From positions 62,001 to 126,000 of the forward strand of contig JASBVF010000005.1 in NCBI GenBank assembly GCA_030147525.1: a stretch of 64,000 nucleotides of DNA. Direction: 5' to 3'. Every line of letters starts with the position of its first letter. Position 1 is the stretch's first letter. The stretch comes from Bacteroidota bacterium (lineage in GTDB: Bacteria; Bacteroidota; Bacteroidia; Chitinophagales; Saprospiraceae). The notes under the pieces were generated by a model that saw only the letters and a list, made by a program, of their open reading frames with translations, did not search any database and was not told where the DNA came from. The position numbers and the translations under genes were made by a program. Positions 1 to 64,000 of this stretch are shown here, piece by piece.

Positions 1-1128
1 GGGCGGACGCTGGAAGACGAATACCCCGGCTTCCCGCAGGGCTATCCGAATGCGGATAACCCCGACCCGCTGGCCATCCAGATCGGCTCGATTCTGCCGG
101 TGGCGTTCATGGGTTCGAGCTTCCCGATGGGCATGAGCATCAGCAGCCCGGATGCGTTTTATGAATTCGTCAACGACTTCGTGGAACCTGCGCCTTCCAC
201 ACCCTACGGCGACGAGCTGGAATACATCCGCCTGGTGCAGCAGCAGTCGCAGCAGTACTACGATGCCGTGAAAGCTGCGGCCGAATTGCAGCCGGACAAC
301 CTTTCCACCAAATACCCGCCGGAGTATGAAAACGGCCTGGCCGACCAGTTGCGCATCGTTGCCCGGCTCATCGGCGGCGGCTTGCAGACGCCGGTTTACA
401 TGGTGAGCATCGGCGGGTTCGATACGCACAGTCAGCAGATCGACGATACGGGAGCGCCGGATCAGGGCCGCCATGCCACCTTGCTGCGGCGGGTTTCCGA
501 GGCTGTCAGCGCCTTCCAGGACGACCTGCGCCTGATGGGCAAGGATGACAACGTGGCGGGCATGACCTTCTCCGAATTCGGCCGGACCATCGCCGCCAAC
601 GGCAGCATGGGCACTGACCACGGTGCGGCGGCGCCGCTGTTTGTTTTTGGTAAAAACGTCAACCCCGGCATCATCGGCGTCAACCCGGATATTCCGCAAA
701 ACATCGACGACAGCGCCGATGTGCCCATGGTCCATGACTTTCGGCAGATCTACGCCAGCGTGTTGCAGGACTGGTTCGGGCTGACGAATTTGAGTGAAAT
801 TCTGTACGACGATTTTGAAATACTGCCCATTTTCAAAGGCACCACCCCGGCACGGGACGTGGCCGGGCGAGACCGCCACGGCGTGAGCAACTACCCCAAT
901 CCGGTACACAGCACGACAACCATCACGTTCACCAGCCTCGGCAGCGCCCGGGTGGTCGTCAGCCTGCTGGATGCGCAGGGCCGTTTCATCCTGAAAATTG
1001 CCGAAGGCAACTATCCGGCCGGCGTGCACCAGGTGCAGTTCGACCGCTCGAACCTGCCGTCCGGAACCTATTTTTACCAGGTAAAACTGAACGGGGTGGG
1101 GGTGACGAAGAAGATGCTGGTGATTTGA
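1..1128 (+). CDS. DUF1501 protein with T9SS sorting domain, 3' part
   Basis: The reading frame is open from base 1, so this is the C-terminal 375 residues of a longer gene; the first in-frame ATG at 100 is internal. The stretch with SEFGRTIAANGSMGTDHG followed by a FVFG segment is typical of DUF1501 proteins, a sulfatase-like secreted family of unknown reaction common in Bacteroidota and Planctomycetes. The last ~80 residues (from SNYPNPV to the C-terminus, with GTYFYQVKLNG and a KKMLVI end) form a type A type IX secretion sorting domain, so the protein is exported through the Por system and anchored or released at the surface. A hairpin terminator follows directly. The family call is firm; the substrate is unknown. 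Confidence 0.88.
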   Translation, partial: GRTLEDEYPGFPQGYPNADNPDPLAIQIGSILPVAFMGSSFPMGMSISSPDAFYEFVNDFVEPAPSTPYGDELEYIRLVQQQSQQYYDAVKAAAELQPDNLSTKYPPEYENGLADQLRIVARLIGGGLQTPVYMVSIGGFDTHSQQIDDTGAPDQGRHATLLRRVSEAVSAFQDDLRLMGKDDNVAGMTFSEFGRTIAANGSMGTDHGAAAPLFVFGKNVNPGIIGVNPDIPQNIDDSADVPMVHDFRQIYASVLQDWFGLTNLSEILYDDFEILPIFKGTTPARDVAGRDRHGVSNYPNPVHSTTTITFTSLGSARVVVSLLDAQGRFILKIAEGNYPAGVHQVQFDRSNLPSGTYFYQVKLNGVGVTKKMLVI

Positions 1129-1164
1129 GGAAAAAATTATTTCACAAAAAATACCAACAGGTAG

Positions 1165-1192
1165 AAGGCAGCCAGCAGGAGCTGCCTTTTTC
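1165..1192 (+). terminator. Rho-independent terminator
   Basis: Perfect 8-bp stem AAGGCAGC / GCTGCCTT with an 8-base loop followed by a T-rich tract. It lies 37 bases after the stop of the DUF1501 gene and before the Uma2-family gene. Confidence 0.8.
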
Positions 1193-1231
1193 TTTTGGCA
1201 CTAAAAACTTATTTTTGTCAGGTTTCAAAAA

Positions 1232-1903
1232 ATGAAATTTATGAGTGTAGCGACAAGTTTTCCCGTCACGTTGGCTGAGTGCCTGAAATTGGGTCCGGGC
1301 GTCATTCGCTGGGAGGCGAGTTGGGAGGAATACCTGGATTTGCTCGAAGATTGTGCCTATCAAATCGAATACGACCACCAACAAATCATTGCTATGAGTA
1401 TTGCTTCCGATTCTCACGAGGCGATCGTGAAAAATATCATCGTTGCCCTTTCATTGGCTTTGGATGAAATGCCGGACGTCCATATCCGGCCCAGCAACCG
1501 CCACATCTTCATCGAAGAATTTCAAAAAGACTACGCGCCCGACGCCCACGTAGTGAAAGGAACCCCCGCGCAGTACACATTTCACAAAGGTTTGACCGCC
1601 AATACCAACCCCTGGCTGGTCGTCGAGGTGCTTTCACCCAGCACTTACGAACGGGACTGGAACGAGAAGCTGCCTTTTTACAAAAAAATCCCCTCCATCC
1701 GGCACATCGTTTACATCGAGCAGGAACGGGTGCGGGTGTCGGTTTACAGCAGGGTAGGGGAGAGCGCTGTTTGGGAAAACATCGATTACGACACCCCGGA
1801 ACAATCCTTCGAGCTGGACGGTGCGACGATTCACCTGAAGGACGTCTATAAAAAAGTGTTGCTCCCCAAGCCCAAAAACGGCAAGGCGAGCAACAAAAAG
1901 TAA
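1232..1903 (+). CDS. Uma2 family (DUF820) putative endonuclease
   Basis: 223 residues starting at ATG 1232; a second ATG three codons on is also possible. The protein has the Uma2/DUF820 order: an N-terminal helical part (SWEEYLDLLED), a beta-rich core with the acidic motif APDAHVV, then PWLVVEVLSPST with the second acidic residue, and a downstream lysine-rich KLPFYKKI segment. This matches the PD-(D/E)xK nuclease fold assigned to the family. Uma2 genes are usually single, highly multiplied in cyanobacteria and some Bacteroidota, and have no established biological role. The gene stands alone here, after a terminator and convergent with the asparagine synthetase-like gene. Family assignment is good; nuclease activity is inference. 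Confidence 0.82.
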   Translation: MKFMSVATSFPVTLAECLKLGPGVIRWEASWEEYLDLLEDCAYQIEYDHQQIIAMSIASDSHEAIVKNIIVALSLALDEMPDVHIRPSNRHIFIEEFQKDYAPDAHVVKGTPAQYTFHKGLTANTNPWLVVEVLSPSTYERDWNEKLPFYKKIPSIRHIVYIEQERVRVSVYSRVGESAVWENIDYDTPEQSFELDGATIHLKDVYKKVLLPKPKNGKASNKK

Positions 1904-1957
1904 AACTTCGCTGAAACCGGGAATTTCCCCAATTTGAAATTTCTCAATTTCAAATCT

Positions 1958-3925
1958 TTACGCAGTTTCCATCTCCGCATTCACTTTATTTCCCACAAAT
2001 TCATCGTGTAAAATATGCAGCCCGAGCAGGTGGTTGAGCAGGGCGTCCTTGCGAACCAGTGACACCGGGTTTGTGTCGTTGCGGTAGTCCGTCAGGAATT
2101 GCTTCAGCCGTTTTGGGTCCAGGATGCCTGCGTTTTTCACCATTTCCTCGTTGAGGTAGCGGTCTTTCAGTTCCTGGAGGGCTTTCCGCTTCGTGTCCGA
2201 AGTGTGGGCGGGCGGCGCCATGAAGGCGAATTTCTCGCGCTTGTACAGCACTTCCGGCAGGATCTGCTTCATTGCTTCGCGGAGCACCCATTTTTCCGTG
2301 TTGCCGCGGATACGCACATGAGGCGGAATGTTGCGGGCGACGGCAGCCACGTGGTGGTCGAGGAAGGCCGGGCGGCTCTCCATCGAGTTGGCCATGTCCA
2401 CGCGGTCGCCGCCCCAGTTGAGTATCTGGCATTCGAGCATGGTTTTGATCCAGGTGTACTGGGCCACGTCGAGTGCGTGGCGGCCCTTGAGCTGGCTCCG
2501 GTCGAAGGAATCGGCGATGGCTTCGATGGGGTCGTAGTTTTTCAGCTCGGCCTGCAGGTCGTCGGTCAGCAGGGGCCGGGCGATGGCCAGCGTCTGAATC
2601 CACGACTGAATCCACGACGGGGTGAAGCCACAGGCGGCATCGAGCGCGGGGTGTGCAACTTGCGTTTCCGCAAGAATGGCGCCTTTGAAAATCTCATTCG
2701 ACTTGTCCATTTTTTCAAAATGCGCACTCGCGTCGCCTTCCGTTCCGTGCAAAAACATATCGCGCTTGAAGGCTGGGTAGCCGCCGAACAGTTCGTCGGA
2801 ACCTTCGCCAGTCACCACCACGCGGTAATCGCACTCGTTCACGCGCTTGCTCATGCACCATTTGGCTACGCCAAGCGTGTTGTAAAATGTGCGCTCGGCG
2901 TGGCGCATGGTTTTGATGTAATTTTCACCGTAAAGTTCATCCGCTGCAAGCCGAATCTCCTCCTGGTCGGCGCCGGTTTTTTCTGCCATTTCGCGGGCGA
3001 TCGCCGATTCGTCGTAGGCATCGTGGTCAAAACTGATCGTGAAAGCCTTCACCGGCGACTGCTGCATGGACGAAGCCAGCCCCAGCATCGAGCAACTGTC
3101 GATGCCGCCGGAAAGGTAGCAGCCCACGGGCACGTCGGCTTCCAACCGGAGCGCCACGGCCTCGGAAAGCGACTCCTTCACCGCATCGATGTGATGCTGG
3201 TCGGAAAGCGAGTTGTCGCGCTCCGCGTCTTCGGGGAAGTCCATGTCCCAGTACTTGTGTTGCTTCACGTCGAAGCCGGTTTTCGTTTTTTCGATGATCA
3301 AAAAATGGCCGGGCAGCACGGCGTGAATGCCCTCGAAAGCGCTCGTTCCCGGCACCATCGTTTGCATGAGTTGGTGCAGGATGCCTTCTTTTGAAAAACG
3401 GGCCTCCACTTCCGGGTGAGCCAGCAGCGACTTGATCTCGGAGCCGTACACCACCGCGTTTTTACCGATGTGATAAAAAATGGGTTTGATCCCGAAACGG
3501 TCACGCGCCAGGATCAGCCGTTTTTTGTTGTTGTCAAACAGCGCAAAAGCAAACTCCCCGCGCAGATGCTCGAGAAAATCGAGACCATGCTTGCGGTAGA
3601 GCGGCAGCGCAATTTCGCTGTCGGATTTTGTTTTAAACTGAAAACCCTCCAGCCGCAGGCCTGTCCGGATGCGTTTGTAATCATAAAATTCACCGTTCAC
3701 CGTCAAGGCCAGCGAGCCATCCGTGCTGAACAGCGGCTGGTCGCCGGTGTTCAGGTCGATGATGGACAGGCGGGCATGGCCCATGGCCAGGCCGTTGTCG
3801 CGGTCGAGGTGATAGCCGTAGCCGTCGGGGCCTCGGTGGTAAAGGGTTTTTGTCATGTTGGTCAGGGTAATGGCCGCATCGCTATGCAGCACCTGACGGC
3901 TCCAGTAGCCGGTAATTCCACACAT
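1958..3925 (-). CDS. asnB: Asparagine synthetase-like amidotransferase (AsnB family)
   Basis: 655 residues. I chose ATG 3925 because it gives the N-terminus MCGITGYW, in which Cys2 is the glutaminase nucleophile exposed after Met removal; the GTG farther upstream would bury it. N-terminal Ntn glutaminase (about 1-200, with RGPDGYG, GEFYD, RDRFGIKP) supplies ammonia. The C-terminal synthetase domain carries the ATP PP-loop YLSGGIDSC and GEGSDELFGGY. Known reaction of the family: ATP-dependent amidation of a carboxylate, normally aspartate; AsnO-type members amidate a peptide in the NAGGN osmolyte pathway. Here it is the last gene of a minus-strand run with a carbamoyltransferase and an M20 carbamoylase, 65 bases after the latter, so a dedicated substrate other than aspartate is plausible. 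The symbol reflects the family, not a proven substrate. Confidence 0.88.
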   Translation of the reverse strand: MCGITGYWSRQVLHSDAAITLTNMTKTLYHRGPDGYGYHLDRDNGLAMGHARLSIIDLNTGDQPLFSTDGSLALTVNGEFYDYKRIRTGLRLEGFQFKTKSDSEIALPLYRKHGLDFLEHLRGEFAFALFDNNKKRLILARDRFGIKPIFYHIGKNAVVYGSEIKSLLAHPEVEARFSKEGILHQLMQTMVPGTSAFEGIHAVLPGHFLIIEKTKTGFDVKQHKYWDMDFPEDAERDNSLSDQHHIDAVKESLSEAVALRLEADVPVGCYLSGGIDSCSMLGLASSMQQSPVKAFTISFDHDAYDESAIAREMAEKTGADQEEIRLAADELYGENYIKTMRHAERTFYNTLGVAKWCMSKRVNECDYRVVVTGEGSDELFGGYPAFKRDMFLHGTEGDASAHFEKMDKSNEIFKGAILAETQVAHPALDAACGFTPSWIQSWIQTLAIARPLLTDDLQAELKNYDPIEAIADSFDRSQLKGRHALDVAQYTWIKTMLECQILNWGGDRVDMANSMESRPAFLDHHVAAVARNIPPHVRIRGNTEKWVLREAMKQILPEVLYKREKFAFMAPPAHTSDTKRKALQELKDRYLNEEMVKNAGILDPKRLKQFLTDYRNDTNPVSLVRKDALLNHLLGLHILHDEFVGNKVNAEMETA

Positions 3926-3959
3926 AATTTTTATTGTTTTTTTAAAAAATATTTCAAAT

Positions 3960-4007
3960 AACTCTCTCTCTCTCACTCCTCTCACTTCTCTCACTTCTCT
4001 CTCTCTG
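3960..4007. repeat. CT/GA-rich microsatellite over a stop codon
   Basis: On the plus strand the bases are almost only C, T and A, with runs of CT and repeats of TCTCACTTC. On the minus strand this is a GAAGTGAGA-type repeat containing the last codons (EREK) and stop of the transglutaminase/M20 gene and the first half of the gap before the asparagine synthetase-like gene. Slippage here would alter the 3' end of the upstream gene. Confidence 0.7.
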
Positions 4008-6888
4008 CCAACACCCGTTCTGCAATGTTGCAGGTATCGTGCAGCGCCCCGGAGATAAATGGCTGAACGCCGTTCCTCCAGGCTTCCGGGATGCGTTTTT
4101 TCACAAAATCGAACAGGTTGAAATTTTCAATATCGTCCAGTTGGAAAAAGTGGCGCACCACCTTCAGTTGCAGGAGCGTGCCCCTGAGCAGGTCGATCTC
4201 AAGCTGGGCTTCGTTGGGGTTGTGGCTGCCTCCGTAGCTGCGTTCCAGTTGGAGCACCTGCCCGGATTCCGACAAATGCTGCGGCGGCAACTGCTGTTCG
4301 ATGCTTGAAGTGATTTTCAGACCGTGCAGTTCGGCAGCTTCCCGGACCACCTGCCGCACATTTTGTAAAAAATTATCCGTAGCAGCCTGGCTTGCCGTCC
4401 GCAGGTCGATGCTCAGGCGGGTCCGGCTGTACGGGCTGATGAAACTGATCGGTTCGATGTTGCAGACGGGAATGCCTTCGCCGCCTGCCTTCACCGGCCC
4501 CGACAGTTTGTTGATGAGCAGGGCCTGGAGCGTGAGTTGCACGTATTGCCTGACCCGGTCGCTCACGTTTTTGTTTTTCAGCGCAAGGGTCAGGGCGGCG
4601 CTTTCCGGGATTACGTTGCGGTTGGCGCACGGGAAAAGCTCAATGTCTCCGACGAGCGGCACGAGTTCCGAGCCTTCGTTGCGGTTCAGTTCCTCGATCA
4701 GGTCGAGAAAGTACCTGGCAAGCCGTGCTGCGCCGACGGCCGGGTCACGGCGGTCTTCGAGCAGGGTGGCGCCGGCGTGATTTTTTTCACCAAAAAGATG
4801 GCAGCGCAGGCCAAAGTCCACCTCTTCGGAAAACCGGTATTCGGAAGTTCCTTCGATGATGCCCGTCGTGATGCGGATGTCTTCGCCGGCCTCAAAGGCC
4901 AGGTCACGCAGGCGGCGCACGATTTCCAGGGCTGCCTGCTCCGATCGGATGCCTTCGATGAAAAAGTCTTCCTGATGGATGCCCATCACCGTATCCACGA
5001 TGGCGAGCGGGGCTTCTTTCCGGTCGAGGATAGGCCCCTGCTCGATGTGTCGTTCATACGTGTGAGGAGTGAAAAAGTCGGTTGGTTCGTGGCAGGCAGC
5101 CAGCAGCGCTTCCGGCGAACCGGCGTTTGCCAGATCATTGGCGAGGCTGATGTCGCCGCCTGCCTGCGCTTGCCCGAGAAACTTCAGCATTTCGACCAGC
5201 TTGTCCCGGAATATTTCCCCGTCGCCGTTGGTCATCCGGTGAATGTCGGCCACGCTGTTGCGGCCGGAAACGGCTGCACTTCCGGGCATGGATACGCCTT
5301 CGCCGGTGAAGGTCATTTCCTCACCGATAAAGGAGGTGATCAGCAGGGCTGGCGAGTTGTTTTTTTCAAAAATTTCAACGTTAAAATACTCCTTCAGGTC
5401 GGTCAGTACGTTGGCAATCTCAATACCCGACAACACGCCCAGACGGCCGTCGTATTTTCCGGCGCCAGTGACGGTGTCGAGATGGGAGCAGATGCAGATG
5501 GAGTTTTTCAGTTGTTTTTTAAAACTGGTTTGCCGACCGTTCTCATTTCCCGGGCCGGGCGGCAAAAGCATCCCGTGCAGGTTGCCCACCTTGTCGATGC
5601 AGACGGTCAGTCCCGCACGGTTCATCTGGCGGATGGCTTCGAGCGTTGTTTTAAAAAAACGGTCGTTCAGCGCACGGGCATCGATTTCTCCCTGTTCGTC
5701 TTCGCTGGTTTCGGCCAGTTGTTCGATACGCTGGCGCAGGCGCATGGCAATGCCGGGCACTTTTTTCAAATGGCCGTTCTCCGTGAGTATTTGCTGAAAT
5801 GTGATGCCGTTTTGCAGCCAGGCTTTCAGTTGGCGGATGGCCCGGTAGCAGGCGATCGTGTTTTCAACTTCTGCCAGCGGCTCCAGCAATTTCTCCGACC
5901 AGTCGGCGTCCTCGCCGGCCACTTCGTAGATATGGAGCGAATCGACCAAGGCTTCCAGCTTTTCACGTATCTGAATCACCTCGCCGTGCAGGTGCCGGCG
6001 GGCTTCCAGCATTTCAGCGAACGGCTCCCGGAGGATGTCGCCCTTGCCGGTCAGTTCCCGCTGGCGGCGGTCGTGATCGGAGTCGGGCACAAGGTTGTTG
6101 GCATAAGTCCAGGTGTCAGGGTCGCCGATGGAGCCTTCCGGGGCGCCGGTCAAACGGCGGATAACGGCGGACTCGTCCGTGCTGCTGCCATTGAGGGATG
6201 CCCTGATGTTTTGAAGGGTTTCCTGCTGGAGTTGCGTCAGGTATTTTTCATCCAAACGCAAATGACCGGTGGGTGGCGCTGTGAAAATGAGGGCCTCTTC
6301 GTCGTGAAGTTTTTCCCGGAGTTCTTCGACCGGGTACAGCGAATTGGGGTTGACGGTGGGGTCGATGACGAGCTCGACCGGCTCGTTGGCCGTTTCATCC
6401 CAGAAAGTGAGGGTGATGAAAATGTGGCTGCGGGCCTGTTTGAACTGCACTTCCTTGCTGTGGTGCAGGACAAACTGGCCGGCGTGGATTTCCGAATCGT
6501 TGAATTGTACATGCACGCACTTTTTTTCCAGCATTTTCAAAAGTGCCTTCTGGTGAAAATCCTTCGGATGGTAAAGCGGATTTTCAACTACCAGCGCATG
6601 GGGGCGGTTGCGGTAGTTTTTTTCCTGCAACATCGCTTCCGACATGTCCCTTTCCATGATCATCCCCCGCTTCAGGGCATAGGCCGGAATGCCCAATTTC
6701 AGCAGTTTTCGCAAAATAATACTGCTTTTTTTACCACAGCCGTACTCCGCAATGGTGTAGGGAAGCGGCAGGTAGGTGAGGATGAGGAAGAGGATTTTTG
6801 TCTGTTCTTCGAGCAAGGGCAGTCCGGTAGCTCCGTCGAAGCGGATACTCAGGTCGAGCGTTTCCTTTTTCGTTTTTAAATCAATCAT
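3991..6888 (-). CDS. Transglutaminase-like / M20 carbamoylase fusion
   Basis: 965 residues, about twice a normal M20 carbamoylase. The C-terminal half (about 405-960) is an AllC/HyuC-type M20 metallohydrolase: SHLDTV (His about 469), GKYDGRLGV, the GEE pair, ERHIEQGP, HAGAT and the final SGALHDT histidine are all present, so the two-metal site looks intact. Known members cleave N-carbamoyl groups from amino acids, ureidopropionate or allantoate. The N-terminal ~240 residues look like a transglutaminase-like fold with Cys51 in GCGKKSS, His155 in RSHIFITL and Asp176 in VIDPT; this part is inference from motif order. A helical linker (about 240-400) joins them. It starts 17 bases after the carbamoyltransferase. 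The fusion suggests coupled amide/ureide cleavage; the substrate is unknown. Confidence 0.75.
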   Translation of the reverse strand: MIDLKTKKETLDLSIRFDGATGLPLLEEQTKILFLILTYLPLPYTIAEYGCGKKSSIILRKLLKLGIPAYALKRGMIMERDMSEAMLQEKNYRNRPHALVVENPLYHPKDFHQKALLKMLEKKCVHVQFNDSEIHAGQFVLHHSKEVQFKQARSHIFITLTFWDETANEPVELVIDPTVNPNSLYPVEELREKLHDEEALIFTAPPTGHLRLDEKYLTQLQQETLQNIRASLNGSSTDESAVIRRLTGAPEGSIGDPDTWTYANNLVPDSDHDRRQRELTGKGDILREPFAEMLEARRHLHGEVIQIREKLEALVDSLHIYEVAGEDADWSEKLLEPLAEVENTIACYRAIRQLKAWLQNGITFQQILTENGHLKKVPGIAMRLRQRIEQLAETSEDEQGEIDARALNDRFFKTTLEAIRQMNRAGLTVCIDKVGNLHGMLLPPGPGNENGRQTSFKKQLKNSICICSHLDTVTGAGKYDGRLGVLSGIEIANVLTDLKEYFNVEIFEKNNSPALLITSFIGEEMTFTGEGVSMPGSAAVSGRNSVADIHRMTNGDGEIFRDKLVEMLKFLGQAQAGGDISLANDLANAGSPEALLAACHEPTDFFTPHTYERHIEQGPILDRKEAPLAIVDTVMGIHQEDFFIEGIRSEQAALEIVRRLRDLAFEAGEDIRITTGIIEGTSEYRFSEEVDFGLRCHLFGEKNHAGATLLEDRRDPAVGAARLARYFLDLIEELNRNEGSELVPLVGDIELFPCANRNVIPESAALTLALKNKNVSDRVRQYVQLTLQALLINKLSGPVKAGGEGIPVCNIEPISFISPYSRTRLSIDLRTASQAATDNFLQNVRQVVREAAELHGLKITSSIEQQLPPQHLSESGQVLQLERSYGGSHNPNEAQLEIDLLRGTLLQLKVVRHFFQLDDIENFNLFDFVKKRIPEAWRNGVQPFISGALHDTCNIAERVLAEREK

Positions 6889-6905
6889 TCACATACGGTT
6901 CATTT

Positions 6906-8000
6906 TCAATTACTTAGCGGCACGTCCTTTTTGGGCAAACGGTCAAAACGGTTCAGTACCGAGATGAACAGCGCCTGCCGGATGAAGACCGCCCCGTGGG
7001 CCTGGGTGAAATACAGGTTGTGATGGGTGCCGTCCAGCGCCGGGTCGAGTTCGTCGAGGCGGGCGAGGGGGTGCAGCACCACGGCGTCTTCCTTGAGGTT
7101 GCTTCCGGCATCCAGTTTGAAACGGGAATCCAGCGTTTTGTAGCTGTCGCCAAGGAAGGCGATGGAGTTCATGTAAATGACGTCCATGTCGGAGAGCACC
7201 ACGTTGATGTCGTTGGTGATCACAAAATCCAGGTCCGATTTTTCCAGGGTCTCCTGCAGTTCAGGGCCGAGGGGATCAGCCATTTCAGAGATGATGGAAA
7301 TCTTGCGGATGCCGGGTTTGAACAACAGCGACATGCGCAGGAAGCTGTTCACGGCCCGCATGCTGCCCGGCGTTCCGAGGATGCCGAGGTGGATACGGTT
7401 TTCAGGTTTCACCTTGTCTTTTTTCAGTTCGGGTTTCCATTTTAAAATGGCAAACCAGTCGGCCAGCGCCTGCGTCGGGTGTTCGCCGCTCCCGTTGCCG
7501 GCATTGATGAGGGGCAGGCGGAGGTTTTTCATGATTTTCTGCACGGCGTCCGTTTCCGTGTGACGCATGACGACGAGGTCGCCGTAGGCATTGAACATTT
7601 CACCAATGTCTGCCAGGGATTCGCCCTTGGCGACGCCGGTCTGGCGGGCATCGGGGATGGTGATGATCTTGCCGTTGAGCCTGAGCACGGCACTTTCGAA
7701 GGAAAGCCTGGTGCGGGTACTCGCTTCGAAAAATGCCGTGATGACGATTTTGCCGTTGAGCGGATGGCTTTCGGCAATTTCCGTGGCTTCGAGCAGGGCT
7801 GCGAGTTTGCAGATTTCCAGCACCAGTTCTTTGTCGAACTGGTTGACCGACAGAATGGACTGGCCGACCAGTTTTTTTAAAATTTTCAGGTTGACCTTGT
7901 CTTTGACGATCAGTTGCCCGGGGTCGGGATAAAGCCCTCCGGAGTCCAGCGGATTTTCAACCAGCAGGTTTTTGCTTTCGGAGAATTGTGGATCTACCAT
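6906..8000 (-). CDS. Aspartate/ornithine carbamoyltransferase family, altered acceptor site
   Basis: 364 residues, about 55 longer than catalytic ATCase, mostly from an N-terminal extension. The carbamoyl-phosphate site is complete: STRTR (94-98), Lys125 in KGES, Arg146 in MRHT, His174 in HPTQAL, Arg215 in SMRAV. The HPLARLDE loop (310-317) is ATCase-like. Where E. coli ATCase has YMTRVQ, with Arg229 and Gln231 gripping aspartate, this protein has YMNSIA (276-281), so the aspartate contacts are missing. It should carbamoylate an amine other than aspartate; it need not be pyrB. Its ATG overlaps the stop of the 40-aa membrane peptide (ATGGTAG), which implies translational coupling, and the M20 fusion follows 17 bases downstream. 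Confidence 0.85.
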   Translation of the reverse strand: MVDPQFSESKNLLVENPLDSGGLYPDPGQLIVKDKVNLKILKKLVGQSILSVNQFDKELVLEICKLAALLEATEIAESHPLNGKIVITAFFEASTRTRLSFESAVLRLNGKIITIPDARQTGVAKGESLADIGEMFNAYGDLVVMRHTETDAVQKIMKNLRLPLINAGNGSGEHPTQALADWFAILKWKPELKKDKVKPENRIHLGILGTPGSMRAVNSFLRMSLLFKPGIRKISIISEMADPLGPELQETLEKSDLDFVITNDINVVLSDMDVIYMNSIAFLGDSYKTLDSRFKLDAGSNLKEDAVVLHPLARLDELDPALDGTHHNLYFTQAHGAVFIRQALFISVLNRFDRLPKKDVPLSN

Positions 8001-8116
8001 AACTTTTTTGTTTTCATATCCTGTATCAGCATGACTATCAATGAGATAGCTCCGACGCTCATGAGCGCCAGTGCTGCCAGGATGAGTATTTCAAAAAAAG
8101 ATTTCGAGAAAAACAT
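7994..8116 (-). CDS. 40-aa single-pass membrane peptide (symporter accessory type)
   Basis: Short reading frame starting at ATG 8116 and ending with TAG at 7994. It encodes 40 residues: a short MFFSKSFFE head, a hydrophobic helix of about 22 residues (ILILAALALMSVGA onward) and a basic tail ending KTKKLW. The stop overlaps the carbamoyltransferase ATG in ATGGTAG, and the start lies 22 bases after the symporter stop, so it fits the operon exactly. Small one-helix peptides are known next to SSS symporters as small accessory proteins; I infer the same role. No homology could be tested, but size, hydrophobicity and junctions all argue that it is real. Confidence 0.7.
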   Translation of the reverse strand: MFFSKSFFEILILAALALMSVGAISLIVMLIQDMKTKKLW

Positions 8117-8137
8117 TTTTGAGGATTTGAAAAAGAT

Positions 8138-9571
8138 TCAAGTTTGAGCAACGCTTTCGTCCATTTTTTTCCAGTCAAAATTGTCAGGCGCCAGCTTGGC
8201 GAACGTCACCGTAACGATGATGGAAACCGTCGCCCCGATGAGCGAGGCTGTGTACCAGCCCATCTGAAAATAGGCGATCAGCCCGATGAGCGTTCCGGAA
8301 ACCATCGCCCAGAGTGCGCCTTTCGCACTGGCTGATTTCCAGAAAAGCCCGGTGGCAATGGGGTAAATCGTACTCGCTACCATCGGGCCTGCGAAAAACA
8401 GCACGGTCGCCAGCGTACCGATACGCGGCAGGCAGACAACCCACGTTAAAATGCCCAGTCCGACGATGACAAAGGCAGACGCCCGTCGCATCCACTTTTC
8501 ACTGGCGCCGGGTTTGATCATTTTTTTTAAAATATCCTCCACGATCAAGTCGGAGGTAGCGGCCAGCAAACTGTCGATACTGGAGGCCAGCGAGCAGAAA
8601 AAGACGATGAAAACGATCACCGCACCTGCTTTCCCCAGGATATTACCGGCCATGAGCGGCCCCACCATGTCGGGACTGGTGATGTTAATGCCGAGAGAGC
8701 CGCTGGTCAGGGCGATAAATCCGGCGGCAATGGGCACCGGCAGCCAGAAAAAACCGGCCAGGGTGTAGGCTCGCTGCCCAATTCCCTTTCGCATGGCAAA
8801 AGCCCGGCTCCACCAAACATTGCTATGAAAAACTTCACCGATGCCGAAGAGCAGGTTGTTGAAAATGGCCATGATCGATGCTGGTAACAATACGTTCAGC
8901 AGCATGGGTTTTTCAGTCCGCAGGTTGGTGTAGACCTGCTCCAGGTCAATCGACCAGATCACGGCAACTCCAACCACCACTATTCCGATCATGATGATGA
9001 GCGACTGGATAAAATCAGTACCGATCACAGCGTATAAACCACCGAACAGCGTGTAAAGCACGCAGACAAGCAGGATAGCCGTCATGCCAATTTCATAAGG
9101 AATACCCGCAAGCGCATTCATCAAAATACCGCCTGCCATGCCCATGCTGATGAGCCAGGTGAAACCATAAAAAATGGAAATGCCCAGAAAAACGAGCCAG
9201 GCCGCCTTCCCGTACCGGAGCCGGATGAAGTCGCCGCTGGTGTAGCCTTTCGGCATCAAATCTTTAATTCTTCGGGCAAGCGGGGCAAAAAGAAACAGGC
9301 CGAATGCCGCTGTTGAATAGGCGACCATTCCCCAGATACCCAGTTGCAGCGCAAACTGCGGGGCCAGCATGGTCGTGTTCGAAGTGACCCAGGTGGCCAT
9401 GGCTGTGGCGGTTCCGAATGCCAGTCCGACGTTACGGCCGGCGAGCATGAAGCCGTCCATGCTTTTGGCTTTGCGGCCCCAGTAGATTCCGAGTAAAACC
9501 CAGATAATACCCAAGAGGATGAGCAATATCCATCCTGTTGTTGTAGAGAGTATTTCCGATTGGTGTTCCAT
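8138..9571 (-). CDS. Sodium:solute symporter (SSS family)
   Basis: 477 residues with about 13 hydrophobic segments spread over the whole length. The N-terminal GRKAKSMDGFMLAGRNVG and MATWVTSNTTM segments and the YTSGDFIRLRYG loop are typical of the SSS family and are most like the urea/ureide-related branch. It would import a small solute with sodium across the inner membrane. Upstream by 41 bases is an FN3-like anchored protein; downstream are the 40-aa peptide and the carbamoyltransferase/M20/AsnB enzymes, so the imported solute is probably a ureide, carbamoyl or amide compound. Substrate is inference; family is firm. Confidence 0.87.
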   Translation of the reverse strand: MEHQSEILSTTTGWILLILLGIIWVLLGIYWGRKAKSMDGFMLAGRNVGLAFGTATAMATWVTSNTTMLAPQFALQLGIWGMVAYSTAAFGLFLFAPLARRIKDLMPKGYTSGDFIRLRYGKAAWLVFLGISIFYGFTWLISMGMAGGILMNALAGIPYEIGMTAILLVCVLYTLFGGLYAVIGTDFIQSLIIMIGIVVVGVAVIWSIDLEQVYTNLRTEKPMLLNVLLPASIMAIFNNLLFGIGEVFHSNVWWSRAFAMRKGIGQRAYTLAGFFWLPVPIAAGFIALTSGSLGINITSPDMVGPLMAGNILGKAGAVIVFIVFFCSLASSIDSLLAATSDLIVEDILKKMIKPGASEKWMRRASAFVIVGLGILTWVVCLPRIGTLATVLFFAGPMVASTIYPIATGLFWKSASAKGALWAMVSGTLIGLIAYFQMGWYTASLIGATVSIIVTVTFAKLAPDNFDWKKMDESVAQT

Positions 9572-9612
9572 TCCAGAAAAATTGTTTTCAGACAGGCAAA
9601 GCGACGGCCTGT

Positions 9613-10071
9613 TTAAGCATTTACCCTTCTGACGCCCTGGATGACGATGCCCACCGTAAAAGCAAATACGAGGGCGCCCAGACCGAACAGGGTCAGGGCT
9701 AATTCGAGGGAATGGTGCCGCACTTTTACAACAACAGTCGGAGACCAGTCGCTGAATTCATTTTCTGATACCGATCTCACCCGGTGGTACAAATCACCGT
9801 CGGGCAAGCCGGAAAGAAACGTAGCGTAGTCTTCCCCCAGGTAAATAACTTTCGGATTGATAAAATCTTTATTATCAGCCTGTTGCAATTCGAATTGTGC
9901 ATTTGCCATGGGCACTGCATCCGCGGATAAAGACCAACCCAACTTGATATAGCCGGAATTGGTCTGCTCTTCCACAGCATTTTCGAAAACAGGACTGGCG
10001 AGATTGATGGCGTGGGAAGTGTATCCACAAAAAACCATCAGACAACTCGCAATCGTAGTTCTCAGGTTCAT
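9613..10071 (-). CDS. Signal-peptide FN3-like protein with C-terminal TM helix
   Basis: 152 residues: a signal peptide (MNLRTTIASCLMVFCGYTSHA), a fibronectin III-like beta domain (about 25-115, with YIKLGWSLS, FELQQADNKDF, YHRVRSVSENEFSDWSP), then a hydrophobic helix (about 122-145) and a short basic end. Topology would put the FN3 domain outside the inner membrane. It is 12 bases after rpsU and 41 bases before the symporter, so it is likely a partner or scaffold of that transporter. No enzymatic motif is visible. The fold is inferred from the pattern of aromatic and hydrophobic strands. Confidence 0.72.
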   Translation of the reverse strand: MNLRTTIASCLMVFCGYTSHAINLASPVFENAVEEQTNSGYIKLGWSLSADAVPMANAQFELQQADNKDFINPKVIYLGEDYATFLSGLPDGDLYHRVRSVSENEFSDWSPTVVVKVRHHSLELALTLFGLGALVFAFTVGIVIQGVRRVNA

Positions 10072-10083
10072 TGCATTCTGCCT

Positions 10084-10275
10084 TTATACCTCTTCCATAC
10101 GTTTCTGTTCGATGTACTCAGCTTTCAGCACTTCTTTTCTCCGAACGACCGAAGGCTTCGTGAAATGCTTGCGGCGGCGCAGTTCGTCCCGGAGGCCAAC
10201 ATCACGGTGTTTTCTGCGGTAACGGCGAAGAGCTTTCTCAATGGATTCGTTGTTTTTTACATTTACAATAAGCAT
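10084..10275 (-). CDS. rpsU: 30S ribosomal protein bS21
   Basis: 63 residues, highly basic, with the bS21 pattern ESIEKALRRYRRKH, LRDELRRRKHFTKPS and a lysine/glutamate-rich end. bS21 joins the small subunit late and, in Bacteroidota, is linked to anti-Shine-Dalgarno sequestration. It is the first gene of the minus-strand run leading to the FN3 protein (12-base gap) and the symporter/carbamoyltransferase genes, an unusual operon partner set. The bases upstream contain a short GTAGC/GCTAC hairpin in the leader; no clear promoter was recognised. Confidence 0.95.
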   Translation of the reverse strand: MLIVNVKNNESIEKALRRYRRKHRDVGLRDELRRRKHFTKPSVVRRKEVLKAEYIEQKRMEEV

Positions 10276-10787
10276 AGAATAAATTTAGAGATCCGTAGCT
10301 ATGGCTACAAACCTTTGATTATGAATAAATTATGATTTTTTAAAGAATAATTGAGCAGCGGTCAGCTTACTCGGGCTGCCTGAAGGCAATCGGGCCGGAT
10401 CATTGAAATGACAAAGTGATGGGATTCAGGATCCGTCCGGGAGATGGTTGAGATAAATAGTAAAAATGATTTGTAAAAAAGCAGTACATACTAATGGCAA
10501 CGTCCTAGTGCCGGGTTTGTTTAATTAAATAACGCCGTACGACCGGGTCTTTTCCGGGTGTCGGCTTGTTTCAAAACAAGAAAATTTGCGTAAAAGGGGC
10601 CGCAAGGTAGGGATTTTCAGCGGGAAAACAGGAATGGTATCGTTCGGAGCGTTCAAATTGAGCTGGATTCGACCACTCACTGATCAGTTTCAATGGGAAT
10701 GTTCAGTGCGCTTTTTGCAAAATGGTAAAAAGAGAAAATAAAGTGGAGAAGTAAGTAAAAACAGAAGATTAGCGATCATGAAGCCAG

Positions 10788-10832
10788 GTACCATACCCAC
10801 GTTTCACCATCGAAACATGGGTAATGGTCACC
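10788..10832. repeat. Imperfect inverted repeat
   Basis: Arms ACCATACCCACGTTTC and GAAACATGGGTAATGGT pair with a few mismatches around a short ACCATC loop. First of three hairpins in a row. Confidence 0.6.
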
Positions 10833-10867
10833 GTATAAAACTACTTGGAGATAAGACAACTTTGTTG

Positions 10868-10887
10868 GCTGGTTATTTTTAACCAGC
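10868..10887. repeat. Perfect inverted repeat, 8-bp arms
   Basis: GCTGGTTA and TAACCAGC arms around TTTT. Strong small hairpin, not next to a gene end. Confidence 0.6.
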
Positions 10888-10911
10888 AAATTCGGAGCTT
10901 AGAGAAATGGG

Positions 10912-10937
10912 GCAGGTGGTTTTTTGAAACCACCTGC
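10912..10937. repeat. Perfect inverted repeat, 11-bp arms
   Basis: GCAGGTGGTTT and AAACCACCTGC arms around TTTG. Strong hairpin followed by non-T-rich sequence, so not a standard terminator. Confidence 0.6.
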
Positions 10938-11504
10938 AAGCCCGTGGGTTGCATTGCAAATAAATAGTGTGTTTCTTCAGAATTGTTCTCCGCTTTCTAC
11001 TCTGCCTCTCGAAAACGAGCAGTTTTGGGAATGGGCGAGAACAATTTCCGGTAATTATTTCTTTGCAAAAGCTGCACTAAGCGCCTTTTCATATTTTCAA
11101 ATTCAGAGGTGTCTTTTCATGATCTTTACCATGGTGACTTTTTGTTTTGTTTTACAAGCCTCTGAAAATCAAGATTCTCTGGTGGTTTCCAAATTGGAAT
11201 CAGCCCATTTTTTTACAGCTGATTTCAACGATTATTTTCATTTAAACCGGGATTTTTAGCTTTTTGAGATATGTATTTTCTTTTTGATAGGTTAAAGGTA
11301 ATACCATATCAAAGTGGCTTCAAAGTCATTTAGATAATGTTTGTTCCGGATAATTGGCTGAAAACGAGCGATTAAATTTGCTTGAAATGTATTTTAAGGA
11401 ACTGATAAACAGTAGGTTGTAATTATTTTTGACTTTTGAAATTTGTTCCGTTATTATTGCAGGGTAAAACCGAATTTTATCATTTTGAAAAATACTTCAC
11501 TCCA

Positions 11505-12977
11505 ATGCTTGGCTACAAATTATTCCGCCTGGTGAGTGTGCTTGGCAAACATGAGTTAACGGAAATGGATAAGTTCCTCCAATCGCCTTTTCACAATACC
11601 CACCAGGAGTGCGGATTGCTTTTTCGGCAACTATGCAAGTTTTATCCGGAAATGGATAATCCGAAGCTGACGAAGGAATACCTTTTTGCACGGGTTTATG
11701 GCAAAAGTCAGTTTGACGATGGAAAGATGCGTAAACTGATGACCCGTCTGACAGGCTTGCTGGAGCGGTATTTAATGGTGAAAGCGTTGGATGGTTCAGC
11801 GGAAATGAGAAGCAAGGCACTGATTCATTCTTTAGAAGACCGGAGCGATTACGGACTGTTTAAAGCGGTAATTGACGGAAGACTCAGTGAAATGGAGCAG
11901 GCGCCAGAAAGAGGGCGGGAGTATTTCAGAGAAAAATACCAGCTTTTCCAATCGATTTTTTTTCATTCTGAAACTGGTAAGTTTACCGTTGATCACAACT
12001 ATTTCCAGGAATACCTGTCAAATTTTGAAAATTATTTTGCTCTGGCAACCCTGCAAAACGGTACTGAAAATATCCTCCGGCGGCGGTTTTTAAAAAGCCG
12101 GGACGAAATGTTTTTTTTGGAAGCTGTGGATCAGGTAACGGCGACTACAGCGATCAACAGGATGCCCCTAGTGAAATTTTTTCATCAGGTCTTTCGCATG
12201 TATCATGCACCGAATGAACAAGTTGATCTCGAATATCTTAGGGGGCTTCTTTCCCAGAGTTTTGACCTGATGAGTTATGACGAGCAGCGAATGTCTCTCA
12301 AACTGCTGATTAATTATGCGATCCCTTTCACCAATCAAGGCAGTGCCGCTCACACGAAATTTATCTTCGAACTCTACAAAGTTGGACTTGAAAAAGGGAT
12401 GGTCATGGTAGGGGAGAGCGCCGTGAGCACGGATCTTTTTATGAATATTACAACAACCGGGTTACTGGTTGGTGAACTTGACTGGACGCAGGATTTTATC
12501 AAAAAATACGGCGACTTGCTACCGGATGAAGAGCGAGAACTCACACTGCAATATTGTGCTGCAAACTGGCATTACTACAATGGCTTGTACCTCGACAGTA
12601 TGATCGAATTTGAAAAATCGCTGCAGGCCATCAATCTGATCCCGGTACGTTCCAGTGAAAAGTTCGACCTGCGTGCCCGGTCACTTCAGGTGAGGGTTAG
12701 TTATGAACTCTATAAAAGAGATGCTGAGTCGCTGGATAATATCCTTGCGCTTGCAAGAAATTTTCAACGGCATATTGCCGCAAACCAAACTTATTCAGAA
12801 GCTAAAAAAGAAACCTACTACCATTTTTTACATCATTACAAGGTACTTTCCCGGCTGGCCAATGATCCGGACCTTGAGAACCGGGATGTCGAACAGGCCC
12901 TGGCGGAGCTGGAGGCAGATAAAAACTGCATTATGCGCAGATGGTTGGATGAAAAATTAAAGGAGTTGCTACGGTAA
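11505..12977 (+). CDS. Helical-repeat (TPR-like) protein of unknown function
   Basis: 490 residues from ATG 11505 (MLGYKLFRLV); a TTG 69 bases upstream keeps the frame open but adds an atypical segment. The opening LFRLVSVLGKHELTEMDKFLQSPFHNTH and the LFARVYG segment recur in a Bacteroidota family of large alpha-helical proteins I know only as hypothetical. Almost the whole protein is predicted by eye to be helical, with TPR-like spacing toward the C-terminus (ANWHYYNGLYLDSMIEFEKSLQAI). No signal peptide or catalytic motif. A similar type of protein lies at 24681-26081. Codon use is more A/T-rich than in the neighbours. Function unknown; probably cytoplasmic protein-protein interaction. Confidence 0.78.
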   Translation: MLGYKLFRLVSVLGKHELTEMDKFLQSPFHNTHQECGLLFRQLCKFYPEMDNPKLTKEYLFARVYGKSQFDDGKMRKLMTRLTGLLERYLMVKALDGSAEMRSKALIHSLEDRSDYGLFKAVIDGRLSEMEQAPERGREYFREKYQLFQSIFFHSETGKFTVDHNYFQEYLSNFENYFALATLQNGTENILRRRFLKSRDEMFFLEAVDQVTATTAINRMPLVKFFHQVFRMYHAPNEQVDLEYLRGLLSQSFDLMSYDEQRMSLKLLINYAIPFTNQGSAAHTKFIFELYKVGLEKGMVMVGESAVSTDLFMNITTTGLLVGELDWTQDFIKKYGDLLPDEERELTLQYCAANWHYYNGLYLDSMIEFEKSLQAINLIPVRSSEKFDLRARSLQVRVSYELYKRDAESLDNILALARNFQRHIAANQTYSEAKKETYYHFLHHYKVLSRLANDPDLENRDVEQALAELEADKNCIMRRWLDEKLKELLR

Positions 12978-13012
12978 TAGCAACCCCTCTAACTTGCAGA
13001 TTTTTGCAGGTG

Positions 13013-13135
13013 TTAGCCTTCGATGATATCTTCTGATCCGATAAAATCGCCGCCGCCCTTAATTTCTGTCTGCTGCTTAGGTGTGAGCTTTTGCTGTGTG
13101 AATTCAGCCAACGACTTTTTTGAACTTTGCTTCAT
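13013..13135 (-). CDS. 40-aa double-glycine leader peptide (RiPP/bacteriocin-like precursor)
   Basis: Starts at ATG 13135 and encodes 40 residues: a lysine-rich helical leader (MKQSSKKSLAEFTQQ), the stretch KLTPKQQTEIKGGG, then a short acidic core ending SEDIIEG. The K-L-T-x-x-Q/E-x-x-x-I-K-G-G-G pattern is the double-glycine leader seen in Bacteroidota natural-product precursors, cut after GG by a C39 peptidase transporter. The core here is only 10-11 residues without Cys, Ser or Thr clusters apart from one Ser. No modifying enzyme or C39 transporter is in the window, so it is an orphan precursor. It is convergent with the helical-repeat gene, whose stop is 35 bases away. Confidence 0.62.
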   Translation of the reverse strand: MKQSSKKSLAEFTQQKLTPKQQTEIKGGGDFIGSEDIIEG

Positions 13136-14046
13136 AGTTTTAATAGTTTTTGTGCCGGCACGTATACCGGCCGATTTAAAAATGAGTGAGTTATGAGATG
13201 CCACCTGCTGTACAAGACAACTTGTACAGACAGCGGGCAAGTAATTCCATGCTTGTCCGTGTCGATGGACGCGTAAAACCGCCAGTTTACAGGCACAAGC
13301 CGGGTGCACGATGTGCAACGGTGGCAGGCCCTCTTGACGGGGACGAAATCGTTGTGGGAACTTCCAGCAATTCGGGCAGGGCTTTTGGAGGCCTTTTATT
13401 CAGACCATGAATAATCTGCTTGCCCGGAATGTGCTGATTTGGGTTTAGTTAAATTTTGCAGGAAGCGGTCAAGCTGACATGGCAGCTTCTGGCAAAAGAA
13501 ATCCGGCAGAGCCTGTCTCTTGTGCTTGTTTCAACCTGAAAAATTGTTGGAGGATATTACAGGGGGAAGGATGATCACACTTTTGCAAATCTGGTGCCAA
13601 TTTCAGGAGTTCACCGTAGAGGAGCGTGCATTTCTAATTTTTTTCTTCGCAACAAAATACCTGCGTCCTTTCCGGACGAAAAACCTCTCAGACAGTCTGT
13701 GCTGAGGGGAGATTTCCCAAAAAAAATAACACATTAAGATTTTATTTAATAAAACGGCAAGGTTTTTGTCTTTAACAAATTGCAATAATTTTAAATGCGT
13801 AACTGCTGATAAAGGCAACGGTTGTGTTTAAAAATTGCCTGAAAGTTGTCCCATCTTCCGACCGATTTAAAAGAAGCGCTTTACTGAAAAGTGGCAAAAC
13901 GGCTAACGTACGCATCATTGCTTCCGCCGTTCATTTTTTGGCTTCTTCAAACAAAATGAATTGCAGTTAAACTGCAGGCTAACCGGTCAATCGGTTTTAC
14001 TAATCATACTACGACGAAGGCTGTTAACAAATTAAATCCCTTGATT
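13136..14046. other. Non-coding region upstream of the surface-protein gene
   Basis: About 900 bases. Frames of 60-74 codons occur on both strands, but none has a plausible start region, family pattern or composition. The 3' part leading into the surface protein gene at 14047 is A/T-rich. A short CGTCC/GGACG hairpin lies near 13670. I see no RNA gene. Confidence 0.4.
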
Positions 14047-17000
14047 ATGAATCGCTTATGGCTTTTCGGGGCCTTTATGGTTCTTCTTCTTTTGTCTCTC
14101 CGCAGCCAGGCCCAGTGTACGCTCGCCTGCAATAACCAGGTCAATGTCTCCATCCCTGCTGAAGGCTTCGCAATTGTACTGCCTGACATGATTTTGGACG
14201 GTGGCAATTCGACTTGCCCGGGCCCGAAAATGGTAGAAGTCTACGCCCCCAACGGCGCCAATCTTCACGACACCGTCACCTGCCAGTATGTTGACAATTT
14301 GCTGATGGCGGTAGTGACGGATATCAATTCCGGAAATTCCTGCTGGGGAACAATCCTGGTGCAGGACGAGCTGGCGCCGGTCATTTCCTGCCAGAATTTG
14401 ACAGTATCCTGCACGGCTGACCTGTCTCCGGCGGCGCTTGGCTTTCCAGATGTAACAGATAATTGCGACAGCAACCCCATCCTGGTCAGTGCACAGGTAG
14501 CTGTTCTTCAGCCTTGCGGCAATGCAAATGTCTCTGTCATCACCCGTACCTGGTACGCAACGGATGCCAGCGGAAATGCGGCTGTGCCCTGCGTGCAAAC
14601 GATCAACGTTTCCCGGCCTGCACTCACGGATGTAGTGTTTCCGCCCAACCTTGACAACAACCAGGCGCCCGCACTGAACTGTGGCAATGCCAACCCCAGC
14701 CCGGCCAACACCGGCTTTCCTGAAATTGACGGCAATCCCGTGATTGCCCTCTGTAAAATCAACGTCGAGTATCTCGATCAAACGCTCAATCAATGCGGCG
14801 GAGCGTTCACTATTTTAAGAAAATGGAAAGTCATCGATTGCTGCACCAACCAGATCTTAAATCATACGCAAACAATAAAAGTGCAGGACGTGACACCGCC
14901 TGCCATCGTCTGTATGGATACGCTGGTGATGGGCACAAACGGCCCCGGCTGCGCTGCAACTTTCCTGCTGCCTCCGGTGCAGGCCAGCGACAATTGTTCC
15001 AGTCCGCTGACTTACCGGACGATTTTACCCGGTCAGGTCATCAACGGAAACGGCGGGATGGTTTTCGCCCTGCCGCTGGGTCAGTACACTGTGACTTACG
15101 AAGTGAAAGATGCCTGCCAGAACATCGCCACTTGCAATGTCGTGCTGATCGTGAAAGACAATGTGGCTCCCGTAGCGATTTGCGATGAAACGACCGTCGT
15201 TTCACTCAATGCCAACGGCCTTGCCACGGTTGCGGCCAAAGTGTTCGACGACGGCAGCTACGACACCTGCTGCCCGGTTACCTTCGAGGTGAAGCGCATG
15301 GAAGAACCTGAAACGGCCTTCGGACCCACGGTACAATTCAATTGTGGTGATGTTGGCGACACTGTCATGGTGGTTTTAAAAGTGAAAGATTGCCACGGTA
15401 ACTCCAACACTTGCATGGTGCTTGCTTTTGTGCAGGATAAAACGCCGCCCGCGATCACCTGTCCTGCGCCGGTGACGGTGCCTTGCGACAGCCCACAGCC
15501 GCTGCCGCTATCACTGACGGGGCATCCGCAGGTGAATGAAAACTGCACCATCGATACCTTGTTTTTTGCCGATGCTGAAAACCTGAACATGTGCAATTCC
15601 GGAACCATCACCCGAACATTCACCGTCATTGACGGAGCGGGATTTCAGGCAAGTTGCCAGCAGACGATCACGCTGGTGGACAACACGCCCTCGCAGTTTT
15701 TCTTTCCGGCCGATACGGTGGTGGAATGCAGTGTGCCGCTTGACAGCATCAGTGGGGGAGAGGTGATTGCGCTCAGTGATTGCGAGTTGTTTGGGCTGAA
15801 CACTTCAGATGAAATTTTCCCGATTCCCTGCGGACTGAAAATTTTCAGAACCTACACCTTCAAAGACTGGTGCAGCGGGCAGGATACCTCGTTTACCCAA
15901 CTCATCAAAGTGGAAGATGTAAATCCGCCGAAATGGGATGCGCCGCTTGGTTCCTTCGACCGGCTTTTCCTCTGCGAAGGTGATTTTGTGAAACCCAACC
16001 CTCCGACGGCCTCGGATTTTTGCACGCAGTTTGAAGTGGAGTTGCTTTCGGATACCATTATTTATGGCAGCTGTCAGCATCGTTTCACACGGATCATTAC
16101 CTACGGCGCCGCCGATACCTGCGGAAATGTGGCCGAACCTTTCGTCATCAACCTGGAGGTCAACGACACCGTGCCCCCAACGGCGAACCCCCTGCCAACA
16201 ATTGGCCCATTCAATTGCTACGCTGACCGGCCGGCTCCCAATCCGCTCGACGTAACCGGCGAAGCCGACAACTGCATCAATCCCGTGACGGTAACATTCG
16301 TCTCCGACACCGGAAACCCGGGCTGCTCGGGCACTGTAGTGCGCACCTACCGCCTGGCGGACGTGTGCGGAAATGAAACGCTGATCACACAAAATATACT
16401 GATCGAAGATACCCAACCCCCCACCGCCAATCTTTTACCCCCACTTGGCCAATTTGCCTGTGTCGGTGAAATTCCCGGGCCCAACATCGCAGATGTGATC
16501 GGCGAAACCGACAACTGCGGCGGCCCGGTGACAGTAGCGTTCGTCAGCGACACGGGCAATCCCGGCTGTTCCGGTACCATTACCAGAACCTATCGCCTGA
16601 CAGACCAGTGCGGCAATGCCGGACTGATCAATCAATCCATTATCATCAACGATACCGTGCCTCCAATCCTGTCGTGGTCGGATACAGTCATGGTAACCGT
16701 TCCCGGTCTGGGTTGTGAAACGTTTGTAGAGGTGAACGCTTCAGCACTCGACAATTGCCCGGGAAGGCAGGTGTTCATTACGAACAGTTATAATAATGGA
16801 GGCGCAAGTGCCAATGATGACTATCCTGTCGGAGTGACCGTGGTTACTTTTTATGCAGAGGATGAATGCGGCAATGTGGATAGCGTACAAACAATAGTGA
16901 TTGTGAAAGATGCTGTTGCGCCCTCAGTAACATGCCAGCCCATCGACTTGAGCCTGGATTCGTCAGGAATGGTAGTTGTGCCATTTGACAGCTTGATAAA

Positions 17001-18450
17001 AACAGGCTATTTGATCGCCCATGACTCATGTACAGAGGTGGTGGTAACTTTTACCCCCGATACGTTGGATTGTAGTTTTATCACGACCGATCCTTCATTT
17101 GTAACATATACGATGGTTGCAACGGATGATTTCGGTAACTCTGCATCGTGTACCGGTACTATCATTTTGCACGACCCCTTCGATTCTTGCCTGACCAACC
17201 CGCCACTAGTGGCCGGTATGGTTTTTAATGAAAAATACCAGCCCATGCCCAACGTGGAAGTGCAGATGGAAGATGCCGGCAACATGGCCTACGCCTACAC
17301 CTCCGCTGACGGCTATTTTCAGTTCAGCGATGTGCCTTCCGGAGCAAGCTGTCTGCTGAAACCCGTCAAAAACGACGACCTGCTCAACGGTGTGACAACC
17401 TTCGACCTGGTGCTGCTGTCCCGGCACATCCTGGGTACGCAGTTGCTCAGTTCTCCTTACAAAATCATCGCAGCGGACGTGAACAATTCCGGCGCAGTGA
17501 CGACTTTCGATGCGGTGCAACTGCGCAAGGCAATCCTGCACATTGCCGATGAATTTCCAAATAACAACTCCTGGCGTTTCATCCGTTCGGGACATGAGTT
17601 TTCCGATCTGGCAAATCCTTTCACCGGGCCCATTCCGGAGAATGTTTGGTTGCCCAACATTCATCAGGACATGCCCGGACAGAGTTTCGTTGCGGTGAAA
17701 GTGGGCGACCTGAACGGCTCTGCCACCATGAACTTCACCGGCGAGCCGGAAGAGCGGGGTGGGGGAGTGGAGTTCCTGCTCAGCACGGATGGACGTCTTT
17801 TAAACAAAGGAGAAACCGTCCTCGTGCCTGTTCTTGCTGAATCGGCTGCCGAACTCGCCGCGATGCAGTTCACGCTGCAATTTGACCCGGCGAAACTTTC
17901 CATCCGCCAACTTGCCGGCGGCTCGCTGGCAGGTTTTGATGAAAAAAACTACGCCCTACCCGAAACAGGCTACCTGACCCTCAGCTGGGACACACCGGCC
18001 GGTCAGTTGATCGAAGCTAACTCAACGCTGTTTTTCATTGAAATACAAGCGCTTACGAATATATCCCTTGATGAAGCATTGATAATTAATTCCACACGAA
18101 CGCCGGCCATTGCGTATGAGAATGGCGGTAATCCCTTGAACATTGGATGGCGCATCCACGAGGCATCACAAGTGTCCGTGGATGCCGCCAAGCTTTTTTT
18201 GCTGGCGCAAAACAGGCCCAATCCCTTCGGGCAGGAAACCCGCATTGAGTTTGAATTGATGGAGCGGATGCCGGTCAGGCTGGAAGTTTATGACCTGGCA
18301 GGAAGAAAGTGGCAGGTGATGGACGAGGTGCTGGATGCCGGCCGTCATGAAACAATGGTCAGAGGGAGCGAATTAGATCAGCCGGGGATTTATTTTTATC
18401 AAATAATCACCCCGTTCGGAACGGAGCGGCGGAAGATGGTGAAGCAGTAG
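14047..18450 (+). CDS. Giant secreted protein: DNC repeats, dockerin, cohesin, T9SS domain
   Basis: 1467 residues from ATG 14047 (an in-frame TTG six bases earlier is less likely). Signal peptide MNRLWLFGAFMVLLLLSLRS ends at QAQ. Residues ~25-1040 are a chain of HYR/Ig-like modules marked by recurring DNC, VKD/QDxTPP and WxxxDxCGN motifs with many cysteines; two neighbouring modules (about 16170-16400 and 16410-16650) are near copies. Then a carboxypeptidase-regulatory-like beta domain (about 1057-1105), a dockerin-like pair (NGVTTFDLVLLSRHILG, then DVNNSGAVTTFDAVQLRKA), a cohesin-like domain (about 1240-1345) and a T9SS sorting domain ending GTERRKMVKQ. It should be exported by T9SS as a surface adhesin or scaffold. 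Holding dockerin- and cohesin-like parts in one chain suggests calcium-stabilised self-assembly. A terminator follows. Confidence 0.87.
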   Translation: MNRLWLFGAFMVLLLLSLRSQAQCTLACNNQVNVSIPAEGFAIVLPDMILDGGNSTCPGPKMVEVYAPNGANLHDTVTCQYVDNLLMAVVTDINSGNSCWGTILVQDELAPVISCQNLTVSCTADLSPAALGFPDVTDNCDSNPILVSAQVAVLQPCGNANVSVITRTWYATDASGNAAVPCVQTINVSRPALTDVVFPPNLDNNQAPALNCGNANPSPANTGFPEIDGNPVIALCKINVEYLDQTLNQCGGAFTILRKWKVIDCCTNQILNHTQTIKVQDVTPPAIVCMDTLVMGTNGPGCAATFLLPPVQASDNCSSPLTYRTILPGQVINGNGGMVFALPLGQYTVTYEVKDACQNIATCNVVLIVKDNVAPVAICDETTVVSLNANGLATVAAKVFDDGSYDTCCPVTFEVKRMEEPETAFGPTVQFNCGDVGDTVMVVLKVKDCHGNSNTCMVLAFVQDKTPPAITCPAPVTVPCDSPQPLPLSLTGHPQVNENCTIDTLFFADAENLNMCNSGTITRTFTVIDGAGFQASCQQTITLVDNTPSQFFFPADTVVECSVPLDSISGGEVIALSDCELFGLNTSDEIFPIPCGLKIFRTYTFKDWCSGQDTSFTQLIKVEDVNPPKWDAPLGSFDRLFLCEGDFVKPNPPTASDFCTQFEVELLSDTIIYGSCQHRFTRIITYGAADTCGNVAEPFVINLEVNDTVPPTANPLPTIGPFNCYADRPAPNPLDVTGEADNCINPVTVTFVSDTGNPGCSGTVVRTYRLADVCGNETLITQNILIEDTQPPTANLLPPLGQFACVGEIPGPNIADVIGETDNCGGPVTVAFVSDTGNPGCSGTITRTYRLTDQCGNAGLINQSIIINDTVPPILSWSDTVMVTVPGLGCETFVEVNASALDNCPGRQVFITNSYNNGGASANDDYPVGVTVVTFYAEDECGNVDSVQTIVIVKDAVAPSVTCQPIDLSLDSSGMVVVPFDSLIKTGYLIAHDSCTEVVVTFTPDTLDCSFITTDPSFVTYTMVATDDFGNSASCTGTIILHDPFDSCLTNPPLVAGMVFNEKYQPMPNVEVQMEDAGNMAYAYTSADGYFQFSDVPSGASCLLKPVKNDDLLNGVTTFDLVLLSRHILGTQLLSSPYKIIAADVNNSGAVTTFDAVQLRKAILHIADEFPNNNSWRFIRSGHEFSDLANPFTGPIPENVWLPNIHQDMPGQSFVAVKVGDLNGSATMNFTGEPEERGGGVEFLLSTDGRLLNKGETVLVPVLAESAAELAAMQFTLQFDPAKLSIRQLAGGSLAGFDEKNYALPETGYLTLSWDTPAGQLIEANSTLFFIEIQALTNISLDEALIINSTRTPAIAYENGGNPLNIGWRIHEASQVSVDAAKLFLLAQNRPNPFGQETRIEFELMERMPVRLEVYDLAGRKWQVMDEVLDAGRHETMVRGSELDQPGIYFYQIITPFGTERRKMVKQ
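16174..16650 (+). repeat. Two near-identical HYR-like module copies
   Basis: Inside the giant surface protein, two adjacent modules of about 80 residues share the run VSDTGNPGCSGT, the RTYRL segment and the DTxPPTAN linker almost unchanged, while the rest of the module chain is much more divergent. This points to a recent duplication within the gene. Confidence 0.75.
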
Positions 18451-18483
18451 AAGTGACGGAGAATGAAATAGTTGAACGCTGAG

Positions 18484-18530
18484 ACACGAAGGCGCAGAGG
18501 ATGATTTTTCCGCTGCGCCTTTGTGTTTTA
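18484..18530 (+). terminator. Rho-independent terminator
   Basis: Long stem ACACGAAGGCGCAG / CTGCGCCTTTGTGT with one mismatch, followed by TTTTA, 34 bases after the surface-protein stop. Confidence 0.8.
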
Positions 18531-18608
18531 ATATGCCGGCAATAGGGGGTTGAAAATAATCAACTTAACATAAGATCGATTATCCGGCCAGTATTTTATC
18601 CGCGTATT

Positions 18609-18785
18609 TTATTGTTTGGCTTTAGGCAAACTCAGCTGCTGCAAGAGGTTACCGGTCATTTTTTTTCTGACTTCCATTTGCCGGAGACGCTTGTACATCA
18701 CTTTCATTTTTGATTTTCTTTTGATCATTTTCAAACGATTGATGGCGTAATGCCGGCTTTGCTTTTTACGGAACTGGGTAGGCAT
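18609..18785 (-). CDS. Small basic protein, 58 aa
   Basis: From ATG 18785 it encodes 58 residues with about 20 Lys/Arg, beginning MPTQFRKKQSRHYAINRLK and ending LSLPKAKQ; a longer frame starts farther out but includes the promoter. Mostly helical, no Cys, no signal peptide: a possible nucleic-acid or ribosome-binding peptide. I do not recognise the family. Strong support comes from a clear GAAC-N17-CGTTTTA promoter (18804-18833) whose -10 element ends 19 bases before this ATG, divergent from the same type of promoter serving the baeRF gene. This places it in the proposed stress regulon. Confidence 0.65.
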   Translation of the reverse strand: MPTQFRKKQSRHYAINRLKMIKRKSKMKVMYKRLRQMEVRKKMTGNLLQQLSLPKAKQ

Positions 18786-18803
18786 GGTATTGAATTTTGG
18801 TAT

Positions 18804-18833
18804 TAAAACGTTGGCTGCCCCGGCGAGGTTCAC
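18804..18833 (-). promoter_or_regulatory. GAAC-N17-CGTTTTA promoter for the small basic protein
   Basis: Minus strand: GTGAACCT, 17 bases between GAAC and CGTTTTA, then 18 bases to the ATG at 18785. One of ten exact-core copies of the motif in the window; spacing is one longer than usual. Confidence 0.65.
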
Positions 18834-18844
18834 CGGTTGAGCGG

Positions 18845-18873
18845 TTGAACATGGCCTGCACGGCTGCGTTTTA
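18845..18873 (+). promoter_or_regulatory. TTGAACAT-N14-CGTTTTA promoter for the baeRF gene
   Basis: Plus strand: TTGAACAT with GAAC at 18847, 16 bases, CGTTTTA at 18867-18873. The ATG of the baeRF gene is 148 bases downstream; the leader contains a copy of the 50-bp dispersed repeat. Confidence 0.68.
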
Positions 18874-18926
18874 TTTATAAATACCCAATGAGAAGCGGTT
18901 TGTGAAATTACCCGGTTTTAAATTAC

Positions 18927-18976
18927 TGAAAATCAGTCTGTTTGCCTACCGGCCTACTTGCAAACCCGCCTACTCT
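18927..18976. repeat. 50-bp dispersed repeat, copy A
   Basis: Matches 23294-23343 with about three mismatches. It contains the TGAAAATCAGTCTG head followed by CTACCGGCCTACTTGC, that is octamers of the GTAGGCCG/GTAGGCAA type that also form the large hairpin at 49.6-49.8 kb. It lies in the leader of the baeRF gene. Confidence 0.75.
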
Positions 18977-19020
18977 GGGGATATATCAAATCTATATTTT
19001 TTCACCCAAAAATATTCTAC

Positions 19021-20187
19021 ATGTTATTTAAACTTCAGCATTACAACGACTTAGCTAAAGTCTATTCAACCGATACGCCCTGTGTTTCCATTTTCATTCC
19101 AACTCACCGGGCAGGCCATGTTCAGGAAGATAAGATCAGATTTAAAAATGCGCTCGCCGATGTCAAACGCAATCTGCAAAACGACGAGCTCTTCGTCAAC
19201 GGCGGTATGTCTGAACGCAAAGCGGAGGGTTTCCTCACCCCGGCTTACGACCTGCTGGACAACCATGATTTCTGGCTCCACCTTTCGGACGGGCTCGCCG
19301 TTTTCATCGGAGACGGACGGTTCGAACATTTTAGAGTTCCTATCGACCTGAATCCGCTGACGTATGTCAAACATCATTTTTACCTGCGCCCGCTAATGCC
19401 CCTGCTAAACGGTGAAGACCGCTTCTTCCTGCTGGCACTGAGCCAGGGCGAAGTCCGTTTTTTCGAAGGGCATAAACATCACATCACGCCCGTTAAAATC
19501 AGCGACCTGGTGCCTTCCGATATGGATGAAGCATTGGCCTTCGAAGATCCCGAAAAGAGTCTGCAAATGCGCAACACCGGCCGGGAAGGCTCCTCCGTAT
19601 TCCACGGCCACGGCATCCATAAAGACCAGCAGGACTGGCAACTGGAGCAATACTGCCGCATGGTGGACGATGGCCTGATGAAGATGCTGCACGACGAAAA
19701 CGCACCCATGATCATTGCTGCCGTAGATGAGCTGGTGAGTACCTACCGCAAGGTTTCAGACTATTCCAATATCGTCGATTTCCACGTAAGCGGGAACCCT
19801 GAAAACGACGACCCTACCCTGCTGCACGAAAAAGCATGGGGTAAAATGAAAAACTATTTCCGCCGTGAAATGGAAGCCCAAAAAGAGCAGTTCTCTCAGG
19901 CGCTGGCCAAAGATCAGGCGTCGTTCTCTCTGCTCGATATCGTGCCTGCCGCCATCAACGGCAAGGTGGAGACGCTGTTTCTGGCTAAAGACGCACCCGT
20001 TCTCTGGGGTTTCTACAACGAAGCTGACAACTCCGTCAGCATTCACGAAGACCAGAAGCCTTTCTCCGTCTGCCTGCACAACCTCGCTGCCATGAAAACT
20101 TTTGAGCAAAGCGGCACCGTTTATCACCGGGACCGCATGGACTTCCCGCAGGTGACGGCACAGGTTAATGCGATTTACAGGTATTAA
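19021..20187 (+). CDS. baeRF-family protein (eRF1-like fold)
   Basis: 388 residues from ATG 19021 (MLFKLQHYNDL); a TTG 63 bases upstream falls in the dispersed repeat and is rejected. The opening PCVSIFIPTHRAG, the DGLAVFIGDGRFEHFRVP and the YLRPLMPLLNGEDRFFLLALSQGEVRFFEG segments match the bacterial archaeo-eukaryotic release factor (baeRF) family, proposed to act on stalled or hibernating ribosomes. A FHGHGIHKD loop stands where eRF1 proteins have the catalytic loop. It has its own TTGAACAT-N14-CGTTTTA promoter, divergent from the small basic protein, and is followed by a shared terminator. Role on ribosomes is inference from the family. Confidence 0.8.
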   Translation: MLFKLQHYNDLAKVYSTDTPCVSIFIPTHRAGHVQEDKIRFKNALADVKRNLQNDELFVNGGMSERKAEGFLTPAYDLLDNHDFWLHLSDGLAVFIGDGRFEHFRVPIDLNPLTYVKHHFYLRPLMPLLNGEDRFFLLALSQGEVRFFEGHKHHITPVKISDLVPSDMDEALAFEDPEKSLQMRNTGREGSSVFHGHGIHKDQQDWQLEQYCRMVDDGLMKMLHDENAPMIIAAVDELVSTYRKVSDYSNIVDFHVSGNPENDDPTLLHEKAWGKMKNYFRREMEAQKEQFSQALAKDQASFSLLDIVPAAINGKVETLFLAKDAPVLWGFYNEADNSVSIHEDQKPFSVCLHNLAAMKTFEQSGTVYHRDRMDFPQVTAQVNAIYRY

Positions 20188-20240
20188 ATAGTTTTATAAA
20201 ACTGCTGTCCATCAGCGTTTTATGAAAATAAATAATAAAA

Positions 20241-20282
20241 AAAGCCGCCGGCAATTCATTTTGCCGGCGGCTTTGTTTTTTC
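20241..20282. terminator. Bidirectional terminator
   Basis: Perfect 12-bp stem AAAGCCGCCGGC / GCCGGCGGCTTT with a 10-base loop, A-run before and T-run after. It serves both the baeRF gene and the convergent DUF2383 gene. Confidence 0.88.
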
Positions 20283-20293
20283 TAAAGTTCGCA

Positions 20294-20758
20294 TCAGCTT
20301 TCAGCTGGCACGTACATTTTCATCATGGTTTTGATTTCACGCAAAGCATTGATAATCTTTGATTTGTGCCGGTTGAGCATATCTCTGGTTTCCATCGGCA
20401 TATCATGATGATCCTTCAGCACGCTGTCGTAGTCTTCGATGGCTTTTTCTTCGCCGCGGGTGCATTCTTCCAGCATGGCGTAGGGGTCATTTTCAGTCAA
20501 TTGTCCTTTCAGATCGATCCAGATGCGATGCGCTTCTCCTGCGATGGTGGTGCCGTCGTCCGGCTTGCCACCAAGGCGGCGGACTTCAAGGTCCAACTCA
20601 GCAGCAAACAACTGGCGCTGGTGGGAATAATCGACCATCCATTTACTTAACTCTTTGAGGTTGACGTGGTTAGAGGCTTCAACGTAGCCTTTCTGCGCAT
20701 CCCGGTTGCGGGAAAGCAGGTCGTTTAGGCTTTGCAGCAATTCTTTTGAAACTTTCAT
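20294..20758 (-). CDS. PA2169/DUF2383 four-helix-bundle protein
   Basis: 154 residues, all helical. The N-terminal LLQSLNDLLSRNRDAQKGYVEAS, the FAAELDLEVRRLGGKPDDG loop and the EECTRGEEKAIEDYDSVL helix are diagnostic of the PA2169/DUF2383 ferritin-like bundle. The acidic and histidine positions of the helices (E, H, E-E) could bind metal, but this is not shown. Members are often stress-induced in Bacteroidota and Proteobacteria. No copy of the GAAC-CGTTTTA promoter was found upstream. It shares a terminator with the baeRF gene. Confidence 0.85.
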   Translation of the reverse strand: MKVSKELLQSLNDLLSRNRDAQKGYVEASNHVNLKELSKWMVDYSHQRQLFAAELDLEVRRLGGKPDDGTTIAGEAHRIWIDLKGQLTENDPYAMLEECTRGEEKAIEDYDSVLKDHHDMPMETRDMLNRHKSKIINALREIKTMMKMYVPAES

Positions 20759-20842
20759 GTTGTTGAATTTTTTGGTTAAAAAATAAGGGACGTCCGGCGC
20801 ATGCCAGACGCCCCGGGTTTAAAGGATTATAAATTGTTTTTT

Positions 20843-20914
20843 ATGGTTTGATTGCTTGATGGTTTTGGGGCGTGAACACTCTAAAACCATCAAGCAATCA
20901 AGCAATCAAACCAT
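20843..20914. repeat. Inverted repeat with tandem octamer in one arm
   Basis: Left arm ATGGTTTGATTGCTTGAT plus GGTTTT (20843-20866), right arm 20883-20914. The right arm pairs fully once an extra octamer CAAGCAAT is looped out, because this unit is present twice on the right and once on the left. It lies after the aldehyde dehydrogenase stop and may terminate transcription. Confidence 0.75.
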
Positions 20915-20926
20915 CACCCCCCTGCT

Positions 20927-22312
20927 TCATTTCACCCAAACCGTTTTAATATTCACAAACTCCCGGATGCCCAGGTAGGAAAGCTCTCGCCCGTAGCCGC
21001 TTTCGTTGATGCCGCCGAAGGGAAGGCGTGGGTCAGATTTCACCAAACCGTTGACGAAGCAACTGCCGGCGTTGAGTTTTTCGGCGGCGATGTTTTCACC
21101 GCGGTTCAGATCCTGGGTGAAAACGGCGGCGCCAAGGCCAAAAACGGAATCATTGGCGATGCGGATCGCATCTTCTTCGTCCTTTGCACGGATGACGGCA
21201 GCCACCGGGCCGAACAATTCCTCTTCGTAGGCAGGCATGCCGGGGGCCACTTCGGTTAAAATAGTCGGCGGATAGTAAGCCCCCTCCCCTTCCGGTATTT
21301 TACCGCCGAGGATGCAGTCGGCGCCTTTTTCGACGCTTTCGCTGACCTGTTTTTGCAGGTCATCCCGAAGATCGGGGCGGGCCATGGGGCCCATGTCGTT
21401 GGTATCGTCGGTGGGGTCGCCGAATTTGACGGCGGCCATTTTTTCTTTAAATATTTTCAAAAACGCATCGTACACCTCGCTCACCACGATGATGCGCTTG
21501 GCGCTGATGCAGCTTTGTCCGCCATTGATGAGGCGGCTGTTTTTACAGACTTCGGCGGCGTGTTCGAGGTCGGCGTCGTGCAGCACGAGGTAGGGGTCGC
21601 TGCCGCCGAGTTCAAGCACGGTTTTTTTGAGGGCATCGCCGGCAATGCGGGCCACGCTGCGGCCTGCCTTGTCGCTGCCGGTGAGCGTGACGGCTTTTAC
21701 CAGTGGGTGCCGGATGACCGTTTCGACCATGCCTGAAGGGATGTGCAGGTTGCTGAAAAGCCCTTGCGGGAAGCCGCTTTCACGAAATATTTCCTCGATG
21801 GCGGCTGCGCAACCGGGCACATTCGAGGCGTGTTTGAGCAAACCGGCATTGCCGGCCATGAGCGCAGGCGCTGCGAAGCGAAATACCTGCCAGAACGGAA
21901 AATTCCAGGGCATGACGGCCAGCACGACGCCCAGCGGCTGGTAGTTGATGAAACTTTTCGACGCATCCGTCCGCACCATTTCATTGGATAAAAAATTGGC
22001 GGCATGGTCGGCGTAGTATTCGCAGACCCAGGCGCATTTTTCTACCTCGGAGCGGGCATCTTTCAGCGTTTTTCCCATTTCATCCGTCATCAGACGGGCG
22101 TAACGGTCCTGGTTTTGACGAAGATAAGCGGCTGCCCGGAGCATGAGCTGGGAGCGGTAGCCGATGTGGGTCGTCCGCCAGTGCTGAAATGCCTGGTGGG
22201 CATTTTCAATGTTGGATATGACTTCTTCCGAACCGAGGGTCCGGTAGGTTTTGATGGCTTCACCCGTTGCGGGGTTGACGGCTTCGATTGATGGTGTTTC
22301 TGTGACTTTCAT
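20927..22312 (-). CDS. Aldehyde dehydrogenase, succinate-semialdehyde type
   Basis: 461 residues, typical of the short SSADH group. PWNFPFWQ, LTGSDKAGRSVA (cofactor loop), the general base Glu in VLELGGSDP and the catalytic Cys268 in GGQSCISAKR are all present. The enzyme oxidises an aldehyde, probably succinate semialdehyde, with NAD(P)+. It begins 20 bases after the MscS-like gene and should be co-transcribed with it. Substrate within the family is inferred only from general likeness (start NPATGEAIKTY, DPRLPFGGINESGYGREL). Confidence 0.88.
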   Translation of the reverse strand: MKVTETPSIEAVNPATGEAIKTYRTLGSEEVISNIENAHQAFQHWRTTHIGYRSQLMLRAAAYLRQNQDRYARLMTDEMGKTLKDARSEVEKCAWVCEYYADHAANFLSNEMVRTDASKSFINYQPLGVVLAVMPWNFPFWQVFRFAAPALMAGNAGLLKHASNVPGCAAAIEEIFRESGFPQGLFSNLHIPSGMVETVIRHPLVKAVTLTGSDKAGRSVARIAGDALKKTVLELGGSDPYLVLHDADLEHAAEVCKNSRLINGGQSCISAKRIIVVSEVYDAFLKIFKEKMAAVKFGDPTDDTNDMGPMARPDLRDDLQKQVSESVEKGADCILGGKIPEGEGAYYPPTILTEVAPGMPAYEEELFGPVAAVIRAKDEEDAIRIANDSVFGLGAAVFTQDLNRGENIAAEKLNAGSCFVNGLVKSDPRLPFGGINESGYGRELSYLGIREFVNIKTVWVK

Positions 22313-22332
22313 GGAGGTTGTTTTTGATGGTT

Positions 22333-23217
22333 TCAGGGTTTTGGGGTTTCGGTTTTCACGGGCAGATCCTGATCCTTGTAGGATTTGACCTCCAGGATGT
22401 CGCCGGGCAGGTAGAATCCTTCTTCGTCAAGTGCTTGCAGTACTTTTTCGATGGCTACGTTTTTCAGCCTGATGCCCGATATTTTAGGATCAAAAGTGTC
22501 GATCCAGAAATAAACGGTCAGGTTGAGCGTGCTGGGCGCCAGTTGGCTGACGGCAATCGAGGGCGCTTTTTCCTCTTTCAGGATGCCGGGTATTTTTTTT
22601 ACCGTGTCGATAATAATCTTCATGGCCTGGCTGACATTAGACCCGTAGTCGAGGCCGACGGTAAAATCCAGCCGCAAAAACCCGTCGATGGTGTAATTGA
22701 CCACGGGGTTTTTTACCACCATGGCGTTGGGGATGTAGATGTCTTTTCCGTCAAAGGTTTTGATTTGGGTATCCCGGAGGTTCAGTGTTATCACTTTGCC
22801 CTGGATGTTGTTCAGTTCCACGGTATCGCCGACCCGGAAGGGCCGGTTGAAAGCGAGCACCACGCCTGCCAGAAAGTTTTCACCAATATCTTTAAAGGCA
22901 AAACCGATGATGAACGCACCGACGCCCGCCGTGCTGAGCAGGCCGACTGCCATGCTCCCAAGCCCTACGATTTGCAGGAAAATCATGAGTGCCAGCAGGA
23001 TGATGGCGGTGCCGATCAAACGGGCGATGAACTTCGCCAGCAGGGGGTCGTCCATCCGGCGGGTGAGCCGCCGCTGGGCTAAACTCCGGGCTGATTTTGC
23101 AACGAGCAGCAAGACGAGGAAAATGACGAGCGCAAGCCCGATTTTGGGTAGCGCCGCCACGAAATTGTCGTAATAATTCAGGATGTTTTGCCAGAGGTCG
23201 TTGAGTAGTTGATTCAT
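22333..23217 (-). CDS. MscS-family mechanosensitive channel
   Basis: 294 residues: N-terminal helix region (about 1-75, LPKIGLALVIFLVLLLVAKS), pore helix GSMAVGLLSTAGVGAFIIGFA (about 105-125), then the beta domain RPFRVGDTVELNNIQGKV and the cytoplasmic alpha/beta part. The small-residue spacing of the pore helix is that of MscS. It releases osmolytes on hypo-osmotic shock. First gene of a two-gene unit with aldehyde dehydrogenase. A second, distinct MscS gene lies at 54724. Confidence 0.9.
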   Translation of the reverse strand: MNQLLNDLWQNILNYYDNFVAALPKIGLALVIFLVLLLVAKSARSLAQRRLTRRMDDPLLAKFIARLIGTAIILLALMIFLQIVGLGSMAVGLLSTAGVGAFIIGFAFKDIGENFLAGVVLAFNRPFRVGDTVELNNIQGKVITLNLRDTQIKTFDGKDIYIPNAMVVKNPVVNYTIDGFLRLDFTVGLDYGSNVSQAMKIIIDTVKKIPGILKEEKAPSIAVSQLAPSTLNLTVYFWIDTFDPKISGIRLKNVAIEKVLQALDEEGFYLPGDILEVKSYKDQDLPVKTETPKP

Positions 23218-23293
23218 CTTTTTATTTAAAAATTAGCTGCTACAGTTTTACCCGAAGTAAAGTAGTTTGCGAAAATGGACGACTTTAAACAAT

Positions 23294-23343
23294 TGAAAAT
23301 CAGTCTGTTTGCCTACTGGCCTACTTGCAAACCGGCCTACTTT
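23294..23343. repeat. 50-bp dispersed repeat, copy B
   Basis: About 47 of 50 bases match 18927-18976. Same head (TGAAAATCAGTCTG) and the same CTAC-GGC/TTGC octamers. It sits between the PAP2 gene and the MscS gene. Confidence 0.75.
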
Positions 23344-23389
23344 AGGTATAAGACGGGTGATGGCCCCGTATGTTCAAATCCGGCGTATT

Positions 23390-24124
23390 TCACGGCTGCA
23401 ATCGCTCGTGAATTTTGGGAATGAAAAACCCGATAGCCGCTCCGGTGACGTAACCGACGAGCACGTCGGTAGGGAAATGTTTGCCGCTGGTCATGCGCAG
23501 CAGCCCGGTGATGGCCGGGATGGTGGCTGCGGTGGTCCAGACGACGGGTTTCCACTTGCTGTCGGGGTGATAATCCGAATAAATCCGGGCGGAGAGGAAG
23601 CACATGGCCGCCGTTTGCGAAGCATGACCGGAGTAAAAAGACTCCCGTGCGTTGAGGCTCAATTTGTCTTCCAGCGTTGCTTCCGTGCCGTAAACAAAGG
23701 GCCGGGTGCGTCGCACGGTATTTTTCACCAGCATGGTCAGGCTGATGTTGAGCAGGGCCGTCTGGCTGTATAAAGTGGCGATGGTGAAAGCGTCCTTGCG
23801 CATGGATTTGTCAAACAGGGTGAGCGCCACGGGCAGCACCTGGGAGCCGTAGAGCAGCAGGTCGCTGCGTTTGCGGGATTTGACGGAGCGCTGCATGGTC
23901 ACCCAACGCTCGAAACTGCTGAGGTCGTCGCTGTTCAGTTCGCTGATTTGCTGGAGGGTGAGCGGTTCAGTTTTTTGCTTGAAATAATAAGCAGCGCCGG
24001 CAAGGCTCAGCCCGGCGCCGGTGATGCCGAGTTCCCGGCCGGTCTTCAACTGGTAGGGCGACTGTGCGAATGTTGCGAAGCAAAAAACAAGCGCCAGCCA
24101 ACAGGTCAGTATTGTTTTTTTCAT
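23390..24124 (-). CDS. PAP2-family phosphatase with signal peptide
   Basis: 244 residues. Signal peptide (MKKTILTCWLALVFCFATFA) then hydrophobic helices. The three PAP2 signature parts are present: K-N-T-V-R-R-T-R-P (about 137-145), SFYSGHAS (catalytic His) and SGKHFPTDVLVGY (second His and Asp). It should remove phosphate from a lipid such as undecaprenyl-PP or PA at the periplasmic face. Single gene, followed by repeat copy B; upstream lies the 21-bp tandem array. Confidence 0.88.
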   Translation of the reverse strand: MKKTILTCWLALVFCFATFAQSPYQLKTGRELGITGAGLSLAGAAYYFKQKTEPLTLQQISELNSDDLSSFERWVTMQRSVKSRKRSDLLLYGSQVLPVALTLFDKSMRKDAFTIATLYSQTALLNISLTMLVKNTVRRTRPFVYGTEATLEDKLSLNARESFYSGHASQTAAMCFLSARIYSDYHPDSKWKPVVWTTAATIPAITGLLRMTSGKHFPTDVLVGYVTGAAIGFFIPKIHERLQP

Positions 24125-24395
24125 GAAAACAGGTTGGTTTGAGTGTTTTGATAAAGGAAGTTGGTAAAAATAGTGATCTGCGAAGATCTGTGGAATCTGC
24201 GGGAGAGGAATTATTGATTTTCTAATTTTGGCGGTAAAAAATTCGGATATCTTAAGTCCCGTCCCCCATCAATCATCTTGTAACCACCGGCTTCAAGCGG
24301 GGGGCATAGGGCCTTCTTTTACTACATCTATCTTCTTTCAAAACATTAGCATCCAATTAATAAGCGGAAACCGCAAAAAAAAAACGCTTATCCCG

Positions 24396-24626
24396 CACCC
24401 CGCAACAGTCGCATTGCACCCCGCAACGATTATCGTGCACCCCGCAACAGCCGCATCGCACCCCGCAACGATTATCGTGCACCCCGCAACAGTCGCATCC
24501 AACCCCGCAACGATTATCGTGCACCCCGCAACAGTCGCATCCAACCCCGCAACGATTATCGTGCACCCCGCAACAGCCGCATCCAACCCCGCAACGATTA
24601 TCGTGAACCCGGTAAAGCTTATCGTG
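24396..24626. repeat. 21-bp tandem array, 11 units (two alternating types)
   Basis: Ten good units and one degenerate unit. Each begins (C/A)ACCCCGCAAC; units alternate between a GATTATCGTG tail and an AG(T/C)CGCAT tail, so the higher-order period is 42 bp. Because 21 is divisible by three, long open frames appear in several frames; these are artefacts. It lies between the PAP2 gene and the end of the helical-repeat gene. Related units occur at 35135-35205. Confidence 0.9.
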
Positions 24627-24680
24627 AAATTTTGAAAGAGGGCGACAGCCAATCTTCATTGCACAGCGTCAGAAAAACCC

Positions 24681-26081
24681 CTACGACGCCACTACCTCCG
24701 GCACCCAGGCTTTAAAATTGGCCAGCCATTTCTTGTACGCAGCCAGTCGTTCGGGATCATTGCGGTATTGTTCCTCGCAGGTCATCATGGCATGCAGCAG
24801 TTCCTGGCGGGATAGCTGACCTTCCCTGAACTGAGCGGCGCTGACATACAGCGGGATCGCCGGGAGGTAGCCGGCATTGGCCTGGTAGGACTTATCCCGC
24901 TCCAGCAACTGGTATTTCTGGGCAATTTTCAGCAACTTTTCGTGCTGCCCCTGATGCATAAGCGATTCGAGGTACACCGTGAAAAACAAATGCCAGCGGT
25001 ATTGTAAAACCTCTTTAGCGTAAGCCTTCAGGAAGGAATCTCCGTAGCCTTCGGCGTTCTTGTACAGGCCGTTTTTGTTGAGGGCTTCCATGTAAAACGC
25101 CACGTAACCGACCCGGCTGTGGAAATTCTTGGTCTTTTTGGCCTCTGCGGAGGCTTTTTTCATCAATTCGAGGGCCTCCTGGTTGCGGTTGAGGCGCATG
25201 AGCACGGCGCAGAGGTTGTTGACGTAAAACAGGTAGTCGTGCGTTTTGGACCGGATGGAAAGATACCCGAAATGCACAGCCCGGTCGTACTCCCGGAAGT
25301 TGGAGTGCAGCATCAGGCGGTTGTTGTAGTAGTTCAGCAGGTGGCGTTTGGAGTAGTAGCGACCCTTGGAAAACTCCCCGTCGAGGAAGTCGAACTTTTC
25401 CCGCAGCAAATCATACATGCGGTAATTGTGGCTGATGAAAACGAGCCGCACGAGGGCCAGGTAGCGGATGTGGCCTTCCAGATTTGGATGGTAAAACACC
25501 CTGGTGAGCCATTCTTCCCACTGCCTTGACTCTACGCCGTCGCCGGAGTATTGCCCGACGATGTCCAGCGTGGCATCGTGCAGCTTTTCGTGGACTTCCC
25601 TGGCCCGCAGGTAGTTCTGGCGGTGTGTTTTTAAAAAATCATCGGCCAGCCGGTGGTCGTTGTAACGCATCCGGATAAGCAGAAAGTGGCGGTAGTGCTC
25701 CACCACTTCGTAAAATTTACTGAAATAAAAGGTCGGATGCTCGTAGTTCCGGATGCTTTTCAGCAAATCCTTCTCCTCTTCCGCCCGGATGGAGTCAGTC
25801 ATGATCTTCTGCTCCATATCGAGCATCCTGTTGAACTGTTCGTCCACGTCGATCTCCCGCAGGCGGGCCTGTATCCAGTTCTGAAGATGGTTGTACTTGC
25901 GCTTGTCAATGGAAGTGTCGTACGGCGTAAACTGGCCGATGTGGTGGGCGTTGTAATCTACCAGTTGCAGGATTTTGAGGCGTTCTTCGTCTTTCAGCTG
26001 CTGCACGTGCAGGAGGTATTCCGTCTCGTGCGGCAGCAGCGAGTTGGCGAAGTCGGTAAATTTCTGCAACTGATTTCTCAT
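24681..26081 (-). CDS. Large helical-repeat protein of unknown function
   Basis: 466 residues, all helical by eye, without signal peptide. TPR-like helix pairs are seen in the second half (DRAVHFGYLSIRSKTHDYLFY, NQEALELMKKASAEAKKT, YKNAEGYGDSFLKAYAKEV). The N-terminal LQLVDYNAHHIGQFTPYD and KYNHLQNWIQARLREI segments have no family I recognise. It may belong with the 490-residue helical protein at 11505. Its upstream end abuts the inverted repeat at 26101-26180, which separates it from the SDR gene. Confidence 0.75.
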   Translation of the reverse strand: MRNQLQKFTDFANSLLPHETEYLLHVQQLKDEERLKILQLVDYNAHHIGQFTPYDTSIDKRKYNHLQNWIQARLREIDVDEQFNRMLDMEQKIMTDSIRAEEEKDLLKSIRNYEHPTFYFSKFYEVVEHYRHFLLIRMRYNDHRLADDFLKTHRQNYLRAREVHEKLHDATLDIVGQYSGDGVESRQWEEWLTRVFYHPNLEGHIRYLALVRLVFISHNYRMYDLLREKFDFLDGEFSKGRYYSKRHLLNYYNNRLMLHSNFREYDRAVHFGYLSIRSKTHDYLFYVNNLCAVLMRLNRNQEALELMKKASAEAKKTKNFHSRVGYVAFYMEALNKNGLYKNAEGYGDSFLKAYAKEVLQYRWHLFFTVYLESLMHQGQHEKLLKIAQKYQLLERDKSYQANAGYLPAIPLYVSAAQFREGQLSRQELLHAMMTCEEQYRNDPERLAAYKKWLANFKAWVPEVVAS

Positions 26082-26100
26082 GATAGAAGTTGATGGTGTT

Positions 26101-26180
26101 GTTTCCCGCAGATTTCGCAGATTTTCGCAGATTTTTCCTTAGGAAATTTGAGTGAAAAATCTGCGAAATCTGCGGGAAAC
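26101..26180. repeat. Inverted repeat built from CGCAGATTT tandem units
   Basis: Left arm (26101-26137) holds the unit CGCAGATTT three times, right arm (26154-26180) twice; the arms end in GTTTCCCGCAGATTT and its complement. The middle is again a small palindrome, TTTCCTTAGGAAA. Same design as the repeats at 20.8 and 49.6 kb: arms of short tandem units with unequal copy number. It probably terminates the SDR transcript. Confidence 0.78.
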
Positions 26181-26190
26181 CAAATCCTCC

Positions 26191-26934
26191 TCACATCACC
26201 AGCCCCCCATCCACGTTCAGCACCGTACCGGTGATGAAAGCCGCTTCGTCCGAAGCGAGGAACAGGTAAGCATTGGCGATCTCTTCCACCTCGCCCAGCC
26301 TGCCCAGCGGCGTTTTGGCCCGCAGGTCTGCGAGGATGTTTTCCGGCACGGTGCCGATCATTTCCGTATTGATAAAACCGGGCGCCACAGCGTTGACGGT
26401 GATGCCCTTGCGGCCCAGTTCACGTGCCCAGGTCTTCGTCATGCCGATCACACCGGCCTTGGTGGCGACGTAGTTTGTCTGTCCGAAGTTGCCGTTGTGC
26501 GCCACCACCGAAGCGGCGTTGAGAATGCGCCCCCAGCCCTGCGCTTCCATGTACGGGAAGACGGCTTTGGTGCAGTTGAACACCCCCGTCAGGTTCACAT
26601 CGATGACCTGCTGCCACTGCTGCGCCGACATCTTTTTCAGAGAGGCATCCCGAGTGATACCAGCGTTGTTGATCAGGATGTCGATGCTGCCGAGGTCGTT
26701 TTTCACCTGTTCTGCGGCTTCGGTTACGGCAGCCAGTTCGGTGGTGTTCACTTTGTAAAAGCGGAGGTTGCCGCCGTTGGCTTTCAGTGCGACGGTCAGC
26801 TCCTGGCCGGCGCTCTCGTCGATGTCCCAGATGGCGACGGAAGCGCCTTCTTCGATGAATTTTTTTGCCGTGGCCTTGCCGATGCCCCTGGCGCCGCCGG
26901 TGATGATGGCAGTTTTTCCGGTTAGTCTTTTCAT
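26191..26934 (-). CDS. fabG: SDR oxidoreductase, FabG-like
   Basis: 247 residues from ATG 26934 (MKRLTGKTAIITGG); the longer frame would add an unrelated charged segment. Rossmann motif TGGARGIGKA, NNAG motif, catalytic Ser in NAASVVAHNG, and YVATKAGV (Tyr-x-x-x-Lys) are intact; PGFINTEMIG follows. It resembles 3-oxoacyl-ACP reductase and acetoacetyl-CoA reductase. No fatty-acid genes are adjacent, so the exact substrate is open and the symbol means FabG-like. Confidence 0.87.
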   Translation of the reverse strand: MKRLTGKTAIITGGARGIGKATAKKFIEEGASVAIWDIDESAGQELTVALKANGGNLRFYKVNTTELAAVTEAAEQVKNDLGSIDILINNAGITRDASLKKMSAQQWQQVIDVNLTGVFNCTKAVFPYMEAQGWGRILNAASVVAHNGNFGQTNYVATKAGVIGMTKTWARELGRKGITVNAVAPGFINTEMIGTVPENILADLRAKTPLGRLGEVEEIANAYLFLASDEAAFITGTVLNVDGGLVM

Positions 26935-26978
26935 GTTGAATTGATTTGTTTTTTTGTGTTGAAAAAGCGGTTGCTTTT

Positions 26979-27089
26979 TCACCCTCGTTCCTGCCCCTGA
27001 CCCCTGAAGGGGGACCATATCTGCACCTGTTTCGGAACTTCCCGAAGTGGTTCCCCTTTAGGGGTCAGGGGCAGAAACGGGGGCGGTGA
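26979..27089. repeat. Long inverted repeat, 27-bp arms
   Basis: Arms CTGCCCCTGACCCCTGAAGG.. (26991-27017) and its near complement (27048-27074), extended outward by further imperfect pairing, with a CGGAACTTCCCGAAG centre. It lies upstream of the SDR gene and upstream of the alpha/beta hydrolase, so it is not a simple terminator between convergent genes. Confidence 0.78.
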
Positions 27090-27300
27090 AATTAGGGTTT
27101 GGGCAAAATCCTGCGTTGCGAAAGCCATTTTTCATCACCTTGACCGGATTGATGGATTTTTGGGTGAAATATGCTAACGAATTGACGTTCAGTATTTTGA
27201 AAACACAAAGCCGGGGGTGGACTTTACTGCGGGAAATTAGGCTTTCTGTGGGAATGGCTGGGGAGTTAAGCGCTATTTTTGTGAAAAATTTCCGGTAAAC

Positions 27301-28239
27301 ATGAAACAACTCATCACCCTGCTGATCGTTCTGCTGTCCTTTTTCGCAACTTCCGCACAAAACAATCCACCCACTTCCATGCAAGACTGGCACTACCCTT
27401 ACGAAGTTCATCACCTTCGCCTGCCCGGCCAAATCGACCTCGCTTACGCGGACGAAGGCGCCGGGGAGCAGACCCTTCTGTTCATTCACGGCCTCGGCAG
27501 CTACCTGAAGGCCTGGTCGAAGAACATCAATGTTTTAAAAGAAAACCATCGCTGCATCGCCCTCGACCTGCCCGGCTACGGCAAGTCAAGCAAAGGCGAA
27601 CATCCCTACGACATGAGTTTTTTTGCTGAAACCGTGCGGGCGCTGATCGATTCGCTCGGTTTAAAAAACGTAACGCTCGTCGGCCACAGCATGGGTGGGC
27701 AGGTGGCCATGCATACGGTTTTGCGCAGCAACGAAAACATTGAAAAACTGATTCTCATCGCCCCGGCCGGCTTCGAAACATTCACCGATTCGGAGCGGCA
27801 ATGGCTGCAAAACGTCTACACCGCCCAGGTCATCAAAGCCACGCCCGAAGCGCAGATCGTGAAGAATTTTGAAATCAACTTCCACCACATGCCGGACGAT
27901 GCCCGCTTCATGATCGACGACCGCCTGTTCATGCGGGAGACGGTCGAGTACGACCGCTACTGCGAGATGATCCCACAGTGCGTCAAAGGCATGCTCGACG
28001 AACCCGTCTTCGACCGCCTGCCGGAGATCAAGCTGCCCACCCTTGTCATTTTCGGTGAAAACGATCTGCTCATTCCCAACCGTTTGCTGCATGCCTCCCT
28101 CGCTCCGCAGGCCGTGGCTGAAAGCGGCCATCAGCGCATAGCTCACAGCGTGCTGAAAATGGTGCCGGAGGCCGGGCATTTCGTACAGTGGGAGCAGTCG
28201 GAAGCGGTGAACGGGGCTGTTTTGGAGTTTTTGAAATAA
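27301..28239 (+). CDS. Secreted alpha/beta hydrolase
   Basis: 312 residues. Signal peptide MKQLITLLIVLLSFFATSA, then an alpha/beta hydrolase fold: oxyanion motif FIHGLGS, nucleophile Ser130 in GHSMGGQ, Asp255 in FGENDLLIP and His293 in EAGHFVQWE form a full triad. The GYGKSS segment is typical of the family. It acts in the periplasm or outside on an ester, lactone or similar substrate that cannot be told from sequence. Single gene. Confidence 0.87.
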   Translation: MKQLITLLIVLLSFFATSAQNNPPTSMQDWHYPYEVHHLRLPGQIDLAYADEGAGEQTLLFIHGLGSYLKAWSKNINVLKENHRCIALDLPGYGKSSKGEHPYDMSFFAETVRALIDSLGLKNVTLVGHSMGGQVAMHTVLRSNENIEKLILIAPAGFETFTDSERQWLQNVYTAQVIKATPEAQIVKNFEINFHHMPDDARFMIDDRLFMRETVEYDRYCEMIPQCVKGMLDEPVFDRLPEIKLPTLVIFGENDLLIPNRLLHASLAPQAVAESGHQRIAHSVLKMVPEAGHFVQWEQSEAVNGAVLEFLK

Positions 28240-28497
28240 CATCCTGGAAAAATAAGTCCACCCTTTTTGTTGTATTCTGCTAAAAAGCTGGTAATCAGTA
28301 GATTATTCGGATGTGTGTTTACTATTCGCCGCTTTAGTCCACTCCTTCTGATTCTTTTTTACGCCGTGATTTTCATTTTGGTCAAACTACATTCGCCGTA
28401 CCAAATTATTTTTTGGAACGGGACTTATTTTAAGAATAGAACTAATCTCAGAAGCCATTGCGTGAAACTTATTTTTAAAATCTAATCAGTTAATTTT

Positions 28498-30972
28498 ATG
28501 AAAAGCTTCTTTACTCTCCTGCTTGTAAGCATTTGGTGTATGGTAGCTTCTGCACAGACCGGAACTGTTTCCGGGAAGGTGACGGGAGCGGATGGCGAAG
28601 TACTCATTGGAGCAAACGTCATCGTAAAAGATGCAAATGTCGGTACCGTCAGCGATGGCAACGGTAACTATGAAATGCGGCTGCCGGCAGGCTCGCACAC
28701 CATCGTGGTAAGTTATACCGGTTACACCGACCGGTCGAGCTCCGTGACCCTCAGCGCCGGTAGTACGGCGACGCTGAATTTCACCCTCGACGTTGGTACG
28801 GAACTGGACGTCGTGGTTATCTCCGGCTCCAAAAAACCGGAAAAGCTGACGGAAAGCCCTGCTACGATCGAAACCATCTTCGCCCGTGAGATCGAAGAGT
28901 ACGCCGGCAACCCCGGCGAGTTGCTCGCACGGCAAAAAGGCATCGACTACTTCCGGGCCGGTATTGCCACCCCGGCGTTCAACATCCGGGGCTTCAACTC
29001 GAATTTCAATTCAAAAAACCTGCAAGTAACGGATGGGCGTTTGTCCAACCTCATCGCCACCGGCCTGCCGCTCGGCCCGCTCAACACGACCATCAAGGAA
29101 GATATCGAGCGGGTGGAAGTGATTCTCGGCCCCAATGCCACCCTGTATGGCCCGAATGCACACAACGGCCTTTTGAACACAATCACTAAAGACCCTCGCA
29201 CCTCCGCCGGTACTATCGTTGCACTGAATCCCGGTGTCAGCGGCGACGGCAATGCTTATTTCTCCGGCCGCCTGCGTCATGCGCAGGTGCTGAGCGATAA
29301 GTTTGCTTTCAAAGTAATGGGCGAATACACCAAGGCCACTGAATTCGAATACTCTGACTCGGTATTCATCGACCGTGTGGGAGCCGTCGATTCACTCGGC
29401 AATCCCAAGCCGGACGGTATCAAGGAAGGCTACAACGAATTTGAACTGGACAACGATGTGGAATTCATGCGCGCAGAAGCGGGGCTGTACTACACACCGG
29501 TGAAAGACCTCGACGTCATTTTTAACACCGGCTACAGCAACAGCACCTACCTGGCGCCGACCAACGTTGGCCGTAACCAGATCAAGGACTGGAAAATCAA
29601 TTACTACCAGCTCCGCCTTTCCGGCAAGCATTGGTTCGCACAAGCTTATTTCACCACCAGTAAAACCGACAGCACCTACGCCATCGACGAGCGCACGAAG
29701 CAGTATTACCGCGGTCTTTCTGCCGGTTTGTCGCCGAGAGAAGCGGGCGGAGCATTTTCCTACGGCAGCGGCGCTTTGTTCGTCGATGATTCCCGCCGCT
29801 GGAATGCCGAGGCACAGTACAACAACACGTTCGGCAAGCTGGACGTAGTTGCCGGCGTGCAGTACCAGCTCGATCAGGCGGACAGCAAAGGCACTTACCT
29901 GCTCGATCAGGGTGGTTCCATCGACATCAGCCAGGTGGGCGGTTATGCGCATTTGACTTATAACTTCAACGGCGGCTGGCGAGTGCTGGCAGCGGCCCGG
30001 GCCGATAACCATGAGGTGTACGACTTCAACTTTGTTCCAAAATTTGGCCTCCTCAAAGTGGGCAAACGTGGAACGGCACGCCTGACCTATGGCCAGGGCA
30101 TCGCAGCGCCCACCATATTAAATATGTACGGCAACCTGTTCAGCGGTTTGATTTTGGGAAATGCCGAGGGCTTCACCCTGGCCGACGGCTCGAAGGTTGA
30201 AAAGCAAAAAGTCGAGAAAATCCAGACTTTCGAGTTGGGCTACCGCGGACAGGTGGTGCCGAGCAAGTTTTTCATCGACGTTAACGCCTACTACAATATT
30301 TCAAAAGACTTCCTCAGCCCTGTGACCGTAGTCGGCGTGACGACCCACCGCGGTAATACGCCCATTGACCAGGTGCAGTCCGGTTTTGCAGCTTACAAAG
30401 GGCTGGTCGCCACGTACATCAACTTTGGCGAGGTGAACACCTACGGTTTCGACTTCGGAGCGACTTACTACTTCACACCTGAATTGAGCGGTACGTTTAA
30501 CTACTCCTACTTCGATTATTCTGTGGACGAAGACAACCCGGAGAATGACTTCAACAAGGACGGCGTGGTGAATTTCCTCGACATTCTCGTAAACGCCCCC
30601 ACGCACAAGGCTGGCGCCGGGCTGAACTACAGCGGGAGCAAGTTCTTCGGCAACGTGTACGTAAGGTGGGTGCAGGAGTACGACTACTTCTCCAGCTTCC
30701 AGATCGCATCCAAGACGCATCCGGGTCTGAAATACCGCGGCGTGCCTATCGTGGAGAATGCCCGCAGTGCCGATGCCTTCAACTACGGCCCGCTCGGCGG
30801 CTTCGTCACGGTGGACCTGGGCTTCGGCTACCGCATCAACGACAAATTCACCGTATCGGCAGCGGCGAGCAACCTGTTCAACCAGGAACTGCGTGAATTC
30901 ACCGCCTCCGCTCCGACAAGGGGACTTTACACGCTGGAATTAAGAGTAAATCTTCCTGCGATTGGAAAATAA
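28498..30972 (+). CDS. TonB-dependent receptor with regulatory-like N-domain
   Basis: 824 residues. Signal peptide to about 20, a carboxypeptidase-regulatory-like domain (TVSGKVTGADGEVLIGANV, about 21-100), a plug domain with NIRGFNS and RVEVILGPNATLYGPNAHNG, and a 22-strand-type barrel ending in an aromatic strand near the C-terminus. It imports a large or scarce ligand over the outer membrane with TonB energy. It lacks a SusD partner, so it is not a classic glycan receptor. A hairpin terminator follows; the SSS symporter operon begins 140 bases on, so a shared substrate is possible but unproven. Confidence 0.9.
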   Translation: MKSFFTLLLVSIWCMVASAQTGTVSGKVTGADGEVLIGANVIVKDANVGTVSDGNGNYEMRLPAGSHTIVVSYTGYTDRSSSVTLSAGSTATLNFTLDVGTELDVVVISGSKKPEKLTESPATIETIFAREIEEYAGNPGELLARQKGIDYFRAGIATPAFNIRGFNSNFNSKNLQVTDGRLSNLIATGLPLGPLNTTIKEDIERVEVILGPNATLYGPNAHNGLLNTITKDPRTSAGTIVALNPGVSGDGNAYFSGRLRHAQVLSDKFAFKVMGEYTKATEFEYSDSVFIDRVGAVDSLGNPKPDGIKEGYNEFELDNDVEFMRAEAGLYYTPVKDLDVIFNTGYSNSTYLAPTNVGRNQIKDWKINYYQLRLSGKHWFAQAYFTTSKTDSTYAIDERTKQYYRGLSAGLSPREAGGAFSYGSGALFVDDSRRWNAEAQYNNTFGKLDVVAGVQYQLDQADSKGTYLLDQGGSIDISQVGGYAHLTYNFNGGWRVLAAARADNHEVYDFNFVPKFGLLKVGKRGTARLTYGQGIAAPTILNMYGNLFSGLILGNAEGFTLADGSKVEKQKVEKIQTFELGYRGQVVPSKFFIDVNAYYNISKDFLSPVTVVGVTTHRGNTPIDQVQSGFAAYKGLVATYINFGEVNTYGFDFGATYYFTPELSGTFNYSYFDYSVDEDNPENDFNKDGVVNFLDILVNAPTHKAGAGLNYSGSKFFGNVYVRWVQEYDYFSSFQIASKTHPGLKYRGVPIVENARSADAFNYGPLGGFVTVDLGFGYRINDKFTVSAAASNLFNQELREFTASAPTRGLYTLELRVNLPAIGK

Positions 30973-31000
30973 GTTGTTTCATACTGATTGAATGTACGCC

Positions 31001-31038
31001 GGAAGGGGCGGTATCCAGTATGCTGCCCCTTTCTTTTT
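31001..31038 (+). terminator. Rho-independent terminator
   Basis: Stem GAAGGGGC / GCCCCTTTC with a loop of about 14 bases followed by CTTTTTC, 28 bases after the TonB receptor stop. Confidence 0.7.
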
Positions 31039-31112
31039 CGGTCAGACGATAGTGCCTGTTGTAAATGAAACAGTCACGGTAAATTTGGCACCTTCGCCGG
31101 AAAAATACTCGT

Positions 31113-32603
31113 ATGATACTCGCCTGGACACTTTTCTCTATCTACCTCATTGGCACGGCCTGGCTCGGCTGGCTGGGCCACAAAAAGACCGACGGCTTCA
31201 GCAGTTTCGCCATCGGGAAGGGCGACCTCTCGCCCTTGCAGGTGGGGGTGACGCTGGCGGCGGCCACGGCTTCGGCGGCGACATTCATCATCAATCCCGG
31301 CTTCGTGTATGTGGACGGATTAGCAGCTTTCATGCACCTGGGGCTGAGCGTTTACCTCGGCTTCGTGACCATGCTGGTCATCCTTTCTTTTCGCTTTCGC
31401 AAAATGGGCGAAGACATGAAAGCCCTCACCATCCCCGACTGGATAGGAAAACGATACGGCTCCAGCGGTTTTTCACTGTACTTCGCTTTCATCAACCTGC
31501 TCACCATCGCTTTCATCGTGCTGCTGGTAGGCGGCATCAGCATCGTGATGCAGAAACTGCTGGGCGTGTCCAACGTGACGGCGCTGGTCATCACGCTGGT
31601 TTTTGTGACGGGTTACGTACTCTTTGGCGGTACTTACGCACATGTTTTCACCAATATGTTCCAGGGTTTTTTGATGATTGGCATCACGCTCGTCATTCTC
31701 TGGTCAGGGGTGAAACTGATGCTTGGGACAGAAGGTTTCTGGTCGCAGCTGCAAGCAGAAGACCCGAATCTGCTCGCCTGGGTTAACCCGAAAAGCAGCC
31801 TCTACAACGACGTGTTTTCCACCTACATCGCCGGTTTTTGCATCGGCGGGGCGCTGGTTTGCCAGCCGCATATTTTAACGAAAGCCCTCTACGTGAAAAC
31901 AGACCGGGCGGTGCGGAATTACATCCTCGTGTTCAGCGTGGTGTTTTTCCTGTTCTGCCTGCTGCTACTGGCGGGCTTCTGGGCACACGGCGCCGTGCAG
32001 CCGGAACAACTGACGGACGCACAGACGGGCCTGTTCCGTCAGGACCTGGTGATGACAGTGTATTTGCAAAATGCCTTCCCTGACTGGCTTTTCACCATCG
32101 TCAGCGTAGTGCTGCTGGCGGCGGCTATGTCCACGCTCGACGGGTTGCTGGTGGGCATTTCGACCATCACTGCCAACGACCTGGTGCTCAACCTGCTCGC
32201 CCGTTTTAACAAAGGTAACATGACGGAAGAGCAGCAAATGGGCCTGGCTTTCCGGGCCAGCCACATCGTGCTGGTGGTGATTGCCGTGCTGGTGTTCCTG
32301 GTCACGCTGAACCCGCCGAAGCTGCTTGGGATTTTCGGGCAGACGGGCGTGTACGGGCTGGTGCTGGCTGCGGTGCCGCCGCTGCTGGCGGGTGTTTTAT
32401 TTCAAAAAGTAAAACTCAGGTTAGTGTGGGCCATGTCCGTGCTGGCGCTCGCAGTGCACTTCGGGCTGTTTTTTTTCGGTGAAAAACTGTTCCCGCAAAG
32501 CACCCTGGCCTTCGGCAATCCCGGCGTGACGGCCACCATCGGTCTGGCGGCAAGCGTGCTGCCCACCCTGGTTTTTCATTTTTTCAAAAAAAGAATTCAT
32601 TAA
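31113..32603 (+). CDS. Sodium:solute symporter (SSS family)
   Basis: 496 residues with about 13 membrane helices. HKKTDGFSSFAIGKGDLSP, TAATASAATFIINPGF-like sequence and AAMSTLDGLLVG are SSS signatures. It is not closely like the symporter at 8138. Its TAA stop overlaps the ATG of the KAS III variant (TAATG), so transport, condensation and ligase genes form one translationally coupled unit; the solute may be a carboxylic acid that the ligase activates. Confidence 0.85.
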   Translation: MILAWTLFSIYLIGTAWLGWLGHKKTDGFSSFAIGKGDLSPLQVGVTLAAATASAATFIINPGFVYVDGLAAFMHLGLSVYLGFVTMLVILSFRFRKMGEDMKALTIPDWIGKRYGSSGFSLYFAFINLLTIAFIVLLVGGISIVMQKLLGVSNVTALVITLVFVTGYVLFGGTYAHVFTNMFQGFLMIGITLVILWSGVKLMLGTEGFWSQLQAEDPNLLAWVNPKSSLYNDVFSTYIAGFCIGGALVCQPHILTKALYVKTDRAVRNYILVFSVVFFLFCLLLLAGFWAHGAVQPEQLTDAQTGLFRQDLVMTVYLQNAFPDWLFTIVSVVLLAAAMSTLDGLLVGISTITANDLVLNLLARFNKGNMTEEQQMGLAFRASHIVLVVIAVLVFLVTLNPPKLLGIFGQTGVYGLVLAAVPPLLAGVLFQKVKLRLVWAMSVLALAVHFGLFFFGEKLFPQSTLAFGNPGVTATIGLAASVLPTLVFHFFKKRIH

Positions 32604-33592
32604 TGCGCAACGCAACCATCATAGCATGCGGGGCCTATGCCCCTGAAAAAATCATCCCCAACAGCTATTTCAACCAACTGCTGGGCGAAGATGTGGATAC
32701 CTGGCTTCGGGAAAACGTCCACATCCACGAGCGCCGCTGGTGCGCACCGGACGAAAGCACGGCTGACCTTGCAGAAAACGCTGCCCGCCAGGCCCTCGAA
32801 CGGGCCGGCATCACGGCGAAAGACCTCGACCTCATCATCATCGCCACGGATACGCCGGAGTTCGTTTCTCCGTCCACGGCATCGGTCGTGCAGCACCGGC
32901 TGGGTGCTGAAAATGCGGGTACTTTCGACGTGAACACGGCTTGCGCCGGTTTCGTGACGGCGCTCGACATCGGGTCGAAATACATCCGGGCGGACGAGCA
33001 GTACCACCACGTGCTCGTCGTCGGAGCTTATGCCATGAGCAAATATTTGAACATGGAGGATAAAAAAACGGTGACGCTGTTCGCTGACGGCGCCGGCGCT
33101 GTGGTGCTGAAGGCTGAAGAAACGGAAGGCACGGGTTTCCTCGCCAGTGAGCTGATTTCGAAGGGCGAATACAACGAATGGATGGGCATCTACGGCGGCG
33201 GAACGCACCAGCCGGTGGACGAAAAAGCGCTGGCGCAACACGACCACCAGCTCAAATTCGTCCGCAAGTTTCCGAAGGAACTCAACCCGGAAATCTGGAC
33301 AAAAATGGCCCGGAATCTCTGCTGCCGCATCCAGGCCGAACCGGCGGATGTGGCCCGTTATTTCATCACCCAAATCAACATCAACGCCATCTGGGAAACG
33401 CTCGACCGCCTCGGCGAGCCGCATGAAAAAGGCCATACCATCATGCATCATTACGGCTACACCGGCTCGGCCTGCATCCCGATGGCTTTCAACGATGCCT
33501 GGGAAAAAGGGCTGGTGAAAAAGGGCGACCTCGTATTTTTTATTGGCTCGGGCGGCGGACTGGCATTTGCGAGTGCGGCGTTCCGGTTGTAA
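32603..33592 (+). CDS. KAS III-family protein lacking catalytic His and Asn
   Basis: 329 residues of the FabH/thiolase fold. The nucleophile is present as Cys114 in NTACAGF, and the glycine-rich C-terminal GSGGGLAF is intact. Where FabH has His in HQAN this protein has Thr256 in ITQIN, and where FabH has Asn in GNTSAA it has Tyr286 in GYTGSA. The decarboxylating His/Asn pair is therefore gone. It should still form an acyl-enzyme, but Claisen condensation with malonyl-ACP is doubtful; acyl transfer is a possibility. Coupled by 1-base overlap to the symporter and followed 12 bases later by the acyl-CoA ligase. Confidence 0.82.
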   Translation: MRNATIIACGAYAPEKIIPNSYFNQLLGEDVDTWLRENVHIHERRWCAPDESTADLAENAARQALERAGITAKDLDLIIIATDTPEFVSPSTASVVQHRLGAENAGTFDVNTACAGFVTALDIGSKYIRADEQYHHVLVVGAYAMSKYLNMEDKKTVTLFADGAGAVVLKAEETEGTGFLASELISKGEYNEWMGIYGGGTHQPVDEKALAQHDHQLKFVRKFPKELNPEIWTKMARNLCCRIQAEPADVARYFITQININAIWETLDRLGEPHEKGHTIMHHYGYTGSACIPMAFNDAWEKGLVKKGDLVFFIGSGGGLAFASAAFRL

Positions 33593-33604
33593 TTTTTCGC
33601 CCTC

Positions 33605-35113
33605 ATGAAAATGCTGCAACAAGACTGGGCCGCCAAATGGGCGGTGTACAGCCCGGAAAAAACTGCCTTCCGGGAGGCCGAAACCGGGCGCAGCCTGACC
33701 TATGCCCGCCTGAACAGCCTGGGCAACCGGCTGGCGCATCACCTCGTTCGTTTAAATTTGAAAAAAGGCGACCGCATCGCCGTGCTCGCCGAGAATTGCC
33801 TGGAATACCTGGTGCTTTTTGCTGCTGCGCAAAAAACGGGCGTCATTCTCGTGCCGCTGAATTACCGGCTGACCGCAGCGGAAATCGACTACCTGCTGGA
33901 AAACTCGGAACCCGCCATGGCGCTGGCCGAAGAGAAATTCCGGGCGACACTGGAAACGGCCCCGGCTTACGGCCGCATTCCCCATCGATGGAGCCTCGAA
34001 GCGCTGAAGGATTTTTGTGAAAATACGGCTCATACGCCTGACGATGAAGTTTTTGAAAACACGCCGCTCGACGAAGACGACCCCGTTTTCATCCTCTACA
34101 CTTCCGGCACGACGGGCTTCCCGAAGGGGGCGCTTTACACCCACAAAATGCTGTTCTGGAACAGCATCAACACGGCCATGTCGCTGGTGGTCAACTCGGA
34201 CAGCCGCACCGTGAACTGCATGCCGCCCTTCCACACCGGCGGCTGGAACGTGCTGACGACGCCGTTCCTGCATCACGGGGGTTTTACCTGTCTGATAAAA
34301 AAATTTGACCCGGAAGCAGTGTTGGAACTGATTGAAAAAGAGCAGGTTACCGTTTTCATGGGCGTGCCGACCATGCTCAAAATGATGGCTGATTTGCCCG
34401 CCTTCGTCAGGGCAGATTTCAGCTGTTTGCACTACATCATCGTTGGGGGCGAGCCGATGCCGGTGCCTTTGATTGAAAAATGGCACGCACGGGGTGTGCC
34501 CATCCGCCAGGGCTACGGCATGACCGAGGTAGGCCCGAACCTGACCTCCCTGCACCAGGACGACGCCGTGCGGAAAGCAGGCTCCATCGGCCGGCCCAAT
34601 TTTTACGTAAACATCCGCATAGCGGACGGCGAAGGGAATACGCTGCCGCCCGGCCAGCCCGGCGAACTGCTGCTACAGGGGCCAATGGTGACGCCCGGCT
34701 ATTGGCGCAACCCGGAAGCGAGTGAAAAAGCCATCCGTGACGGCTGGTTCCGCACGGGCGACCAGGTCCGGCAGGACGGGGAGGGCTATCTCTACGTCGT
34801 GGACCGCATCAAAAACATGTTTATTTCAGGCGGGGAAAACGTCTATCCGGCGGAGGTGGAGCGGGTGCTGCTGGCGCACCCGTGTGTGACCGGCGCCGCC
34901 GTCATCGGGGTGCCGGATGAAAAATGGGGGGAATCAGGCCATGCCTTCGTGACCCTGAAACCAGGCAGCAAGACACCGTCAGAGGAGCTGCTGGACTTTT
35001 GCCGCTCCCGGCTGGCCAGGTTCAAAGTGCCAAAGCACGTGACTTTTCTGGAGGAGATTCCAAAGAATGATACGGGGAAGATTGATCGGAAGGGGTTGGC
35101 AGGATTTAAATAG
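33605..35113 (+). CDS. Acyl-CoA synthetase (AMP-forming)
   Basis: 502 residues, full length for the family. P-loop-like YTSGTTGFPKGA, GYGMTE, the hinge GWFRTGDQV and the C-terminal DRIKNMFISGGENVYP and PKNDTGKIDRK (catalytic Lys) are all present. It activates a fatty or other carboxylic acid to its CoA ester through an acyl-AMP. In the operon it likely feeds the upstream KAS III variant. Chain specificity cannot be read. It ends before the 21-bp repeat units and a terminator. Confidence 0.9.
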   Translation: MKMLQQDWAAKWAVYSPEKTAFREAETGRSLTYARLNSLGNRLAHHLVRLNLKKGDRIAVLAENCLEYLVLFAAAQKTGVILVPLNYRLTAAEIDYLLENSEPAMALAEEKFRATLETAPAYGRIPHRWSLEALKDFCENTAHTPDDEVFENTPLDEDDPVFILYTSGTTGFPKGALYTHKMLFWNSINTAMSLVVNSDSRTVNCMPPFHTGGWNVLTTPFLHHGGFTCLIKKFDPEAVLELIEKEQVTVFMGVPTMLKMMADLPAFVRADFSCLHYIIVGGEPMPVPLIEKWHARGVPIRQGYGMTEVGPNLTSLHQDDAVRKAGSIGRPNFYVNIRIADGEGNTLPPGQPGELLLQGPMVTPGYWRNPEASEKAIRDGWFRTGDQVRQDGEGYLYVVDRIKNMFISGGENVYPAEVERVLLAHPCVTGAAVIGVPDEKWGESGHAFVTLKPGSKTPSEELLDFCRSRLARFKVPKHVTFLEEIPKNDTGKIDRKGLAGFK

Positions 35114-35134
35114 AATGAAACAGCAAAGAAGTTG

Positions 35135-35205
35135 GATGCAGCTGTTGCGGGGTTCACGATAATCGTTGTGAAGTGCGATGCAGCTGTTGAGAGGTGCACG
35201 ATAAG
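35135..35205 (-). repeat. 21-bp repeat units, three copies
   Basis: Read on the minus strand: units ending AACAGCTGCATC(C/G) and AACGATTATCGTG alternate at 21-bp spacing, as in the array at 24396-24626, on the opposite strand. The conserved core ACCCCGCAAC is kept in one unit and decayed in two. Confidence 0.8.
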
Positions 35206-35239
35206 ACCAATAAGGTAGGATGGAAGTGATTTGAAAAAA

Positions 35240-35302
35240 AAAGAGGCTATGCCATTCGTTCAACTTGTTTAAAGCAGAACGAACAGCAAAGCCTCTTTTT
35301 TT
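35240..35302. terminator. Bidirectional terminator
   Basis: A-run then AGAGGCT paired with AGCCTCT and a T-run, with an inner GTTC/GAAC stem. Separates the acyl-CoA ligase from the convergent lipoprotein gene. Confidence 0.75.
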
Positions 35303-35321
35303 ATATCAGATGAGACAGGAA

Positions 35322-35732
35322 TTACCGCTTATCGCCGTCTTTCCCTATGTCATTAATTGTAGTTTGAATGTTGGCCTTGAACTGGCTCCATTCACTTTCG
35401 GCGGTGTTGCCGAGTTTTTCGAGATCCTGAGCAAGCTGATTCTTTTTAGCTTCCAGGTTGTCAATTTGCTTCTGCATGTCAGCTTTTGCGTCAGCGGATG
35501 CATCTTTCATGTCGTTGCGCAGGACTTCCAGGCGCTTATCGATATCGCTTTGAGCTTGCTGAATATCCTGTTTGAGCTGATTCTTTTCAGCTTCGAGGGC
35601 ATCGCCCATCGCATCGGCTGCTTCTTCCATTTTGTCTCCGGCCTTTTCGGCGTTTGGATTATCGCCGCAGGCGGTAAAGGTTAAAAGGCCCAACAGGGCA
35701 AGGGCAAACAGGCTAAAACTTAGTTTTTTCAT
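35322..35732 (-). CDS. Coiled-coil lipoprotein
   Basis: 136 residues from ATG 35732. Lipobox LLTFTAC near residue 22 after a short charged start, then almost entirely heptad-like helix (EAEKNQLKQDIQQAQSDIDK, QKQIDNLEAKKNQLAQDLEK). A lipid-anchored periplasmic coiled coil; similar small lipoproteins are common in Bacteroidota stress clusters. Its upstream region holds a GAAC-N16-CTTTTTA promoter, a weaker copy of the island motif, lying over the end of the holin-like gene. Function unknown. Confidence 0.78.
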   Translation of the reverse strand: MKKLSFSLFALALLGLLTFTACGDNPNAEKAGDKMEEAADAMGDALEAEKNQLKQDIQQAQSDIDKRLEVLRNDMKDASADAKADMQKQIDNLEAKKNQLAQDLEKLGNTAESEWSQFKANIQTTINDIGKDGDKR

Positions 35733-35771
35733 GGTTTGATTTTTTAATTTAATGATGTAATTGGTCTTTTT

Positions 35772-35800
35772 TAAAAAGGGCGAAGGGCCGGAATGTTCAA
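35772..35800 (-). promoter_or_regulatory. GAAC-N16-CTTTTTA (weak copy) for the lipoprotein
   Basis: Minus strand TTGAACAT, 16 bases between GAAC and CTTTTTA, one base off the CGTTTTA element; 40 bases upstream of the lipoprotein ATG. Confidence 0.45.
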
Positions 35801-36135
35801 TCATTGCCGGTTCCTCCATTGAAGAAATTAGCCAGTGCCAGAAAAAGAGACAGGAGGATGGCCCAGCCCAGTCCATCGACGTTGAATCCGTCGAGCAGCC
35901 AGTCGGCGATGAGTACCATGGCGCCATTGATGACCAGTAAAAACAGGCCCAGCGTCAGGATGGTGATGGGTAGCGTCAGCAGCGTGAGTACCGGGCGGAT
36001 GAAAAAATTCACCACGCCGATGACCAATGCTGCGATGACAGCTTCGCCGTAACCGGTCACCTGAATGCCGGTGAAAATGGAAGCGCAGGCGTAAATGATG
36101 AGTCCGCTGATGAGAAGGGAAATGAGGAAACGCAT
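35797..36135 (-). CDS. Phage holin 4-2-type membrane protein (DUF360)
   Basis: 112 residues with four hydrophobic helices. GYGEAVIAALVIGVVNFFIRPVL and LTLPITILTLGLFLLVINGAMV are the typical PF04020 pattern. Despite the name, chromosomal members are small inner-membrane proteins of unknown role, often near stress genes. Downstream partner is the lipoprotein at 35322. No phage genes are nearby. Confidence 0.85.
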   Translation of the reverse strand: MRFLISLLISGLIIYACASIFTGIQVTGYGEAVIAALVIGVVNFFIRPVLTLLTLPITILTLGLFLLVINGAMVLIADWLLDGFNVDGLGWAILLSLFLALANFFNGGTGND

Positions 36136-36208
36136 GTTTTAAGATTGTTTGGTTCAATTTTGAACGGATTACCGTTTGGCAGCATTCAATTTTGAACGGG
36201 TGAATTGG

Positions 36209-37330
36209 TTATTTTCTTTTAAAAAAATTGCGAAGCCGAAACCGCTCGTTGTCCCATCTTTTCTTAATCGTGTCATGATCTTCTGCAATTTCGTCGCTCA
36301 GCAGAAATCCTACGGGTTTCCAGGTGTCGAATTGCTTCAGGTATTCCTTCAGCAAGGCAGTGGCGGGCAGGGAAAGCACCATGCCGGCGATTCCCCAGAT
36401 CTTTGCGCCTACCAACAGGGCCACGATGGCAGCCAGTGGATTTACCTTGACGGTGGAGCCTACCACGTTGGGTGTGATGAGATTGCCTTCCAGCGCCTGC
36501 ACAGTAATAAACAAAATGACAACTGCCACAGGCTGCCAACTGTGGCTTGCAGTGGCCAGCGCATAAAGAAACGGCAACAGGCCGCCGAGAAAAGTACCCA
36601 CGTAGGGAATGATCGCCAGGGTTGCCGCAAGGAACCCCCAGAACATAGCATGCCGGATGCCAATGATGGCCAGCCCGGCGCTGTTCATAATGCCCATGAT
36701 GAGAATCACGAGCAGCAGGCCGTAGAGGTATTTCTGGATGACTTTCTGGATTTTCTTCATCAAGCCGGCGACTTTATCCCGGTTATTTTTTTCACTCTGA
36801 ACCAGGACGAAGTTTTTAAAAGCCGAACGGTACAGTAAAAACAGGAATATGTAGATCACCGTGAGGAAAAAACCGGTGAAGAACGTCGTGGAGCTACTGA
36901 CACCTACGCCCAGGAAGGACAAAGGCGCATCCATCAGTTTGGGAATTTGTTCCGAAATAAACTGGTCCGTTTGTGCCTCCGTGTACCCGAAAAGCTTTTG
37001 GGCCCATTCGTAGAGGGTTGTTGCGCCGGCGTTAAGTTTTTCCTTGATGGAAGGCATGTCTTTCACGACATTGACGAACTGCGTGGAGAAAAACATCGTC
37101 ACTCCAATCAACGGTAAGGAGGCGACGAGCATGGTGACGAGCACTGCGAGCATCCGCCATTTTATCCAGCGTTCCACAAAAGAGCAGACGGGTTTCAGCA
37201 TAAATGCAAACAAGGCGCCGAATGCAAGCGGCGCCAGGATAGTTTGCCCGATGATGAGCAGATACACTGCCAGGAAGATCAGTATGGTAAAATAGGTTAA
37301 ACGCTGAAGGCTGACGGTGTTCGTTTGCAT
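36209..37330 (-). CDS. AI-2E family transporter (PerM-like)
   Basis: 373 residues, eight predicted helices with the long middle soluble part of AI-2E/PerM proteins (SIKEKLNAGATTLYEWAQKL). The segment GPLNP-like VKVNPLAAIVALLVGAKIWGIAGMVLSLPATALLKEYL is the family signature. Some members export solutes or act as Na+(Li+)/H+ antiporters. Single gene on the minus strand; no island promoter found. Confidence 0.85.
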   Translation of the reverse strand: MQTNTVSLQRLTYFTILIFLAVYLLIIGQTILAPLAFGALFAFMLKPVCSFVERWIKWRMLAVLVTMLVASLPLIGVTMFFSTQFVNVVKDMPSIKEKLNAGATTLYEWAQKLFGYTEAQTDQFISEQIPKLMDAPLSFLGVGVSSSTTFFTGFFLTVIYIFLFLLYRSAFKNFVLVQSEKNNRDKVAGLMKKIQKVIQKYLYGLLLVILIMGIMNSAGLAIIGIRHAMFWGFLAATLAIIPYVGTFLGGLLPFLYALATASHSWQPVAVVILFITVQALEGNLITPNVVGSTVKVNPLAAIVALLVGAKIWGIAGMVLSLPATALLKEYLKQFDTWKPVGFLLSDEIAEDHDTIKKRWDNERFRLRNFFKRK

Positions 37331-37369
37331 GTTTTGTTTTTAAGGTTTGGCGGTGTCAAAGGCCGGTCG

Positions 37370-37708
37370 TCAGAGTTTTCCTGTGGCATTGGGCCGGTCG
37401 TGGATTTTTACTTTATCCATAAAAGTAATAAGCGGCATGTTAGCATAGGTACCATAAGAGGAAATAATCGTTCCCTTCGTTCCGTCCTTGCATTTTACGG
37501 CAAAAACAACGGACATATCGGAGGGGTTACTTTCTCCTTCAAACCGGTGATACTCAACGATGTTGAGGTCATCCGGGGTGTAGGTATTGCCGGATTCGAG
37601 GCATTTCAGTTTCTTATTTTCCAGTTTAAAACCATCGGTGAAACCCTTTCTCTGAAGTTGGGTAAGGGCTTCCGTCATGGTTCTGTATTTTGTAAATTTC
37701 ATAATCAT
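37370..37708 (-). CDS. Conserved small protein, unknown function
   Basis: 112 residues; start may also be the second ATG at 37702. It is of a short Bacteroidota family sometimes labelled by mistake as phosphoribosylpyrophosphate synthetase. Visible parts: MTEALTQLQRKGFTDGF near the N-terminus, IVEYHRFEGESNPSDMSVVFAVK and GTKGTIISSYGTYAN. No membrane part and no catalytic motif I can name. It lies among stress genes and is probably a cytoplasmic stress protein; this is inference. Confidence 0.7.
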   Translation of the reverse strand: MIMKFTKYRTMTEALTQLQRKGFTDGFKLENKKLKCLESGNTYTPDDLNIVEYHRFEGESNPSDMSVVFAVKCKDGTKGTIISSYGTYANMPLITFMDKVKIHDRPNATGKL

Positions 37709-37738
37709 TCACTTTTTAAAAATCTGCGGACAAATCGT

Positions 37739-38272
37739 TTACTCCTCTGTCCTGATTCTGTTTTTCAGGTATTGGAGCCAGATGAAGGTACTGACCATAC
37801 CGAAAACGAGCACTTCGAAAAAGATAGCGCCGCTGGTGATCAGGAAAGTACCGGGAGAATCGATGGCAAGGTTAAACTTGTTGAACGCCCACTCCGGCAT
37901 GACGAGGCTTACAAGGATGTTAATCACGATAAGTGTGGCGGCGCTGATGAGTGTCGCCAGCGCACCGAGCCGGATACCATTCGCAAAAAAAGTACCGTTG
38001 GTATTTTGTTGGCGATAGCGATGCAAACCCCAACCGAGTACACCTATCAGTATTAAATACTTTAAAAACTTGAGGCTGATGGAACTGTCCATTTCAAACA
38101 TTTGCAGGATGATGAGGTAGACGCCCATCAGCAGGCCTGCCGTCAGTCCGTACATTGTGGCGGCGGGGTAGATTTTGAATTGGTTTTGCCGGCCGGAGTC
38201 CTGCTTCATTTCGAGCTTTACCTTACGGCCTTTATTTTCTGTTGGAGCGGTTATTTCTTCTGATACTTTCAT
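37739..38272 (-). CDS. DUF4199 membrane protein
   Basis: 177 residues from ATG 38272. A charged N-terminal part (about 1-40), then four helices: YPAATMYGLTAGLLMGVYL, SLKFLKYLILIGVLGWGL, GALATLISAATLIVINIL and a last helix before the basic tail. The loop RYRQQNTNGTFFANGIRLG is characteristic of DUF4199. Inner-membrane protein of unknown role common in Bacteroidota. Confidence 0.8.
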   Translation of the reverse strand: MKVSEEITAPTENKGRKVKLEMKQDSGRQNQFKIYPAATMYGLTAGLLMGVYLIILQMFEMDSSISLKFLKYLILIGVLGWGLHRYRQQNTNGTFFANGIRLGALATLISAATLIVINILVSLVMPEWAFNKFNLAIDSPGTFLITSGAIFFEVLVFGMVSTFIWLQYLKNRIRTEE

Positions 38273-38401
38273 GTTGTTTCTGTTAAAATTTAAGGGGCGG
38301 ACCACTATAGGCCGCCCTTATTCCATTGGCAGATGGGGAGGCTTGGAGTTAAGGGAAGCGGCTACGCTGCATCAGTGAAGCCGCTATCATCGACGGAAAT
38401 C

Positions 38402-38890
38402 TTAGGCCATCGCCATTTCCGTTTTGCGGGAAGCCCAGGCATCGAGCATCCAGGACTTTTTCTCCAGTTCTGAGAGGAAACCGCCAACCATGTCGATGGT
38501 ACCTTCATCGCCTGCTTTGTCGGCAGCGCTGATGACGTCTCTCATACAACTGATCAATACTTTGTGATTATCGAGGATCGTCATAACCATTTTACGGTCA
38601 TTCGTTATCTGTCTTGCTTCCTCAACATTAGAAGTTTCGAGGTAATCAGTCAGCGTACTCACAGGGCGGCTGCGCAGGGTAAGAATCCGTTCGGCGATTT
38701 CATCAATTTTAATGCGGGCATCAGTGTAAAGTGCCTCGAATTGAGCATGCAGATCAAAGAAATTTTCACCCTCCACATTCCAGTGGAAGTTGCGCAGGTT
38801 TTGGTAATACACCTGATAGTCGGCGAGTAATTGGTTGAGGTTTCTGACAGTTTCAGTCAGGCTGTTTGGATTGAAACCGAGGTAATTCAT
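38402..38890 (-). CDS. dps: Dps-family DNA-binding ferritin
   Basis: 162 residues. The ferroxidase site residues are clear: NFHWNVEG (His), FFDLHAQFEALYTDARIKIDEIAERI (His, Asp, Glu). Dodecamers oxidise and store iron with peroxide and can coat DNA. The C-terminal tail is short. It follows Hsp20 by 52 bases without a promoter between, so it is probably read from the Hsp20 stress promoter. A hairpin follows downstream. Confidence 0.92.
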   Translation of the reverse strand: MNYLGFNPNSLTETVRNLNQLLADYQVYYQNLRNFHWNVEGENFFDLHAQFEALYTDARIKIDEIAERILTLRSRPVSTLTDYLETSNVEEARQITNDRKMVMTILDNHKVLISCMRDVISAADKAGDEGTIDMVGGFLSELEKKSWMLDAWASRKTEMAMA

Positions 38891-38942
38891 AATCGAGATT
38901 TAAATTTTAAGGTTAGAAAAAAATGGTTTGAAAGCTTTGGGA

Positions 38943-39383
38943 TCAACGGATTGGGATTTGCCTTTCGGCCTCGTTTTCTTCAGCAACCACCTGCCGGGGC
39001 AGATACACGTGAAGAATTCCGTTTTTATACGATGCACTGATATGCTCATCGTCTACATCCTTCGGCAGCGCAAAGCTGCGGGTGAAAGTGCTGTAGTAAA
39101 ACTCCCGGTGCAGATATCCGTCGTCGTCGCTTTCGTTCCGGGTATGTTTATTGGATGAAATGACCAAACGGCTGTCATCGACGATGATTTTAAAATCATT
39201 TTTATCGTGGCCGGGCACGGCGAGTTGTATTTCGTAATTGTCTTTTAGCTCTCTGGTGTTGACGGCTGGCGAGAAGTCATCGTTCATGCCGAGCAGACTG
39301 CGATACCGGTCGTCAAAAAAGCTGTCCAGGTTTCTATTGAAAGTTGATCGGGGGGCTATCCCTTTCCAATTTGTAATTTTCAT
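38943..39383 (-). CDS. Small heat-shock protein (Hsp20)
   Basis: 146 residues. Alpha-crystallin domain (about 40-135) with VNTRELKDNYEIQLAVPGHDKNDF-type strands and the conserved A-x-x-x-n-G-I-L motif as SYKNGILHVYLP near the end. ATP-independent holdase for unfolding proteins. Its start faces the divergent oxidase gene; between them stand two back-to-back GAAC-N16-CGTTTTA promoters. Confidence 0.92.
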   Translation of the reverse strand: MKITNWKGIAPRSTFNRNLDSFFDDRYRSLLGMNDDFSPAVNTRELKDNYEIQLAVPGHDKNDFKIIVDDSRLVISSNKHTRNESDDDGYLHREFYYSTFTRSFALPKDVDDEHISASYKNGILHVYLPRQVVAEENEAERQIPIR

Positions 39384-39426
39384 TGCGTAATTTTTTTTCG
39401 GTTAAAATTTTTGAAAGGTTCGTCAC

Positions 39427-39455
39427 TAAAACGAGCTTATTCCGGTCATGTTCAA
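39427..39455 (-). promoter_or_regulatory. TTGAACAT-N14-CGTTTTA promoter for hsp20-dps
   Basis: Minus strand: GAAC at 39450-39453, 16 bases, CGTTTTA at 39427-39433, 43 bases from the Hsp20 ATG. The two -35 elements of this divergent pair form the inverted repeat ATGTTCA/TGAACAT. Confidence 0.72.
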
Positions 39456-39464
39456 TCAGATTTA

Positions 39465-39493
39465 CTGAACATGAATACTTTGCTGCCGTTTTA
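39465..39493 (+). promoter_or_regulatory. CTGAACAT-N14-CGTTTTA promoter for the oxidase gene
   Basis: GAAC 39467-39470, 16 bases, CGTTTTA 39487-39493, 36 bases before the ATG at 39530. Confidence 0.72.
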
Positions 39494-39529
39494 GCCTGAA
39501 ATCCATTAAACGCTAAATATCAAATAGTT

Positions 39530-40018
39530 ATGAAAGGAAATAACATCATAGAAAAAATCAGAGCAATAGCCGGAGAAGTAAAAATTGCCATGATGACAAC
39601 CCTCAACGAGAACAACCGTATGCGCAGCAGACCCATGCAGGTAATGCAGGTGGACGACGATGCTGCGATGTGGTTTTTTACCGATGAGTTTGCCGGAAAA
39701 ACAGATGCACTCCGAACGGATAACCCCGTCGTACTGACCTTTGCCGACCGGGAAAAAGAACTGTATCTTTCTCTGACAGGCCGGGCTTATCTGGTGAAAG
39801 ATGAACAGAAGATTGCTTCAATCTGGAATCCGGTACTGACTACCTGGTTTCCCGGGAAGGAAAAAAACAGCCTGCTCATGATCAAGTTTGTGCCTGAAAA
39901 AGCAGAATATTGGTCAAAAGCACAGAGTATTTGGGAAAAAGTATTCTACGCAGGCCGGGCGATTGCTGCCGGGGACAGCTACAAGGGTGGGTTGCACGAT
40001 ACCGTGGAGCTTAACTGA
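39530..40018 (+). CDS. Pyridoxamine 5'-phosphate oxidase-like stress protein
   Basis: 162 residues of the split-barrel flavin family (general stress protein 26 type): MMTTLNENNRMRSRPMQV, MWFFTDEFAGKTDAL, VVLTFADREKELYLSLTGRA and WFPGKEKNSLLMIKF. Likely binds FMN or F420-like cofactor; in vivo substrate unknown. Convergent with the thioredoxin-like gene, only 13 bases apart. Controlled by its own island promoter. Confidence 0.87.
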   Translation: MKGNNIIEKIRAIAGEVKIAMMTTLNENNRMRSRPMQVMQVDDDAAMWFFTDEFAGKTDALRTDNPVVLTFADREKELYLSLTGRAYLVKDEQKIASIWNPVLTTWFPGKEKNSLLMIKFVPEKAEYWSKAQSIWEKVFYAGRAIAAGDSYKGGLHDTVELN

Positions 40019-40031
40019 GTTGAAAATTCAT

Positions 40032-40373
40032 TCAGAGCAGACGCTGAATGCGTTCCTCAATAACCCGTTTGGGTAAAATGCCGATAAAATGGTCGGCCAT
40101 TTCACCATTTTTAAAAAGCAGGACGGCAGGCACCTGCCGCAATCCGTATTGCCTGGTTGCAATGTTCGATTGCTCAACATCGATGCGGTAAAATTTAAAT
40201 TGAGTGGTGTACTTTTCGGATAGCTGCTCCATGATACTGTCGAGCAGCGTCCCTTCACCCAGCCACTCCGCTGTAAAAACCACGAGAAAAGGAGTTGTTT
40301 TTTGTTGAGTCGTTATTTGGCGTAGTTGTCGTGCCGAAATTGTCGGGTATCTAGTATTGTCTTTCACCTTCAT
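40032..40373 (-). CDS. Thioredoxin-fold protein without active-site cysteines
   Basis: 113 residues. The thioredoxin fold is clear: strand FLVVFTAEW, FYRIDVEQSNIATRQYGLRQVPAVLLFKNG with the cis-Pro. The redox site WCGPC is replaced by WLGEG (37-41); there is no cysteine in place. It cannot act as a dithiol reductase; a binding or chaperone role is likely. A GAAC-N16-ATTTTTA element (weak copy) lies about 80 bases upstream. Confidence 0.8.
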   Translation of the reverse strand: MKVKDNTRYPTISARQLRQITTQQKTTPFLVVFTAEWLGEGTLLDSIMEQLSEKYTTQFKFYRIDVEQSNIATRQYGLRQVPAVLLFKNGEMADHFIGILPKRVIEERIQRLL

Positions 40374-40453
40374 TATTTTAACTTTAGGAAAAGGTAAGTC
40401 AGAAGATTTTGAGCGGCATCTGGGATGCCGGATGAGTTGTTAATAATAATAAT

Positions 40454-40482
40454 AAAAATGGTAAACAGTCGGCATGTTCAAC
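40454..40482 (-). promoter_or_regulatory. TTGAACAT-N14-ATTTTTA (weak copy)
   Basis: Minus strand, 16 bases between GAAC (40477-40480) and ATTTTTA (40454-40460), two bases off CGTTTTA, in the leader of the thioredoxin-like gene. Confidence 0.42.
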
Positions 40483-40518
40483 AGAAGATTACTTTTTATG
40501 ATAGATAAAAAAGTTGGC

Positions 40519-40547
40519 GTGAACAAGGCCGGGCATGCTCCGTTTTA
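40519..40547 (+). promoter_or_regulatory. GTGAACAA-N14-CGTTTTA promoter upstream of 40794
   Basis: GAAC 40521-40524, 16 bases, CGTTTTA 40541-40547. The next sure gene starts at 40794, leaving a leader of about 240 bases; a 79-codon frame at 40474 overlaps this promoter and is not called. Confidence 0.62.
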
Positions 40548-40793
40548 CCGTCATACCTGGCTCCGGTCATCAAAACCTGATTACCATGAAAAGGTATTGC
40601 TTGGATATCTTAATTTCAATGCCCTGCCGGGCAACCTGATTCATTCTGCTGGTGTAGCGCTTATATTAACTATTTTAAGCTGCTTAAACAAATCTGAAAA
40701 TTTAGCCACATGAAACGAAGTTGAAGCAAAAAACAATTCAGTCTCACAAACCTGGTCACTGACCGAAAGCCCGATATTTTAACAACATACAAC

Positions 40794-41291
40794 ATGAACC
40801 CAAAACGCATCAAAACTTTGGAGGCGCTGCACGAGAAACGGATACATCTAAAGATCCGGATGGCCGCCACCCGCAAGGAACTTTTTCGAAGTGCAACAGA
40901 AACCACTTCGCTGAGCAGGCAGTTTTTATTTCAAAAAGTAGTGCCTCCGGCTGCTGCTGCCGGGCTTGGCATTGCTGCTACCCGGAAGTTTTTTGCCTCC
41001 TCCGGTAAAGACATCGCTGAACGGGAAGAGGATGCCGGGGGTGGTTCCGGCCATTGGTTTCTCCAACTGCTGCTGGCAGGGTTGCCTTTTCTCCAGCAAT
41101 ATTTAACGCAAATGCATGCGGAAAAAAAGGAAGCCGGACATCACCTCCGGCAGACCAGATATGCTTCCGTCGCAGAAGAAGAAGAAGAAACAGGCATAGA
41201 CTGGGTGGAAACACTGCTGCCCATCGGAATTTCCCTGCTTCGCAATTTTATCCAGTCAAAGCTGGAAGACGCTGCTCCGGAATTTGAATAA
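40794..41291 (+). CDS. Unknown protein, stress island
   Basis: 165 residues. N-terminal basic helix (MNPKRIKTLEALHEKRIHLKIRM), a middle part with Ala/Gly-rich short hydrophobic segment (VVPPAAAAGLGIAATR), a second hydrophobic stretch (WFLQLLLAGLPFLQQYL) and a third near the end (WVETLLPIGISLLRNFI). Possibly membrane-associated. No family recognised. It is followed after 26 bases by the YihY-type gene, so it is probably its operon partner. Confidence 0.68.
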   Translation: MNPKRIKTLEALHEKRIHLKIRMAATRKELFRSATETTSLSRQFLFQKVVPPAAAAGLGIAATRKFFASSGKDIAEREEDAGGGSGHWFLQLLLAGLPFLQQYLTQMHAEKKEAGHHLRQTRYASVAEEEEETGIDWVETLLPIGISLLRNFIQSKLEDAAPEFE

Positions 41292-41317
41292 GATATCGTA
41301 TTTCAATCTGTTTAAAC

Positions 41318-42250
41318 ATGAAAATCCTTCGTACTTATTGGAAAATATTAAAAAACTCGTTCTCAAAATTTTCGGACAACAATGTGCTGACGCATTCTGC
41401 TGCGTTGTCGTATTACACCATTTTTTCTCTCCCGCCAATGCTCCTGATCATCCTTCGCATTGCCACGCAATTTTACAATGAAGAGGAAGTAAAAGCTGCC
41501 ATTTTTGGGCAGATTGCAGATCTCGTAGGTCAGGATGGTGCGCAGCAACTCGTAAATACCATCAATAAACTCAACATATTTGAACCTACCTGGTGGGCGA
41601 CGGCAGTGGGAGCAGCCGTTTTGCTGTTCACAGCCACTACCGTTTTTGTCACCATGCAAAATGCACTGAATGCCATTTTTTCGGTAAAACCCGTGGAAAC
41701 GAAAGCTTTTGGTTTGCTGAAAATGCTTCGGGATCGTTTTGTTTCATTTGCCCTGCTGGTTAGCATTGCTTTTATTTTATTGGTGTCGCTGTTAGTGGAT
41801 GCCCTGCTGACGGCATTCGGGCATCACTTGCAGGAATGGATAGGCGATATTTCGATTGTGATGATTTTTGTGACTTCCGTGGCCCTGCCGCTGGCCGTTA
41901 TCACCCTGCTGTTTGCGTTGTTGTTTAAATTTTTACCTGATGCCAGACTGCGCTGGGGCGATACCTGGTTCGGAGCTTTTGTGACGGCCGTTTTATTCGA
42001 GCTGGGCAAATACCTGATCGGTTTTTACATCGGAAACAGCGAAACAGCGAGCCTTTACGACGCCGCCGGAAGTGTGTTAGTCGTGATGATTTGGGTGTAT
42101 TACGCCTCTGCCATTTTCCTTTTTGGAGCAACTTTTACCTACGTCCGGGCCAGAGAACTGAACCGGAAGGTGAGTCCTGCGGATTATGCGGTGAGAGTGA
42201 AGCAGGTGGAAGTTAAAATGGAAAAGGGCGCTGATGTGGCTGGCGTTTAA
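41318..42250 (+). CDS. YihY/BrkB-family inner-membrane protein
   Basis: 310 residues. YihY pattern: HSAALSYYTIFSLPPMLLI near the start, then FEPTWWATAVGAAVLLFTATTVFVTMQNALN, a conserved KFLPDARLRWGDTWFGAFVTAVLFELGKYLIG and VLVVMIWVYYASAIFLFGATFTYV. Six helices. Formerly misnamed RNase BN; role likely in envelope or solute export. Read with 40794. Confidence 0.88.
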   Translation: MKILRTYWKILKNSFSKFSDNNVLTHSAALSYYTIFSLPPMLLIILRIATQFYNEEEVKAAIFGQIADLVGQDGAQQLVNTINKLNIFEPTWWATAVGAAVLLFTATTVFVTMQNALNAIFSVKPVETKAFGLLKMLRDRFVSFALLVSIAFILLVSLLVDALLTAFGHHLQEWIGDISIVMIFVTSVALPLAVITLLFALLFKFLPDARLRWGDTWFGAFVTAVLFELGKYLIGFYIGNSETASLYDAAGSVLVVMIWVYYASAIFLFGATFTYVRARELNRKVSPADYAVRVKQVEVKMEKGADVAGV

Positions 42251-42341
42251 AAAAGAAGATTAAGTAACTACTTGAAAGTCAAAGTGATAGATAAGGTTTC
42301 AAATATTTGAGAAGCTTCAAATTTCAACAAAAGCAACTAAC

Positions 42342-42554
42342 ATGAAAAACCTGTTTTCCATTCTCCTCATTCTGGCAGGCCTCGGCCTGGGCATCTACGG
42401 CATCACGAAATACGGCGACAGCGGGTCTTCCGTAGAGATTGCAGGCATTGAACTGAGTGCCAAAAACGAAAGTCGGCAGCAGCAGGCCTTTCTTTTTATG
42501 GGGCTGGGGCTTGTAAGCATTGCCGGCGGCCTTTATCTGATGAAACGGAAATAA
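42342..42554 (+). CDS. DUF3185-like two-helix membrane protein
   Basis: 70 residues: helix LFSILLILAGLGLGIYGI, a soluble loop with SSVEIAGIELSAKN, helix AFLFMGLGLVSIAGGLYLM and a basic KRK tail. This matches the short DUF3185 membrane family. Follows YihY by 91 bases and is convergent with the PAS regulator, only 10 bases between. Confidence 0.75.
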   Translation: MKNLFSILLILAGLGLGIYGITKYGDSGSSVEIAGIELSAKNESRQQQAFLFMGLGLVSIAGGLYLMKRK

Positions 42555-42564
42555 AGCCGGCAAC

Positions 42565-45069
42565 TCAGATCAGGTAGTCGTTCCGTTCGATATTAAGTTT
42601 CTGCATGCGGGAGTAGAGCGTCTTGTCGTTCATGCCGAGCAGGCTGGCTGCACTGTCTTTTCCGGTGATTTTGCCATTGCTGCGGCGCAGCGCCTCCAGG
42701 ATGTGTTCCCGTTGCATGTCGTCCATGGTTCTGAAAACCGTCTTGGCGCCGCTGTTGGTTTTCTTAAACTGAAAATTGGCATTGAGTTTTTTGCCGGGTG
42801 AAAGAATGACCGCCCGTTCGATCAGGTTTTCGAGTTCCCGCACGTTGCCGGGAAACTCATATTCCTCCAGTTCTTTCAACACGTGGTGCGGAATTTCTTC
42901 GATTTGTTTGCCAAGCTTATGGTTGTATTTTTCGATAAAATGCCGCACCAGCGGCTGAATATCTTCCTTACGTTCCCGGAGCGGGATGTTAAAGATGGGA
43001 AATACATTGAGGCGGTAAAATAAGTCTTCCCGAAACTTGCCGCTGGCAACCCGTTGCTCCAGGTTTCGATTGGTGGCGGCGATCACCCTTACGTCAACTT
43101 TCATGGTTTCGGTGCTGCCGAGCCTTTCGAATTCGCCTTCCTGCAACACCCGGAGCAGTTTTGCCTGAAGGTCGAGGGGTAGTTCGCCGATTTCATCGAG
43201 GAAGATAGTTCCTTTATCCGCCAGCTCGAAGCGGCCGGCCTTGCGTTGGTAAGCGCCGGTGAAAGCGCCTTTTTCGTGGCCAAATAATTCACTTTCGATC
43301 AGGTTTTCCGGCAGAGCGCTGCAGTTGACTTTGATCATGGAGCGGTCGTTGCGCCTGCTCAGGCTATGGATGGCCTTGGCGATGAGCTCCTTGCCGGTAC
43401 CGGTTTCTCCCAGGATTAGTACCGTGGCATTGGTATCAGCGACCTGGCTGACCTGGCGAAGCACTTTTTTATAATTCGGGCTTCGGCTGATGATATTGGT
43501 AGAGCCTTGCTCGACCTGGATTTCTTCTTTGAGGATGACGTTTTCCTCCTCCAGCTGCCGGCGCAGCGTTTCGATTTCACGGAGCCGGTTTTTTAGTTCT
43601 TTCTCCTGAGCTTTCCGCTTTCCGATGTCCCTAAGTACGGTGCTTGAGTATTCCTTTCCTCCAAACTTCATCATTTTTACAATCGACTCTACAAAAATCT
43701 TCTTTCCATTTTTACAGGTTATTTCAAACTCACTGGAAAGCACCTGGCCCGTTTGCAGTTTCTTCCATCCGTTTGTAAAAGCGGAGGTATCGTGCTCCGG
43801 GAAAAAGTCGAGCAGGTTCATCTGTTTGATTTCCTCGGAGCTGTAGCCTGTTTTTTTACTGAAAGTTTCATTGAAAAAATGGAAAGAACCGTCACTGTTC
43901 AACCAGAAGATCATATCGGTCGATTGGTTGATGGTGGCGAAGGAGAGTTTCAGGTCTTCCTCTATTTTTTTCTTTTTACGGAGATCGGAGGCAAAGGCGA
44001 GGTTGTATTCCTCTCCGTTGTAGGTCAGGTAATTAAGGTAAAGCCTGAAAGGTATGATTTCGCCGTACTTGGTTTTACGGACGACCTCCATTTCAATAGC
44101 TCCTTTCATTTTGAGCTGATTCCATCGGTTTTTCCAGCCTTCCTCCGTCAGGCCGGGTTCAATGTCCATCAGGCGCATGCTATGCAATTCGGCAGCAGTG
44201 TAGCCCAGTTTTTCACAAAAGGATTTATTGGCATAAATGAACCGGCCGTCCGGTTGCAGCCAGTAAATCAGCTGGGTGGTGTTGTCAACGCAATACTGGG
44301 TCAGATAGAGTTCTTCGGTTCTTGCAACGATGTTGGAAAGGTCTTGCAGAGTTCCACATATTTTGTGGGTTTTATTATGTTGATGGACGGGTTTTGCAAC
44401 CAGGTTCATCCGGGTTGTAATATTTTCTTTATCGGTTTTCACGGCGAGTTCCATTTCGAAAGGTGCGCCGGTTTTGATGGCTTTTTCGAGGCGGGATTGC
44501 AGCATTTTTAACTCTTCCGGGTAAAGTTTATCCTGAAGAATGTTGAGTGCCTGTTGCCGGTCGAGTGCTTTTAATTCCGGCAGGCCTGTCAGTTCCGAGA
44601 GGCCGTGAGAGATGATGACTTCATTATGGAGCAGGTCCCATTCCCAGCTTCCGGTTCGGGAAATATTTTCGGTGAGTTTGAGCAGATCGTGGTAGCGGTC
44701 GGCGGAGAGTAGATTCTCGATGATGCCGCAGCAGAATTTTTCATCTCCCAATTCAAGTAGTATTCCCCGCATCCTGATCGGAAAAATATTGCCTTTGGCA
44801 GTCATGTACTCCGTGTTGATATTGACCTGCCGGTCAGTAATCAGACTTTGCCAGAGTTTACGCCATTCGAAGAGGTTGATGTGCGGGTTAATCTGAAAGA
44901 TGGTTTTTCGCTCAAGGTCTGAACGGGCATAGCTCAGCTCTTTTGCAAAATAGGAGTTGATGCCAAGGATATTGCCCTCCTTGTCGAGCCACATAACCCC
45001 TTGCTGTACTATTTCAGAAGCATTGAGGTAAATGGATAATTCTTTTTGGTGAACAGGTGTATCCGGCAT
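42565..45069 (-). CDS. Sigma-54-type activator with four PAS domains
   Basis: 834 residues. Four PAS-like sensor parts (about 8-115, 125-250, 255-375, 378-495), a coiled-coil linker (KELKNRLREIETLRRQLEEE), an AAA+ domain with Walker A GETGTGKE (about 553), GAFTGA (about 601; sigma-54 contact loop), Walker B TIFLDEIGEL, and a Fis-like HTH at the C-terminus. There is no receiver domain and no neighbouring kinase, so PAS ligands or redox state should control it. It activates sigma-54 promoters; targets unknown. It lies between stress genes and faces the ECF sigma gene divergently. Confidence 0.92.
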   Translation of the reverse strand: MPDTPVHQKELSIYLNASEIVQQGVMWLDKEGNILGINSYFAKELSYARSDLERKTIFQINPHINLFEWRKLWQSLITDRQVNINTEYMTAKGNIFPIRMRGILLELGDEKFCCGIIENLLSADRYHDLLKLTENISRTGSWEWDLLHNEVIISHGLSELTGLPELKALDRQQALNILQDKLYPEELKMLQSRLEKAIKTGAPFEMELAVKTDKENITTRMNLVAKPVHQHNKTHKICGTLQDLSNIVARTEELYLTQYCVDNTTQLIYWLQPDGRFIYANKSFCEKLGYTAAELHSMRLMDIEPGLTEEGWKNRWNQLKMKGAIEMEVVRKTKYGEIIPFRLYLNYLTYNGEEYNLAFASDLRKKKKIEEDLKLSFATINQSTDMIFWLNSDGSFHFFNETFSKKTGYSSEEIKQMNLLDFFPEHDTSAFTNGWKKLQTGQVLSSEFEITCKNGKKIFVESIVKMMKFGGKEYSSTVLRDIGKRKAQEKELKNRLREIETLRRQLEEENVILKEEIQVEQGSTNIISRSPNYKKVLRQVSQVADTNATVLILGETGTGKELIAKAIHSLSRRNDRSMIKVNCSALPENLIESELFGHEKGAFTGAYQRKAGRFELADKGTIFLDEIGELPLDLQAKLLRVLQEGEFERLGSTETMKVDVRVIAATNRNLEQRVASGKFREDLFYRLNVFPIFNIPLRERKEDIQPLVRHFIEKYNHKLGKQIEEIPHHVLKELEEYEFPGNVRELENLIERAVILSPGKKLNANFQFKKTNSGAKTVFRTMDDMQREHILEALRRSNGKITGKDSAASLLGMNDKTLYSRMQKLNIERNDYLI

Positions 45070-45307
45070 GTTAATCAGGTTGAAAACGGATAGTTCAAGT
45101 TTTTAAATAACCCTTAATCAGTAAAGGTAGTCAAACTTTCCATGCTTTCTTATATTTCAGACAAAATCTTATATTTCAGATAATAAGCATCAAACAAAGC
45201 AACATAAAAACCTGATAATCAATAGATTAAAAAGTTGGCACGGTATTTTAATAGTATTAAGTGAAAATAAACTATTTCCGGCACGAAACTAAGCCTCAAA
45301 CCGTTAC

Positions 45308-45336
45308 CTGAACCTATCCGCCGGAGATTCATTTGA
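45308..45336 (+). promoter_or_regulatory. GAAC-N16-CATTTGA (weak copy) before the ECF sigma gene
   Basis: CTGAACCT, 16 bases between GAAC (45310-45313) and CATTTGA (45330-45336), two bases off CGTTTTA. It is 21 bases upstream of the sigma factor ATG, the right place for auto-control. Confidence 0.4.
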
Positions 45337-45357
45337 TAACTTTTTAAAAATCCGATT

Positions 45358-45882
45358 ATGACAACGCTCGAATTCAACCGCCGGTGCGACCGGCTGGAAG
45401 GTCTCTTATTTGCCTTTGCCATGAAACTTACCACTAACCGCGAAGATGCGAAAGATCTTTTTCAGGAAACAATCATGCGTGCATTTGCGAACAAGCACCG
45501 ATTTACCATGGGCACCAACTTCAAAGCCTGGATTACTACGATCATGCGCAACTGCTTTATCAACGAATACCGCAAGCGCCGTACTCGCAACAAAGTGGAA
45601 CAGCCACTGGAAGAGAACACAGAATTTATCGTGAAAAAGTCTGTGAAAAATGACGGGCCTTCCCACATCATGATGAACGAACTTCGCACTATGCTTGATA
45701 ATCTTGGCGATGCTCACCGTGTGCCATTTGAAATGTTTTTTAACGGCTTCGAATACCAGGAAATTTCTGAAAAACTGGACTTGCCGATGGGTACCGTCAA
45801 GAGCCGTATTTTTTTCGCAAGAAAGAAGCTGAAAGATATGATCTGGTATCAGTACGGAAAGGAACACTTCCGTCGTGCCTGA
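45358..45882 (+). CDS. ECF-type sigma factor (RpoE-like)
   Basis: 174 residues. Region 2 (about 10-75: REDAKDLFQETIMRAFANKHRF, NFKAWITTIMRNCFINEYRKRR) and region 4 (about 115-165: FNGFEYQEISEKLDLPMGTVKSRIFFARKKLKDM) are clear, without region 1 or 3. No anti-sigma gene follows; a strong terminator does. It is the only sigma factor in the window and stands in the middle of the stress island, so it is the natural candidate to read the GAAC-N16-CGTTTTA promoters; this is inference. Confidence 0.92.
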   Translation: MTTLEFNRRCDRLEGLLFAFAMKLTTNREDAKDLFQETIMRAFANKHRFTMGTNFKAWITTIMRNCFINEYRKRRTRNKVEQPLEENTEFIVKKSVKNDGPSHIMMNELRTMLDNLGDAHRVPFEMFFNGFEYQEISEKLDLPMGTVKSRIFFARKKLKDMIWYQYGKEHFRRA

Positions 45883-45943
45883 TAATCTTAACTTACTATA
45901 CTGATTCAAAAGACCAAAATTTCCCCTTAAGACACACAGGCAA

Positions 45944-45965
45944 CAGGCGCCACTGACGGCGCCTG
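45944..45965 (+). terminator. Hairpin after the sigma factor gene
   Basis: Perfect CAGGCGCC / GGCGCCTG stem, 6-base loop, without T-run; 60 bases after the ECF sigma stop. Possibly a processing or attenuation hairpin ahead of the terminator at 46033. Confidence 0.55.
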
Positions 45966-46032
45966 TACTACGCCTTCTTCCACACACACTGTATGATCCA
46001 AGCAATAGAATCCAATTAAAAGCAGTCAGATG

Positions 46033-46061
46033 GGCGCAAATTTATTTTGCGCCTTTTTTTT
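46033..46061 (+). terminator. Rho-independent terminator
   Basis: GGCGCAAA / TTTGCGCC perfect stem, 5-base loop, eight T. Ends the ECF sigma transcript. Confidence 0.87.
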
Positions 46062-46099
46062 GTCTGCTTCCGAATTTTCGGGTAGGAGGATATAAAGTA

Positions 46100-46128
46100 A
46101 CAGCTGCCATGCATGCGCAGGCAGCTGT
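46100..46128. repeat. Inverted repeat ACAGCTGCC / GGCAGCTGT
   Basis: Perfect 9-bp arms with an 11-base loop holding ATGCATGC. No T-run; the gap from 45883 to 46334 holds no gene apart from these hairpins. Confidence 0.6.
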
Positions 46129-46334
46129 CTGAATTAACCCCAAAAAAACCAAATGATTGTTTTTAATATCCTGTCAGGTATCTTTAGTCAGATCCTGTAT
46201 TGATCTTCGATTTTTTGTCAAAAAAAAAGTGCCGGTTATTTTTCCTGCACTCTTATTTCTATTGCAAAACTATGACCAATATCTCCTCTCCGGGATGCCA
46301 GATGGGACAAGGAAGAGCACTATCGGGAGAATTT

Positions 46335-47399
46335 TCATTGTTCCTCTTCCTGTACGTCCCGGGCCCGGTTCATTGCTCCCGATTTTTTGTTCCGGATTAT
46401 TTTTAAATAGTCAACCGGGTAAACGCCGTACCGCTCCTGGAAACGGCGGGCAAAGTAGCTGGCATTATCATAACCCACCGCCGAGGCTACGTAACGAACC
46501 GTCGGATTGCCTTGTGAAAGCATCTCTCTGGCCGCTTTCAGGCGCTCTTCCCGCAGAAATTCATTGATCGTTTTGCCGAAGGCCAGTTTGAATCCCCGCT
46601 TCAGTTTTTGCTGGTTCAGGCCCACTTTTCTGGAAAGTGTCTCGATAGTTGGCGCATTCTTCAGGTCATTCAGTAGAATTGCCCTGACTTCGTTGAGCAA
46701 CTCGAGGTTGTCGGCTTGCGGCTCTTCGGCTGCGGGCAAGTCGTCGATTTCGGATTTCCATTCTTCCAGTTGGAGGGAGAATAGTTCCAGTATTTTTGAT
46801 TTGGCAAAGGAGGACCGGGTCAGACCCTTCTTATCATTGTTCAGTATTTCATGCAGAATGTCAATGGCGTCAGTAGTGCTTTGAGGTGTCTGCGGGATCA
46901 TTTCTATCTGTGTTTTACCGGTCAGCATGGAAGAAAACACCTGTTTTTCCTCTTCCGAAAAGCAGTGCAGATGGTCGATGTACAGTTGCCGTTTGAGATA
47001 CAGCAGCAGCAATAGCGCCGGGGTTTTCCCTTTCAGGGTCAGCTGTTGCTTTACTGCGGGTGGATGGGTGGTGAAAAATGCTTTCGGCCCTTTTAATGTC
47101 AGGGCTTTTTCAAGGCCGGTGTATTCGAACTGAAAGTTGCCTTTGGCAATGTAAAACATCATAAATGGCGAAGGGCTGCTGTCTTCTGTACGCCATTCAC
47201 AATCTTGGTTCAGCTGCCCGTCGAGCAGCATAGCCTGTAGCCCGTCTTCAAAATCATAACCGTACATCATACCCTTGCCAATACTGGCAGGTATTTCAAT
47301 TTTGTATTCCTGACAGTCCTGAATGATAGTCTCATCGAATTGATCTGAGATCGTTTTCAGAAATTGAAGGAGGTTGTAATTTGAGAATTGCTTTTTCAT
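46335..47399 (-). CDS. AraC-family transcription regulator
   Basis: 354 residues. The C-terminal ~100 residues are an AraC double HTH: SRKVGLNQQKLKRGFKLAFGKTINEFLREERLKAAREML, then VASAVGYDNASYFARRFQERYGVYPVDYLK. The N-terminal ~240 residues resemble the cupin-like sensor part of Bacteroidota AraC proteins (EYTGLEKALTLKGPKAFFTTHPP). Ligand unknown. It could regulate the neighbouring stress genes, but no site was recognised. Confidence 0.88.
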   Translation of the reverse strand: MKKQFSNYNLLQFLKTISDQFDETIIQDCQEYKIEIPASIGKGMMYGYDFEDGLQAMLLDGQLNQDCEWRTEDSSPSPFMMFYIAKGNFQFEYTGLEKALTLKGPKAFFTTHPPAVKQQLTLKGKTPALLLLLYLKRQLYIDHLHCFSEEEKQVFSSMLTGKTQIEMIPQTPQSTTDAIDILHEILNNDKKGLTRSSFAKSKILELFSLQLEEWKSEIDDLPAAEEPQADNLELLNEVRAILLNDLKNAPTIETLSRKVGLNQQKLKRGFKLAFGKTINEFLREERLKAAREMLSQGNPTVRYVASAVGYDNASYFARRFQERYGVYPVDYLKIIRNKKSGAMNRARDVQEEEQ

Positions 47400-47565
47400 T
47401 CAAGGTAAAGTTTATGATTGTGAAAAGTGGAAGAAGGGGATGTATTTTTGAATAAGTACCTATTTAAAAACGGAGTACTGCCATGCAGTACTCCGATGAA
47501 AATATCCGATGGGGTTACAGTTTCACCAAAATAGCATCTGTAACCTCGACTATGACAATAATTCC

Positions 47566-48240
47566 TTATCGCAGCTTTTGCATTTGATAGTCTTTTTCTG
47601 CGATGTCTGTTTTTCTTGATTTTCTAAAAGTCCCGTCTTCCTGCATGAGCAGCACGGTGGTTTTGTATTTCACGCGGGTGTTGTTTTGCCGGATTTTACG
47701 CTGCCGGGTGATGATGTCCAGCCGGGTATCGCCGTTGACATCCTGCAGCCAGCTGTCCTGTTGCAGGCAGCGACGGGCGTTGCAGTCGTAGTAAGCCAGC
47801 GTTTCCAGCTTTTCAAGTTGGCCGCCATTCATGGCGTAGAGGGCAATCTGATTGTTCCAGTCTTCTCCGGGGATGCGCAGCAGGTAGAGCTCTTCCGCCT
47901 CTCCGGGGATGCTGGCTACGGCGTGCGGTTCGGAGCCTTTCAGATAAGTGAGCAAGGCAAGTTTTTCCGGTAAAATATCTTTCAAAGCGGGCGGCACGGG
48001 CTTCCCCTTGTAAAAATAGTTCACATCCGGCGAGGCGGATTTGCTGGAATAGACGTGCAGGTTGCCCACGTTTTTATCTTCAAACAGGGCGATGAATGCC
48101 GCTTGTTCTTCCGTCAGGTTAGCGTAGGAGACCGGGGCGGGGTAAGGTTCGTCTTTGGGAAAATATTCCGATCCATTCTCCTGGGCAGCGAGTTGGAGCG
48201 TGAATATCAGCAGGCATATTTTGATCAGGGTGTATTTCAT
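47566..48240 (-). CDS. Secreted protein of unknown function, stress promoter
   Basis: 224 residues from ATG 48240 (a TTG nine bases upstream is less likely). Signal peptide MKYTLIKICLLIFTLQLAA. The body has DGDTRLDI-like sequence (VNGDTRLDIITRQRKIRQNN), reminiscent of a single FG-GAP repeat but not enough to name it. Its upstream region holds an exact GAAC-N16-CGTTTTA promoter, so it is a likely envelope member of the stress regulon. Confidence 0.72.
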   Translation of the reverse strand: MKYTLIKICLLIFTLQLAAQENGSEYFPKDEPYPAPVSYANLTEEQAAFIALFEDKNVGNLHVYSSKSASPDVNYFYKGKPVPPALKDILPEKLALLTYLKGSEPHAVASIPGEAEELYLLRIPGEDWNNQIALYAMNGGQLEKLETLAYYDCNARRCLQQDSWLQDVNGDTRLDIITRQRKIRQNNTRVKYKTTVLLMQEDGTFRKSRKTDIAEKDYQMQKLR

Positions 48241-48272
48241 TTCAGGCAAATTTTGTTAGATGAATTCTTTCC

Positions 48273-48301
48273 TAAAACGATGATGATGTACCTGTGTTCA
48301 A
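48273..48301 (-). promoter_or_regulatory. TTGAACAC-N14-CGTTTTA promoter for the secreted protein
   Basis: Minus strand: GAAC 48296-48299, 16 bases, CGTTTTA 48273-48279, 32 bases upstream of the ATG at 48240. Confidence 0.7.
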
Positions 48302-48351
48302 ACCTGAAAACCCTCGCCCGCCGCCGCTTCCCGGCCCGCAAGGCTCCATTC

Positions 48352-48795
48352 TTACCCGTATATTTTACGAACGAGCGTATTGACGATCAGCGTCAGCAAA
48401 GTCGCACCTGCTGCAAGCAGGTACAGGTGAAGCGCCACGCAAATACCCGTTGCCGAGGACATCAGGATGGTCGCTGAGGTGGTCAGGTATTTTACGGTGT
48501 CTTCTTTACTGCTTTTCAGGATGGTGCCGGCGCCGATAAAGCTGACGCCGACAATGATGGCGTGTATGATCCGGGTCGGATCGACGCCGAGGGCTTCGTC
48601 GTTCAGGTTGTACTCCATGCTGTCGGCGATGTAATACCCCAGCGATAGCAGCAGCGCAGATGCGCCGGCAATGATAATATTGGTGCGAAAACCGGCCGGC
48701 TTGTCGTGTTTTTCTCTTTCAAAACCGATCATTCCGCCCAATGCCATCGCTATCAGTACGTCCAGTAATAACCATAATTGTTGTTCAGTTGTCAT
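48352..48795 (-). CDS. MgtC/SapB-family membrane protein
   Basis: 147 residues; hydrophobic helices with MALGGMIGFEREKHDKPAGFRTNIIIAGASALL, VDPTRIIHAIIVGVSFIGAGTI and YLTTSATILMSSATGICVAL, the MgtC family signature. No C-terminal ACT-like domain. Family members affect Mg2+ or F1Fo-ATPase control in pathogens; the role in free-living Bacteroidota is unclear. A GAAC-N16-CGTTGAA element precedes it. Confidence 0.88.
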   Translation of the reverse strand: MTTEQQLWLLLDVLIAMALGGMIGFEREKHDKPAGFRTNIIIAGASALLLSLGYYIADSMEYNLNDEALGVDPTRIIHAIIVGVSFIGAGTILKSSKEDTVKYLTTSATILMSSATGICVALHLYLLAAGATLLTLIVNTLVRKIYG

Positions 48796-48822
48796 GGCGT
48801 TTTCATTAGGTAAGTTTCTAAA

Positions 48823-48851
48823 TTCAACGAAGCTCAGGCGCAGACGTTCAC
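48823..48851 (-). promoter_or_regulatory. GTGAACGT-N14-CGTTGAA promoter variant for mgtC-like
   Basis: Minus strand: GAAC 48846-48849, 16 bases, CGTTGAA 48823-48829 (two bases off CGTTTTA), 27 bases before the ATG. Confidence 0.5.
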
Positions 48852-48861
48852 AGCGTTTTTC

Positions 48862-48890
48862 ATGAACATCTCTCTTTTTCCCTTGTTTAA
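48862..48890 (+). promoter_or_regulatory. ATGAACAT-N14-TGTTTAA variant for nitroreductase
   Basis: GAAC 48864-48867, 16 bases, TGTTTAA 48884-48890 (two bases off), about 100 bases upstream of the nitroreductase ATG, divergent from the mgtC-like promoter. Confidence 0.38.
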
Positions 48891-48992
48891 GTTATTGTAT
48901 GTCAAATGTTTAAACATCAATGCAACCCTGCCGGCCCTGACTCCGACCTCACACCGGCGCATTTATTCACCTAAAAAAGACTGTATTTCAAC

Positions 48993-49595
48993 ATGGAAAT
49001 ATTCACCGATATTCAAGAAGTAAAAACTGCAAACACCAAATCCCCGATCCACGATTTAATCTCCGAACGCTGGAGCCCCCGCATGTTTTCCTCCGACGCC
49101 ATCGGCCGGGAGGAAATGAGAACCATGCTGGAAGCGGCCCGCTGGGCAGCTAGCTCGTACAATGAGCAGCCCTGGCGTTTTATCTATGCCTTTAAAGGCA
49201 GCCGGGGCTATGAGAAGATTTACAACTGTCTCGTCGAATTTAACCAAAAATGGACCCGCAACGCCCCCGTGCTCATGCTCACCGTGGTCAAGGAAAACTT
49301 TGAATCCGGCAAAAAGAACGCCCACGCCATGCACGACCTCGGCCTCGCCATGGGTAACTTCACCCTGCAGGCGCAGAGCCTCGGCATCGCCCTGCACCAC
49401 ATGGCCGGCTTCGACGGCGATAAGGCCAGGGATGTGTTCGATATTCCGGAAGGTTTCCGCCCCGCAACGGTGGTCGCCATCGGTTATTACGGTGGAGATG
49501 CTTCCGAACTGCCGGATGACATCGAAAAGTCGGAATACGAAAGACGGGAACGCCTGCCTATCGACGATATCGCTTCTGAGGGAAAGTGGAATTGA
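48993..49595 (+). CDS. Nitroreductase-family flavoprotein
   Basis: 200 residues. Start region SERWSPRMFSSDAIGREEMRTMLEAARWAASSYNEQPWRF is the FMN-binding nitroreductase pattern; GLAMGNFTLQAQSLGIALHHMAGFD follows. Reduces nitro or quinone-type substrates with NAD(P)H. In the stress island a detoxifying role is likely. The gene is followed by the octamer hairpin at 49601-49805. Confidence 0.9.
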   Translation: MEIFTDIQEVKTANTKSPIHDLISERWSPRMFSSDAIGREEMRTMLEAARWAASSYNEQPWRFIYAFKGSRGYEKIYNCLVEFNQKWTRNAPVLMLTVVKENFESGKKNAHAMHDLGLAMGNFTLQAQSLGIALHHMAGFDGDKARDVFDIPEGFRPATVVAIGYYGGDASELPDDIEKSEYERRERLPIDDIASEGKWN

Positions 49596-49600
49596 GGGGA

Positions 49601-49805
49601 GTAGGGGAGTAGGCCGGTAGGCGAGTAGGCAAGTAGGCCGGTAAGCCGGTAGGCAAGTAGGCAAGTAGGCGTAAATCCTGATTTCCAGTTGTTTATACCC
49701 AGACATTCTTGCAAATTCTTTTTCTTTTGCACAAGCGAATTACCTACTCGCCTACCGGCCTACTTGCCTACCGGCCTACTTGCCTACCGGCCTACTCGCC
49801 TACTC
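49601..49805. repeat. Inverted arrays of 8-bp tandem units (GTAGGCCG/GTAGGCAA)
   Basis: Left arm (49601-49671) is about nine octamers of the form GNNNGTAG (GCCGGTAG, GCAAGTAG, GCGAGTAG); right arm (49741-49805) is eight octamers on the other strand. Between lie about 70 A/T-rich bases. The same octamers occur in the dispersed 50-bp repeats at 18.9 and 23.3 kb. The right arm ends at the BON gene promoter. Confidence 0.88.
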
Positions 49806-49807
49806 CA

Positions 49808-49836
49808 TTGAACATCCCCCTCCTTGCCCCGTTTTA
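49808..49836 (+). promoter_or_regulatory. TTGAACAT-N14-CGTTTTA promoter for the BON-domain gene
   Basis: GAAC 49810-49813, 16 bases, CGTTTTA 49830-49836. About 230 bases before the ATG at 50069; a second, weaker TTGAACAC-N14-TGTATTA element is seen at 49854-49882. Confidence 0.65.
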
Positions 49837-50068
49837 GACCTGTAAGTAACCTCTTGAACACCACCGGGCGCCGGATGTATTAAGGCACGTTCATCAACAA
49901 GTCATCCGGCTTTCCTTATACTGCAAAATCTTGTTCAGCACGTGCCATCCAACATTTTTTAATAAAAACATACGCCCGGATTGATACCGTTGCAGCGCTT
50001 GCTGTCTTCCCTTGTGTATGACCACATCCGGGGCCTGTATCGATTTTTTAACCAAAAAAACTTAAGTA

Positions 50069-51586
50069 ATGAAACGTTTTACCTTTTTCACTAAATCCCT
50101 CCTGATCGCCCTGTTTTGCTGGCTTGCCATTCCGGCTTTTGCGCAGCGAAACACTGTGACCGATGAAAACATCACCACCAGGGTCTCTACGGAGCTGACC
50201 TGGCAAATGGATGTTCCCGGCGATGATATTGACGTGACCACGAAAGACGGTATCGTCATGCTCGATGGTTCGGTGGACAACCTGCTGGCCAAAGAACGGG
50301 CGGCCAACGTCGCCGGCGCCGTGCGTGGCGTGCGTGGCGTAGTCAATAAAATTAAAGTGGACCCGCCTTTCGTTCCCGACCTTCAGCTGGCTGAAAGCGT
50401 AGAGCAGGCATTGCTCGACGACCCCGCTGCCGATTCCTATGAAATCAAAACCAGCGCCAACCTGGGTACGGTAACACTGACTGGCACGGTAGAATCCTGG
50501 ACGGAAAAAGAACTGGCCGGACACGTAGCCAAAAGCGTGAAGGGTGTTAAAGACATCCAAAACAGCATCGAGGTGAAAACCCGAACCAACCGCCCCGATA
50601 ATGAAATCAAACGGGAAGTTACCCAGGCCATTAACAACGACATTCGCCTCTATCCTCGTTCGATTGATGTAAATGTTAAAAATGGTAAAGTATCCCTCAG
50701 CGGTACCGTGGGTAGTCTCAACGATCTGCACCTTGCCAAAAGCTATGCCTGGACAACCGGCGTATCGAAGGTGGACATCGAAGCCCTGAAAATTGAAAAC
50801 TGGGCTGACAATGTCAACCTCAGAAACAAAACCTATGCGTTCCGCTCCGACGATGAAATCAAAAAGGCCGTGGAAGATGCTTTCCTCCACGACCCCCGTG
50901 TACTGTCTTTCAACCCCAACGTCTCCGTTAACAATGGCGTCGTAACCCTGAGCGGGATCGTCAACAACCTCAGAGCCAAACGGGCTGCCGAGTCCGACGC
51001 CCAGAACATGGTGGGTGTTTTATTGGTAAAAAATAACCTCAAAGTGCGTCCCGACAACGTACCATCCGACAGCGATCTGATTGCAAGGGTGGAAAATGCG
51101 CTGGGCCGCAACGCCGAAGTCGATCGCTACGATATTAACGTCGCTGCCTGGAAAGGTAAAGTATACCTGAACGGGATCGTCGATTCTTACTATGAAATGT
51201 ATCGTGCCGAAGACGTGGCGTCCAATGTGAAAGGTGTGAAGGAAGTGGTGAACAACCTCAACCTTTACAATAATCAAAACTATGACCACTTTTACCCGTA
51301 CGGGGTGTATAACTACTACTACCCTACCCCGTATTCCACGCCCGGCGGTTATTACAACTTCCCGCTGACGGACACGCAAATCAAACAAAACATCGAAGAC
51401 GAACTCTGGTGGTCGCCCTTTGTGAACGAGTACCAGGTCAGCGTGGATGTAACCGGCGGTGTCGCTACCCTTACCGGCGACATTGACTCCTGGCGTGAAC
51501 GGAACGCAGCCATCGAAAATGCCTACGAAGGCGGCGCCCACACGGTCGTCGACAAACTGATGATCGACACCGGCTCCTCTAACTAA
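50069..51586 (+). CDS. Periplasmic protein with six BON domains
   Basis: 505 residues. Signal peptide ending AIPAFAQ, then six BON-type alpha/beta repeats (about 28-95, 100-168, 175-245, 262-328, 335-400, 435-502), each with a D-x-x-I/L..V-x-x-A-L start and a G-x-V-x-L-x-G-x-V core. OsmY, with two BON domains, is an envelope osmotic-stress protein; here six in a row are longer than usual. A Tyr/Pro-rich linker (YPYGVYNYYYPTPYSTPGGY) precedes the last domain. Probably envelope or lipid-binding in osmotic or general stress. A terminator follows at 51642. Confidence 0.88.
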   Translation: MKRFTFFTKSLLIALFCWLAIPAFAQRNTVTDENITTRVSTELTWQMDVPGDDIDVTTKDGIVMLDGSVDNLLAKERAANVAGAVRGVRGVVNKIKVDPPFVPDLQLAESVEQALLDDPAADSYEIKTSANLGTVTLTGTVESWTEKELAGHVAKSVKGVKDIQNSIEVKTRTNRPDNEIKREVTQAINNDIRLYPRSIDVNVKNGKVSLSGTVGSLNDLHLAKSYAWTTGVSKVDIEALKIENWADNVNLRNKTYAFRSDDEIKKAVEDAFLHDPRVLSFNPNVSVNNGVVTLSGIVNNLRAKRAAESDAQNMVGVLLVKNNLKVRPDNVPSDSDLIARVENALGRNAEVDRYDINVAAWKGKVYLNGIVDSYYEMYRAEDVASNVKGVKEVVNNLNLYNNQNYDHFYPYGVYNYYYPTPYSTPGGYYNFPLTDTQIKQNIEDELWWSPFVNEYQVSVDVTGGVATLTGDIDSWRERNAAIENAYEGGAHTVVDKLMIDTGSSN

Positions 51587-51641
51587 ATGCAGCTGCCGCT
51601 CAGGCATTCCGCACCCCAATACCTGATACTTTAACCTGACG

Positions 51642-51672
51642 ACACAGCCCTTTCGGGGCCGTGTTGTTTTTT
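51642..51672 (+). terminator. Rho-independent terminator
   Basis: ACACAGCCC / GGGGCCGTGT stem with a TTTC loop and a T-run, 55 bases after the BON gene stop. Confidence 0.8.
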
Positions 51673-51688
51673 AAAAAATAATTACAGC

Positions 51689-52006
51689 ATGAAAAAAATC
51701 AGTCCTTCAAGCCTCGACATTCGCATTGACACCAAACGTGAACGCCTTTATTTTCCTGTAAAAGACAGTAAAGACGTGGAATTGAACTACAAAATCCACA
51801 GCAAAGGCAAAACGAACGTCATCGAGTTTACTGAAACTTACATCCCAAAAACCTTGCGTAGCATAGGCATCGCCACCAAACTCGCCGAACGGGGAATTCA
51901 AATGGCCAAAGCCAACAACTACAAGGTAAACCCCACCTGCCCCTTTGTGAAAACCTACATGAACAGACGGCCAGCCCTGAAAGATATGCGAGTTGGAAGC
52001 GCCTAA
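51689..52006 (+). CDS. Short GNAT-fold N-acetyltransferase (YidJ-like)
   Basis: 105 residues, the small GNAT type: beta strands with FPVKDSKDVELNYKIHSKG, then FTETYIPKTLRSIGIATKLAERGIQMAKANNY (acetyl-CoA loop, reduced R-G-x-G-I-A) and CPFVKTYMNRRP at the end. YidJ-like members are of unknown substrate. A terminator lies 36 bases after the stop. Confidence 0.8.
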   Translation: MKKISPSSLDIRIDTKRERLYFPVKDSKDVELNYKIHSKGKTNVIEFTETYIPKTLRSIGIATKLAERGIQMAKANNYKVNPTCPFVKTYMNRRPALKDMRVGSA

Positions 52007-52041
52007 GCATTACGCAACATAAATGGAAATTATCCATGAAT

Positions 52042-52068
52042 ACAGCCCCGTTTGGGGCTGTTTTTTTT
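52042..52068 (+). terminator. Rho-independent terminator
   Basis: Perfect ACAGCCCC / GGGGCTGT stem, GTTT loop, eight T. Confidence 0.88.
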
Positions 52069-52100
52069 GTCAAAATGCGCCTCTTTGTGCCTTTTCCAGG

Positions 52101-52268
52101 GGTCGGCCTTCCTGAAAACGGATGGAGGTATCCTGTCACAGGATTCCGGCGCCCTGCAACAGCGTTCGGGTATTCCGGAACGGGGTCAGGCATCCTTTCT
52201 CAGGGTGCAGCAATCCCGGAACAGGGCGGCGACTCCCCGGAACAGGGCGGCGGAATCCTGCTCAGGGG
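52101..52268. repeat. 21-bp degenerate tandem array, eight units
   Basis: Units of exactly 21 bases share a core close to ATCCCGGAACAGGG and differ in the first 7-8 bases. Coding frames in it have no family. It resembles, in period and in a TGTTGCAGGG-like core on the minus strand, the arrays at 24.4 and 35.1 kb. A further GCGACAGGATT/AATCCTGTCGC hairpin follows at 52341-52366. Confidence 0.78.
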
Positions 52269-52434
52269 CGCTAAAAACCGGCGCCATGATGAAGTATTTT
52301 ACTCAGAATTGAGGTGCCCTGCAAGGAGGGTAAAAATGATGCGACAGGATTCGGGAATCCTGTCGCAAGGAAGATAGTCAATGGAAAAATTGCTTGCAAA
52401 AAAGCAGGCAGGTATAGATCAAACGTGAGTTGTC

Positions 52435-52714
52435 CCGAATTTTCAAATTGGGTTTAATGCCGAAATAGCCCCGGAGGGGTGGTTATGTTTGTAGATTAAA
52501 ATTTGCCACAAACATGAGTTGCCCCGAATTTGGATAAAATTTTAGCCCCAGCGGGGCGATTATGTTTGTAGCATTAATTTTATCCAAAAATGGAGCCCCG
52601 GCGGGGCGGCGATCAGTTGATGACCGCCCCGCTGGGGCTCCATGTTTTATTATTGGGGTCATTTTTCTACAAACATTGCCGCCCCTCCGGGGCTGAATTT
52701 GGTCAAAATTCGGG
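52435..52714. repeat. MITE-like block of AGCCCCGGCGGGGC hairpins
   Basis: Five copies of a GCCCC-NN-GGGGC hairpin, most with an ATGTTTGTAG tail, three on the plus strand (52467, 52543, 52593) and two on the minus (about 52623, 52667). Outer ends are CCCGAATTTT and AAAATTCGGG. Such G/C hairpin plus TTTGTAG repeats are known to be abundant between genes in Bacteroidota; no transposase is present. Confidence 0.85.
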
Positions 52715-52779
52715 ATGACTCATATTTTTCAATAAAACCCCGAAAGCAAACACCCAAACCCCCAAACACCCAAACCCCA

Positions 52780-53640
52780 TTAAAACACCAGCACCGGCGT
52801 ATCAGCCTTCAGCAGCAGCGTCCGGGTAATTTCATTTTCGAAGAAACGGGTAAAAAGGTTAGACTCCCGGAAAGGGAAAGCGAGGATGTCCGTGTGGGTC
52901 AGTTTGGCGATTTTCAAAATCTCAGACGGCTTAAAATCCGGGAAAAAGCGGAACTCCTCCTGAGCTTTCAGAGGCAGGCTCTCCTTCAGTTTATCCATCA
53001 ATTCGCCGAGGCGGTATTTATTTTGCGCTTCCATGTTATTCGCTAAAAACGCAATGACGAGCGAAGCGTCAAAAGCCTGGGAAAAAGACTCCAGAAACTG
53101 ATGGCCGGGGTAATTAATATTGTTAAAACTCTCCGTGTCAGCCAGGTACATCAGGCGGGAAATGCCCTGAAACGGCGCATCCTCCGGGACAAAAAGCACC
53201 GGGCAGGGCGCTTTGGCTGCAACGGTCGTTTCGGTGGTGCCGATTACGTCATTCCACCAGTTATGATCGCTGCTTTTGGGAAGAATGATGAAATAAGGGT
53301 CGTGTTTGGAGGCCTTTTCCTGCATGCGTTTCACTTTATTGACCAGCTCGTCCGCTAAAAAGCCGAGATCGTACTCAAAACTGGTATCGGGATATTCCTT
53401 TCTGATCGTTTCACAATAGGCTTCACCCTTTTCTTTTAACTCACTGACCCACTCCGGCGGGAGGTTTCTCGGAATCACCGGCCGGGTGCCTGCATCGGCC
53501 GTGACCGGCATGACGGGATACTGGTAAACACTGTAAAGTAACAGGGGAAGGTCAAGACTGCGAGCTACGCTGACGGCGTAGTTAATGGTGTTGTGCTGGA
53601 TATTAAAGGGGTCGATATGCACAATGATTTGTTTTTTCAT
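52780..53640 (-). CDS. Universal stress protein, tandem UspA domains
   Basis: 286 residues: two UspA-type domains. First (about 1-150) with VHIDPFNIQHNTINYAVSVARSLD; second (about 150-286) with PVLFVPEDAPFQGISRLMYL, where a UspA ATP loop is only partly kept. Role: cytosolic stress protein of unknown partner. It faces the DksA-like gene with back-to-back GAAC-N16-CGTTTTA promoters between. Confidence 0.88.
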   Translation of the reverse strand: MKKQIIVHIDPFNIQHNTINYAVSVARSLDLPLLLYSVYQYPVMPVTADAGTRPVIPRNLPPEWVSELKEKGEAYCETIRKEYPDTSFEYDLGFLADELVNKVKRMQEKASKHDPYFIILPKSSDHNWWNDVIGTTETTVAAKAPCPVLFVPEDAPFQGISRLMYLADTESFNNINYPGHQFLESFSQAFDASLVIAFLANNMEAQNKYRLGELMDKLKESLPLKAQEEFRFFPDFKPSEILKIAKLTHTDILAFPFRESNLFTRFFENEITRTLLLKADTPVLVF

Positions 53641-53687
53641 GGTTTTAATTTTTGGTTAATAAAATATTGGTTACGTGTAACTTATGC

Positions 53688-53716
53688 TAAAACGGCGGGC
53701 AGTGTGCCATGTTCAT
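53688..53716 (-). promoter_or_regulatory. ATGAACAT-N14-CGTTTTA promoter for uspA-like
   Basis: Minus strand: GAAC 53711-53714, 16 bases, CGTTTTA 53688-53694, 47 bases from the ATG. Confidence 0.7.
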
Positions 53717-53738
53717 GCCCTGTGCCGGCTATGCCCGG

Positions 53739-53767
53739 TTGAACATCCGCCCAGGCCACCCGTTTTA
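53739..53767 (+). promoter_or_regulatory. TTGAACAT-N14-CGTTTTA promoter for dksA-like
   Basis: GAAC 53741-53744, 16 bases, CGTTTTA 53761-53767, 34 bases before the ATG at 53802. Confidence 0.72.
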
Positions 53768-53801
53768 CCGGCAAACGACGTTAAATCTTAAAATATAAAC
53801 C

Positions 53802-54170
53802 ATGCAAACCAACACTAAGCGCTACTCCGACGAGGTGCTGCGCAACTTTAAAACATTGATTCAAGACAAAATGGAAGAAGTAAGAAAAGAAGCCGAGTCG
53901 CTCAAGTCCCGTCTCGACGGACTGGAGGGACAAGCGGATGAAAACGGCGGCCATAGTTATGGAGAAGACAGCAAAAATCACGAGCAGCGAGAGTTGCTCA
54001 CCCGCATGTACGAGCGGCAGGTCGAGAAAATGCACGAGCTGGAACTGGCGCTCGGGCGCATAGCTAACAAGACTTACGGCATCTGCCAGGAAACCGGCGA
54101 TTTGATCGACAAACGGAGGCTCGAAGCCTTCCCGACAGCCACTACCGGCGCCGCAGTATTAAGTCATTGA
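53802..54170 (+). CDS. DksA/TraR-family protein with reduced zinc finger
   Basis: 122 residues: long coiled coil (about 10-90, KDKMEEVRKEAESLKSRLDGL-type) and the C-terminal YGICQETGDLIDKRRLEAFPTA motif of DksA/TraR proteins. Only one cysteine of the four-Cys zinc finger remains. Such proteins bind the RNA polymerase secondary channel and change promoter choice under stress. Start at ATG 53802 fits its promoter. Confidence 0.83.
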   Translation: MQTNTKRYSDEVLRNFKTLIQDKMEEVRKEAESLKSRLDGLEGQADENGGHSYGEDSKNHEQRELLTRMYERQVEKMHELELALGRIANKTYGICQETGDLIDKRRLEAFPTATTGAAVLSH

Positions 54171-54178
54171 CGGCGTTT

Positions 54179-54208
54179 TTGAACATGTCAGGGGGGTGTT
54201 TCGTTTTA
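54179..54208 (+). promoter_or_regulatory. TTGAACAT-N15-CGTTTTA promoter upstream of 54261
   Basis: GAAC 54181-54184, 17 bases, CGTTTTA 54202-54208, 52 bases before the ATG at 54261 and 10 bases after the DksA-like stop. Confidence 0.65.
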
Positions 54209-54260
54209 TTTTTAAACACCCTCTAACATCTTCATTGTCAATTACTTAATACATATAATT

Positions 54261-54626
54261 ATGGTAAAAGAAAAATCAAAAGAACTTTATGATAAAGCCC
54301 TGAATTGGATATACCGCCGTAAATTTTCCAACGTAAAAGCCAAGATCAAACCTTTCGAAGAACCGAAAACCTTTCATCGCAAACGAGATGATTTTTCCGT
54401 CACTCCCGATATTTCAGCAGTGCGGGCCGGTAAGAAATCGTTTTTTGATATTGTTTTAAAAAAAGATACCCGCCGCCAGCTGGCCGGTAAGTGGCAACTC
54501 ATGCAGCAACTGGCTGCCCGCAAAGGTGGAAAACTCTACCTCTTCGCCCCCAGAGGCCACAAGGCATTTGCCGAACGGATGATAGCGAAGTTTGGCATTG
54601 AAGCCAAGATTGTCCATCTCGCCTGA
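54261..54626 (+). CDS. Basic protein of unknown function, stress regulon
   Basis: 121 residues, strongly basic; no signal peptide. Segments NWIYRRKFSNVKAKIKPFEEPKTFHRKRDDF and GGKLYLFAPRGHKAFAERMIAKFGIEAKIVHL; no family recognised. Placed in the stress regulon by its exact promoter and its neighbours (DksA-like, MscS). No frame error. Confidence 0.7.
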   Translation: MVKEKSKELYDKALNWIYRRKFSNVKAKIKPFEEPKTFHRKRDDFSVTPDISAVRAGKKSFFDIVLKKDTRRQLAGKWQLMQQLAARKGGKLYLFAPRGHKAFAERMIAKFGIEAKIVHLA

Positions 54627-54723
54627 TGTTTCGGAAGGGCAGCCACCATGCGCCGGACAGCTGCCCGGATTCCCCGGCGTCCTTTTTATTACATTTCAGA
54701 ACCTTTAAATAAATTAACACTAC

Positions 54724-55665
54724 ATGCTCACGCAGATACAACAAGCTCTTCAGAAACTAACCGATAAACTGGGCGCCTGGCTGGATGGCTTTATCCTCGC
54801 CCTTCCGAATATTGCAGTCGCCATGCTCGTACTCATTGCTTCTTTCTTTGTTGCCCGGCTCCTGAAAAAAGGCGCCAGAAAAGGCCTGCTGAAAGCCACC
54901 GGAAACCTTACCGTGGTAGGCGTGCTTTCCAACGTGATTGTGGCCTTGTTCATGGTAATTGTACTATTTGTCATCCTGTCTATCTTAAATCTGGATGACG
55001 CCTTTACGGCACTGCTGGGTACGGCAGGTGTGCTGGGTCTGGCCGTCGGTCTTGCATTGCAGGACCCGCTCGTCAACCTCTTCTCGGGTATTCTTATGAG
55101 TGTCCGTGAAAAATACAGCATCGGCGACCTCGTGGAATCCAACGGATACTTCGGTAAAATCGAGAAAATCAACCTCCGCTCTACCATCATCAAAACCCCG
55201 ACCGGCCAGGAAGTGATCATACCCAACCGGGATGTACTGCAAAACCCGCTGGTCAATTACACCCGCTCCGGCGAACGCCGGGTTGACATCGACTGCGGCG
55301 TCTCTTACGGCGACGACCTCGAAGAAGTAAGGGATATTGCCGTGGAAGCCATCACCAACTCGGATATTGAGTTGATGGAAGGCAAACCCGTGGAGATTTT
55401 CTTCAAGGAATTTGGCGACAGCTCCATCAATTTCGTGTTGCGTTTCTGGTACAATACCACTATGCAACGAGATTATTTTGCCGCTAAAAACCAGGGAATT
55501 ATTGCTTTGAAAAATGCATTTGACAGAAACGGCATTACCATTCCGTTCCCTATACGCACCATGGACTTCGGTATCGTGGGCGGTGTGCGGCTCGACGACT
55601 TGTATCCTTCCGGGGAACTTGCCGCCAGCTCAGGAACGAACGGCTACGATCAGTCAAGTAACTGA
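54724..55665 (+). CDS. MscS-family mechanosensitive channel (second gene)
   Basis: 313 residues. Pore helix GTAGVLGLAVGLALQDPLVNLFSGI and beta domain EKYSIGDLVESNGYFGKIEKI are MscS-type; three N-terminal helices. It differs from the 22333 gene mainly in the N-terminal part. Released at 98 bases after the unknown basic gene and followed after 50 bases by the 105-residue helical gene. Confidence 0.9.
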   Translation: MLTQIQQALQKLTDKLGAWLDGFILALPNIAVAMLVLIASFFVARLLKKGARKGLLKATGNLTVVGVLSNVIVALFMVIVLFVILSILNLDDAFTALLGTAGVLGLAVGLALQDPLVNLFSGILMSVREKYSIGDLVESNGYFGKIEKINLRSTIIKTPTGQEVIIPNRDVLQNPLVNYTRSGERRVDIDCGVSYGDDLEEVRDIAVEAITNSDIELMEGKPVEIFFKEFGDSSINFVLRFWYNTTMQRDYFAAKNQGIIALKNAFDRNGITIPFPIRTMDFGIVGGVRLDDLYPSGELAASSGTNGYDQSSN

Positions 55666-55715
55666 TCGCAGCCGGAACCTGCTATCTGATATTTAATCGT
55701 AACGAACTAAAAAAC

Positions 55716-56033
55716 ATGAAAAAAACTTCAAGACCAGCCATAGAAACGATCAGCGATTTTCGCTGTGAGTTTACCCAGTTGCTGGAAAATATTGAAAGCA
55801 ATATTACCAGCCTGGCCCGCTACGAACGCAGTGAAATGGTTGAACCCAATATTTCGCTGGTGGAAAAACTGAACAGCCTGAAAAACCATCGCAAAAAGCT
55901 GAAAGACATGCTCAAATTCTACAGCGGCGCCGATCATGCAGCCTGGGAATTGATAAGACCTAAAGCCCGGGAAACTTTTGAGGCAGCCCGTGAGGAATAT
56001 CTGAGAGTCAGCCGAACACTGGCTTCGACTTAG
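55716..56033 (+). CDS. Small helical protein, unknown function
   Basis: 105 residues, helical throughout, no signal or membrane part: MVEPNISLVEKLNSLKNHRKKLKDMLKFYSGADHAAWELIRPKARETFEAAREEYL. No family known to me. It follows the MscS gene by 50 bases and precedes a YtxH gene; likely a stress island member. Confidence 0.68.
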   Translation: MKKTSRPAIETISDFRCEFTQLLENIESNITSLARYERSEMVEPNISLVEKLNSLKNHRKKLKDMLKFYSGADHAAWELIRPKARETFEAAREEYLRVSRTLAST

Positions 56034-56162
56034 ACGTTGTAAAATAAGATGCCCGACATCTCCGAACAATAAGGCTAACCATTTAACTGCTTCCACCGAT
56101 TCTCCCGATTGGGGGCAGGAACCGATTTATAAACCATATTTCTTAACTAAAAATCTTAAAAC

Positions 56163-56519
56163 ATGAAAAATAGCTCAAAAATTTTGATTGCTGCAGGCGC
56201 AGGTGCCCTCCTGGGCGGCGTAGCAGGTTACTACCTGAACTCTGACAACGGACGTAAAGCCCGCAAGCAAGCTTCAAAAAATATCAAAAAGACAGCCAAG
56301 GAAGCGAATGAAAAAATCAACGAAATGGCCGATACTGCCAAAACTGCCATCAGTGATTTTGCCGGACAGGCAAAGAACTACATGGATAAAGTGACCAAAT
56401 CCGCTGATCAAACCCTTGAAGCTGCAAAGGAAAATTTTGAAAAAGGCAAGGAAGCAGCCAAAGCTAAAGCCAAATCGGTTGAAAAAGCAATCGCTTCCAA
56501 CAGCGTGGAAGTAGGATAA
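56163..56519 (+). CDS. YtxH-domain protein
   Basis: 118 residues: a short hydrophobic helix GAGALLGGVAGYYL near the start (glycine-rich, typical of YtxH) and a long Lys/Ala/Glu-rich helical tail. YtxH is a general stress protein in Bacillus. Probably membrane-tethered; role unknown. Confidence 0.82.
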   Translation: MKNSSKILIAAGAGALLGGVAGYYLNSDNGRKARKQASKNIKKTAKEANEKINEMADTAKTAISDFAGQAKNYMDKVTKSADQTLEAAKENFEKGKEAAKAKAKSVEKAIASNSVEVG

Positions 56520-56802
56520 TGATTGATATCGAGAAATTTACCGACATTATGAAATTACGGAACTACTTGAAAATCAAATCAGTAGATTCATTTCCAATTT
56601 CTAATAATTTCTCAGTTTCAAGCATTTAGAACCGAAATACGCAAGGCTGTATCGTCAGTTCAAATTTGTTCAATGTTTAATCATTGTTCAACCTGAAATT
56701 CTGCTACATTGCAGGAAGCCCGGGCTGAACGTTGAACATTGTTGAGCGAACCTGAGCTTTTGATACAGCCTTTTCTTTTTTAATCAAACGACTTTCCAAC
56801 GT
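56520..56802. other. Intergenic region with GTTCAA/TTGAAC repeats
   Basis: Several GTTCAA and TTGAAC words (about 56660-56755), partly arranged as imperfect inverted repeats, precede the holin X-type gene. None is followed at 16-17 bases by CGTTTTA, so no promoter of the island type is called. Confidence 0.5.
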
Positions 56803-57162
56803 ATGAACGAACCAAAAGACATGTTTCAAGCCGCCGGCGAAACCGTAGAATATGCCCGGCAATACATCGAACAGCAAGGCGAACTGATCCGCCTGGAAGC
56901 AGCCGAACGAATGGCCAAGGTGATGTCCTCCTTCGTAACATTCCTGGTGCTGGCTTTTTTTGTGGTGCTGGTGCTCGTGATGTTGTCGGTGGCGGCGGCG
57001 CTGTGGTTGGGTAAACTGCTGGAATCTTACGCAGCAGCATTTCTGATCGTCGCCGTGGTGCATGCCATCCTTGGCGTGCTGATGTATACGTTCCGGAACC
57101 GGTTGATCACCAATCCGGCGCTGGGCGTTATGCTGGGTGCTTTTTTTGATGAAAAAGAATAA
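56803..57162 (+). CDS. Holin X-type membrane protein (DUF1469)
   Basis: 119 residues: a polar N-terminal helix with EYARQYIEQQGELIRLEAAERMAKV, then two hydrophobic helices (SSFVTFLVLAFFVVLVLVML and SYAAAFLIVAVVHAILGVLM) and a short acidic tail. This matches the phage holin 3-6/DUF1469 pattern of chromosomal stress proteins. Convergent with tamL; a small ACCGGC/GCCGGT hairpin (57168-57182) lies between. Confidence 0.82.
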   Translation: MNEPKDMFQAAGETVEYARQYIEQQGELIRLEAAERMAKVMSSFVTFLVLAFFVVLVLVMLSVAAALWLGKLLESYAAAFLIVAVVHAILGVLMYTFRNRLITNPALGVMLGAFFDEKE

Positions 57163-57188
57163 AGGGAACCGGCTGCGCCGGTAAGATT

Positions 57189-59492
57189 TTAGAAGGGATA
57201 GCCAATCGCAATGTTCCACACAACATGATCTTTCCGCCAGCTGCTTTTCAGCAATTGAATCTCCGAAAACTGCCAACGCTCTCCTTCCGCCTCCGAAGGG
57301 TCCTTCAACGGAGTCGCCCAATCGAGCCGGATCACCGCCACATCAAAGTCCAGCCGCAGACCAAACCCGCATCCCACCGCAATTTCTTTGTGAAACTCAT
57401 CAAATTTAAACAAACCGTCCTTTTCCGGCGTACTCTCGTCGGCGTCGCCACGAACGAGCCAGATGTTTCCGGCATCGGTAAACACGGCCCCCTTCAGGAA
57501 GCTGAAGATGGGGAAACGGTATTCCAGGTTCAGCTCCAGGCGGAGGTCACCGGTCTGATCGACGAAATTACTGCCGTCGTCCGTCAGCTTGGTCTGGTAA
57601 CTGCCGGGCCCCAGCGTCCGGATGCGAAACGCCCGCACGCTGCTCGCCCCGCCGATAAAATATTGTTTGATGTATGGCAACACCTCCGCATTGCTGTAAG
57701 GGTAACCGAGGCCGAAGTTAAAACGGCCGGCCAGCATCCCCTTTCGCAGCGGAAAATACTGCCGCAGGTCGCTGTCCACCTTCAGGTATTGTGAAAACTG
57801 AATGCCCAGCACCTTCCGGGGCCGCTCACTATTAAAGCCGCCCGAAATCAAATCCAGCAGGCCGCCGGCCGATTCAATGCTGCCCCGCCAGAAAAAGTAG
57901 CGGCCCTTCGAAGCGGGCGTTTGGTTGGACAGCGAAAGCTGATGACTCAGGCCGAGGATCAGGACATTTTCAAAGCTGGTGCGCAGGCGGCGGTTTTCAG
58001 CCAGCAGCGCATCGAGTTTTTCCGAGGTTTTTAAAGTATTGATGAAATTGACGAACAGGGGATTGAACTGGTGCTGCCATTTCGACTGTCTCCAGGTGTA
58101 GCCCGCCGAGAAGTTGAACGAATTCACCGTAAAAAACCCCGACCGTTGCTGATAATCGTCGCCAATGCTGAACTGTGTGCGAGGCAGGGTTTCACCCCTG
58201 ATTCTTGTTCTCTCTAAAAACGGAGCGTAAATCCCCGGCAGGCTCAGGCTTGCATTCCCGCTGACGCTCAGTGTGTTGATGATCGTACCGGCGTTGGCGC
58301 CAACGTTGGTTTCCAGGCCTGCGGTCACGCTGGTATTGAAAAGTTCAGCGCCTTTGAAGGCATTTTTATGGTTAAAACTGGCGGAAACTTCCGTCCCGAG
58401 GAAGTTGCCCGAACGGCTGTTCACCTGGAATTCGAGGCCAAGGTCGTGCATCAGGCCCGGCGTCAGAAAAATCCGGCGATGCAGCAGGTGCGAATCCTGC
58501 CTCAGTTCCTCCTCAAAACGGATATTGACGAACTTGTAAATACCCAGGTTCAGCAGGCGATTGATGGTGTTGGATTGTTCTTTTTTAGAAAAAACGGCCT
58601 GGTCATCCTGCCAGATGAGGCGGCTCAGCACTGTTGGCCGCAGTATTTCCTCCGTTTGAACGATGTGCAGATCACCGTAATCGAGGGTGTCCGCCAGGCT
58701 GCGGGAGGCATCTCGCTCCAGCGAATAATCCGGGAAGACCCAGGCATCGCCGAGGTGGTAAATCTGGTAGAGGCTGTTGTCGCCGGTTTTTTTCAGGCGG
58801 AGGTAGAGGTCGGTTTGCAGCGTACCGGCGGTGGTATCCACGAAGTAGTAAAAATTATCCTTGGTCACTTCGTAATAGCCGTGTTCATTGGCAATGCCGG
58901 CCAGCCGGCTTCGCTCCTCCGTGAGCAGGGAAAGGTCAAAAGGGCGGTTTTTTTTGAGTAGCGTTTCATTTTCCCGCTGCGCCAGCAGGCCGGTCAGTGC
59001 CAGGGTATCCGCCGGCCGGAATATTTCACGGATGAAATACTGCCCCTGAGAATGGATGGTGTAGTTGGCGGTTACCTTTTGCCCTTTCGTAATCGTATCC
59101 AACCAGATGGTTGCGCCGAAGTAACCATTGTCCTGTAAATATTTCCCCATCACGAGCCTGCTCTGCTCCGCCATTCGATCGCTGTAAATGACCGGCGGCC
59201 TGCCGAATTTGCGTTGTATCCAGGCGCTCAGTCCCTTCTCCTTTCCTTTTTTATTGATAGAATTGTAAAGCCCCACCTGCCATTTCTCCAATCCGGTCAC
59301 CGGTGTTGGTCTGGCAATGGCCGCCAGCTCGGATTCCACCTTGCCCTGTTTGTTGATCTTATCAGGGTTGTCGAATTTGAATTCGGTTTTGTAATGCAGC
59401 AGCTGCCCCTCCCTGAGTCCTTTCGTCATGGAGCAGGCAGACAGCAGCAGCGCAAAAGCGGCGAGTAGTGTTATGTTTGGGAGATATCGCAA
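57189..59492 (-). CDS. tamL: TamL-type outer-membrane lipoprotein (BamA/TamA family)
   Basis: 767 residues if translation starts at the TTG giving MRYLPNITLLAAFALLLSAC; a longer TTG frame to 59546 puts 18 charged residues before the signal, which is less likely. Lipobox LLSAC, then POTRA-like repeats (about 40-370) and a 16-strand barrel with QYFIGGASSVRAFRIRTLGPG (loop 6 VRG/F type) and an aromatic C-terminus (IAIGYPF). In Bacteroidota TamL is the TamA counterpart that carries a lipid anchor and works with TamB. It is 86 bases after tamB on the same strand. Confidence 0.85.
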   Translation of the reverse strand: MRYLPNITLLAAFALLLSACSMTKGLREGQLLHYKTEFKFDNPDKINKQGKVESELAAIARPTPVTGLEKWQVGLYNSINKKGKEKGLSAWIQRKFGRPPVIYSDRMAEQSRLVMGKYLQDNGYFGATIWLDTITKGQKVTANYTIHSQGQYFIREIFRPADTLALTGLLAQRENETLLKKNRPFDLSLLTEERSRLAGIANEHGYYEVTKDNFYYFVDTTAGTLQTDLYLRLKKTGDNSLYQIYHLGDAWVFPDYSLERDASRSLADTLDYGDLHIVQTEEILRPTVLSRLIWQDDQAVFSKKEQSNTINRLLNLGIYKFVNIRFEEELRQDSHLLHRRIFLTPGLMHDLGLEFQVNSRSGNFLGTEVSASFNHKNAFKGAELFNTSVTAGLETNVGANAGTIINTLSVSGNASLSLPGIYAPFLERTRIRGETLPRTQFSIGDDYQQRSGFFTVNSFNFSAGYTWRQSKWQHQFNPLFVNFINTLKTSEKLDALLAENRRLRTSFENVLILGLSHQLSLSNQTPASKGRYFFWRGSIESAGGLLDLISGGFNSERPRKVLGIQFSQYLKVDSDLRQYFPLRKGMLAGRFNFGLGYPYSNAEVLPYIKQYFIGGASSVRAFRIRTLGPGSYQTKLTDDGSNFVDQTGDLRLELNLEYRFPIFSFLKGAVFTDAGNIWLVRGDADESTPEKDGLFKFDEFHKEIAVGCGFGLRLDFDVAVIRLDWATPLKDPSEAEGERWQFSEIQLLKSSWRKDHVVWNIAIGYPF

Positions 59493-59578
59493 GGTTGAGC
59501 ATTCTTTTTTATCTGATTTTTGATCTGATTTCTTCCCGGAAATCAAAAATCAAAAATCTACAATCATGTAATCTTAAA

Positions 59579-62500
59579 TCAATACGATTTCCTGAACATC
59601 ACGCCCACCCCCGTCCGGGTCGTGTTGGCGTCCAGCAGGATGTTGTAATCACTTTTATGAAAAACCTTTAGCAGGTAATTACCCCGTTCGTTGAGTTTAT
59701 ACTCCAGCACAAAATCCCCGGCGATGGCCGAGTAGCCGCCCGGCTGGAGAGAAGATTGCTGGGTATTTTCCAGGTTAAAATTTCCTCCTACCCTGATGGT
59801 AAGGCGGTTGTTGAACAGCTGTTTGGAAAGCCCCACCTGTAACTCCGTCACCGTGCCTGTCTCTTGTCCGGCAGTTCGGTAAGATTCAAATCCCAGGGTA
59901 AGGTCCACGCCTTTGATGTAGCGGTCTGCAAATTTATTCAACTGACTGGTAATGAGGCTGCTCACACTTTTCAGCGCAGCGCTCTCTCCAACCCCGGCGA
60001 GGCCGGCGCCCGTTTCAGATTGAATAAAACTATTGAAAAACAGCAGCCCGAACACCTGTTTGTTCAACTCCGTCGGGTCGTCACGCAGGTCGGACAGTTT
60101 CCGTGCGGTAAGGCTTTCCACCAGACCGCCCTGATTGGCGGGCAGGTTAATGTCAAAAGTAATGGACGGATCGGCCAGCCCGCCGTCGATGTTCATCAGT
60201 ACTTCCACCTCTGTGCGGCGTTGGGAGGCGGCGAGGGTAGCCTCGTTCAATGTTGCCTCATTGCTGATGAGTTCGTAGGTGGTCGCTCTCGTTTTGTACA
60301 CCGCCGTGATGTCAAACCTGGCATCGTAAGGGTCGCCGGTAAAAGTGAGGCTGCTGCCCTTCCGGATTTCAAAATTTCGCTTCACCAAACCCTCATAGTT
60401 GAAAGAATAACTTCCCTCCTCGATGACGTAAGACCCCGTGATGCTGAGGTCGCCCGCCGTATTCATCCGGATGATAAAATTTCCGCTACCGGAGCAGAAT
60501 AACTCATCGCCCGTCAGTGGGTCGATGATGATGTTTAGCCTGGCCTGTGGCGTTACTTCCAGCACGAGATTCAGGTCAAAACCTCCGGCGCCGGCGCCGA
60601 TCTGCCGTTCCAGCTGGTTCAGGCTATCGGGTTCGTAGTTGTTCGGGTTGGCGAAAATGATGTAGTCTTCCTGCACCACGGCCAGGTCTGTCGTCAGAGG
60701 TTCCACATGCAGCAGGGAGCTGTCGAGGGTGGTAGCTCTGACGTCCAGCCGGGGTAGTTCGGGCGTGCCGGTAATTTGGACATCTGCTTTCGCAAACAGT
60801 TTTCCGTAGTAAAGCTCGTTATCCTCACGGGTTGTATTCAGGATTTGCAGGCCGTCGGTTTGCGCCCGCATATCCATTTCAATATCATTAAAATAAGCAT
60901 GCCGGATCTTGCCCGTCAGCGTGGCTTTCCGGTTATTATCATCATTGAGCAACAGCTGCCCGAGGTCGATTTCCTTTTCAGAAAAAGTGATGGTATTCTC
61001 ATTGGTGCGGTAGCGGGTGCCGGAGAGCACCACCTCTGTGCTGACGCCATGCGTGGTAATGCTGCCGTTCAGGGCGGGTTTGTCAGGGGTGCCGGTCAGG
61101 GTAAAATTTCCGGTAACGTAGCCCTCCGTGTTGCGGATGAGTTCATTTAAAAACGGATCAGCTACCACCATGCTCAGGCGACCTAGATTGGCTTTTATGT
61201 CAAACTCGTTGGTTTCCAGGCCATAAGTTCCGTTCAGGTTTAGTTCGTTGGCGCCGCTCAGGCCGGTATATATTTCAACGATCCGCTGCCCGGCCGGTTG
61301 GGATGCATCGACCTGAAGGTTTCCGAGCAACTGATCATTGAGTGAAAGCGCATCAACCAGGACGCCTGCGTTGTAGTGCAGGTTTTTCAAGGGTTCCTTG
61401 ATCATAAATTTTCCGTCGAGCGCACCTTCCAACCGGAGGTCCGGGTTGTTCAGCAGGCCGGAGATTTCACTCAGGCGAAAATTGTCGAAGCGCACTTCTA
61501 CCGGGGCAAGGTCGTCAGGCGGAGCAGTTCCTGCCGTTTGCACGCTCACGGACTGTTTGTTTTTGGTGAAAATCAAATCATTGATCGTCAATTCTTTGCG
61601 AGCAAAGTATATAGCGTTTTCAGGGGCAATCGCCCAGCTTTCCCGGTTCAGGACTAACTCCCGGTCGAAGACCAGCTTGTAATTTTCCTGTGTTTCGGTG
61701 GAGCGCCCGCCCCATTTAAAATTAGTTTGCAGAGAGTCGTCGAGCACGGCCAGGTCGAAGCGCAGCGTATCGCCGCCCATACGCGTGTTGAAATCAAAAA
61801 ACGGCGCATAAAAAGTGCCGCCCAGGTTGAAATTCCGCAGCTTGGTGGAAGATTTCAGCCGCCGCCGGTTGCCGCTCATGGTTAAGATCAGGCTGTCCAG
61901 GCTGTTGTCCTGGTATTTAATGTTGACAAAAACGCCGGTCAGGTCCAGTTGCTTTTCTGCCGAGTTAAAACTGCCTTTCAGGTAAGCAGAAGTATCCACA
62001 GCCGAAAAGCCGGGGAGAAAAATACTTGCCACAGCAGCGAGGTTGGTGAACTGAAAATCAAATGAAAATTCCTGGTCGGCGACATCGGGCGAAGGAGTCA
62101 GGAGGGAGTCGGGGGGCAATGCAAGCTCTTCCACTGGAAAAAAGTCATTCACGTAGCCGATCACCAGATCGGGCAGGTCGCCAAAATTGTAACGCCCCTC
62201 CACCCTAGCCTTCAGGAATTCGGCATCGAACAGCAAGGCTCGGTTACCGCCACCCAGTTGCTGTGCCTGCAGCACGATTTTTTTATCAAAATAATGATCC
62301 TCTTCGCCGGAGAGCGCAAAGTCGGTCAGGGTAGCCCTGCCTTTGAGGTTGTCCAGGTTGTTGCCGACGAGGTTAGCGTCTACTTTCCCGCTCAGGCCAA
62401 TATTTACCTGACTCAGGTTCAGGTTTTTAAAGTTGACGGTGTCAATGCTGACGGTCACATCCAGGTCGGGCAGGCTGTCGTTGAGGTTGACTTTTCCCAG

Positions 62501-64000
62501 CAGATCGAAGCCCAGGTTTTCATCCTGCATCTTCATTTTTCCTTCGAAAAGCCGTTGTACGAAGCGTCCGTTCACCTGGAGGTTGCGGTATTCGTAACCG
62601 CGGAATACCATTTTTTTCACCAGGCCGTCCATTGTCGTATTCAAGGTGTCGAGGGATAGACCCTCGCCGTTCAGTTCGGTGTTCAGCGATACTTCGCCAA
62701 TTTGCAGGGTGTCACCGAGCAGCTTGCCGAGGTCAAAATCCTCCATGGCCAGCCGGCCGGTATAGCGGGCATAGCTGTAATCTTCGCTGAAACGAAGAGC
62801 GAGGTCCGTTTCTGCACCGCCCGCACTTGTTTTGAACTGCCCTGCAATGTCAAAATCTCGGATGGTACCGTGGAATTTTCCGGCGAACTGCACCAGTCCG
62901 AGGCTGTCGGCCTGCGGGGGCAACGGATTTTCTGAAAATCCCCGGAGGTCGGTTGAACGGGTTGCCAGGTCTTTGATTTTCAGGTCAAAAACGGCTTGGT
63001 CCATGTCGGGGAGACCCTTCACCTGCAAGTCGCCGGAAAAGCGGGTGGCCGACTGGGTGTTCAATTTCAGACTGCTCGCCGAGAGGTCGCCAAGGGTGCC
63101 CGCTACTTTGCCGGAAAGACTGATCTGGCCGAAGTTTTTCAGGGCGGGCGGCAGGTCGACGTTGCGGGTAAAGGTCTTCAGGCTTGAGTAGGAGGTGGAA
63201 AGTTGAGCGATTTGCAGGTCGTAGCGAGGCTCTGCGGTCAGGTTACCGATACTGCCGGAGGCTTGCAGCCGGGTTTTTTCACCCACGGAAAAGGTGAAGC
63301 TTTCTACGGCCAGCCGGTTGTCGTTCAGGCCGATTTTACCCTCAAAATTTAAAATCTCTTCCTCCGGAAAACGGATATTCTCAACGTCCCGCAAGGCCGG
63401 CGCCAGCATCAGTAAATCACGCACACCGAGGCGGCTTTCTGCAAAGTCTGACTGCGTGTTTACCCGGTCGAGGAAGTCGGTCAGGTCGCTAAATTCGTTG
63501 AAAACGAGACGTGTATCATTGTGAAAATCGCTGTACGGTGTTTGCAGCACAAGATTTTTCACCTCAATTTTTTTGGGTAAAACCTGCACTTCGCCAGCCA
63601 GTTTATTCAGCTGGAAACCGCCATCATCGCGGAAGGATACCCTGTTGATATCAGCCAGGATGCCATCGTCAGCGTACCGGAAGTCATCGATGGAGAGCGT
63701 AGCATCCTGCAGGTTGAGATGGCTGTAATCGAGTGCATTTTCGAGGCGGGGTGAGTTGTCGTCGAGGTAGGCGAGATGGTTGTTTTCGAGCCTGATTTTA
63801 TCAGTCGTGATGGTCCATCCAAAGCCGGGGAATTCAAGTTTTGTAGCTGGCTGCTCCGTCTCTGGCGCTTTTTCGAGTTGACGAAAAACGACCTCCGAGT
63901 CATTCAGCGACAGTTCGTCCAGAGCAATTGTTTGGTTTTCAAAATCCAGTTCATCTGCGGCCACGTTCAGCGTGGTAATTTTTGTTGTTAAATCAAAACG
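59579..64000 (-). CDS. tamB: TamB-like translocation/assembly protein, 5' end missing
   Basis: The frame is open to base 64000, so the N-terminus is outside the window; 1473 residues are seen. Mostly long beta-strand repeats (AsmA/TamB-type beta-groove), with a C-terminal TamB domain (DUF490: ITTHGVSTEVVLSGTRY, YIFANPN, FNYEGLVKRNFEIRKGSSLTFTGDPY, ending in GVMFRKSY). TamB spans the periplasm and brings lipids or barrel proteins from inner to outer membrane. It forms a likely operon with tamL. Confidence 0.88.
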   Translation of the reverse strand, partial: RFDLTTKITTLNVAADELDFENQTIALDELSLNDSEVVFRQLEKAPETEQPATKLEFPGFGWTITTDKIRLENNHLAYLDDNSPRLENALDYSHLNLQDATLSIDDFRYADDGILADINRVSFRDDGGFQLNKLAGEVQVLPKKIEVKNLVLQTPYSDFHNDTRLVFNEFSDLTDFLDRVNTQSDFAESRLGVRDLLMLAPALRDVENIRFPEEEILNFEGKIGLNDNRLAVESFTFSVGEKTRLQASGSIGNLTAEPRYDLQIAQLSTSYSSLKTFTRNVDLPPALKNFGQISLSGKVAGTLGDLSASSLKLNTQSATRFSGDLQVKGLPDMDQAVFDLKIKDLATRSTDLRGFSENPLPPQADSLGLVQFAGKFHGTIRDFDIAGQFKTSAGGAETDLALRFSEDYSYARYTGRLAMEDFDLGKLLGDTLQIGEVSLNTELNGEGLSLDTLNTTMDGLVKKMVFRGYEYRNLQVNGRFVQRLFEGKMKMQDENLGFDLLGKVNLNDSLPDLDVTVSIDTVNFKNLNLSQVNIGLSGKVDANLVGNNLDNLKGRATLTDFALSGEEDHYFDKKIVLQAQQLGGGNRALLFDAEFLKARVEGRYNFGDLPDLVIGYVNDFFPVEELALPPDSLLTPSPDVADQEFSFDFQFTNLAAVASIFLPGFSAVDTSAYLKGSFNSAEKQLDLTGVFVNIKYQDNSLDSLILTMSGNRRRLKSSTKLRNFNLGGTFYAPFFDFNTRMGGDTLRFDLAVLDDSLQTNFKWGGRSTETQENYKLVFDRELVLNRESWAIAPENAIYFARKELTINDLIFTKNKQSVSVQTAGTAPPDDLAPVEVRFDNFRLSEISGLLNNPDLRLEGALDGKFMIKEPLKNLHYNAGVLVDALSLNDQLLGNLQVDASQPAGQRIVEIYTGLSGANELNLNGTYGLETNEFDIKANLGRLSMVVADPFLNELIRNTEGYVTGNFTLTGTPDKPALNGSITTHGVSTEVVLSGTRYRTNENTITFSEKEIDLGQLLLNDDNNRKATLTGKIRHAYFNDIEMDMRAQTDGLQILNTTREDNELYYGKLFAKADVQITGTPELPRLDVRATTLDSSLLHVEPLTTDLAVVQEDYIIFANPNNYEPDSLNQLERQIGAGAGGFDLNLVLEVTPQARLNIIIDPLTGDELFCSGSGNFIIRMNTAGDLSITGSYVIEEGSYSFNYEGLVKRNFEIRKGSSLTFTGDPYDARFDITAVYKTRATTYELISNEATLNEATLAASQRRTEVEVLMNIDGGLADPSITFDINLPANQGGLVESLTARKLSDLRDDPTELNKQVFGLLFFNSFIQSETGAGLAGVGESAALKSVSSLITSQLNKFADRYIKGVDLTLGFESYRTAGQETGTVTELQVGLSKQLFNNRLTIRVGGNFNLENTQQSSLQPGGYSAIAGDFVLEYKLNERGNYLLKVFHKSDYNILLDANTTRTGVGVMFRKSY

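Follow-up and report, generated by a model that had tools for sequence, protein, structure and literature searches.

What would a bacterium do with a carbamoyltransferase and an asparagine synthetase-like enzyme encoded in one row with a symporter and two small membrane proteins? The question is raised by a 64,000-nt stretch of Bacteroidota DNA (the window), in which seven ORFs stand in an operon-like row, all on the minus strand, between positions 1958 and 10275 (Table 1). We suggest that the operon's likely function is to synthesise and retain a small compound with a carbamoylated amine and an amidated acid. The first-pass annotation had placed the seven genes on the correct strand and at the correct coordinates, and the gaps it gave between them also agree with ours (12, 41, 21, -7, 17 and 65 nt), except for the third, which it had as 22 nt. 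The start of the AsnB-like gene is the ATG at 3925, and a GTG further upstream at 3994 was not used. Profiles bore out the family labels bS21, SSS symporter, carbamoyltransferase, AsnB-like and M20; the label FN3 for the small membrane protein was not confirmed, no Pfam or NCBIfam family matching it. No Rfam family or tRNA gene was found when the window was scanned, and a strict Bacteroidota-type promoter pattern, uninformative here, occurred upstream in one of eight loci, not in the present one.

Table 1. Genes of the operon-like row, with positions in the window.
Feature	Position	Strand	Remarks
bS21 (rpsU), 63 aa	10084..10275	-	PF01165 and TIGR00030 above cut-off; adjoins core here
Small membrane protein, 152 aa	9613..10071	-	C-terminal hydrophobic segment; core gene
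SSS-family symporter, 477 aa	8138..9571	-	PF00474 above cut-off; core gene
40-aa membrane peptide	7994..8116	-	40 aa in 9/9 carriers; core gene
Carbamoyltransferase, 364 aa	6906..8000	-	PF02729 and PF00185 (both OTCace domains) above cut-off; core gene
Two-domain hydrolase, 965 aa	3991..6888	-	M20 domain matches; accessory gene
AsnB-like glutamine-dependent amidotransferase, 655 aa	1958..3925	-	PF00733 (Asn_synthase) and PF13537 (GATase) above cut-off; core gene

The core of the system consists of the small membrane protein, the symporter, the 40-aa peptide, the carbamoyltransferase and the AsnB-like enzyme. It is rare but conserved, being found in 9 of 398 genomes and 6 of 112 genera of the family, with identical gene order across the nine carriers as far as the contigs extend; the operon is absent from all 13 congeners listed. 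Conservation of gene order had been set beforehand as a check, and the core genes proved to be conserved together. The gene for the small membrane protein lies directly before the symporter gene in all eight loci covering that side, and the stop of the 40-aa gene overlaps the carbamoyltransferase start by exactly 7 nt in every carrier. Since the core order recurs in nine genomes of six genera and the 7-nt overlap in 9/9, the gene set is beyond chance. Of 368 family genomes, eight have an AsnB-like orthologue, and each of these carries the carbamoyltransferase too; of 60 relatives, two have a symporter orthologue, and both are carriers. Of the seven genes proposed as one unit, five form the core and the other two do not belong to it. 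Hydrolase orthologues are present in five of the nine carriers, within the operon in two (own genome excluded, 4/8 carriers vs 0/98 other relatives, p 1.4e-5), and bS21, of which this genome has four genes, is next to the core in only three of the eight loci whose upstream side was covered, so we rejected it as a member of the system. In two carriers (G760 and G845) a MarR-family gene lies upstream of the operon.

The best NCBIfam matches of the operon carbamoyltransferase are aspartate carbamoyltransferase (ATCase) models, yet it falls below their cut-offs (PRK00856.1, 171.7 vs 263; TIGR00670, 171.2 vs 236.95), whereas the PyrB of the same genome passes them with 401.4 and 313.7. The cut-offs for ornithine and N-acetylornithine carbamoyltransferases are missed as well (92.4 vs 306, 79.7 vs 280.85 and 24.1 vs 288), and the genome holds a separate N-acetylornithine-type enzyme in addition to PyrB. 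With PyrB the operon enzyme shares the two-domain fold (by profile), the carbamoyl-phosphate site (Ser52-Thr-Arg-Thr-Arg56, Lys84, Arg105, His134 and Gln137) and Arg167, all kept in 9/9 carbamoyltransferases of the operon. It differs by about 45 additional, conserved residues at the N-terminus and by the replacement of Ser80 by Gly, Arg229 by Ser and Gln231 by Ala, again in all nine; Arg229 is present in 22 of 24 comparison sequences from the phylum and is His in the other two. In ATCase, Arg229 and Gln231 hold the side-chain carboxylate of aspartate. Because PyrB is encoded separately in the genome and both residues are lost in 9/9, the operon enzyme is, judged from its sequence, not an ATCase, which was the second point set beforehand for checking. 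The loss of these two residues together with the retention of Arg167, which would contact the alpha-carboxylate, fits an acceptor with a neutral side chain, for example glutamine or asparagine. The nine operon enzymes form one clade on a long branch (support 100/100). A plasmid search gave, among the best matches listed, only PyrB or unannotated proteins at <60% identity.

The AsnB-like enzyme resembles asparagine synthetase B in its Cys1 glutaminase and SGGxDS synthetase domains and passes the asparagine synthase model TIGR01536 (414.5 vs cut-off 267.1), but, at 655 aa, exceeds the 554 aa of E. coli AsnB by about 100. It also has NTLG in place of TTxR, the aspartate/ATP binding motif of asparagine synthetase (PMC5775275), in 8/8 aligned copies. 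This loss is not specific to the operon enzyme, because three further AsnB-like proteins of the genome also lack TTxR. The model of the NAGGN amidotransferase AsnO, TIGR03104, is not reached (288.6 vs 570.1). That the two enzymes are plain duplicates of aspartate carbamoyltransferase and asparagine synthetase would agree with the pass in TIGR01536 and with the ATCase models being the best matches, but we regard it as highly improbable and rejected ordinary PyrB and AsnB, given the model scores beside those of the genome's own PyrB, the acceptor residues changed in all nine carbamoyltransferases and all eight AsnB-like copies, and the separate clade.

The nearest plasmid-borne relatives of the AsnB-like enzyme are cyanobacterial and Methylobacterium proteins at 37-40% identity, and the one on a Planktothrix plasmid has biosynthetic-looking genes as neighbours. 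Carbamoyltransferases and AsnB-type enzymes both occur in natural-product pathways, and these points speak for an alternative in which the symporter supplies a precursor and the enzymes work on a signal molecule, a building block of the cell envelope or a natural product. However, genes for assembly lines, glycosyltransferases or export are absent from the core and do not recur next to it, and the five-gene core stands complete by itself in several loci, which makes this explanation rather unlikely in our judgement.

For the symporter the nearest solved relatives are the DUR3 urea transporters (95.7-97.9 bits, against 43 bits for SGLT1); PanF gave 71, ActP 34 and PutP 21 bits. The DUR3 match spans both halves of this SSS-family protein and is only at about superfamily level. 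NCBIfam profiles speak against the link to urea transporters, as the PutP (86) and PanF (75) models were matched and no urea model was. The best plasmid matches listed were distant SSS proteins. Compared with DUR3 the operon symporter is much shorter (477 vs 704-773 aa) and comes with two small membrane partner genes. A literature search for DUR3 site residues found no source. As far as sequence comparison goes, DUR3 as nearest solved relative fits a ureido ligand. The small membrane protein is a probable partner of the symporter, and the 40-aa peptide, a conserved hydrophobic membrane segment whose gene changes fewest at second codon positions in 8/8 comparisons, is probably a small symporter subunit. 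Lasso peptide clusters comprise a precursor peptide, a protease and an AsnB-like cyclase, and by name all three kinds of part could be recognised here in the 40-aa peptide, the Cys/His/Asp domain of the hydrolase and the AsnB-like enzyme. We find a lasso-type ribosomal-peptide cluster hardly credible and rejected it, as the supposed precursor is a membrane segment with a constant overlap with the next gene, the cyclase model NF033535 is far from reached (187.3 vs 525) and the Cys/His/Asp domain is missing in four carriers.

The C-terminal domain of the hydrolase is an M20 domain of hydantoinase/N-carbamoylase type, although the family cut-offs are missed (TIGR01879, 112.9 vs 204). The Zn-ligand and Gln/His/Asn motifs of M20 N-carbamoylases and allantoate amidohydrolase (AllC) are recognisable, with H469, D480, E523/E524, H614, Q617, H704 and N758 invariant in 5/5 orthologues; the four that extend far enough also have the Arg of SIDLR and the His of SGALHD, both located by visual inspection. 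In contrast to those enzymes, there is an N-terminal addition of about 380 aa and, ahead of the SIDLR strand, one of about 55 aa, and the last two motifs stand in reversed order. The N-terminal domain had been called a transglutaminase, a label that was not confirmed; its C51, H155 and D176 are invariant in 5/5 orthologues, a match in Pfam, NCBIfam or the PDB is missing, and a single-sequence model of the first 300 aa was unusable (pLDDT 35.8). Viral contigs gave no match to the hydrolase, phages (3 records) and plasmids (200 records) matched, among the matches listed, only parts of the M20 region, and the sole match in a wider contig search (L010; 48 residues at 31% identity) was taken as spurious.

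At the family level, the idea that carbamoyl transfer, amide formation and N-carbamoyl hydrolysis come together in one locus is supported. An operon for nitrogen scavenging could be built from similar parts, with the symporter importing a ureido or urea-like compound, the carbamoyltransferase running backwards to carbamoyl phosphate and the AsnB-like enzyme storing the nitrogen as amide, and both the DUR3-like transporter and the N-carbamoylase-type domain in 5/9 carriers would suit it. Yet AsnB-type enzymes cost ATP and glutamine, which such a route would not need, and a carbamate kinase or urease gene was not noticed on reading the loci; we consider scavenging unlikely.

It is the altered carbamoyltransferase and the altered AsnB-like enzyme, together with a symporter resembling urea transporters, that lead us to a small carbamoylated and amidated compound. 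More specifically, we tentatively favour, with somewhat less than even confidence, the biosynthesis and retention of a neutral N-carbamoyl amino-acid amide. The carbamoyltransferase would carbamoylate the amine of an amino acid, with carbamoyl phosphate as donor, after which the AsnB-like enzyme, using glutamine and ATP, would amidate the carboxylate that is left, and the DUR3-like symporter with its two small partners would recapture or import the ureido compound. In some strains the hydrolase may undo both caps, the Cys/His/Asp domain acting on the amide and the M20 domain on the carbamoyl group; such recycling is not general, because four of the nine carriers lack the hydrolase. A KamA-like gene behind AsnB in one carrier (G036) hinted at a beta-amino acid as acceptor, and we set this aside since the gene is below the family cut-off (130.7 vs 199.2) and was seen in one of the loci read. 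By analogy, a role as compatible solute seems the likeliest use of the product, and we are less confident of it than of the chemistry. If the proposal is true, it would extend the known carbamoyltransferases to a new acceptor and give a way of making neutral, doubly capped amino acids without a peptide-bond enzyme; the five-gene core is small enough for expression in E. coli K-12.

With glutamine as acceptor, the combined chemistry of the two core enzymes would yield N-carbamoyl-glutamine amide, and otherwise a close analogue. This compound is a reported osmolyte (PMC1224877) and is named as such in reviews, and the papers searched named no genes or enzymes for it. The operon might represent the first gene set for a compatible solute of this kind, with a new-acceptor carbamoyltransferase, an amidotransferase, a three-part ureido symporter and, in some strains, a double-uncapping protein, but taken as a whole this is doubtful. 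The closest known parallel is the NAGGN osmolyte operon (asnO, ngg, aminopeptidase; PA3459-PA3461), which comprises an AsnB-type enzyme, an acetyltransferase and a peptidase, with the MarR repressor/regulator PA3458 (PMC8070244). Both sets have an AsnB-type amidotransferase, an amine-capping enzyme, a metallo-hydrolase within or close by and, in some of our loci, a MarR-family gene upstream. They differ in that a carbamoyltransferase stands here for the GNAT/ligase protein and an M20 N-carbamoylase type for the glutamyl aminopeptidase, that a symporter with two small partners is added, and that our AsnB-like protein scores far too low for the NAGGN amidotransferase model. Still, the logic of building a neutral, doubly capped solute would be the same in both, here with carbamoyl in the place of acetyl.

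Five genes of the source genome (G000; 7.08 Mb in 59 contigs), encoding a small membrane protein, an SSS symporter, a 40-aa peptide, a carbamoyltransferase and an AsnB-like enzyme, form a core that recurs in one gene order in nine loci as far as the contigs reach (G806 stops within the symporter, G760 within AsnB), and the genes flanking it differ between the loci. The carriers are G000, G036, G497, G693, G727, G760, G806, G845 and G857. In G000 the gaps from bS21 to the AsnB-like gene are 12, 41, 21, -7, 17 and 65 nt, and the nearest ORF of more than 200 aa upstream of the operon lies on the plus strand at 11436.

Coordinates of the operon, its surroundings and genes in related genomes (window positions unless a relative's contig stretch, L, is named)
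Feature	Coordinates	Strand	Remark
bS21	10275-10084	minus
Small membrane protein, 152 aa	10071-9613	minus
SSS symporter	9571-8138	minus
Membrane peptide, 40 aa	8116-7994	minus
Carbamoyltransferase	8000-6906	minus
Hydrolase, 965 aa	6888-3991	minus
Hydrolase-AsnB gap	3926-3990		contains a GA-rich repetitive stretch directly after hydrolase stop
AsnB-like enzyme	3925-1958	minus
Uma2-family ORF (PF05685)	1232-1903	plus	adjoins the operon's downstream end
MarR-family gene, G760	L086:6334-6873	same as core
MarR-family gene, G845	L087:911-1399	same as core
KamA-type radical SAM gene, G036	L041:10850-12166		50 nt after AsnB
PhyH-family dioxygenase gene, G760	L097:9769-10575	same as hydrolase	hydrolase 6 nt behind

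Three of 248 relatives carry an orthologue of the carbamoyltransferase (E <= 1e-60; identity 75-80%); within the family of G000 it occurs in 9 of 398 genomes, spread over 6 of 112 genera (G000 counted), and among the 13 listed congeners in none. In the phylum sample the same query matched 24 of 395 genomes at E 1e-30 or better; without G000 these are 24 places in 23 genomes, with 28-37% identity. AsnB-like orthologues (E <= 1e-150) occurred in 8 of 368 family genomes, a fresh sample of that family, and all eight are carriers, as are both of the genomes with a symporter orthologue (E <= 1e-80) among 60 relatives. The co-conservation called for by the first-pass annotation is thus seen both in the common order of the nine loci and in the distribution of these orthologues. 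The searches covered one family densely and its phylum thinly, and beyond the phylum consisted of genome-contig and viral scans with the non-core hydrolase, and of plasmid and phage collections. Judged by titles and the beginnings of abstracts, the open-access papers searched on the osmolyte, on the enzyme families in combination and on the genes of NAGGN synthesis yielded no description of the operon and no named genes for the reported carbamoylated osmolyte, N-carbamoyl-glutamine amide.

The first-pass annotation had proposed a seven-gene operon, of which five genes make up the conserved core; bS21 and the hydrolase lie outside that core. bS21 is next to the core in 3 of the 8 loci with the upstream side covered (G000, G036 and G497), and the hydrolase is present in five of the nine carriers. 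G000 has four bS21 genes (the operon copy and others on contigs C56, C54 and C13), G497 three and G036 one, most of the 20 genomes searched having one or two.

The operon carbamoyltransferase passes the cut-off of both Pfam domains and falls short of the two best ATCase models (171.7 against a cut-off of 263, and 171.2 against 236.95); the genome's own PyrB passes both (401.4 and 313.7). G000 also encodes an N-acetylornithine-type carbamoyltransferase (299.7, cut-off 288), whose neighbours, read by eye, are an acetylglutamate kinase and an aminotransferase. When aligned to E. coli PyrB, all nine operon copies keep Ser52-Thr-Arg-Thr-Arg56, Lys84 (a column poorly aligned among the phylum comparison sequences), Arg105, His134, Gln137 and Arg167, and all nine replace Ser80 by Gly, Arg229 by Ser and Gln231 by Ala. 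Position 229 is Arg in 22 and His in 2 of the 24 phylum comparison sequences. We take these PyrB residues to serve the carbamoyl-phosphate site, the carboxylate anchor and the side-chain pocket, and infer from the sequences an enzyme in which the first is intact, the second is kept and the pocket would no longer fit a second carboxylate. The nine copies form a single clade on a long branch (support 100/100), and its placement among carbamoyltransferases is unsure, as the tree program warns of long branches.

With 414.5 the AsnB-like enzyme clears the cut-off of the general model for asparagine synthase (267.1), and it falls below those of the models for the NAGGN amidotransferase (288.6; cut-off 570.1) and the lasso cyclase (187.3; cut-off 525). 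All eight aligned copies (that of G760, cut by the contig, was left out) retain the Cys, the SGGxDS motif and Lys449 and have NTLG where E. coli AsnB has TTIR. The Thr, Thr and Arg matching TTIR are involved in aspartate and ATP binding, according to PMC5775275, and for this reason the enzyme probably amidates something other than aspartate, although TTxR is also missing from three other AsnB-like proteins of G000, which cautions against over-reading NTLG. In G036 a KamA-type radical SAM gene, scoring below its family cut-off, follows AsnB; this locus belongs to a carrier without the hydrolase.

The closest solved relatives of the symporter are DUR3 urea symporters (95.7-97.9 bits, in two stretches); SGLT1 reached 43 bits, and E. 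coli PanF, ActP and PutP, scored in the same way, 71, 34 and 21. By NCBIfam profile PutP (86) ranks before PanF (75), both far under the cut-off. The DUR3 kinship hints at a ligand resembling urea but falls short of proof. The gene following the symporter encodes 40 aa and overlaps the carbamoyltransferase gene by exactly 7 nt in all nine loci, and its second codon positions differ least in 8 of 8 comparisons. Since in E. coli panF and actP are each preceded by a small membrane-protein gene (yhdT and yjcH, respectively), the peptide would most simply be a partner of the symporter.

The hydrolase lies between the carbamoyltransferase and AsnB in G000 and G497, adjoins AsnB convergently in G806, and is on other contigs than the core in G727 and G760; in the latter a PhyH-family dioxygenase gene precedes it. 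It was not found in the carriers G036, G693, G845 and G857, nor in any of 99 other relatives (one of them G036), and three of the other 394 phylum genomes gave partial matches, to the M20 part only. With G000 left out, 4 of 8 carriers have it and none of the 98 other relatives does (Fisher p = 1.4e-5); this value ignores shared descent and presumes that the 98 lack the operon, as the 248-relative search suggests without listing each genome. From about residue 380 it matches M20 proteins of the N-carbamoylase and allantoate amidohydrolase kind, under the family cut-offs, with Zn and substrate motifs kept (the SIDLR arginine was paired with that of AllC by eye; MAFFT leaves them unaligned). In the four of five orthologues long enough, GGSHNPNE (~888) precedes SGALHD (~946), the opposite of AllC, where SGAGHD at 354 precedes SHNP at 381. 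A segment swap within the M20 fold is possible; tested against 200 shuffles, the SHNP segment scored above every one of them in 3 of 8 comparisons and the SGALHD segment, which is short, in none of 8, so the swap rests on the motifs. The N-terminal half had been called a transglutaminase, for which the one support is that Cys51, His155 and Asp176, in contexts resembling those of transglutaminase-like enzymes, are invariant in all five orthologues; residues 1-300 had no match in Pfam, NCBIfam or PDB, and their structure model (pLDDT 35.8) was unusable.

In the proposed function, the carbamoyltransferase would place a carbamoyl group on the amine of an amino acid and the AsnB-like enzyme would convert its carboxylate to an amide, the two caps together giving a neutral, doubly capped solute; the sequence in which the caps are added, the amino acid that accepts the carbamoyl group and an osmotic role, if any, are what we infer. 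The hydrolase, in the five carriers that have it, could undo both caps. In Pseudomonas aeruginosa an AsnB-type amidotransferase makes the known osmolyte NAGGN together with a protein of the GNAT family; their operon also has an aminopeptidase gene and lies divergent to a MarR repressor gene (PMC8070244). MarR-family genes here are on the same strand upstream of the core, in two of the eight loci with that side covered. Compared with the NAGGN operon, the core has a carbamoyltransferase in place of the GNAT-family protein and adds a symporter.
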